A DNA stretch of 35,094 nucleotides, taken from NCBI GenBank assembly GCA_009778875.1, contig WRFI01000005.1, forward strand, positions 1 through 35,094, read 5' to 3'. A program made the translations under genes and the position numbers. This document shows, in pieces, positions 1 through 35,094 of the stretch (within the stretch, counting starts at the first letter, position 1; every line of letters begins with the position of its first letter). The stretch is from Propionibacteriaceae bacterium (GTDB lineage: Bacteria; Actinomycetota; Actinomycetes; Propionibacteriales; Propionibacteriaceae). The notes beneath the pieces were generated by a model. The model searched no databases. It had not been told where the DNA came from and worked only from the letters and a program-made list of their open reading frames with translations.

Positions 1-720
1 CTGCGGCTGCATTCACTGGGGCGAACGCTGCGGGTCGTCCACATCCCGCTGGTGCTGTATCACTGGCGCGAGGCAGCCGCGTCCACCGCCAAGAAGCTCG
101 GCTACAAGGCCTACGCGGTTGACGCCGGGCGCCGGGCGCTGGCCGAGTATCTGCGGCGCGTCGGCGTCACCGCCGAAATCGACGACCTGCCCAACCAGCC
201 CAGCTGGTTCCGCATCAAGCCGCGCTGGCCGGCATCTGTGGCGGTGGTTTCCGCCGGCGAGGCCGCCCGGCTCGGCGCAGCCCTCCAAGCCGCCACCTCG
301 ACGGCCTGCCAGCCCACCTGGCTGTGCCAGCCGGGCGGGTTTGAGGCCTCGGCCATCCCCGGCGACGTTGCAGCCCTGGTGGTGTTGCAGAAGCCGTTTG
401 CGCCAAGTTCGCCCGACTGGCTGGACGACCTGGTCGGGGCGCTGGCCCTGCCGGGGGCCACCGCCGTCGCTCCGTTGCTGGACAACGATGACGCAGGCGC
501 GGTCAACCCTAACGTCGCTGCGATCCGCCGGCTTGTCGAGCTGGACGAGAAGGCGTTCCTGTGGCCCGACACGTTGGTGCACGACGCGCCGTCCGTGCCC
601 TCGTCCGTGGTTGCCGTCAAGACCGGCGACGTCGATCTGTTGGACGCCGGACGCATCAGCGTGCCGCCGGAGCGGGGGCGGTGCGTGGTGTGGGGCCCGC
701 AGAGGATGGTGGCGCAATGA
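1..720 (+). CDS. GT2 glycosyltransferase, C-terminal part (5' end outside window)
   Basis: An open frame runs from the first base of the window to TGA at 718-720, so only the C-terminal 239 residues are visible. The first ~50 residues contain a VLYHWRE segment followed by STAKK and AGRRALAEYLRR. This matches the end of large actinobacterial GT2 glycosyltransferases, where YHWR follows the catalytic domain and the AGRRA helix precedes a second domain. Residues ~70-239 look like a second, degenerate GT2-like domain. The catalytic DXD region lies upstream of the window, so sugar specificity cannot be judged. The stop overlaps the ATG of the next glycosyltransferase by ATGA, indicating translational coupling. 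Family assignment is by motif recall; the role in polysaccharide assembly at the inner face of the membrane is inferred from context. Confidence 0.75.
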   Translation: MRLHSLGRTLRVVHIPLVLYHWREAAASTAKKLGYKAYAVDAGRRALAEYLRRVGVTAEIDDLPNQPSWFRIKPRWPASVAVVSAGEAARLGAALQAATSTACQPTWLCQPGGFEASAIPGDVAALVVLQKPFAPSSPDWLDDLVGALALPGATAVAPLLDNDDAGAVNPNVAAIRRLVELDEKAFLWPDTLVHDAPSVPSSVVAVKTGDVDLLDAGRISVPPERGRCVVWGPQRMVAQ

Positions 721-1706
721 AGGTCGCGTTTTGCGTGGTCGCCTGGAACAACGCCGACGTGCTGCGGCTGTGCCTGGACTCCCTGTTGGCGCAAACCGGG
801 GTGCAGGCGGACGTCTACATGATCGACAATGCGTCCACCGATGAGACACGTGCCGTGATGGCGGAATACCCATCGGTGCACGTCACCTGGTCGAAGGCCA
901 ACACGGGTTTCGCCCGCGGCAACAACCTGATGATCGCCCAGGCGCTGCGCGACCCGCAGGTGGGCTACGTGGCGCTGGTCAACACCGACGCGACACTCGA
1001 CGCGGCGTGGGCCTCCACGCTGGTTGGATTTGCCGAATCGCGGCCCAACGTCGGCTCGCTGCAAGGCCTGACGCTCGACTACTTCGACCACCAGATCGTC
1101 GACTCGACGCACATTTTCCTCAACCCCAACCTGCACGCCCAACAGCACGGTTACGGCGCCGCCCGCCTGCCCGCCGACCAGTACTACCCGCAGAAGGTGT
1201 TCGGCGTGAACGCGGCTGCGTGCATGTACACCCGCGCTATGATCGAGGCGCTGCCCGACCGCCAGAACGGCTTCTTCGACGAGCGATTCTTCATGTACTA
1301 CGAGGACATCGACGTCAGCTACCGGGCGTTGCTTTGCGGCTGGGACGCCTGGTTCGTGCCCGACGCACTGGCCTACCACATGGGGTCGGTCAGCACGAAG
1401 AAACGCGGATCGACGTATTCACTGACGATGGTGGGACGCAACATTCCGGCCGTCGCCGTCAAAAACACGCCGGGGCCGGTGCTGCTGCGCCTGGTGCCGA
1501 ACATGGCCTACGGGCTGGCTGTTCTGTGCCGCGAACTGCTGCGAGAACAGGGCGCTAGAGCGGCTCTCAGCTTGTTTACGGCCTACCTTGGGGGGCTCAT
1601 CAGAGTGCCGCTGTATCTTGGCAGCCGACGCCGCATCATGGCGGCGAAGGTGATCGACGACGCCTACCTGGCCCGTCTCCTGCGACGCAGCGGAGTGCTC
1701 GGCTAG
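717..1706 (+). CDS. GT2 glycosyltransferase, WbbL/rhamnosyltransferase-like
   Basis: 329 residues. The start is the ATG at 717, inside the ATGA overlap with the preceding gene and preceded by AGAGGA. The GT-A fold signatures are visible: VVAWNN near residue 7, MIDNASTDET at ~35-44, ANTGFARGNN at 61-70 and VNTDA (the DXD-equivalent site) at ~88-92. A later FDERFFMYYEDIDVSYR segment is typical of WbbL-like rhamnosyltransferases. The enzyme should move a nucleotide-activated sugar, plausibly dTDP-rhamnose since rmlABCD lie in the same locus, onto a lipid-linked glycan at the cytoplasmic membrane face. The donor and linkage are inference. A GtrA-like gene follows 41 bp downstream on the same strand, suggesting one transcript. 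Confidence 0.88.
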   Translation: MKVAFCVVAWNNADVLRLCLDSLLAQTGVQADVYMIDNASTDETRAVMAEYPSVHVTWSKANTGFARGNNLMIAQALRDPQVGYVALVNTDATLDAAWASTLVGFAESRPNVGSLQGLTLDYFDHQIVDSTHIFLNPNLHAQQHGYGAARLPADQYYPQKVFGVNAAACMYTRAMIEALPDRQNGFFDERFFMYYEDIDVSYRALLCGWDAWFVPDALAYHMGSVSTKKRGSTYSLTMVGRNIPAVAVKNTPGPVLLRLVPNMAYGLAVLCRELLREQGARAALSLFTAYLGGLIRVPLYLGSRRRIMAAKVIDDAYLARLLRRSGVLG

Positions 1707-1747
1707 GTGTGGGGGCATGTAAACTCCTGCCTGAGGAAAGAGGGTTT

Positions 1748-2251
1748 GTGGGCCGATTGTCGCAGCGGGTGACGCACCTAGCCACCGATCGGGGGCTGGT
1801 GGCCACAACCACCCGGTTTTCCCTCGTTGGTGTGATCAACACGATGATCGACTTCTGTGTCTACTCCGTCGCCGTGTTCTTCGGACTGCCGTTCTTCTTC
1901 GCCAACCTGATCTCCACCTCTTGTGGCATGGCGTTCAGCTTCTTCGGCAACCGCAGCTTCACGTTCAAGGCGAAAGGTGCCTCGCTTCGCCGTCAGGTGT
2001 TCTTGTTCATTGTGGTCACCGTGTTCAGCCAGTGGGTCATCCAGCCGTTTGTGATCTGGATCGTCAGCCACATCAGCTTCAGTTTCACCATCCTGGGCAC
2101 CTCGCCCGCCCTGATCGTCGGCAAGATCGCCGCCATCGGGTTCAGCTTCGTCTGGAACTTTGTGCTGTACAACAAAGTGGTGTTCGCCACCCGTCCAGAG
2201 CCTTCCGATGAGGTCGCTGCCGCGGACGATCCAGGCTCTGAGCGTGCTTGA
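1748..2251 (+). CDS. GtrA-family membrane protein
   Basis: 167 residues. I chose GTG 1748 because the AGGAAAGAGGG stretch just upstream (1732-1743) is a strong ribosome binding site. An in-frame GTG at 1709 has none. The FSLVGVINTMIDFCVY segment near residue 25 is the hallmark start of GtrA proteins, followed by FFGNRSFTFK between the second and third helices. About four membrane helices are visible. GtrA proteins are thought to help flip polyprenyl-phosphate-linked sugars across the membrane for extracytoplasmic transferases. The next gene, 24 bp downstream, encodes the kind of large membrane protein such a flippase would serve. GtrB-like synthases that would supply the substrate lie further on at 11745 and 15895. 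It is the only GtrA-like gene in the window. Confidence 0.85.
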   Translation: MGRLSQRVTHLATDRGLVATTTRFSLVGVINTMIDFCVYSVAVFFGLPFFFANLISTSCGMAFSFFGNRSFTFKAKGASLRRQVFLFIVVTVFSQWVIQPFVIWIVSHISFSFTILGTSPALIVGKIAAIGFSFVWNFVLYNKVVFATRPEPSDEVAAADDPGSERA

Positions 2252-2275
2252 CAGGGAATCGGAGAAACAACAACA

Positions 2276-4244
2276 ATGAAACCAGTGTTCTTGCTGTCGC
2301 AACCTAACCCAGGAGTCGCCGTGCGATCATCCCTTGCCCGACTTGCCGCGTGGCTGCCTATCCTGAAGCGCGACAAAACTGCCCTGCTTTCGCTGGTCGC
2401 CGGTCTGGCGGCCATACTCCTGATTGTTTACAGCTTGATCGTGCGAGTACAGATGTTTTCCCTCGGAACATCCCTTTGGAACGATGAGGCGTTGCTTGCG
2501 GACAACATCGTCGGTAAGAGCTTTGCGCAGATCCTCACCCCGCCGATGTCCAACCTGCCAACCACTTCTGCCGGGTACCTGATCATCGAAAAAGGGTTGG
2601 TACACGTCTTCGGGACAGCAGAATGGGTGCTGCGACTGTACTCGCTAATCGCCTTGGTCCTGCTGCTCATCGTTCAAGGCATCGTGCTGCGCAAGGTCTT
2701 CCACACCCCCTTGGTCTTCGCCCTGCTCTCGGTCGCTCTGTCGTCCGTCTTCTACTACTACATGAACTATTCCGCCGAGGTGAAGCCATACATGGGCGAC
2801 GCGCTGTTCTCGGTGCTCGTCATTCTCATGTATTTCCTTTTCCGGCGAGGACGAATCGGTCCGGTGATCCTCGGATTGTCATTTTCGGTCTGCCTGGTCA
2901 TGTCGTCGCCAGCCGTTTTCTTTGTCGCGGGCACACTGCTCGTCGAGTTTGCAGCCAAACTCCGACGCCGGGACTTCCGTTCGGCACGTCGCGTGATTCT
3001 GGCCGGTGCCATCTGCCTGGCCGTCTTCATCGTCCACTATCTTCTTTGGCTGCGCCCGATTTCCACCGTCCCCGAGTTGACGTCGTTTTGGCAGTGGCGC
3101 GCATTCGACTTTCGCCTTTGGCGCTCCGGCGCGCTCTCCAGGGATCTGGGCCTTGTCTCCGCCCTGTTCCTGCAACTGGGTGCCGCCAAGCTCCTGCTTC
3201 TCTGTCTAGCAGGGGGGGGGGGGAGCGTTTTTGCTGTTCAAGAAAGATATCCACACATTATCGCTTGCCGTGTCATTTCTGATGTTGGCCGTCGCCTCGG
3301 CTCTCGGCCTGTATCCCATGGTTGACAGATTGTGGCTGTTCCTTTATTTGTGGGTATTCATATTTGCCTTCGTGTTTTTGTCTGCTATCCGCCTGGGCAC
3401 CACGGGTGCCAAAGCGGAGCGGCTCGTCACCAGGATTGTCACACTGCTGATCGCCGTGGTCCTGATTCTTTCTTTCCGCAATTTCCCGGACTATGGAGCA
3501 GGTGCCGAGTGGACGCTGGTGCCTGGCAACCAGGCGAACCCCCTGATCGCGTATGTGCAGAAGAACATCCAGCCCGGCGAGACGCTGTACAGCTACGCAG
3601 CGGCGAACCTGATTGTGGAATACAAGAACGGATACAACAACGACACCATCGGCAACGGTTCGACTGACAACATCATATGGGGGACGCCACTGTCGTCAAA
3701 CCCGTCCACCACGTCCGCGTCCGTCAGTGCGGAGGTTTCACGAATTACGAACACCGCCGGCGCCTACGTGCTGTTTTACCACTGCTACCCTCCGCTCAGC
3801 GGCGACCCCTTCCCGGACATGATAACGACAGACCTTCAAAAAGCAGGATACATGGACCTGGTGCTGGAGGACTATTACACGCCGTTGTACTGGTTCACGC
3901 AGGACATGGCAAAGGTGAAGGCCGCCGCGCACCTCGACGCACCGTCCCTGATGACCACACAAGGCACGATCTCCGGCACATTCGTCTTGACAAACACGGG
4001 CAAGACGGTGTTCAGCGCAGATGGTTATGGCTCCATGACCCTGACGATCAGCCGGCCCGGCGACGACGGGCCGCCGGTGGTGTCCGTGCCCTTCGGACAG
4101 GAAATCCTGCCTGGCGGGACGGGACAAATTGACGTGGACGTTGATGGTCTTGCGCCTGGCACATACGATGCCGACGTCGTCTTTCAGGACGAGTACTCAC
4201 TGAGTCAATTGGGCACCGCGCCCATGACGATTGAGGTCACGTAG
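2276..4244 (+). CDS. Large membrane protein (GT-C-like transferase) interrupted at a 12-G tract; candidate phase-variable gene, OFF as written
   Basis: Translation from ATG 2276 (GGAGAA upstream) gives a hydrophobic protein with about eight helices up to residue 312, then a poly-glycine stretch encoded by 12 G (3212-3223). It then runs out of frame to a stop at 3325 (349 residues). The frame one base away continues with more helices (LFKKDIHTLSLAVSFLMLAV) and a ~230-residue extracytoplasmic region ending in a beta-rich domain, with stop at 4244. With 11 G (or 8, or 14) the halves join into 655 residues. With 10 or 13 G the frame stops at 3282. An acidic WNDEALLADN segment in the first loop resembles the acidic site of GT-C enzymes. 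Together with the adjacent gtrA-like gene this suggests transfer of a polyprenyl-phosphate sugar outside the cell. A homopolymer sequencing error is the main alternative. Confidence 0.8.
3212..3223 (+). repeat. Poly-G tract of 12 inside a coding region
   Basis: Twelve consecutive G follow codon 312 of the membrane protein gene and precede AGCG. The tract encodes four glycines with the GGG codon in a loop between membrane helices, where length changes would be tolerated. No other homopolymer of similar length occurs in any coding region here; the next longest coding run is seven C at 10488-10494. Tracts of this length are classic slipped-strand mispairing sites. Confidence 0.95.
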
Positions 4245-4258
4245 GCCGCCTGACGCCC

Positions 4259-5281
4259 TCACGAGCCGGTGTGCGATGGCCTTGGCGCCACGGTGCGCTT
4301 GACGAACCTCAGTGGACCCAGCAGCGCGCGGCCCAGCCGGTATGCCCGGGTGTGCAGCAGGAATTCGACGTCGTCGTCCTTTTCTTTCCACAGATCAAAG
4401 TATCGAGCGCCAATGTAGGTGTCTATCAGCTGAACCGGATAGTCGGTGTGTTTGATGATGAACTCGCGGAGGCCCGGCCATTGGGCGGGCACCACCCGAA
4501 TGGCCTTGGTCTTGATGAACGGGTACGTGTCAACTGTTTCCAGAAGCCACAGCGGCCGGCAGCAGGTGTACCCCGGGTTGTATTTGGCCATGTCCCCGGT
4601 CGATTGGGCGCTGATATCAACCTGAGTTTTGTCCAACTGCGTCATGCCCCAAAACCCGGGTGCGTCGAAAAATGAGTCATAGGTGAACCCGTTTTCAGCC
4701 AACAGTTCTGTCAGCCGGATCTCGTAGTTGGTGATCACGTCGAGTACGTCCGCGAAGTCCTCGATGCTGGCCCAAAAGTGCCTGAATGCCTCGGACTGGA
4801 CGACATTCTGGTTGAACGTCATGAAATAGCTTTGCAGGTGCGTTGGCGCGAAAGTCACCCTGCCGCGGCTGTCCAGTAGCACGTCGGTCAGCGCGATGTT
4901 CGTCGTCATACCCCAGAAATCGGCGCCGCGCGACTGCATTTGGTCGAAAATCGCGCCGAAGTCGAAAAGCGGCCCGAAGCACGTGTCGTTCATCAGCGTC
5001 AGCTGCTCGCACTTGACCAGAGTGTCCCAGCCGAAGTCGTCCATGCCGTCACGCCAGGCCGCAAAGTCGTAGCCAAGGTTCTTCCGTTGGATTAGCTTGT
5101 CGGTCACGCCAGCCAACCTTTTCTCGTCGGCTTCGCAAACAGGCGAGTTGGAGATCATGACAACCTTGTCGAACAGTCTGCGCATCTGCTCAAGCTGGTA
5201 GACCACATAGTCGTCGACCCGGCCGAACTTGTTGAAGTGGGCATAGAACATGACCCGCGTCGAGTCATTCGCTTCGGTCAT
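4259..5281 (-). CDS. Rhamnan synthesis F (RgpF-like) glycosyltransferase
   Basis: 340 residues, with ATG complementary to 5279-5281. The protein matches the rhamnan synthesis F family (RgpF, Pfam PF05045) by recall. It opens with MFYAHFNKFGRVDDYVVYQL, then VVMISNS, NLGYDFAAWRDGM, LTLMNDTCFGP and a WGMT segment, in the order typical of these proteins. The family contributes to rhamnose-rich cell-wall polysaccharides, for example in streptococci, as a cytoplasmic membrane-associated glycosyltransferase. It overlaps the preceding GT2 gene by ATGA, so the two are coupled. The presence of rmlABCD in the same locus fits a rhamnose donor. The gene is last in a minus-strand run and converges, 14 bp apart, on the poly-G gene. 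The RgpC/RgpD ABC exporter that often accompanies rgpF is not in the window. Confidence 0.88.
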   Translation of the reverse strand: MTEANDSTRVMFYAHFNKFGRVDDYVVYQLEQMRRLFDKVVMISNSPVCEADEKRLAGVTDKLIQRKNLGYDFAAWRDGMDDFGWDTLVKCEQLTLMNDTCFGPLFDFGAIFDQMQSRGADFWGMTTNIALTDVLLDSRGRVTFAPTHLQSYFMTFNQNVVQSEAFRHFWASIEDFADVLDVITNYEIRLTELLAENGFTYDSFFDAPGFWGMTQLDKTQVDISAQSTGDMAKYNPGYTCCRPLWLLETVDTYPFIKTKAIRVVPAQWPGLREFIIKHTDYPVQLIDTYIGARYFDLWKEKDDDVEFLLHTRAYRLGRALLGPLRFVKRTVAPRPSHTGS

Positions 5282-6255
5282 TCATCCACCTCGCCTTCAC
5301 CCTTGCAGTAGATGGCCGCAAATAGAGGTACCAGATGCAATCGCTCAATGATACCGAAACCGAACACCGAGAGCCTTTCAAACAGCCGCTCGCCGCGCAA
5401 GCGGCGGCTGAACGGTGTGAGGCTTGACCGAAGGTTGTTCTCATTGATCCACTTCATCACCCGGTCGTGTTCGGCCACAAAATGGGACGGCGTGGCTTTT
5501 CGTCCCGAGTAGAGCAACCACCACACCAGGAATCGGCGGTAATAATACTTGAGCAGTTCAGGCTTGTCGGCAAACTGTTCGTCCACGCGGTTGAGGACGA
5601 ACAGAATGTCGAGGCTGTCGTTCAACCCCTTGTGAGCGGTGTTCGACACGCTGGCACCGTTCATCGTCCAGGTGTAGCCAACATAATTGATCACCTTGAC
5701 GCGCGGGTTCTTTGCCTTCGCCCCCAACGAATACGTGAAGAACAGGTCTTCGCCGATGCCGTAATCTAAAAAGCCGACCTCGTTGTCCAGCAGGAATTGC
5801 CGTTTGAACACCTTCGACCACGGGTAGATGTTGATGTACGTCTCCCACTCGGAACCTTTGAGGCGACGCTCCAGCAACAGCCTTCCGTCGGCGTCCCTGC
5901 GACGCCACCCCCCGATGACAATGTCGTAGTCCTGGTCAAGGTTGTCGAGATATGTGTTCAGATAGTCCGGGTCAATATAGTCGTCGCAATCGACGAACGC
6001 CAGGTACTCCCCCGTCGCAATGTCGATTCCCCGGTTTCGGGTCAGGGCAACCCCTTGGTTGGGTGTGTCAACAACTATGACGTTTTCGTATCGCTGCTCG
6101 TATTCGCGCAGTATTTCCAGCGAATCGTCATTCGAGCCGTCGTTCATGGCGATGATTTCGACGCCATCCCGCCCCTGCGAAAGGACACTGTTGAGGCAGC
6201 GACGCAGGCTTTCGTGGGCGTTGTACACCGGGATGACCACCGAAACTGTCTTCAT
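5278..6255 (-). CDS. GT2 family glycosyltransferase
   Basis: 325 residues. The N-terminal ~120 residues form a GT-A domain: VVIPVYNAHESL at 6-17, MNDGSNDDSL at ~37-46, NQGVALTRNRG at ~66-76 and the metal-binding VDCDDY at ~88-93. The C-terminal part has the basic and aromatic helices seen in enzymes acting on lipid-linked acceptors. It begins 8 bp after the stop of the upstream GT2 and overlaps the rgpF-like gene by ATGA, so the three form one transcription unit. It probably adds one residue of the repeating unit at the inner membrane face. Donor and linkage cannot be read from the sequence. No strong Shine-Dalgarno is visible, so coupling to the upstream gene is likely. Confidence 0.88.
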   Translation of the reverse strand: MKTVSVVIPVYNAHESLRRCLNSVLSQGRDGVEIIAMNDGSNDDSLEILREYEQRYENVIVVDTPNQGVALTRNRGIDIATGEYLAFVDCDDYIDPDYLNTYLDNLDQDYDIVIGGWRRRDADGRLLLERRLKGSEWETYINIYPWSKVFKRQFLLDNEVGFLDYGIGEDLFFTYSLGAKAKNPRVKVINYVGYTWTMNGASVSNTAHKGLNDSLDILFVLNRVDEQFADKPELLKYYYRRFLVWWLLYSGRKATPSHFVAEHDRVMKWINENNLRSSLTPFSRRLRGERLFERLSVFGFGIIERLHLVPLFAAIYCKGEGEVDE

Positions 6256-6263
6256 ACCCGTAC

Positions 6264-7085
6264 CTACCGCACGAAAATCTTGAGGTAGACGGACACCATG
6301 AAACTCCAGACATGCCTGGCCGCCATGGAAACCACGATGTCGAAACGCGTCAGCGCCAGATCGTGCCTGTGCTTCTCGAGCAGCCGCCGATGTTCGGCAA
6401 TGTAGGCCTTCTCCTGCCCCCCGCCCATCACCTTAGACGTGTTGGCGCCCTTCCGCACTCGAAACGAGTTAAGCGGTTCGTGGATGACAAAAATGTCGCC
6501 GGCTCCGGCGATGCTCATGAAGAAGTCGTAGTCGGGTATGAAGGTGAAGGACGGATCGAACCCGCCCGTCCTTTTTGCGACGTCGGCACGAATCAGGTTT
6601 GCCACTGGTGAACCGAACAGGTCGACTGTTCTGGTGCAGTCCAACGCCACCCTTCGTCCCGACACCAGACCGCTGCGCCAATAGCGCCGGAAAGTGCCGT
6701 GTTGGGTGCCATCGGCGTTGACCACCTTCGAATCGCTTTCCGACAAGACCGCACTGGGATTGTCTAACAGCGCTTGCAGCTCCTTCTCAATCGCCGTCGG
6801 CTCCAGCATGTCGTCGGCGCCCATCACCTTCACGAACTCACCTTGGGCCAGCCCCATTGTGAAGTTCCAGTTGCCGGCCAGCCCCAAGTTGGAATCGTTT
6901 TTCAGCAAACGGATCCGCGGGTCCACGATGGCTTTCACAATGTCGAAGGTCGCGTCCGACGAGGCATCATCGACAACAATTATCTCCAGATGCTCATAAG
7001 TCTGGCCCAGCACCGACCGGACCGCCGCCTCGATATGATCACCATTGTTGTAGGCGGGTATGCAAATGCTGACCAGCGGGCTCAC
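6264..7085 (-). CDS. GT2 family glycosyltransferase
   Basis: 273 residues starting at a GTG complementary to 7083-7085. GT-A motifs are clear: ICIPAYNNGDHIEAAVRSV from residue 7, VVDDASSDAT at ~37-46 and VMGADDMLEP (the DXD-equivalent) at ~87-96. An IPDYDFFM segment near residue 190 is typical of the acceptor side of the active site. It lies between a large membrane protein upstream and another GT2 8 bp downstream. No ribosome binding site is seen; instead a TAGACT box lies exactly 7 nt before the GTG, suggesting a leaderless transcript. The likely role is sugar addition to the lipid-linked repeat unit. The sugar is unknown. Confidence 0.88.
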   Translation of the reverse strand: MSPLVSICIPAYNNGDHIEAAVRSVLGQTYEHLEIIVVDDASSDATFDIVKAIVDPRIRLLKNDSNLGLAGNWNFTMGLAQGEFVKVMGADDMLEPTAIEKELQALLDNPSAVLSESDSKVVNADGTQHGTFRRYWRSGLVSGRRVALDCTRTVDLFGSPVANLIRADVAKRTGGFDPSFTFIPDYDFFMSIAGAGDIFVIHEPLNSFRVRKGANTSKVMGGGQEKAYIAEHRRLLEKHRHDLALTRFDIVVSMAARHVWSFMVSVYLKIFVR

Positions 7086-7092
7086 GACGAGA

Positions 7093-7110
7093 AGTCTACC
7101 CGTTCACGGG
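7093..7110 (-). promoter_or_regulatory. Candidate leaderless promoter with adjacent palindrome for the GT2 gene at 7085
   Basis: On the minus strand TAGACT (7098-7093) is followed by seven bases and then the GTG start. There is no convincing -35 box. A 12-bp inverted repeat, CCCGT-TC-ACGGG (7099-7110), abuts the -10 on its upstream side and could be an operator. Confidence 0.4.
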
Positions 7111-7131
7111 ACTGATGCGGACTTTCGGCCA

Positions 7132-8919
7132 TCAGGGAAGCTGGCCCACAAACCCGGCCGAGTTCGAGTAAAGACGTGGCAGGGAGTCGAAGTAGGCGCG
7201 GTCAGCCTGATAAGCCACGCTGTCGTCGGTGGTCAATACCAACACGACCTTCGACGGCGACTGTTGGACCATGTTCATGACCCAGTCAGGCTGAGTCATC
7301 GTCGCCTCGAGCCAGTCATTCGTGTGCTGACTGCTGATCACCTGGTACCAGAAGGCGTCGCGCCACTCGGCAACCACCGGCACCAAGGGCGCGCCCTCTT
7401 TCACATAATTGTCGAAGACGTAGTGGTACAACTGCTGCTTGCCCGGATCCAGCCCCGGCACCAGGGGTGACGTAATCTCCCAGCGATTGGCGCTCAGGAT
7501 GTCATTCATATCTGTTGACTTGGCAACAGGGTCGAACCCGTCGTTTTTCATTTGGATCCGGTGTTCGATGCCGCTGACCGATAGTGCAAAGATCAGCGCC
7601 CAGACCACCCCGTACATGCCCAAAAGCACGGCTGTCTCGCGGTTGGTGATCTTGGCGATGCCAACCACCAGCAGGTACAGCACGACCAGCCAGAGAAGAT
7701 AGTGCGACTTCATGAAGTAGTACGACGACACCCGCCCGAGCATCCCCATGGCCAGAAGACCCGCCATGTACACCAGCATGACCGGCAGCATCAGCAACTG
7801 GAAGTTCAGCTGCCTCGCTTTCACCAACTGGTAGGCGCCAAACAGGGCCACCGGCAAGAAAGGAACAAAGTTGGAGAACAGGTCGCGGTATGACGCCCCC
7901 TCTGACGACAACGCGCTGCCAACAGTCACACCGTCGGTGAAGACACCGACAAACATGAACAGCAGGCCGACCACGACGGGGATCAGGAAAACGGCGAGGC
8001 CCACCAACAGCGTGTCCTTGGAGACGACCAGGTACTTCGAGCGGTAACGCGCCAGAATGAGCACGCCAAGGCATATGAAAACCACAGGCACGAACATCGT
8101 GTAGCAGACAATCAGGCCCAAGCACCCGAGCATTAACAGTGCCGCCCCCGGCCATTTTCCGAGCTCGTCCGACATCAATGAATCGGCCAAGAATGTTATG
8201 TGGGCGATCAACACCAGGCTCATGCCGAGATACACGAAACCCCAAAGCACGCTGTTCAGCGGGTATCCCGCCACATACAGGAATGTGATACCGACGCCGA
8301 TTGCAAAACGCCACTTCGTCTTCAAAAAGCGCCGGATGGCCGTGTAAAAGGTCAAACCGCCCAGCAGCAGGAACAGCCCGCCGCTGAGCACGAAGAATCG
8401 GTAGTAGTAGTCCGGAGTCGTCAGCGGGCTGAGCATCGCGATGAACAGTCCGTTCGTCAGCGAATGGAAATACATGGCGTGGACGCTCTGGTTCTTCACG
8501 ACATCGACCGCTTCGAGAATGTGCGGTGCCGGATCGATGGTCATGTAGACGATTGACAGGCTGAGGCCGTTGCGCACAGCCAACAGCACCGCCGTGGCCA
8601 CCCCCAGACCGCCCGTCACGAGCCAGTCCGCAGCATTCCATTCGTAGGCCTGCCTGTCCCGACGCAACCAGATGCGCCACCAGAGGACGATGCCAGCCGC
8701 CAGGTCGACGATGCCAATCGTCACCAGGTTGACGGGCACATGGATGAGGGTGAACAGCCCGCCGAACAGGGCATGCCAGCAGGTCAGCGTCACGACGCTG
8801 GCCACCGCCCATCCCAAGCCAGACAGCTGCTTGCTCGACTTCCTGACGAGGAACAAACCTGAGAGAGCGACAAGGCACGCCAGCATGAAAAACAGCGATG
8901 CCGGGATGCTGTCATACAT
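7132..8919 (-). CDS. Polytopic membrane protein, possible GT-C-type glycosyltransferase
   Basis: 595 residues with a GGAGGC ribosome binding site before the ATG (8919). Roughly 13-14 membrane helices fill residues 1-440. The last ~150 residues are soluble and presumably extracytoplasmic. I do not recognise a named family with confidence. The topology, an acidic and histidine-containing loop (TIDPAPHILEAVDVV, ~residue 125), and the C-terminal soluble domain resemble large actinobacterial GT-C-like or polysaccharide-assembly membrane proteins. It is first in the minus-strand unit that continues with two GT2 enzymes and the RgpF-like protein, and is divergent from the polyprenyl-phosphate sugar synthase at 9141. 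A polymerase (Wzy-like) is an alternative role, since none is otherwise identified in the window. Confidence 0.75.
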   Translation of the reverse strand: MYDSIPASLFFMLACLVALSGLFLVRKSSKQLSGLGWAVASVVTLTCWHALFGGLFTLIHVPVNLVTIGIVDLAAGIVLWWRIWLRRDRQAYEWNAADWLVTGGLGVATAVLLAVRNGLSLSIVYMTIDPAPHILEAVDVVKNQSVHAMYFHSLTNGLFIAMLSPLTTPDYYYRFFVLSGGLFLLLGGLTFYTAIRRFLKTKWRFAIGVGITFLYVAGYPLNSVLWGFVYLGMSLVLIAHITFLADSLMSDELGKWPGAALLMLGCLGLIVCYTMFVPVVFICLGVLILARYRSKYLVVSKDTLLVGLAVFLIPVVVGLLFMFVGVFTDGVTVGSALSSEGASYRDLFSNFVPFLPVALFGAYQLVKARQLNFQLLMLPVMLVYMAGLLAMGMLGRVSSYYFMKSHYLLWLVVLYLLVVGIAKITNRETAVLLGMYGVVWALIFALSVSGIEHRIQMKNDGFDPVAKSTDMNDILSANRWEITSPLVPGLDPGKQQLYHYVFDNYVKEGAPLVPVVAEWRDAFWYQVISSQHTNDWLEATMTQPDWVMNMVQQSPSKVVLVLTTDDSVAYQADRAYFDSLPRLYSNSAGFVGQLP

Positions 8920-8954
8920 GGGGGTGCCTCCAAACCATCAGTGCTTGTCCTCAC

Positions 8955-8960
8955 ATTCTA
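8955..8960 (-). promoter_or_regulatory. Candidate -10 box for the 8919 operon
   Basis: TAGAAT on the minus strand lies about 35 bp before the ATG at 8919, leaving a short 5' leader that contains GGAGGC. No good -35 is visible, so the call rests on the TANNNT match and the divergent-gene context. Confidence 0.35.
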
Positions 8961-9098
8961 GCGGAACCCCTCAAGACACCGCATTTCGCGCTCGTTCTCC
9001 GACAAGCCACCTAGTCACGCCAGGATCCACTGGCGCCTGTTCCTGACCCAAGCGGCCAACTTTGCCGGTACTCATCCATCCTTCGCCGACAGACCGAC

Positions 9099-9104
9099 TA
9101 GACT
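9099..9104 (+). promoter_or_regulatory. Candidate -10 box for the 9141 gene
   Basis: TAGACT lies 36 bp before the GTG at 9141, in the 221-bp divergent intergenic region. The -35 region is weak. The leader carries GAGAGGAG as a ribosome binding site. Confidence 0.35.
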
Positions 9105-9140
9105 CTAGGTTGCTGCATAGCTGTCGAGAGGAGATCTGCT

Positions 9141-10088
9141 GTGACATCCGAAGCCAAGGCTGAGCACTCGGTTGCTGTCATCGTCCCTTGCTACAACGAG
9201 GAGCTCGCCGTGGCGAAGGTAGTAGCCGACATTAGGGCCGCACTGCCGGACGCCGCCGTGTATGTGTATGACAACAACAGCTCGGACGCAACCGCGGAGG
9301 TTGCCAGGCAGGCCGGGGCGATCGTGCGCTCCGAGCCGGATCGCGGCAAGGGAAACGTGGTGCGCCGGGCCTTCGCCGACGTCGAGGCGGACATCTACGT
9401 GCTTATCGACGGTGACGACACCTACGATGCCAGTGCGATGCCTTCGATGATCGACACGTTGGTTTCCGAGCACTTGGATCATGTTCTGGGAGTGCGGACC
9501 CCCGATACCATCTCTTCCGCCTACCGGCCCGGGCACGAAACCGGCAACAAGATGTTCAACAAGACTGTGAAGCTGTTGTTCGGTGAGCCCGTCGCCGACA
9601 TGCTGAGCGGCTACCGGGTGATGTCCAGACGCTTTGTGAAGTCCTTCCCCGCTCTGTCGCGTGAGTTCGAAATCGAAACCGAAATGACGATTCACTGTAT
9701 GAGCCTGCGCGTGCCGCGCACCGAGGTGCCGGTAGGGTTCCGTGACCGCCCCCCGGGCAGCGAGAGCAAATTGCGCACATACCACGATGGGATCCGTATC
9801 CTTCGCCTGCTGGGCACACTCTTGCAATATGAGCGCCCACTGCTCTCCTACGGCCTTATCGCTGCCTTTTTTGCAATACTTGGCATCGCGTTTGGCATAC
9901 CGGTGCTCTGGGAATACGTCACCACTGGCTTTGTGCCGCGTCTACCCACAGCCGTTTTAGCGTCATCCTTGATAATCATCGCAATGTTGTCGCTCGTGGT
10001 CGGTTTGGTTTTGAACGTCCTGATCATGACTCGAAACGAGTCTTCGCGGTTGGCCTACCTGAGCTATCCACCCGTCAGCCTCAAATGA
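9141..10088 (+). CDS. Polyprenyl-phosphate sugar synthase (DPM1-like GT2) with two C-terminal helices
   Basis: 315 residues from GTG 9141, preceded by GAGAGGAG. The GT-A domain carries VIVPCYNEE at 13-21, YDNNSSDAT at ~43-51, RGKGNVVRRAF at ~68-78 and IDGDDTYD at 89-96. It resembles dolichol/polyprenyl-phosphate mannose or glucose synthases. The MLSGYRVMSRRF and FEIETEMTIH segments are typical of that group. Two hydrophobic helices follow (~236-256 and ~269-290). The expected reaction is transfer of a hexose from a nucleotide sugar to polyprenyl phosphate on the cytoplasmic face, giving the donor for extracytoplasmic GT-C enzymes. The stop overlaps the ATG of the DUF6056-like membrane gene by ATGA, which suggests that protein uses its product. 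Hexose identity is not readable. Confidence 0.88.
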   Translation: MTSEAKAEHSVAVIVPCYNEELAVAKVVADIRAALPDAAVYVYDNNSSDATAEVARQAGAIVRSEPDRGKGNVVRRAFADVEADIYVLIDGDDTYDASAMPSMIDTLVSEHLDHVLGVRTPDTISSAYRPGHETGNKMFNKTVKLLFGEPVADMLSGYRVMSRRFVKSFPALSREFEIETEMTIHCMSLRVPRTEVPVGFRDRPPGSESKLRTYHDGIRILRLLGTLLQYERPLLSYGLIAAFFAILGIAFGIPVLWEYVTTGFVPRLPTAVLASSLIIIAMLSLVVGLVLNVLIMTRNESSRLAYLSYPPVSLK

Positions 10089-11689
10089 GTTCCACCGCAT
10101 TAGAAATGCAACGCCCGGCATCCAAGGCCCCCGGCGCAGTCTCTACGCTGATCGGCATTCTGCCGTTTGTCTGCTTCTTCGTACTCTTTCTAATTCTGCT
10201 GTGGCCAATCCAGCTCCGAGGCGGTTCGGACGACACGGCGCACGCGGCAACGATCATCGACATTGGCAGGCTCCAGTGGGTTTGGCTACGCGCAACCACC
10301 TGGCAACCGCGCATCCCCAGTGATCTGGCTTACGCCCTGTTCGTGTTCCACCTGCCCGTGTGGAAGTGGGTGAATGCCTTCGTGATGACCATGCTGCTCT
10401 GGGTTATCACTCGCATCGCGCTCGTCAACGACCCAGCGGGCCGTCCGGACCGCCTGTCGGCGCCCAGGTCAGCCATCGCCCGAGTGACCCCCCCACGCTT
10501 CCTCACCATGGCGGTGTTCGTGTGCCTGTTTTTCTTTTTGATTCATCCGAATGTGGTCACCTCAGGGTCCGTTTGGTTCACCGGATCCGTCAATTACCTA
10601 TGGCCGGTCACGGCGATGCTGCTCGGACTGATGCCATTCATAATGACATTCTATGGAAAGGCGCCACCGGCGCCGCGGCTTCTGATTCCCGTCTGCATCT
10701 TGTTTTCCTTGTGTGCAAGTTTCACTGAGCAGACGGCCGCCGTGCAACTGGGTGTTGCCCTGCTGATCGTGCTTTGGCTCGCGCTGAGGCGAGAACGCAT
10801 TCCCCGGGCACTGATCATCCATTTTGCCCTGATAGTGGTGGCCAGCGCCGTCTTTTTCTTCTTTGACTTCGCCTCGCCCCGAGTGACGCAGCATCAGGAG
10901 CTGCCACTCTTCCCTGAGTCTGCCAACTTCGGCATTTTGGACAAGACGCTGCTAGGCGTGAATGTCTACTCAACGCATCTGCTTCACATCTCGAATGTTC
11001 TGTTTGCCGTCTTCATCGCACTCGCCGCCTGGGCAGCCTTTCGCCGCATCAGGGATGCCCACGTCGCCCGGGCATCACGCTTCAAGCCAGTCCATCTTCT
11101 CGTCTTCCTGCCCGCCATATGGGCTCTAGTCAATACCCTGCCGCTGCCGTGGGGGTATACACAACTCGCCAACAGCGCTATCGAGAAAGCGCCCGGTGCA
11201 TTGGGCTTCGGAGTATCCAACTGGCTCGGCTTCCTTTATGCGACGCCACCGATGAGCTCGTCCCCCAGCCCGGGTGCCATTCTGCTGTCTGTTCTGGCCG
11301 CTGCCTGCGTCCTCAGTCCGCTCTACCTTCTCTACAGAGCATTCAGCGATCTTCGAGACCGGGCACTGGCATGCATTCTCTACCTGGCATCCTTTCTTTC
11401 GGGAATTCTGATCGGCTTTTCCCCCACGGTTTGGGCCTCAGAAAGTCGGCCAAATTTTCTTTCCAACTTCCTCATACTCCTCATATTGGCCATGTTGGTG
11501 CGGGCCCGCATCATGCCAGGCCAGCCCAACGACATCGCCCCGGCCACGTCACCAGAGGCGCTGGCCGCTTGGCCCCGTCACCGCATCGTCGTGGTCGCAA
11601 TCGCCTTGCTCGCGCTGTTCGTCTTCGCCGTCATTGTTTGGATCCTCTATCACACGACCTTCGCCTCAAACGACTATTGGTGGTACTGA
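10085..11689 (+). CDS. DUF6056-like polytopic membrane protein, putative glycosyltransferase
   Basis: 534 residues starting at the ATG inside the ATGA overlap. About 11-12 membrane helices are visible. The first extracytoplasmic loop holds an acidic pair (GGSDDTAHA, D49-D50), positioned like the catalytic acid site of GT-C enzymes. GSVWFTGSVNYLWPVT (~161-176) matches the conserved signature I associate with the DUF6056 family. These proteins are often found beside polyprenyl-phosphate sugar synthases, as here with the upstream coupled gene, and are thought to glycosylate surface polymers on the outside. A run of seven C at 10488-10494 lies in the coding sequence but the frame is intact. The function is inference from topology and coupling. 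Confidence 0.78.
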   Translation: MSSTALEMQRPASKAPGAVSTLIGILPFVCFFVLFLILLWPIQLRGGSDDTAHAATIIDIGRLQWVWLRATTWQPRIPSDLAYALFVFHLPVWKWVNAFVMTMLLWVITRIALVNDPAGRPDRLSAPRSAIARVTPPRFLTMAVFVCLFFFLIHPNVVTSGSVWFTGSVNYLWPVTAMLLGLMPFIMTFYGKAPPAPRLLIPVCILFSLCASFTEQTAAVQLGVALLIVLWLALRRERIPRALIIHFALIVVASAVFFFFDFASPRVTQHQELPLFPESANFGILDKTLLGVNVYSTHLLHISNVLFAVFIALAAWAAFRRIRDAHVARASRFKPVHLLVFLPAIWALVNTLPLPWGYTQLANSAIEKAPGALGFGVSNWLGFLYATPPMSSSPSPGAILLSVLAAACVLSPLYLLYRAFSDLRDRALACILYLASFLSGILIGFSPTVWASESRPNFLSNFLILLILAMLVRARIMPGQPNDIAPATSPEALAAWPRHRIVVVAIALLALFVFAVIVWILYHTTFASNDYWWY

Positions 11690-11708
11690 CCGACGCGCTG
11701 GGTTCTTC

Positions 11709-11737
11709 TTGCGCCTGCCCGGTGGATGAGCTAACCT
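11709..11737 (+). promoter_or_regulatory. Promoter for a leaderless gtrB-like transcript
   Basis: TTGCGC (11709-11714), a 17-bp spacer and TAACCT (11732-11737) form a good sigma-A-type promoter. Seven bases separate the -10 from the ATG at 11745, so transcription should start at the initiation codon. No Shine-Dalgarno is present. Confidence 0.65.
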
Positions 11738-11744
11738 TGCAGAA

Positions 11745-12707
11745 ATGAAGGCCATCACCATCATCATCCCGGTCTACAACGAGGAAGACTCGCTTGCTCG
11801 CCTCATCGCTCGCCTGGACAGTCTCGCGGACACGCAGAACATGTACCGTTTTGAGTATCTGTTCGTTGACGACGGCAGCAAGGACGGCACTCTGCCACTG
11901 CTAAAGCAATATGCCGCCGCCAATCCGCGGGTTTCCTACGTCACACTGTCCAGGAATTTTGGCCAAGAGGCGGCGATGTTCGCCGGCCTTGACCACGCAG
12001 ACGGCGATGCGGTAATAATCATCGACGCCGACTTACAAGACCCCCCAGAGCTGGTTCCACAAATGATCCAGCTCTGGGAGCAGGGATATGACGATGTTTA
12101 CGCGCGTCGCAACAATCGAAAGGGTGAGACGTGGCTGAAGAAGACCACCGCATCCCTTTACTATCGAATGTTGCAGAGGTCCACCAAGGTGGAGATCCAG
12201 CGCGACACCGGCAATTTTCGCCTGCTTGACCGACGCTGCGTGCTAGCCCTGCGACAGATGCGCGAGCACGAGCGCCAGGCCAAGGCGCTATTCAGCTGGA
12301 TCGGCTATCGGAAGAAGGAAATCACCTACGATCGTGACCCGCGGATTGACGGCCAGTCCAAGTGGAGTTACCCTGCACTCGTCAACCTGGCAATCAACGG
12401 TGTCACCTCATTTACGATTGCCCCTTTGCGTTTCGCCAGCATATCGGGGTTTGTCATATCCTTCGTAGCGTTGGTGTACATCATTATCATTATCGTGCAG
12501 ACTCTGTTCACCAACAACCACCTGAGCGGCTGGCCCGCCATCATGTGCGTTGTGCTGTTCTTGGGCGGAATCCAACTCGTCAGCCTCGGCATAATCGGCG
12601 AGTATATCGGCCGCATATTCAACGAAACCAAGAATCGGCCAATCTACCTCATCGATGACTACCACGCCGGTGGCACCACTACGTCGACGCCATCATCTCA
12701 GGAGTGA
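11745..12707 (+). CDS. GtrB-like polyprenyl-phosphate glucosyltransferase
   Basis: 320 residues. IIIPVYNEEDSL near residue 6, FVDDGSKDGT at ~40-49, SRNFGQEAAMFAGL at ~69-82 and IDADLQDPPELVPQM at 93-107 are the full set of GtrB/ArnC-type signatures. The QSKWSYPALVNLAINGVTSF segment precedes two C-terminal helices, and the protein ends with the typical LGIIGEYIGRIFNETKNRP. The enzyme should make undecaprenyl-phosphate glucose (or another hexose) on the cytoplasmic face for extracytoplasmic transfer. The ATG sits 7 nt after a strong -10, so the mRNA is probably leaderless. Its 3' end overlaps the convergent GT-C-like gene by 29 bp. A second GtrB-like paralogue lies at 15895. Confidence 0.92.
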   Translation: MKAITIIIPVYNEEDSLARLIARLDSLADTQNMYRFEYLFVDDGSKDGTLPLLKQYAAANPRVSYVTLSRNFGQEAAMFAGLDHADGDAVIIIDADLQDPPELVPQMIQLWEQGYDDVYARRNNRKGETWLKKTTASLYYRMLQRSTKVEIQRDTGNFRLLDRRCVLALRQMREHERQAKALFSWIGYRKKEITYDRDPRIDGQSKWSYPALVNLAINGVTSFTIAPLRFASISGFVISFVALVYIIIIIVQTLFTNNHLSGWPAIMCVVLFLGGIQLVSLGIIGEYIGRIFNETKNRPIYLIDDYHAGGTTTSTPSSQE

Positions 12708-13935
12708 CCGCACCAATCCGGCCGATTGCCGAATGTCGGATGATTCTCACCGACAGATAGATCACCGCCGCGAGAAGGATGTACTCGCACACAATCATCG
12801 GTATGACCCGGCCCCCCATAAACATCTCAATCAACACCAAGCTGAACACCATCAGCAGTCCGAATGACTGTTTTGACCAGCGCAACACAAATACCAGCAA
12901 CGCGAACACCGAGGCGAGCGCCCAATATGTTTCGTGTTGCGATGGCATAAAAAGGAAGAACACGACTGGCGACACAACCAGAAGGTCAAGCATCGAGTCG
13001 ACCTGCTCGGCCCTGTCACGTACCTTCAGGACCAGTACCGCCAGTGTTCCAAGAATCAGCAGTATTGCCGCCAGCCCAAATAAGGTCATCTCGAACACCT
13101 TGTCGTTTGGGCCGGGCTGCGGCATTACATTGTCCCAGGCTGGCGAAAAAAGTATTGGCCATATCCCGAAACCCATGAACCCCTGGGAGTTGCCCCGCTC
13201 GACCATCATTCCCACGGTGGCGTTAAAAACCGACTGGCCCGCTATCAGGCCCGGCAGGCTCATCAGTATTAGCCCAAGCGCACTGAATAGGGGTGCCAGC
13301 CGACTGATGATCTTCATCGATGAGAACTGCACGAGGTAGAGCACTACCAGGAACGGCACAACATAGATCGCCATCAGCTTGAACGAAACGGCCACACCAA
13401 GAATGAACCAGGCGAGCGCCGGACGGCGCCTGATCGCGGCCAGCAGAACCAACAAATCCAATGCGATATAGATGCTGTCGGGCAGGTTGGTTTTCAGTGT
13501 GTCAAAGAAGAAAGCCGGCAGGAATGGTATCAGTGATGCCGCGATCCACGGCCGCCAGGAATCGACCCGCTTGTCAAACGTTTTCACGATGAAGAAGGTG
13601 GCGACGGCAGCAACGACGGTGCCCGCCATTGCCAGACCCTTGATCGAGTACTCAAGATAGTGCCCGCCGCTGTAAAGCCCGATTTTTTCACACAGAAAAA
13701 TCACGAAATACCAGATTGAGGTATAATCCGCGCCGAGATCGTCATTGATGGTGGCAATTCCGCCGAACCCGTGCTGCGCCATATACTGCCACCAAGGAGC
13801 CTGGACTTGGATCATGTCACCGTCGGCGGGGTAGACATGTCGCAGTGCAAACATCATCGTCCCCCAGAGGACGAGGACTGACGCGGCAAAGGCTATCTTG
13901 GGCGCGCTGCGCGGAAGCTTCCAACTGAAAGCCAC
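12679..13935 (-). CDS. GT-C/GT87-like polytopic membrane mannosyl- or glucosyltransferase
   Basis: 418 residues from a GTG complementary to 13933-13935, with AAGGAG upstream. Around ten membrane helices are present. The first extracytoplasmic loop, YPADGDMIQVQAPWWQYM, contains the acidic residues expected of GT-C catalytic sites. LKTNLPDSIYIALDLLVLLAA and SFKLMAIYVVPFLVV resemble actinobacterial GT-C membrane transferases of the DUF2029/GT87 or PMT type. The substrate would be a polyprenyl-phosphate sugar, probably made by the GtrB-like enzyme whose gene converges on and overlaps this one by 29 bp. The N-terminus (about nine residues before the first helix region) fits the GTG start. Family assignment is moderate, without an alignment. 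Confidence 0.75.
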   Translation of the reverse strand: MAFSWKLPRSAPKIAFAASVLVLWGTMMFALRHVYPADGDMIQVQAPWWQYMAQHGFGGIATINDDLGADYTSIWYFVIFLCEKIGLYSGGHYLEYSIKGLAMAGTVVAAVATFFIVKTFDKRVDSWRPWIAASLIPFLPAFFFDTLKTNLPDSIYIALDLLVLLAAIRRRPALAWFILGVAVSFKLMAIYVVPFLVVLYLVQFSSMKIISRLAPLFSALGLILMSLPGLIAGQSVFNATVGMMVERGNSQGFMGFGIWPILFSPAWDNVMPQPGPNDKVFEMTLFGLAAILLILGTLAVLVLKVRDRAEQVDSMLDLLVVSPVVFFLFMPSQHETYWALASVFALLVFVLRWSKQSFGLLMVFSLVLIEMFMGGRVIPMIVCEYILLAAVIYLSVRIIRHSAIGRIGAVTPEMMAST

Positions 13936-14065
13936 GATTGTCTCCTTGACAGGCCGAAGCCCCCGGCCGATCTATGTCCTGATGTGTCCTACCCTTCCCC
14001 AATCATAGTCCGCCGCGCCGCTGGCCTTCTTCACAGGCCCCGGCAGCGGATGCCCTCTCTACAGG

Positions 14066-15634
14066 TCAATTGGAGAGTTTGACCACGATGAAGCCATCCA
14101 CCGCTTCCACAGAACCGTCATCCGGGTAGTTTGGCATGTCTGAAATCACCCGCATCGCCTGCGCGTCGGCCGCCAACTCCGGCGGCATTGAGGAGTCGTT
14201 GCGCACCACCGGGTTGCGGAAGTCCAGGTAGGTTACCAAATAGGTCGAGTAGCTGTACATGTTTGGCATGTCTTCGATCGGGATCGCGAAATAGTTCTCA
14301 AAGTAGCCGAGCGAGATCGTCTGCGGCGCCCCGCCGAACAAGACGATCGGAGTGTCTGAGGTGTAGTGCGGCGTGCTTTGAATTCTTGCGACAAGCGCCG
14401 TCGAATAAGCCTGACCCTGCCGGTTGATCAGGTCCATCTTTAGGTAGAAGACGTTGCTGTAAAGCGCGTAACAAAACGCCATGACGCAGCAGAACAGGAT
14501 GACCACCCAGGAGCCGAGACTCGCCAGCCACGACCTTGCCCGCGACGACGAGCCGAGCCCGCACTCGGCGCACAGGTCCACGACGACCAGCGCGAACGCA
14601 AACACCAACACCAATGAGTACTGCATCAGCAGGTAAAGATAGTCTGGGCTGAACAAGGCGATCGCATTGAGCCCAAGCGGAATCAGACCGACCAAAACTA
14701 CCACCAGGGCCAAGCGGGGCAAGTCCTTGTGGATTCCCTTTCTCACCACGACCGCCGCGAGCAGGCAGAGCACGATCAGCATCGCAACGATGAACAGATA
14801 CGTAAGGCGGTGATCGTTTTGGGTCGGGTCCAGTTGGATTGAAAGACTGTTCTTGAAGAACACGCCGAAAAAGTTGGAATAGGCGAAACCTATCCGTCTG
14901 GGCAGCTCCGACAAAGAAAACCCCGCCAACGTGTCGATGTCTTTGTACCCGGGCCCAGATCCGTGATACGTCATCTTCACGCTGACAACGTACCCGACAA
15001 GACCGCCGATCAGGCCGACGCCCAATCTGAGCGCGTTTTTCAGCACTGCTTTGATGGAAGTGCCAGACAGCAACTGTCGAATCAGAACCAGCACTGCGAC
15101 TCCCGCGAAAAACCCGACGTTTGCCTGGTAGGTTGCCAACGACATGATGAGCAGGGCGATACCGCCTAGAAAGCCGAAACGGAAACGTCCGGTGACAGCC
15201 ACAGCCAGGCAGGCCAGCATGACGGCGAAGAATTTCAGATCCGAGTCCTGCCGGTACGACAGGATGCAGGCAACCGCAGGAAAGGCCGCGAACAGTGCGG
15301 ATAGCACCAAAACCGGAAGGGTGCGTCTCAACTGAAGGCACGCGCCAACCGCGCAGGCGGCTACACTCATGTAGAACACTGCAAGTAGCGAATTCACCCA
15401 CAAAAGATTGAATTGGGTAGACAACAAATCGGGCGCGTTCGCAAACCACCGGCCTGCGCTCAGGTAAAAAGGCTCGTTATTCAACATGACGACCGGGCTG
15501 TCGTGGTTGATCAGGCCGTTCGTCATCAGATACATGTGAATCATCAGTGCAAACAATGCTGTTGAGAAAAACTGGGTCTTCGTGTACTTCGGGATGGAGT
15601 CCCAGGCTCGACGAACCAGGCAGTAAGGTGACAT
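14066..15634 (-). CDS. GtrII-type glucosyltransferase domain membrane protein (paralogue 1)
   Basis: 522 residues with an excellent ribosome binding site (AAGAGGAGGT) before ATG 15634. About ten membrane helices are followed by a C-terminal extracytoplasmic domain of ~110 residues. The early INHDSPVVMLNNE and SAGRWFANAPDLLSTQFN segments and YRQDSDLKFFAVMLACLAV fit the glucosyltransferase GtrII domain family, which includes the O-antigen transferases of Shigella-type gtr systems. It is clearly paralogous to the protein at 16850: VRRAWDSIPKYTK versus VRRVWDLIPGYSK near the start, and shared LYSNVFY, FAIPIED and MYSY segments near the end. The role would be addition of a glucose-like residue from a polyprenyl carrier to surface glycan, outside the cell. 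The two paralogues flank a gtrB-like gene. Confidence 0.85.
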   Translation of the reverse strand: MSPYCLVRRAWDSIPKYTKTQFFSTALFALMIHMYLMTNGLINHDSPVVMLNNEPFYLSAGRWFANAPDLLSTQFNLLWVNSLLAVFYMSVAACAVGACLQLRRTLPVLVLSALFAAFPAVACILSYRQDSDLKFFAVMLACLAVAVTGRFRFGFLGGIALLIMSLATYQANVGFFAGVAVLVLIRQLLSGTSIKAVLKNALRLGVGLIGGLVGYVVSVKMTYHGSGPGYKDIDTLAGFSLSELPRRIGFAYSNFFGVFFKNSLSIQLDPTQNDHRLTYLFIVAMLIVLCLLAAVVVRKGIHKDLPRLALVVVLVGLIPLGLNAIALFSPDYLYLLMQYSLVLVFAFALVVVDLCAECGLGSSSRARSWLASLGSWVVILFCCVMAFCYALYSNVFYLKMDLINRQGQAYSTALVARIQSTPHYTSDTPIVLFGGAPQTISLGYFENYFAIPIEDMPNMYSYSTYLVTYLDFRNPVVRNDSSMPPELAADAQAMRVISDMPNYPDDGSVEAVDGFIVVKLSN

Positions 15635-15833
15635 GATTGAACCTCCTCTTGGCCAGACACGGCGCGTAGCAACCGACCGCTGCCGACAAGCATGAGCCGC
15701 TGAAGGGCCTCACGTGGCAGGATCGCCACAATCATATCAGGCACCTGCCGACAACCTGCCCAGGTCGACGCCCCATCGGCCCACCCCCCACACCGTCACT
15801 CGCCGCCCGGTCGTCCGAGGCGGCCAGGCCGAG

Positions 15834-15839
15834 TATAAT
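15834..15839 (+). promoter_or_regulatory. TATAAT -10 box for the 15895 gene
   Basis: A perfect TATAAT lies 55 bp before ATG 15895, giving a leader of about 48 nt that carries GAGGAG at 15878-15883. The expected -35 position (about 15811-15816, TCGTCC) is weak. Confidence 0.5.
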
Positions 15840-15894
15840 CCTTCACGTCCGTAACAACCGTCGGTCCACTAGGCAATGAGGAGTCGCACAACAG

Positions 15895-16830
15895 ATGCTC
15901 ACCGTCATCATGCCAGTCTTCGAGGAAGCCGACCAGATCAGTGGCAACGTCACCCGCGTTCACTCGATACTGGCCGACGCCGACATCGATCACCAATTTT
16001 TGCTGGTTGACGACGGGTCGATGGACAACACGTGGGACGAGATCTGCAAGACGACCCAGGCGTTGGACAATGTGGCCGCACTGCGGCTGAGCCGCAATTT
16101 CGGAAAGGAATCTGCGATCTGCGCCGCGTTGCAACGGTGCACGGGGGACGCCGCACTCATCATTGACTCTGATCTGCAGCATCCGCCCGAGCTAATCCCA
16201 GAGATGGTCAGGCTGTGGCGCGAGGAAGGCTACCAAGTCGTTGAGGGAGTCAAACAGGACCGGGGACGGGAAGGGGTGATGTCAAAACTGTTTGCCGGCC
16301 TGTTCTATCGCATCTTCAGGCGGCTCACGGGCATAGATATCGGTGTCGCCTCAGACTTCAAACTGCTGGACAAAACGGTTGTGGATGCGTGGCGGACGAT
16401 GCCGGAGATTGACACCTTCTTTCGCGGCATGTCGGCGTGGCTGGGTTTTCGCCATGTGCAAGTGCCATTCACCGTGGCGCCCCGGGCTGCGGGCCGGTCC
16501 AAATGGTCCTTCCGCAAGCTGCTGCGCCTTGCCGCTAACTCGATCACCGCATACACCGCCACGCCGCTTTACATCGTGGCCATCCTCGGCGCGATTTTGA
16601 TGATCGGCGCGCTCGTCTTGTTCGTCCAAACGCTCATCAACAAGCTGCTCGGCATTGCCAGCGGCGGATTCACCACCGTCATCATCTTGCAGTTGCTGAT
16701 CGGAAGCTGTGTCATGCTCAGTCTCGGCATCATAGGCGTCTACCTATCCAAGATTTATGAAGAAACCAAACGGCGACCACGTTTCGTCGTTTGCGATGTG
16801 CGCAAGCCCGGACTGATGGAACAGGGTTAG
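15895..16830 (+). CDS. GtrB-like polyprenyl-phosphate glucosyltransferase (paralogue)
   Basis: 311 residues. GT-A motifs are IMPVFEEADQI near residue 5, LLVDDGSMDNTW at ~36-47, SRNFGKESAICAAL at ~66-79 and DSDLQHPPELIPEM at 91-104. GRSKWSFRKLLRLAANSITAY precedes two hydrophobic helices, and the C-terminus is LGIIGVYLSKIYEETKRRP. This is the GtrB/ArnC architecture, making a polyprenyl-phosphate hexose on the inner face. The neighbours on both sides are minus-strand GtrII-type transferases (14066-15634 and 16850-18448), which are the natural users of the product. It starts after GAGGAG with a TATAAT promoter, unlike the leaderless paralogue at 11745, so the two synthases may be controlled differently. 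It ends 19 bp from the convergent gene. Confidence 0.92.
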   Translation: MLTVIMPVFEEADQISGNVTRVHSILADADIDHQFLLVDDGSMDNTWDEICKTTQALDNVAALRLSRNFGKESAICAALQRCTGDAALIIDSDLQHPPELIPEMVRLWREEGYQVVEGVKQDRGREGVMSKLFAGLFYRIFRRLTGIDIGVASDFKLLDKTVVDAWRTMPEIDTFFRGMSAWLGFRHVQVPFTVAPRAAGRSKWSFRKLLRLAANSITAYTATPLYIVAILGAILMIGALVLFVQTLINKLLGIASGGFTTVIILQLLIGSCVMLSLGIIGVYLSKIYEETKRRPRFVVCDVRKPGLMEQG

Positions 16831-16849
16831 CTACTGACTTCTTCTTTGG

Positions 16850-18448
16850 CTAACTGGAGAATTTCACGACGATGACGCCATCGACTTGCACAATTGAACC
16901 AGCATTCGGATAATCCGGTAACGACGAAATCGATGTCAATGCGGCAGCGTCGTTGCCAAGCTCAGGCGGCAGGGAGTCTTTGCTGTACAACGGATTCTTC
17001 AGGTCCAGATAGGTCAGCAAGTAGGCGGGATAGCTGTACATGCTGGGGATATCCTCAATCGGGATCGCGAAGAAGTTGTTGTAATAGCCGAGTGCGAAGC
17101 TTCGGGGCGTCGTCCCGTACAAGACGATGGGCTTGTCAACGGTGTAGTAGTCCTCGCTTTGCAGCCGCGTGACCAGCGTCGTCGAAAACGCTCGTCCCTG
17201 GCTGTTGACGAGGTCCATCTTCGAATAGAAGACGTTCGAGTAAAGGGTGTAATTGAAGGCCGCCAGGCAGCAAAACGCAACTGTCACCCACGAAACAATG
17301 TGAGAAACCAGCAGGTGGGCCGTCACTGGAGATTCCTCGACTGCCTGCTCGGCAACATCCACCAGGACGAGGGCCAGGACAAATAGCAACACTAAGGAGT
17401 ACTGCATCAGAAGGTAAAGATAGTCCGGGCTGAGTATCGCCACAACATTGGTTGTGGGGGGCACCAGAACGATGAGAACGACAAGGCATATCAACCGGGG
17501 AAGGTCAACGAAGACCCGTCGGCTCAAAATCGTGACAACCAACAGCACCAGTACGAGCAATGCCGCAAGGACAAAGACATATTTGCTGGCGAAATAGCCT
17601 CGGTGTATTGCCAGACTGTTCCGGAAGAAAATGTCGAAGATGTTTTGATACGCGAACCCGATGCGCTTCGGCAGCGTCTGGAGCGTGAGCCCAGACAGTG
17701 TTCCCACTCCCTTGTAACCTCCGCCGCTGTACGCCAACCTGACGCTCACAAGATAAACCGAAACACCCACGCCCAGCGTCACGAGGAATTTGGCCGCCTT
17801 CAGCAAGGCATCGGTCATCTTGCCACCCGAAAGCAAATCCCGTATCAATGCCAGCACCGCGATGCCCGCAAAGAAGCCGACATACGCTTGATACGTCGCA
17901 AGCGAAAGCACCAAAACGACCGCCGCGGCGATGAAACCGAAGCGGTACCGAAGCACCAGCCAAGCCGCCAGACATGCCAACAACACTGCCAAGAAGTGGA
18001 CATCGGAGTCCAATCGGTACGACAGTCCGCACGCCACAGTTGGAAACGACACGACGATCACTGACAGAACCAGGCTCATGAGGGTGCGTTTGATGCCCAG
18101 ACAGGCACCGATCAGGGCGACCGCCAGGCTGATGTACAGGATTGAAAGCAGCGAGTTGACCCACATCAGGTTGAAGTTGGTGGACAACACGTCGGGCACA
18201 ATGCCGAACCATCTGCCGTTGTAGAGGTAAGCCCATCGGTTGTCAGCCATCACGGCGACGCTGTCATGGTTGATGAAACTGTTGACCATCACGTACATAT
18301 GGATCAGCAAACCGAAAACCAGGGTGAAACCGAACTGCATCTTTGAGTAGCCTGGGATCAAATCCCAGACGCGCCGCACACCCGTGAAGGGAGACCCCGT
18401 TATCGCAATTCTGGAAAGCAGTGAGCCAGAGCGTTTTTCGCCAACCAT
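16850..18448 (-). CDS. GtrII-type glucosyltransferase domain membrane protein (paralogue 2)
   Basis: 532 residues from the ATG at 18448, preferred because a TAGGTG stretch lies just upstream. An in-frame ATG at 18487 (545 residues) has no ribosome binding site. The architecture matches the 14066-15634 protein: about ten helices and a C-terminal soluble domain, with shared INHDS, GRW, LATYQA.VGFFAG, LYSNVFY, FAIPIED and YLLTYLDLKNP segments. The longer N-terminus carries ~30 extra residues before VRRVWDLIPGYSK. By family it would transfer a sugar from a polyprenyl carrier to an external acceptor. The divergence from its paralogue suggests a different acceptor position or sugar, which is inference. 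It follows the 18540-19937 gene by 91 bp and may share its transcript. Confidence 0.84.
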   Translation of the reverse strand: MVGEKRSGSLLSRIAITGSPFTGVRRVWDLIPGYSKMQFGFTLVFGLLIHMYVMVNSFINHDSVAVMADNRWAYLYNGRWFGIVPDVLSTNFNLMWVNSLLSILYISLAVALIGACLGIKRTLMSLVLSVIVVSFPTVACGLSYRLDSDVHFLAVLLACLAAWLVLRYRFGFIAAAVVLVLSLATYQAYVGFFAGIAVLALIRDLLSGGKMTDALLKAAKFLVTLGVGVSVYLVSVRLAYSGGGYKGVGTLSGLTLQTLPKRIGFAYQNIFDIFFRNSLAIHRGYFASKYVFVLAALLVLVLLVVTILSRRVFVDLPRLICLVVLIVLVPPTTNVVAILSPDYLYLLMQYSLVLLFVLALVLVDVAEQAVEESPVTAHLLVSHIVSWVTVAFCCLAAFNYTLYSNVFYSKMDLVNSQGRAFSTTLVTRLQSEDYYTVDKPIVLYGTTPRSFALGYYNNFFAIPIEDIPSMYSYPAYLLTYLDLKNPLYSKDSLPPELGNDAAALTSISSLPDYPNAGSIVQVDGVIVVKFSS

Positions 18449-18539
18449 TTGGTCACCTATCGGTAAGTTTCCTTGCAACCTTATCATTCGCGCCCGCGGC
18501 TGCCAAGTGGGCGCCCGCTATGGCGCGGCTGGTTTTGGA

Positions 18540-19937
18540 TCAACGGAGCAGGCGATCGCATGGCACGACGAACTGTTCCCACCCAGGCAGCCCCCAGAAG
18601 GGTGGGTGTTGAAACATGGCGATTTCGGTGGCGCCCTCGCGGCATTGACCTTGAGCAATTTCCACGTTCAATTGCCACTGCAAACCGGCGGCACGATTAT
18701 CGTTGACCGTTGTGAAGCTCGTGGATTGGACAGCGATCAGTAGTGCGATCGTCAGTGTGGCCAGCCTGAGACTCAGCGTGCGCCTGGTGACGAGCTCGTC
18801 AATTGCCAAAAGGTACGCTGTCAGGAGGCAAAGGCTGGCTGCCATTCCCCACCTCAGCATCACGTCGACAACGCCGGACGAGTAGAGGCCGTTGGGGTAC
18901 CCGTTCATGTACAAGATGAAGAACCACAAGACGACACTGAGAACGAGATTGTAGGCGATCATCAGCCTCCGGCCCCGCGATGACGACAGTTGCAGCGCGA
19001 GCACGATCGGCACGAGAAAGAACAGCAAGGCCACGATGAAGGCCTGCCAGCCCGCTGTGGCCAAGATAGTCTGAACGAGCCCCAGCGATGAGGTGACACT
19101 TCCACCGATGACGTTGACCAGCCACCCTTTTACCGCCACCGTGAGCGGAGTGACCACGCTGGATTCGGGGGCTCTTCCGACCACCAGATAGGCGACGACC
19201 TGCCAAACACAGCCGACGGACACGACAATGGACACGACGCGCTGCCTGGCCACCTCTGGCCGGAAGATGCGCCACAGCGCCAAGGGCAAGACGAAGACCA
19301 CCATTATCTCCGACATGGTGAACGCAAACGCCAATAAGGCCAAAACGATCATGTCAAACCGGCCCTTTGGCCGCGCCATGATCAGCCAGAACACCGCAAA
19401 TATGGCCCACCAGTGCAAGTTGCACACCGTACCGAGCGGCTCAACACCAGCCAGTGGAAGCAGCGCCGGCACCAGCACCAAACCGAACCGTGCCGACCAC
19501 ATTGTCAATGTCCAACGCGAACAGTAATAGGCAAGCCCGCAAACCAGGCCCACCACGACGCACGCCGCTGCCGTGGTCAACAAAGCCCAATACTTCACCG
19601 GCATCAGCTGCACGATCAACTGTGTGACTCTGGGAATGAGGTTCACATATCCGGCATAGGGTGTCACGATGAGCCACGGACTGGGCCGATGCAGCCAATC
19701 ACCAGTGAAGACGGAACCGTCTTCCTCCCAAAGCGTGTCCCGCTCCTGGCTGCCCATCCGCAACCAACAGATGAGCGTGGCGAGCACGAACATGCCAGCC
19801 GCGCCGATCCAGGGGTGGCACTCCAGATAGGCCTTCACGCGGACGAACAGGGCATTTCGATCTCGGCCGCCCGTCTTTGAACTCGGCGGCAGGCACGCCT
19901 CCGCCGGGGCGCCGTCATCGGTTGCAAGGCTAGCCAC
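18540..19937 (-). CDS. Polytopic membrane protein of unknown function, GT-C-like context
   Basis: 465 residues if started at the GTG complementary to 19935-19937. That codon lies 7 nt after a good promoter (TTGCAT, 17 bp, TAAAGT) and would be leaderless. An upstream in-frame GTG at 20045 would give 501 residues but would overlap the divergent flippase gene and has no ribosome binding site. About ten helices are visible. The first loop contains WEEDGSVFTGDWL followed by TPYAGYVNLIPRVTQLIVQLMP, a pattern I recall in uncharacterised actinobacterial membrane proteins near polysaccharide genes. The acidic WEEDG loop fits a GT-C-like active site but no named family is assigned. The C-terminal ~60 residues are outside the membrane and contain two cysteines. 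Confidence 0.75.
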   Translation of the reverse strand: MASLATDDGAPAEACLPPSSKTGGRDRNALFVRVKAYLECHPWIGAAGMFVLATLICWLRMGSQERDTLWEEDGSVFTGDWLHRPSPWLIVTPYAGYVNLIPRVTQLIVQLMPVKYWALLTTAAACVVVGLVCGLAYYCSRWTLTMWSARFGLVLVPALLPLAGVEPLGTVCNLHWWAIFAVFWLIMARPKGRFDMIVLALLAFAFTMSEIMVVFVLPLALWRIFRPEVARQRVVSIVVSVGCVWQVVAYLVVGRAPESSVVTPLTVAVKGWLVNVIGGSVTSSLGLVQTILATAGWQAFIVALLFFLVPIVLALQLSSSRGRRLMIAYNLVLSVVLWFFILYMNGYPNGLYSSGVVDVMLRWGMAASLCLLTAYLLAIDELVTRRTLSLRLATLTIALLIAVQSTSFTTVNDNRAAGLQWQLNVEIAQGQCREGATEIAMFQHPPFWGLPGWEQFVVPCDRLLR

Positions 19938-19944
19938 TCGCGGT

Positions 19945-19973
19945 ACTTTAGCGAAAACGGGTACCCGATGCAA
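19945..19973 (-). promoter_or_regulatory. Promoter for the 19937 leaderless gene
   Basis: On the minus strand TTGCAT (19973-19968), a 17-bp spacer and TAAAGT (19950-19945) are followed by seven bases and GTG (19937). This promoter fixes the start of the membrane-protein gene well inside the longest open frame. Confidence 0.6.
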
Positions 19974-20010
19974 CGCCGTCGGCTTCGGGCGCTCGCCCGT
20001 CCCCGCGATG

Positions 20011-20016
20011 TAGGCT
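20011..20016 (+). promoter_or_regulatory. -10 box for the leaderless flippase gene at 20024
   Basis: TAGGCT is separated by seven bases from GTG 20024, the same spacing as at three other starts in this window. No clear -35 is seen. It lies back to back with the 19945-19973 promoter. Confidence 0.45.
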
Positions 20017-20023
20017 TGCGGGC

Positions 20024-21289
20024 GTGGAAGATCAGCTGATTTCACCCAACCGGTCGGTTGGCGTGCTAGGCGCCAGTGCGTGGGCGGCTGTCGTGACCAT
20101 TGTGGTGACGGTGGTTGCGGCGCGTTCGATTGAGGCTTCCGCCTACACCCACTTCCTGGTCTATTGGTCGGTGTTGTTCGGCTGCTTCCAGATACTCACC
20201 GGCTTGCAGAACGAGGCTGTGCGGGCCGTCAGTGTGGCCACTTCGACGGCTGACGGGCAAAGTGAACGTCCCCTGGCCCGCGTGCTCGCCATGACGTTGA
20301 TTCTCGCGGGCGGAGTGGCCGTGGTGGTCATGGCACTGGCGCCCTGGTGGGGGCATCGGCTCGGCGTCGGCGTTGTTGTGGTGCTGGTGAGCGCCGTGGC
20401 CGTGGTGGCCTATGGGTGCCATCTAACTTTGGGCGGCATACTGGCCGGCCGACGCCAATGGGGCACCATGGCGGCCCTCAGCGCCGCCGAGCCGACAGTT
20501 CGCATCGTCCTCATCATCGCGGTGGCGTTCTTGGCGCCGAGTCTTACGTCGCTGCAGTTGGCGGCGGCCCTTCCCGCCCTGACCTGGCTGCTGTTCGTCC
20601 TGGTGGTGCCACGCGGGCGCAGCGCCGCGCTGGCCCGGGCCGACATCCACCTGAAACCGCTGTTGGCCAATGGCGCCTGGGCCATGCTGGCCGCCGCCGC
20701 CAGTGCCGTCCTGGTCAACGGTTTTCCGGCCATTGTGCAAGCGGCCCTGGGCGGCAACACGCCAGACATGGCCAGCCTGCTGCTGGGCGTCCAGTTGACC
20801 AGGGCGCCCTTGATGATGCCGCTGGCGGCCTTCCAGGGCGTCGCCATCGCGGGTTTCGTTGCCAGCCGGGGTGGCCGTCTTCAAGCTCTGGTGAAACCCT
20901 TCGCGGCGGTGGTGGGGCTCAGTGCGCTGCTGGCAGTGGCGGCGGCGCTGCTGGGCCCCTGGATCATGCGACTGCTGTACGGCGCACAATATGTGCTGTC
21001 ACGTCCGGTGCTGGGCGGGCTGACTTTCGCCGCGGCCTCCATCGCACTGTTGACGCTGGCGGGCAGCGCCACAATCGCGATCGGTGAGCACAAGGCGTTT
21101 CTGGCCGGCTGGCTGGTGGGCGCTGCGGCCACCGTCGGCTTGTTGTTCGCGCTACCGCTGGCGGGCGCCGGACGCGTGATCGCAGCCGTCCTGGTGGGCC
21201 CGTTGGTGGGGGTGGTCGTCCACCTGCTGGCTATTCGCAGACACGATCACCAAAGCGATCCAACTCACGAGCAGATCACACAGCGCTGA
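20024..21289 (+). CDS. MOP-type polysaccharide flippase (Wzx-like), paralogue A
   Basis: 421 residues from GTG 20024. The start is supported by alignment of its N-terminus (DQLISPNRSVGVLGASAWAA) with the paralogue at 21309 (DKLITTSRSVSVLAASGWAA). About 12 membrane helices in the arrangement of O-antigen/teichoic-acid flippases are visible, with a FLVYWSVLFGCFQ segment in the second helix. Such proteins flip undecaprenyl-diphosphate-linked repeat units to the outer face. The C-terminal tail is hydrophilic and histidine-rich. It is convergent with its paralogue, 19 bp apart, so the two form an inverted gene pair. Having two flippases in one locus suggests two glycan substrates or a recent inverted duplication followed by divergence. 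Confidence 0.82.
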   Translation: MEDQLISPNRSVGVLGASAWAAVVTIVVTVVAARSIEASAYTHFLVYWSVLFGCFQILTGLQNEAVRAVSVATSTADGQSERPLARVLAMTLILAGGVAVVVMALAPWWGHRLGVGVVVVLVSAVAVVAYGCHLTLGGILAGRRQWGTMAALSAAEPTVRIVLIIAVAFLAPSLTSLQLAAALPALTWLLFVLVVPRGRSAALARADIHLKPLLANGAWAMLAAAASAVLVNGFPAIVQAALGGNTPDMASLLLGVQLTRAPLMMPLAAFQGVAIAGFVASRGGRLQALVKPFAAVVGLSALLAVAAALLGPWIMRLLYGAQYVLSRPVLGGLTFAAASIALLTLAGSATIAIGEHKAFLAGWLVGAAATVGLLFALPLAGAGRVIAAVLVGPLVGVVVHLLAIRRHDHQSDPTHEQITQR

Positions 21290-21308
21290 CCAATAGCCAG
21301 GGGTTCAC

Positions 21309-22577
21309 TCACTGCGCCACCGTTTCGGCGCGCGCGGCACGGTCGCGGGCGCGGATCGCCAGAAGGTGAACGACGACGCCGAACAGCGGGCCGATTTGCA
21401 CTGCGGCAATCACCCGCTCGACCCCCGCCTGCGGCAAGACGAACAGCAGTATCACCGTCGCCGCCGCGCCGACAATCCACCCAGCCAGGTAACCTCGATG
21501 CTCGCCGATGGCGATGGTGGCCGCTCCGCACACCGTCAGCAGCGCCAGCGACACCGCCGCAAACGCCAGCCTGCCCAACACGAGCGAAGACAACAGGTAC
21601 TGGGGGCCGAACAGCAAACGCATCAGCCAGGGCCCGATCAGCCCGACCAGAACGGCCAGGCCTGCCCCGATGCCGATCACCGCGAGCAGTGGCTTCAGAA
21701 GAGCCCGCAGGCGGCCCGTCCGTTGCGTCACGAAGCCAGCGATCACCACCCCCTGGAAGGCCACCAGTGGCATCATCAGTGGCGCGCGTGTTATTTGAAT
21801 GCCCAGCAGGATACTGGCCAAGTCCGGGGTGTCGCCACCCAGCGCCACCCGCACGATGGCAGGGAACCCGTTGACCAGCACTGCGGTGGCCACGGCCGCC
21901 AGCATCGCCCACCCGCCGTTGGCCACCAGCCGTTTTAGCCCCACGTCGCCGTGCGCGAGCACCGCTCCCCGTGCGCGCGGCACCACTGCCGCAAACACCA
22001 GCCAAGTGAGCGCCGCGAGCGCCGCCGCCAGTTCCATCGGCACCAACCCGGGCAAGAGCAGCGCCACCGCCACCAAGAAGACAATCCGAACGGTCGCCTC
22101 GGTGGCGCTCAATGCCGCCATCGTGCCCCATTGGTGGCGTCCGGCCAGTACCCCGACCAGCGTCAGGTGGCACCCGTAGCTGAGCACGACCACCGCGCTG
22201 ACGACGAGCACCAGAACGCCAACCCCCAGCCGCGTGGCCCAAACAGGCCCGAGCAACAACACGGCCAAGGCCACTCCGCCGGCCAACACCAGCGTCATCG
22301 CAAACACGCGGCCCGTCGATCGCGTGGACGAGTCAACATGCTCGAATTCTGCCGCGCCGACCGCCCGCGTCGCTTCGTTCTGCAGGCCGCCCAACACCTG
22401 GAAACAGCCGAACAGCACCGACCAGTACACGAGAAACTGGGTGTAGTCCGCGGTCGTCAGCACCCGCGAGGCGATGATCGTCACCGCGAACGCCGACAAG
22501 GCCGCCCACCCGCTGGCCGCCAGCACGCTGACAGACCGGCTGGTTGTGATCAGTTTGTCGTCGGCGACGTCTGTCAT
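21309..22577 (-). CDS. MOP-type polysaccharide flippase (Wzx-like), paralogue B
   Basis: 422 residues. The open frame extends far upstream without a stop, but the true start is the ATG at 22577. It shares its A with the stop of the preceding gene (TGATG) and its product aligns with paralogue A from there. About 12 helices are present. Long shared segments with A include FLVYWSVLFGCFQ, YGCHLTL, QWGTMAALSA, NGFPAIV and TRAPLMMPL, giving high overall similarity (estimated by eye at over half identical). It is the last gene of the minus-strand glf-rml unit, so this flippase probably exports the rhamnose/galactofuranose-containing repeat unit made by that operon. This is inference from position. 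Confidence 0.84.
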   Translation of the reverse strand: MTDVADDKLITTSRSVSVLAASGWAALSAFAVTIIASRVLTTADYTQFLVYWSVLFGCFQVLGGLQNEATRAVGAAEFEHVDSSTRSTGRVFAMTLVLAGGVALAVLLLGPVWATRLGVGVLVLVVSAVVVLSYGCHLTLVGVLAGRHQWGTMAALSATEATVRIVFLVAVALLLPGLVPMELAAALAALTWLVFAAVVPRARGAVLAHGDVGLKRLVANGGWAMLAAVATAVLVNGFPAIVRVALGGDTPDLASILLGIQITRAPLMMPLVAFQGVVIAGFVTQRTGRLRALLKPLLAVIGIGAGLAVLVGLIGPWLMRLLFGPQYLLSSLVLGRLAFAAVSLALLTVCGAATIAIGEHRGYLAGWIVGAAATVILLFVLPQAGVERVIAAVQIGPLFGVVVHLLAIRARDRAARAETVAQ

Positions 22578-24136
22578 CACCGATGCCCGCCGACTGCGGC
22601 GCGGCGACGCACCAGGAACAGAACCATGGCCAGCAACGCAAAGCCCACGCTGCCGATGAGCCACACCGCGTTGGGCGAAGGAATGCCCGCTCGCCACCAT
22701 TCGATCTGCTTGTTCAGGTCGAGTTCGGGGCCGTCGGTCCCAACGACGTAGCGCCGTATCAGCTCGTGCAGCGCCCAGGATTGGGCCAGCACAAGAAAGA
22801 CGTAGGAGATCACCGTTTGGGTCAGCGACAGGGCCGGCGCGCCATCGCGCTTGCGGCGGCTGAGCACCACCCCCGCCAAGATCAGGGCGGGCGGCACTAG
22901 GTACCGCTGCTGCACTCCTTGGCCGACCTCGTAACTGCTCATTTGCAGTGCGAACAGTGGCACCGCGATGAGCACGAAGGACACGCCACCTGCCGCCAGC
23001 GTCTTCGTCCAAGACATTCGCCTCAGCCCGCCGAACAACAGACCGCCGGCCACCATCAAGCTCAGCACCGTCGTCATCGGCTTCATCGGCACGTCCAGCC
23101 AACCGAGCTGCCCGGCGCCGAATCCGCTGATCAGCTGCGGCAGGGCCGTGATGTTGTACAGCAACAAACGCAGGTCACCGGCACTGTTGCCATCCATGCC
23201 AACCAGCCCGGTCGTTTGCGATCCACTGAAAGTGCCAATGATGCCGACAACCGTGACGGCCAGCATCGTGGCCCAGATCAGTCGGATGCCTCGCCACTTT
23301 GCCGGTCGCATGTCAGGAAGGTGCATGGCGCCAACCGCCAATACAGCCACCACGCAATAGGCGGCCGCGTCCGTTCGGGCCGCTGCGGCAAGCAGTGTGC
23401 CAGCCACCGCCACGACCGCCAGCGCGCGCCGCCGCCACCTCGCTGTACCATCGAATCTGGTCGCAAACAGCCCCGTCATCGCAAACCAGGCGGCGGGAAC
23501 GCCGATGAACGCCCAGGCCGACGGGTTGATCGATGCGATGAAATAGATCACGAGCGGCACACTGAAGCCGACCATCACGTAAGCCAACAGCCGCTTCATC
23601 GACCAAGGCAATAGCCAGGCCAGAACGCCGAAGAACAGCGCCGCGATAAAGGCATTCGCCGAACGCACGAGAAGATTCATCGTGTCCAATTCCGCATAGG
23701 ATCCGGTGGCGAAAATATGCATCACCCTGTAGTAGGTGCCCGGGTATCGGCCGGTGTTGACCGCCAGCGAGTCGGCTCCCGCGTCGGCTGGCACATCGTT
23801 GAGGCAGGCGGCCGAGACTTCCGACCTGAAGACGAAACAAGCCACCTGCATCACGCGCGCCGGCACCATCACCATTGGATGATTCGGGTCGCCGAAGGCG
23901 TCACCGCGACCCACAATCTGGCAGCTGGCAGAACCGGGGCTTGGGCACCAGATGCTGGTCTGATGCTGATCATCGTCAGGACCGCCGCCGGAAGGGGACG
24001 ACACGATCCAGGCGAACGCCGTCAGCGCCCCGCCGAGCAGCACTATCAGCGCGAGTACAACGCCCCGCAGCGTCGGTCGGACTGCCTTCGAACTATCTTG
24101 GATCTGAACCGATTCCTCCACCGCGCTTTTCCTCAC
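22577..24136 (-). CDS. DUF2142-like polytopic membrane protein
   Basis: 519 residues from a GTG at 24136 that overlaps the rmlCD stop by GTGA. A first helix (~residues 27-46) is followed by an extracytoplasmic loop with GGPDDDQHQTSIWC, which matches the acidic PDE/DDxxH signature I associate with DUF2142. Two or more cysteines lie in this loop. About ten further helices follow. DUF2142 proteins are common in actinobacterial polysaccharide loci and look like GT-C glycosyltransferases. The acidic loop could be catalytic and face the outside. Tight coupling to rmlCD upstream and to the flippase downstream (TGATG) places it in the same pathway. Specific substrate unknown. Confidence 0.8.
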   Translation of the reverse strand: MRKSAVEESVQIQDSSKAVRPTLRGVVLALIVLLGGALTAFAWIVSSPSGGGPDDDQHQTSIWCPSPGSASCQIVGRGDAFGDPNHPMVMVPARVMQVACFVFRSEVSAACLNDVPADAGADSLAVNTGRYPGTYYRVMHIFATGSYAELDTMNLLVRSANAFIAALFFGVLAWLLPWSMKRLLAYVMVGFSVPLVIYFIASINPSAWAFIGVPAAWFAMTGLFATRFDGTARWRRRALAVVAVAGTLLAAAARTDAAAYCVVAVLAVGAMHLPDMRPAKWRGIRLIWATMLAVTVVGIIGTFSGSQTTGLVGMDGNSAGDLRLLLYNITALPQLISGFGAGQLGWLDVPMKPMTTVLSLMVAGGLLFGGLRRMSWTKTLAAGGVSFVLIAVPLFALQMSSYEVGQGVQQRYLVPPALILAGVVLSRRKRDGAPALSLTQTVISYVFLVLAQSWALHELIRRYVVGTDGPELDLNKQIEWWRAGIPSPNAVWLIGSVGFALLAMVLFLVRRRAAVGGHR

Positions 24137-25503
24137 TCGACGCCCACCGGATACTGGGGCACCTTGTAGCCGGTTGCTTCCAGCTTGCTCAGGTCGAGGA
24201 CGCTGTGAAGCGGACGCGGCGCGATGCCCACTTTCCCGGCGTAGTACTGATCCGTCGTCACAGGGGTGACGTCATCGGCGCTGCGGCCGTGGGCCACGAA
24301 CACCGCCTTGGCGATGTCGGCCCAACTGATCGGCTGGCCGCCGTCCGTGCAGTTGTAGGTGCCGTAGGGCGCCTGCACGTCCAGCAGATGCTTGATCGCC
24401 GCCGCCAGGTTGGTGGTGTGCGTCAAACGCCCGACCTGATCCCCCACCACCGTCGGCTTGACGCCCCGATCAGCCAGCTGCCCCATCGTCTTGATGAAGT
24501 TCTTGCCGTCGCCGACCACCCAGCTCGTGCGCAGCAGATAGTGACGCGGCGCTACTGAAACCGCCAGATCGCCGGCCGCCTTCGACTGGCCGTAGACGCT
24601 CAGCGGCGCCATTGCGTCGTCCTCGACCCACTGCTCGTGGGTGCCGTCGAAGACGTAATCGGTGGAAATGTGTACCAACACCTGGCGGTGCTCGACGGAC
24701 AGCTGGGCCAGCAGCGCCGGCACGGCGGCGTTCGCCTTCCAAGCCCCGATCCGCCCCTCCGGCGTCTCGGCACCGTCGACGTTCGTCCAACCCGCCGCAT
24801 TGATCACCACGCCGTACTCATGCCACGGGAACGCCGCCACCTGCGCCGGGTCTGTCAGATCCAGCGTGTCGATGTCGAACCGCCCGGCATCGGGCAACAG
24901 CGCGCTCAACGCCCGTCCTAACTGGCCATTCGCCCCCAAAATCAGGGTCTTGCGCGGCAGCACGGCTTTCGCCTCGGCCAGCCGCGGGTGCGCCTTGTCT
25001 TTGTCCGAAATCACCGCCTCGCCAAGCGGAATCGGCCAAGGTATGTTCACAGTCTCGTCAGCCAGGTTCACATAGGCATATGAATCGAGGCTGTCAGCGC
25101 TCCAATGGTCATTCACCAAATAGGAATACGCGACATTGCTCTCCAGCGTCTGGTAGGCATTTGCCACCCCGCGCGGCACAAACACTGCTATCGACTCGTC
25201 CACAATGATTGTGAACACCGTGCCATAACTCGGCCCTTCCCGCAGATCGACCCAGGCCCCGAAATAGCGGCCCCGCGCCGAGGAAACCATCTTGTCCCAC
25301 GGCTCGGCGTGGATGCCGCGCGTCGTGCCGCGCTCGGCGTTGAACGACATGTTGTTTTGCACCGGCTCGAAATCCGGCAGACCCAGCCCCACCATCTTGG
25401 CGCGCTGCCAGTTCTCCTTAAACCAGCCCCGGCTGTCGCCGTGGACCTCCAGATGGATCACCAGCAGGCCGGGAATCGGCGTGACTTCAATGCTCAATGC
25501 CAT
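24133..25503 (-). CDS. rmlCD: Bifunctional dTDP-4-dehydrorhamnose 3,5-epimerase / reductase (RmlC-RmlD fusion)
   Basis: 456 residues with AAGGA before ATG 25503. Residues 1-~180 are an RmlC cupin: RGWFKENW at 25-32, SFNAERGTTRGIHAEP at ~53-68 with the catalytic-type H65, and FVPRGVANAYQTL at ~108-120. Residues ~184-456 are an RmlD short-chain reductase: LGANGQLG at 189-196, ISTDYVFDGTHE at 279-290 and the YGQSK Y304/K308 pair. The fusion performs the last two steps to dTDP-L-rhamnose in the cytoplasm: 3,5-epimerisation, then NAD(P)H-dependent reduction. RmlC-RmlD fusions are known in actinobacteria such as Corynebacterium and Bifidobacterium. The gene begins 3 bp after rmlB and overlaps the DUF2142-like gene by GTGA. 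Both active sites look intact. Confidence 0.95.
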   Translation of the reverse strand: MALSIEVTPIPGLLVIHLEVHGDSRGWFKENWQRAKMVGLGLPDFEPVQNNMSFNAERGTTRGIHAEPWDKMVSSARGRYFGAWVDLREGPSYGTVFTIIVDESIAVFVPRGVANAYQTLESNVAYSYLVNDHWSADSLDSYAYVNLADETVNIPWPIPLGEAVISDKDKAHPRLAEAKAVLPRKTLILGANGQLGRALSALLPDAGRFDIDTLDLTDPAQVAAFPWHEYGVVINAAGWTNVDGAETPEGRIGAWKANAAVPALLAQLSVEHRQVLVHISTDYVFDGTHEQWVEDDAMAPLSVYGQSKAAGDLAVSVAPRHYLLRTSWVVGDGKNFIKTMGQLADRGVKPTVVGDQVGRLTHTTNLAAAIKHLLDVQAPYGTYNCTDGGQPISWADIAKAVFVAHGRSADDVTPVTTDQYYAGKVGIAPRPLHSVLDLSKLEATGYKVPQYPVGVE

Positions 25504-25506
25504 GTG

Positions 25507-26526
<1,020 letters not shown>

Positions 26527-26586
26527 TCAAGCGTACCCGACAACGAAACCAGTGTCATGCCAGCGCGGCGATAGGGCGAGCACCCT

Positions 26587-27450
26587 TCAGCTTTCCAGCA
26601 ACTGCCGCAGATAGGCCCCGTAGCCCGACTTGGCGAGCGAGTCGGCCCGGGCGGCCAGCGCCTCGCTGCTCAGGAAACCTCGGCGCCAAGCCGCTTCCTC
26701 CGGGCAGCCCACCTGAAGCCCTTGGCGGGCCTGGATGGTGCGGACGAAGTCGCTGGCGTCGTTCAGCGAGTCGAATGTGCCCGTGTCAAGCCAGGCGACG
26801 CCCCGCGGCAGCACCTCAACGGCAAGCCGCCCCTGCCGCAGATACTCCCGGTTGACGTCGGTGATCTCGTACTCCCCCCGGGCGGACGGCTTGAGATCCC
26901 GCGCGATGGCCACCACGTCGTTGTCGTAGAAATACAGCCCCGGCACCGCGTAGTGCGACTTCGGCTGGGCGGGCTTTTCCTCCAGCGAGACGGCCTTTTC
27001 GTGCGGCCCGATCTCGACGACGCCGTAGGCCTGCGGGTCGCTGACCCAATAGGCGAAGACAGCCGCCCCGTCCAGGCCGCGGAACCGCGTCAGCGTGTGC
27101 CCGAGGCCTTGGCCGTAGAAGATATTGTCGCCCAACACCAGCGCCGACTCGTCACCACCGATGAAGTCGGCACCGATCGTGAACGCCTGCGCCAAGCCCT
27201 TCGGCTCCGGCTGCGTCGCGTACGTTATGGCGATGCCGAACTGGCTGCCGTCCCCCAGCAGACGGTGGAAGTTGGGCGCGTCGTCTGGCGTCGTGATGAT
27301 GAGGACGTCTTGGATGCCCGCCCAGATCAACGTCGCCAGCGGGTAGTAGACCATCGGCTTGTCGTACACCGGCACCAACTGTTTGCTGGTCGCCATCGTG
27401 ATCGGGTGCAACCGTGTGCCCGAGCCGCCCGCCAGAATGATTCCGTGCAT
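26587..27450 (-). CDS. rmlA: Glucose-1-phosphate thymidylyltransferase
   Basis: 287 residues, the usual length. The nucleotide-binding [11 protein letters not shown] lies at 8-18, followed by [17 protein letters not shown] at 22-38. [30 protein letters not shown] and [13 protein letters not shown] are diagnostic of RmlA. It makes dTDP-glucose from dTTP and glucose-1-phosphate, the entry step to dTDP-rhamnose, in the cytoplasm. It follows a GT2 gene by 22 bp. No strong ribosome binding site is visible before the ATG at 27450. The 84-bp gap to rmlB shows no obvious terminator, so rmlA, rmlB and rmlCD are likely co-transcribed. Confidence 0.97.
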
Positions 27451-27472
27451 GACGACTATTCTGCCAGATTTC

Positions 27473-28312
27473 TCAATTCTGCCCGCCTCGCCGAAGCAGA
27501 CGCATCCAGAGGCGGTAGGCGAACTGGCGGAGCCCCGTTGGCATCAAGCGGTACAGGGCGCCCCGGATGAGCCGATTGCGCAGGTACTGCCGACGGGTCA
27601 CAAAACCCATGGCCAGGAACTCGCGCTGCAACTGAGCCTCCGAGCGCGCCATGTCGCGACCGCCGCGACGCGCATAGGCACCACTGCCCACCCGGTAGTG
27701 AACCAAAACCTCCGGCGAGTTGCCCAGCTTGGCCCCGTGCATGATCATGCGGGCCCACAGCAGATAATCCTCCATGCGGGGCAAGGCGGGGTACCCGCCC
27801 TCCCGCAGGACCGCGGCACGGCGGAAGACCACGCTCGGGTGGTACAGCGGGCAAGACAGCCGTGCCCGCTTTGCCAGCACGCCCGGTGTGGCGTAAACAG
27901 GCCGGACGGTTTGGGGCTGGCTGGGGTCATCGGTGAACTCGGCGATGGCGCTGCCGACGACATCCAAACCACCTTCGAGCATGGGAATCTGCACGGCAAA
28001 GCGCTGTGGCAGGCTGATGTCGTCGGCGTCTACCCGGGCCACCAGCGGTGTCGTCACGTGCTGCAGGCCGACGTTCAGCGCATTGGCCAAGCCCGTGTGC
28101 TGGGGCAGGCGGATCACCGTCACACCCTTGGTGGTGCTTATCTCGTCCACCCAACGATTGATGTCGCTGCCCACCGGGCCGTCCACCACAATCATCACAT
28201 GGGACGGCGCCAGCTGCTGCTCGACGGTCGCGGAACGGAAAGCCGCCCGCACGAACCGGGCGTTGTCGCCGTGATAGACGGGCATCAACACGGTGAACTG
28301 CGAGGTGCTCAC
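27473..28312 (-). CDS. GT2 family glycosyltransferase
   Basis: 279 residues. The open frame extends upstream to 28567, but the correct start is the GTG at 28312. It overlaps the stop of the preceding gene by GTGA, is preceded by GGAGGTGGC, and places [12 protein letters not shown] right at the N-terminus as expected. Other motifs are [13 protein letters not shown] at ~43-55, [11 protein letters not shown] at ~74-84 and [15 protein letters not shown] at ~91-105 with the DXD-like DADD. The C-terminal EDYLLWARM segment is typical of acceptor binding. It resembles AmsE/CpsE-like GT2 enzymes that extend lipid-linked repeat units. The donor is unknown but rhamnose or galactofuranose are the sugars supplied by this operon. 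Confidence 0.88.
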
Positions 28313-29214
28313 GACGCCACCTCCGGCCAAACCTTGCTCATCCGCAACCCGTCGAAGAAGCCATGAAAGAAACTGCCCAGACGACGCAAACGCTGGTCGG
28401 GCTGGAAGACGATCTTGATCGCGAAAGCCGCGGGCTGTCGCACCGTCGCGAAGAACACCGGGTGCGGCACGTAAAGCTTCCCGAAACGGCGGCAAACGTA
28501 CACCAGGTTGCGCTGCTGGTAATAGATGCGCGCCGCATCGTAATGGTGATACCGGACGGTGCGCCACAAGACGCGGCGTTTGATGCTGGTTTGGCCGTAG
28601 CGCTGGTTCAGCACTGCCTTGTTGGCGAGGACGATGCGGTAGCCCCGCTCGATTCCGCGCAGACTGATGTCGTTGTCGATTTGGTCGACGAATAACCTGT
28701 TGTCAAACCCGCCCAAGGCCTTGATCGCCGCCACCCGCGTCAAAGCCCCGGATGTGATGCAACGGTGTATGTCCTCAAAATCCTGGGTTGGCAACGCCGC
28801 TGGCGGGTCCTTTCCGATGAAACCCCGATCGATCACTCTCGGCGCCACCATCATCACGCCGTCCGCAACACCCGGCAGCATTTCCGCCACCATGTCGGGG
28901 TCACAGATGCTGTCCTGGTCAAGCGTGACCACCCATTCGAAACCGAGCGCCCCGGCCGTATCGACCACCTGATTCAGGGCCTTTGCCAAACCCTGGTTGA
29001 GGCTGTTCACAACCCAGTGAATAGGCAAACCGACCAACGCCGCCTGAACGCCGTCGAGGTTGCTTGACCCGTTGTCGACGGCAATGATCGTGCCCACCTG
29101 GGGATTGATTGCCTCAAGGTTTTGCTTCAGCAGATCAATCTCCGGATTGTAAAGCACAACCCCGGCGCAAATGGCCCCAGTGACCGACTGGAGGTCATCG
29201 ACGGGATCGGTCAT
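28309..29214 (-). CDS. GT2 rhamnosyltransferase-like protein
   Basis: 301 residues. CAGVVLYNPEIDLLKQNLEAI at ~16-36, IIAVDNGSSN at ~43-52, NQGLAKALNQ at ~73-82 and VTLDQDSICDP at ~96-106 match the bacterial rhamnosyltransferase group (RfbF/RhlC-like), where LDQDS is the metal and nucleotide site. FVDQIDNDISLRG replaces the more usual FIDxVDxE. The likely reaction is rhamnose transfer from dTDP-L-rhamnose to a lipid-linked acceptor, consistent with rmlA, rmlB and rmlCD downstream in the same transcript. It lies 42 bp after glf and overlaps the next GT2 by GTGA. The ribosome binding site is weak (GAAGAA). Specificity is a family-based inference. Confidence 0.87.
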   Translation of the reverse strand: MTDPVDDLQSVTGAICAGVVLYNPEIDLLKQNLEAINPQVGTIIAVDNGSSNLDGVQAALVGLPIHWVVNSLNQGLAKALNQVVDTAGALGFEWVVTLDQDSICDPDMVAEMLPGVADGVMMVAPRVIDRGFIGKDPPAALPTQDFEDIHRCITSGALTRVAAIKALGGFDNRLFVDQIDNDISLRGIERGYRIVLANKAVLNQRYGQTSIKRRVLWRTVRYHHYDAARIYYQQRNLVYVCRRFGKLYVPHPVFFATVRQPAAFAIKIVFQPDQRLRRLGSFFHGFFDGLRMSKVWPEVAS

Positions 29215-29256
29215 TGCGCTTCTTCACCAGGGCTTTCTTTGGGTTGATTGACCAGC

Positions 29257-30450
<1,194 letters not shown>

Positions 30451-30464
30451 CTACTCGCACAGTT

Positions 30465-30470
30465 ATCTTA
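30465..30470 (-). promoter_or_regulatory. Candidate -10 box for the glf-rml operon
   Basis: TAAGAT on the minus strand lies in the 77-bp gap between the M23 peptidase gene and glf. The -35 position has only a partial match. The predicted leader is about 47 nt and includes the duplicated ribosome binding site. Confidence 0.4.
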
Positions 30471-30488
30471 GTGCGGGCAGGCAAACCG

Positions 30489-31499
30489 TCAGTGGATAAG
30501 CGACGTCGGGTCGAAAACCCCTCCCTGGGGGTTGAGAGCCTGGAAATGCACGTGGCAGCCCGTCGACAGCCCGGTGCTGCCGACATACCCGATGAGGTCG
30601 CCCTGCTTGACCTGCTGGCCGACGGTCACGATGATGCTGCTCTGGTGGCCGTAGCCGGTGCTGAGCGTGCCGTGACTGATCTCGGTGTAGTTGCCCAGGC
30701 CGCTGTTCCAGCCCACATAGGTGACAACCCCGTCCGCCGACGCGACGATCGGCGTGCCACAGGGCACAGCCAGGTCGACTCCGGAATGGAACTCGGGGTA
30801 CGGGTATGTGCGCCACCCGAAACCGGATGTGATTGTGAAGCCCTTGACCGGGTAGATGAACTGCCCGTCGTCGACCGCGACCGGCGTGCCAGCCATGCTG
30901 TACTGCGACCAGTCCATGACCGTCAGGCCTGGGCGGCCCTGGGCCTGCGCGGCTTCCGCCGCGGCGCCGGCCGCAGCGGCTGCCTTCTCGGCGGCCACCT
31001 TGGCGGCGGCGGCCTTGACCTGACGATCGGTCGCCAGCGCGTCAGCGGCGTCAGCCGAGGCGGGCGTCAAAGTAGACGTGTCGTCGGTGGCTAGCGGCGT
31101 GATCGGGTCAGACGGCGCCTGTGCGATGGCGGCCACCACCGGCGGGGTGGTCTGGCCGCTTGACGAGGGCACAACAAAAACGAGGCCGGCAATGGCCGCG
31201 ACGGCCACCACCGGCATCAGTGCTGCCGCCACCCGAATCCGGCGTTCGCGTGGCCGCGAGGCGTGCTTCGTGCGGATGATGGTCGTCACAACTGGCGAGG
31301 CGAAGCTGCGCAGGCTTGGACGAATGGTTGTCGTGTCGTCTGTCAGCAGGCGCCGGGCCGCGATGCGCCGCGGCGGCGCAGGAGGGGTCGCGGGGTCATC
31401 GCCAATGAAGCCACGGGCCGCTGGCTTTGATGGGCGATAGATGGCTTGTGCGGAATCAACCTCAATGGTTTCACCGTCAGTTAAGCCTCTTCGAGCCAT
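30489..31499 (-). CDS. Membrane-anchored M23 family metallopeptidase
   Basis: 336 residues. A ~90-residue cytoplasmic N-terminus rich in basic residues precedes a single membrane helix (~91-110). An Ala/Lys-rich stretch (~150-188) is likely a coiled coil or linker. The M23 LytM domain occupies ~212-336: FIYPVKGFTITSGFGWR, then HSGVD (H238, D242), GYGHQS (H285) and CHVHF (H316, H318). All zinc and catalytic positions are present, so it should be an active peptidoglycan endopeptidase acting outside the membrane. Such proteins cut cross-bridges or regulate cell separation. The gene stands alone between the glycan locus and a terminator, with a palindrome ~85 bp upstream. GGAAGG upstream of the ATG is ~14 nt away, rather far. 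Confidence 0.9.
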   Translation of the reverse strand: MARRGLTDGETIEVDSAQAIYRPSKPAARGFIGDDPATPPAPPRRIAARRLLTDDTTTIRPSLRSFASPVVTTIIRTKHASRPRERRIRVAAALMPVVAVAAIAGLVFVVPSSSGQTTPPVVAAIAQAPSDPITPLATDDTSTLTPASADAADALATDRQVKAAAAKVAAEKAAAAAGAAAEAAQAQGRPGLTVMDWSQYSMAGTPVAVDDGQFIYPVKGFTITSGFGWRTYPYPEFHSGVDLAVPCGTPIVASADGVVTYVGWNSGLGNYTEISHGTLSTGYGHQSSIIVTVGQQVKQGDLIGYVGSTGLSTGCHVHFQALNPQGGVFDPTSLIH

Positions 31500-31538
31500 A
31501 GCTGAGTCAAGTACCTTCCGGGAGAGAGAAGACGGATA

Positions 31539-31597
31539 CTGAGAAAAGCTTATGATGGTTTACGCGTGGATGCAAGCTATTTCTGAGAAATTCTCAG
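31539..31597 (-). promoter_or_regulatory. CTGAGAA palindrome and half-site upstream of the M23 gene
   Basis: A perfect 15-bp palindrome, CTGAGAA-A-TTCTCAG (31583-31597), and a CTGAGAA half-site (31539-31545) lie 44 bp apart, about four helical turns. They sit 40-98 bp before the M23 start. The arrangement suggests a dimeric regulator site. No poly-T follows, so it does not look like a terminator. Confidence 0.45.
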
Positions 31598-31718
31598 GGT
31601 TCGACAGGGGGCAGCACCGCGCGGCAACGCCGCAAGCCCGGCGATCATTCTCGCCAAATGCGCTCCCACAAGCAAGTCTATGATTGGTAACAACGGGACA
31701 GGCCGGTCCGACAGCCCG

Positions 31719-31758
31719 AAAAAATTGGGACGGGGTGACGGCCCTCATCCGTCGCCCC
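31719..31758 (-). terminator. Rho-independent terminator downstream of the AlbA-type gene
   Basis: On the minus strand GGGGCGACGG, a 7-nt loop and CCGTCACCCC form a 10-bp stem with one G-T pair, followed six bases later by six T (31724-31719). It would stop transcription coming from the 32134-33608 gene before the M23 promoter region. Confidence 0.65.
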
Positions 31759-32133
31759 GCGCCAACCTCCCGACCCCCTGAGTGGCCGCGCCAGGAGCAC
31801 CTGCCCTTTTGATCCTCCTACGCTGGCCTTCTCCGTTTCCTCTCATTAGTGAAGACGGTAGCGAAAGGCGTTTCATAACACCCCGGAGGTATTTTTTCAA
31901 ACATTTTTTTCAAACAATGTGCCCAGCTGTCGGCGTGGGCATCGTCATGCCACGGGTTTGAAGGCATCTTTCAGGTACCTGCACACGCTCAGAAGACCAC
32001 CCCGGCGTTTCGCACCACACATTCTCTCGTCAGGAAGCGGTGTTCTTTGTGTTGTAGGCTTCGGCCCCGGCCAGAAGCTTCATCATCGCCGGTCCGTCCA
32101 TGTCCGACCACGTCACGAAGTAACTCGGCTTCG
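31759..32133 (-). other. Non-coding gap with one possible 35-codon reading frame
   Basis: No convincing gene is seen. On the minus strand a TTG overlapping the stop of the AlbA-type gene (TTGA, 32137) opens a 35-codon frame to about 32031. Its product includes YFVTWSDMDGPAMMKLL and has no recognised relatives. It may be a chance frame or gene debris. Two near-identical 12-13-bp units, ATTTTTTCAAAC, sit in tandem at 31891-31915. Confidence 0.4.
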
Positions 32134-33608
32134 TCAAGAGAGTCGCCAGGCGTTGCGGGGGCTGCGCTTGTTTGCCTGGGTGGGGTGAACTAATCCCGCG
32201 CTCTCCAGGGCTTTCACATAGGCCCTGACCGTCACCACTTGCAGTCCGGTTTCGGTTGATAGTTCCATTGTCGTTTTCGGTCCGGATTCCAGCAAACCCA
32301 GAATCCGCCGTTTACTGTCGGAGAGCTTCTGGGAACTGCCGGCCGGGAATACTCGCTGGAACGATGTGCTGTTTCGCAAGGTCACCCTGAACTCAGCGAT
32401 GCGGCTGTCCAACTCCGGCTGGGTCATACCTTCCTGGCGAATCATCGCGGACACGGCCAGCAGACCGGTCCCCCGGTTCTCGCAGACGGTCCGGGTGGTG
32501 CCGGGGTAGGTCACGTCTTCGAGCAGCTTTGCCAGTGCGGCGTTTCGTGACGACGACACGGCCTCGTGGAGCAGTGCGGACGGCGGGAAGTCTCCGTAGA
32601 GGCCGCCGGGGCTGATGACCTCGAGTCGGTCGGGATACAGCTCGACCCTGACCTGGGTGCCGTGGGTGAGTGGATAGTAGTCGCGGTGCATGAGTGCGTT
32701 GCCGAGCAGTTCTCGCACGACCTCTTCCGGGTATTCCCAGTGGTCTTGCCGTCCGGCCCCACGAATCACGCCTCGGCGTGTCATGTTGCGGCGCACTGCG
32801 GCCAGCGTCTGGGTGATGATGAGCGGGATCGGGCCATCCAGGGAAGCGTTGTCGAGGAACCGGGTTCCGTCCGACATCGGGACGCCTGCCTCCGGTGTCG
32901 GGAAAGCTGCGAAAGTGATGTCGAGTTGCGGGAAGAACTGTTGTGGGTAGCGTCCCAGAGCCAGCAATCCGGCCAGCGTCACTTTGTCTTGCTTGCGGTC
33001 ACGGTCAAGAACTTGCACGAAGCGGAGAGCCTCGGCGTCGCTCGCCTTCGAAAATACCGCACCCCTGGTGTCCCGCAGGCGACTGACCAGAGCGGTCACC
33101 AAGTCGAGGTCGAGATCGTCAAGAGTGGCACCATCGACAACCTGGAGATCGTCCCGTGGCTGGCCACGCCCGGCGAACAACGCGTGGACCTCGTAGGAGG
33201 TCATATGCCGGTCGCCATCGTGGCCGCGCAGGTATGAGCCGTGCTCCAGTCCTTGGGTCTTGACGTGGTAGGGAAGCTTCAGCCTGTCGCCAGGTGGAAC
33301 GGTGGCAGCCACAATGGGATGCCCGTCCACTTGGACGATATCGATTTCGGCCTGGACTGCGGGTTCCAGGTTATCGCGGCAAACGCCCGCCAACCCGACT
33401 GCCACCGACTTGGCGTTCATCGACACCGGGATGAATCGTCCAGCCCGAGAATGATCAGACCACCACCGCCGTTGGCGAACGCGGAGATGGTCTCCGGCAA
33501 TGACTTCGGCAGACCGCCAACGGCCTTCTTGACCTCAACGTCAGCCAGGTCAGTGCCTGCCGCCCGCAGTCGAGGGATCGCTTCGTCCACACGACCCTGA
33601 AGACCCAT
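32134..33608 (-). pseudogene. Schlafen-AlbA_2 / ATPase-type (HATPase_c_4) DNA- or RNA-binding regulator-like gene, frameshifted
   Basis: The first frame starts at ATG 33608 after GGAGGAAAA and encodes an AlbA_2 N-terminus: VEVKKAVGGLPKSLPETISAFANGGGGLIILGLDDSS, ending at a stop at 33417. The next frame continues the same domain (NAKSVAVGLAGVCRDNLEP, then YHVKTQGLEHGSYLRG) and goes on to the ATPase-like segment with EVVRELLGNALMHRDY and a C-terminal winged-helix region (KTTMELSTETGLQVVTVRAYVKAL), ending at 32134. Joining the frames needs one extra base near 33425, where there is no homopolymer. Intact relatives are putative transcriptional regulators or helicase-like proteins of unclear role. 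The gene may be inactive, or the break may be a sequence error. A downstream GTG at 33426 could still give a 430-residue product lacking the AlbA core. Confidence 0.75.
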
Positions 33609-33622
33609 TTTTCCTCCGCCCA

Positions 33623-33684
33623 GTACTCTACGAAAACACTCTACACTCTAATAGAGAGCAAAAGAGTGTTGAGTAGAGTGTTTC
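33623..33684 (-). promoter_or_regulatory. Repeat-rich operator-like region upstream of the AlbA-type gene
   Basis: AACACTCTAC (33635-33644) and GTAGAGTGTT (33673-33682) form 10-bp perfect inverted arms. Inside are a tandem ACACTCT unit (33636-33642 and 33643-33649) and a second AGAGTGTT (33663-33670, repeated at 33675-33682). A further TACTCTAC lies at 33624-33631. These five ACTCT-type half-sites sit 15-75 bp before the start codon, as expected of an autoregulated promoter. Confidence 0.6.
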
Positions 33685-33964
33685 ATTGCATTGTTCAGAG
33701 CTTCCAGACGGCGGCATCGAAGAGGTACTGTTCACGCCACAGCAGGTTTGCCTGGATCGGCAGGCGCGCTCGCAGGCCCAGTCAGGTGCGTCGCACCTTG
33801 TCACGCTGCTGGTGCCTTGTTCCCACCACTTACAGGCCACACACGGAACGTCAGTGCTGTCGTCCTTGAATGACCCGCTTGATGAGCAGTGGCGCACCTG
33901 GAGCTTTGCCCAAAACCGGAGTACACCTCTTGAAGATCATCAGATCTAAGGTACATGCAACTCG
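33685..33964. other. Gap between the AlbA-type promoter and the tRNA gene
   Basis: Open frames of 60-90 codons exist on both strands but none has a good start, a ribosome binding site or a recognisable product. One minus-strand frame is cysteine-rich (CVACKWWEQG) but unsupported. I see no other structure. Confidence 0.5.
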
Positions 33965-34001
33965 AAAACTCCCCATCAAACCGTATCTGACAAGGAGTTT
34001 T
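33965..34001 (-). terminator. Hairpin downstream of tRNA-Leu, possible terminator
   Basis: AAAACTCC (33965-33972) and GGAGTTTT (33994-34001) are perfect 8-bp inverted arms separated by 21 bases, starting 5 bp beyond the tRNA 3' end. The downstream arm ends in only four T on the minus strand, so termination efficiency is uncertain. Confidence 0.4.
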
Positions 34002-34005
34002 ATCG

Positions 34006-34089
34006 TGCGCGAGAGAGGAGTTGAACCTCCACGCCCTTATCGGGCACTGGCACCTGAAGCCAGCGCGTCTGCCATTCCGCCACTCGCGC
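34006..34089 (-). tRNA. tRNA-Leu (anticodon CAG)
   Basis: The minus strand reads an 84-nt tRNA. The acceptor stem GCGCGAG pairs with CTCGCGC and is followed by discriminator A. The anticodon arm CTGGC-TTCAGGT-GCCAG gives anticodon CAG. A long variable arm follows (TGCCCGATAAGGGCG), and the T arm contains GGTTCAACTCC. The long variable arm and the GTGGCGGAATGGCAGACGC D-region are typical of class II tRNA-Leu. CCA is not encoded. Confidence 0.96.
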
Positions 34090-34711
34090 AAATCGCCGAA
34101 GGCCACACCAGCGGACTCCGACAGCCCAATGAGATTACCACGACGAAGAACATTGCACAAAGGCGGGAAGACCACTCGACAAAACTCCCCTCTGAATACA
34201 GGCGATCATGAGCTCCAGGCAATTGAGCCGAACGCAGGCGTGCTTGCACGCATGCTGAGGCGATTGCAGCCTGTTGACGAGTTAGCGAGGAACACTGTGC
34301 GACCCTACCAGGCACCCTGGCGGCGCTCTCTTCGCCCAACAGGCGTCCAGCCTGCCTGTCTTCGCATCGCCGCCTGGCCATCGCACTCCACGAGACGAGG
34401 TTGGGCGGGGAAACCTCCTAGGCGAGGCTGTTTGCGGGCAGGTTCGGCCGGGTTACCTCCCCAAGGGCGCCTGCCCGGGACAGCCACCCCCTGTGTTGAC
34501 GGCCGGTTCCAGGGCCCCCCTGCTGCCGCGTCCCCCCCCAGGGGGACTTGCCGCCGAACACCCCTACCGCACCACGGTTAGTGGCCGGGATTCCCCCATC
34601 GGCTGGCAGCACCAGCCAACCGCCGCCACGCCCAGGGTATCTTCCACACCTGGCAGCATGGACCCCAAGCAGGCAGGCAGGCGACAGCATTTTTGAAAAC
34701 CCCCACTTTCC

Positions 34712-34735
34712 GTGCGGTCAGGCAGTTTGGGAAAC
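34712..34735 (+). repeat. Direct repeat copy 1 with internal palindrome
   Basis: GTGCGGTCAGGCAGTTTGGG followed by AAAC recurs at 34805-34827 with one base deleted. In this copy the sequence continues into GCAGTTT-GGG-AAACTGC, a perfect 7-bp-arm palindrome (34722-34738). The two copies begin 93 bp apart in non-coding DNA. Confidence 0.7.
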
Positions 34736-34804
34736 TGCGTTCCCCCTTTGGCAGCAGCAACAAGCCTAACTGCCACCGACACCCCCACCAGTTCGCCGAC
34801 ACAG

Positions 34805-34827
34805 GTGCGGTAGGCAGTTTGGGAAAC
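34805..34827 (+). repeat. Direct repeat copy 2
   Basis: GTGCGGTAGGCAGTTTGGGA followed by AAC matches copy 1 except for one missing base. The palindrome is not completed here (AAACACG instead of AAACTGC). Confidence 0.7.
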
Positions 34828-35094
34828 ACGAAAAGCAAGGTTCCCCGGCAAACAGTCACACCAACGCCACCACCAGCCGGGTCCGGCAGGGGGACGTTCG
34901 GTCCATCGCGGCGCAGCCACGATGGGTTTGGGCGGACAACAAACCCAGCCACAACCAGACAACACCGCCCCAAACCCCGCCAACTGTCGGACAACCGGGT
35001 GCCCGCGAGCTAACCCCGCAAACCTCCCCTGTTTTGGACCCCGACCCCGACGGTTGCCGGACTTACCTACATGAAAACAGTGCCAAACCCGTGC

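Follow-up and report, generated by a model that had tools for sequence, protein, structure and literature searches.

The window that we analyzed is a whole contig of 35,094 nucleotides from a draft genome of a Propionibacteriaceae bacterium (2.18 Mb in 283 contigs, 76.5% complete). Three of its genes lie on one strand with short gaps between them and encode a GT2 glycosyltransferase, a small GtrA-type membrane protein and a larger membrane protein whose coding sequence is interrupted at a run of 12 G. Because an RgpF-like gene converges on this unit from downstream, the interrupted gene is the last one in it, and switching would affect that gene only. The features discussed below are:

717-1706, + strand: GT2 glycosyltransferase that opens the three-gene unit (PF00535, E 2e-15)
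1748-2251, + strand: GtrA-type small membrane protein, putative polyprenyl-phosphate-sugar flippase (PF04138, E 3e-17; start codon chosen by eye)
2276-4244, + strand: interrupted gene for a predicted GT-C/PMT_2-like glycosyltransferase, 655 aa at 11 G, with a C-terminal region outside the membrane part (homologs at 32-63% identity, PMT_2 matches in relatives, conserved motifs)
2276-3325, + strand: open frame as sequenced (12 G), 349 aa, cut off in the transmembrane part
3212-3223, + strand: 12-G homopolymer proposed as a slippage switch (OFF at 12 G, ON at 11 G), one nucleotide longer than the spacing in ten homologs
3224-4244, + strand: intact 3' portion, open to the C-terminus of the protein family and, at 12 G, in another frame than the start
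4259-5281, - strand: RgpF-like rhamnan synthesis gene, convergent neighbor (PF05045, E 3e-57)
11745-12707 and 15895-16830, + strand: two GtrB-like GT2 genes, assigned by eye, interleaved with the GtrII-type genes
14066-15634 and 16850-18487, - strand: two GtrII-type glucosyltransferases (PF14264)
24133-25503, - strand: RmlC-RmlD fusion in one frame, dTDP-rhamnose synthesis

Several GT2 genes and further membrane proteins are also present, and by its predicted gene products the region is a rhamnose/Galf-type surface-glycan cluster. The GtrII-type and GtrB-like pairs form further gtr-like sets within it. Two tail-to-tail paralogs, at 20024-21289 (+) and 21309 to about 22600 (-), encode multi-spanning, flippase-like proteins that are alike along their length and gave no Pfam match. 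The three-gene unit resembles a gtr cassette (gtrA-gtrB-gtrX) in that a GtrA-type protein is encoded beside a multi-spanning transferase, but no adjacent GtrB, that is, a GT2 with two C-terminal transmembrane helices, was found, the GT2 at 717-1706 appearing unlike GtrB by sequence.

The G tract and its reading frames

Translation from the ATG at 2276 yields 349 aa at the deposited length of 12 G, with a stop ending at 3325, whereas 10 or 13 G yield 334 or 335 aa, where the stop ends at position 3282 of the deposited sequence. Lengths of 8, 11 and 14 G open the frame to 654, 655 and 656 aa, respectively, all to the stop at 4242-4244, so that a change in tract length toggles the frame of an otherwise intact gene. 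The split gene lacks visible decay, since neither half contains another stop and both have a coding-type G+C content by codon position (0.60/0.41/0.73 in the 5' part, 0.54/0.43/0.75 in the 3' part), a composition that is also that of the surrounding genes. A promoter-like site at 2248-2277 was discarded because it overlaps the start codon.

The tract is the longest homopolymer of the window, followed by C8 at 34532, C7 at 10488 and T7 at 31904. A sequence-only reading of the window had already described a 12-G run splitting a 655-residue membrane protein, the outcome of each of these tract lengths, the lack of a comparable run in other coding regions and the position beside a GtrA-type flippase; our translations, homopolymer list and PF04138 match, with the glycan cluster around it, agree with it on each of these points. 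Across the draft genome the tract is the only G/C run of at least 10. Counting G runs on both strands, there are 510 of at least 6, five of at least 8, two of at least 9 and one of at least 12, the others of 8 or more being one run of 9 and three of 8. Run counts thus fall by a factor of about 0.09 per added base (roughly eleven-fold), which leads to an expectation of about 2.5e-4 runs of at least 12, a crude extrapolation from a two-point fit to the runs of at least 6 and at least 8. A model of independent bases, which expects about 1.8 runs, overpredicts runs of at least 6 by 4.6-fold and those of at least 8 by about 40-fold, and was hence unusable. Furthermore, GGG makes up 22% of the glycine codons in the window's genes, and four consecutive GGG codons are therefore unexpected from codon usage. 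The homopolymer at 3212-3223 exceeds the genome's own expectation and does so within a coding region. The second-longest G/C run of the genome, a 9-C run on another contig (L052:1168-1176), lies between a pntB-like gene, which ends a few bases before it, and an open frame that begins about 66 bases further on.

The interrupted gene and its homologs

The product of the interrupted gene matched no family in Pfam or NCBIfam, PF13231 (PMT_2) included, and PHROGs gave no informative match. A profile built from its homologs found no relative in the PDB, and an AlphaFold model of one homolog (pLDDT 39) was too low in confidence for a fold search. However, two close homologs match PF13231 weakly (E 0.0074 and 0.0053), and a profile of five homologs reaches actinobacterial membrane proteins with open frames of about 500-650 aa, among which two distant relatives score above the PMT_2 cut-off of 26.1 bits (29.1 and 29.9) and two others below it. 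The window protein has about ten hydrophobic segments, with a W-x-D-E motif after the first membrane segment (invariant W68, D70 and E71) and an S-x-E-x-K motif conserved across homologs, both of which we read as in keeping with GT-C enzymes whose substrates are polyprenyl-phosphate sugars. It is thus predicted to span the membrane several times, and an acidic motif follows its first segment, both as expected of GT-C enzymes. Its most likely identity is a GT-C (PMT_2-like) polyprenyl-phosphate-sugar glycosyltransferase. The earlier designation as a gtr-type transferase is apt as far as the adjoining gtrA goes, but the protein is not of the GtrII type, its link to PMT_2 runs through relatives and the neighboring GT2 appears not to be a GtrB.

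The ten homologs share 32-63% identity with the window protein, and all come from the orders of two Clostridiales assemblies: MAG Lab288P4bin39 (63%), where Lab288 denotes the soil-feeding termite Labiotermes labralis (PMC7024585), and a Clostridiales Family XIII MAG (42%), with eight more homologs from the same orders. The family is multi-copy in some of the genomes that bear homologs; in one of them, two of the ten (L088 and L096) are divergently oriented copies side by side on one contig, with a third copy elsewhere. Read at 11 G, the tract segment of the window protein is CLAGGGGAFLLFKK, and the corresponding segments of the homologs are VLAVCGVIVTVVKR, PLTVCGFAISLARR, VLAGAGFLVSLARR, ALAAAGFVVSLLRR, VLAAGGVLVALARR, ALGAAGFLVSLLKK, AFGAMGYIISLFKR, FLAPAGFVISLIRK, AFALFGFVFSLLRR and VFACGGFVCSLRKR. 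None of the ten has a homopolymer at the tract position, and none has an indel in the segment relative to the 11-G reading; small insertions upstream of it occur in two (one and four residues). Summed over a core of 13-15 residues, BLOSUM62 scores against the ten homologs reach 139 with 11 G, compared with 79 at 8 G and 46 at 14 G. Because the alignment is free of gaps in the segment and these scores favor 11 G, we take 11 G as the family length and the deposited 12 G as one base too long. At 8 or 14 G the frame would be open, but a segment of invariant length across the family would be altered in length.

Measured in five rows, the segment proves hydrophobic (mean 1.6 to 2.3). Basic residues lie at its end, and it holds one glycine that is invariant in the family. 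By prediction it is the middle of a transmembrane helix, which is at odds with the earlier view that the tract lies in an interhelical loop tolerant of length changes: no homolog shows an indel there, and the 8-G and 14-G forms would change the length of the helix. Four glycines within a membrane helix may carry a cost to stability. Where relatives use ordinary codons (for example for AVCGVI or AAGGVL), GGG codons stand here with the invariant glycine kept, a replacement that, if the switch is real, illustrates how one arises.

None of six congeners has the gene, nor does any other member of a 198-genome set from the host's family. The window protein is 63% identical to the homolog from the L. 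labralis gut, compared with 43-48% among the clostridial proteins of the first alignment; since it is closer to that homolog than those proteins are to each other, it is a fair inference that the gene was transferred between phyla. The plasmid collection gave no DNA match, and a single-protein search of viral contigs gave no relative and so no sign of a phage-borne copy. The termite study behind the closest homolog also reports 12 Propionibacteriaceae assemblies (PMC7024585). It is plausible that the window comes from a termite gut, and the host probably lives in the gut of an insect.

Probable phase variation at the tract, and known systems

Our best reading of the locus, and in our view a probable one, is phase variation by replication slippage. 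Slipped-strand mispairing at the G run would add or remove bases during replication. With 11 G the full GT-C-type polyprenyl-phosphate-sugar glycosyltransferase would be made (ON), whereas with 12 G, as assembled, the frame would be lost inside the helix that bears the tract, with the stop at 3325 (OFF). Switching would remove one transfer step only, the gene being the last of its GT2-gtrA-GT-C unit, and would leave a fraction of the population without one decoration of the cluster's surface glycan. A tract that is the only such run, the 11-G spacing of the family, the intact halves of the gene, the glycan context and actinobacterial precedents all speak for switching; that the genome holds a single such tract speaks against it, as organisms relying on poly-G switching often carry many, and so do the possible cost of the four glycines in the helix and the mostly clade-wise tract lengths of P. 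acnes. The tract, its frames, its uniqueness in the genome, the 11-G spacing of the family, the intact coding sequence on both sides and the gene context are what the sequence shows; slippage in vivo, enzyme activity, a glycan phenotype and a selective advantage are predictions.

The foremost alternative, which we consider unlikely, is that the homopolymer drifts slowly or the gene is a very recent pseudogene, one frameshift having abolished the enzyme without any adaptive switching. In P. acnes, homopolymer changes are clade-wise and slow and include deteriorating genes (PMC4746626), and the gene studied here is accessory, being missing in congeners. However, a second lesion is absent from both halves of the 1.97-kb gene, and the tract replaces, in this lineage specifically, what is non-homopolymeric sequence elsewhere in the family, a change that a single frameshift does not explain.

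Somewhat less likely again is an error in the assembled length, the true run being 11 G and the gene intact, though still slippage-prone. An assembled 12-G run can be one off. Illumina sequencing breaks down past G tracts, and the lengths deposited can differ from those in the population (PMC9187656). Several G/C runs in congeners also suggest artefacts: in two of these genomes (G004 and G006), runs of 11-25 at or near contig ends, found at four loci (L057, L062, L065 and L075), are likely the product of reads or assembly, which calls for caution in poly-G surveys of draft genomes. Runs of at least 11 G/C are present in 111 of the 198 genomes of the family set, a survey that we treat as background only because several of the runs sit at contig ends and look artefactual, and because in G+C-rich DNA open frames did not separate genic from intergenic runs cleanly. 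One 16-G run, in G004 (L060:1502-1517), lies in the 3' part of a frame for a LuxR-type response regulator, 60 bases from the contig end. The tract studied here, by contrast, lies within a 35-kb contig and not at its end, flanked by intact coding sequence, and its G-rich sequence is real at whatever exact length. Transcriptional slippage, in which RNA polymerase would slip on the long homopolymer and a loss of one G or a gain of two would restore the frame in some of a mixed pool of mRNAs, so that the 12-G allele always gave some full enzyme, seems very improbable, as the actinobacterial G-tract precedents have been attributed to changes of tract length in the DNA (PMC9187656; PMC4365076), and a ribosomal -1 shift does not restore the frame of that allele.

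If replication slippage does operate here, an uncultured gut actinobacterium would diversify its surface glycan by the slippage trick of pathogens, pointing to pressure from phages or competitors in the gut habitat. A broader proposal, which we put forward as possible but tentative, is that a GT-C gene for a lipid-linked-sugar transferase, exchanged between phyla, gained, within the sequence for a transmembrane helix, a poly-G switch private to its propionibacterial host, and that this would be a first case, for this family of gut Actinobacteria, of surface-glycan decoration turned ON and OFF by replication slippage. In the literature searched, of which coverage was partial, we found no paper on an actinobacterial GT-C transferase with such a switch.

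Intragenic poly-G tracts in Neisseria and Campylobacter, which belong to other phyla, switch the addition of one sugar, as proposed here, although the known cases act mostly through nucleotide-sugar enzymes and not GT-C membrane enzymes. The gtr cassettes of Shigella and Salmonella likewise place a GtrA-type protein beside a multi-spanning glycosyltransferase; unlike the unit described here, they have an adjacent GtrB, and the Salmonella gtr operons are phase variable by transcriptional switching (Dam/OxyR), not through a homopolymer. The poly-G phase-variable glycosyltransferases of Neisseria and Campylobacter are also mentioned in the study of Bifidobacterium breve pili (PMC9187656).

Poly-G switches are already known in Actinobacteria, and the novelty for the phylum implied by the sequence-only reading was overstated: G-tract ON/OFF control is published for B. 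breve pili, for Streptomyces pglX and for M. tuberculosis (PMC11898584), and variable tracts for Cutibacterium. In B. breve, pilus genes (bbr_0113 and bbr_1889) are split by a G tract, with about 37% G11 and 60% G12 in culture (PMC9187656). Like the present locus, this sortase-pilus switch belongs to an actinobacterial gut commensal and acts on a surface structure through G11 or G12 in one CDS, ON and OFF being one base apart; it differs in that the pilin gene heads its operon, the tract is near the 5' end and mixtures of lengths were measured, whereas our case is built on sequence. The family set contains a genus of nine species (genomes of 2.2-2.8 Mb) that bears CAMP factors, five of them in one single-contig genome, which fits Cutibacterium and hence Propionibacteriaceae. 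P. acnes (Cutibacterium), inferred to be of the same family as our host, has 54 variable homopolymers, 96% of them G/C and some of them intragenic and frameshifting (PMC4746626). There, 72% are intergenic, with tract lengths that vary mostly clade-wise, which the authors ascribe to slow accumulation and not active modification, and the intragenic examples considered are not GT-C transferases (PMC4746626). Finally, pglX of Streptomyces coelicolor, a phage-defence methyltransferase gene with an 8-G tract, differs from our gene in product and tract length but is likewise an actinobacterial gene with an intragenic G tract, and there the ON/OFF switch is reversible (PMC4365076).
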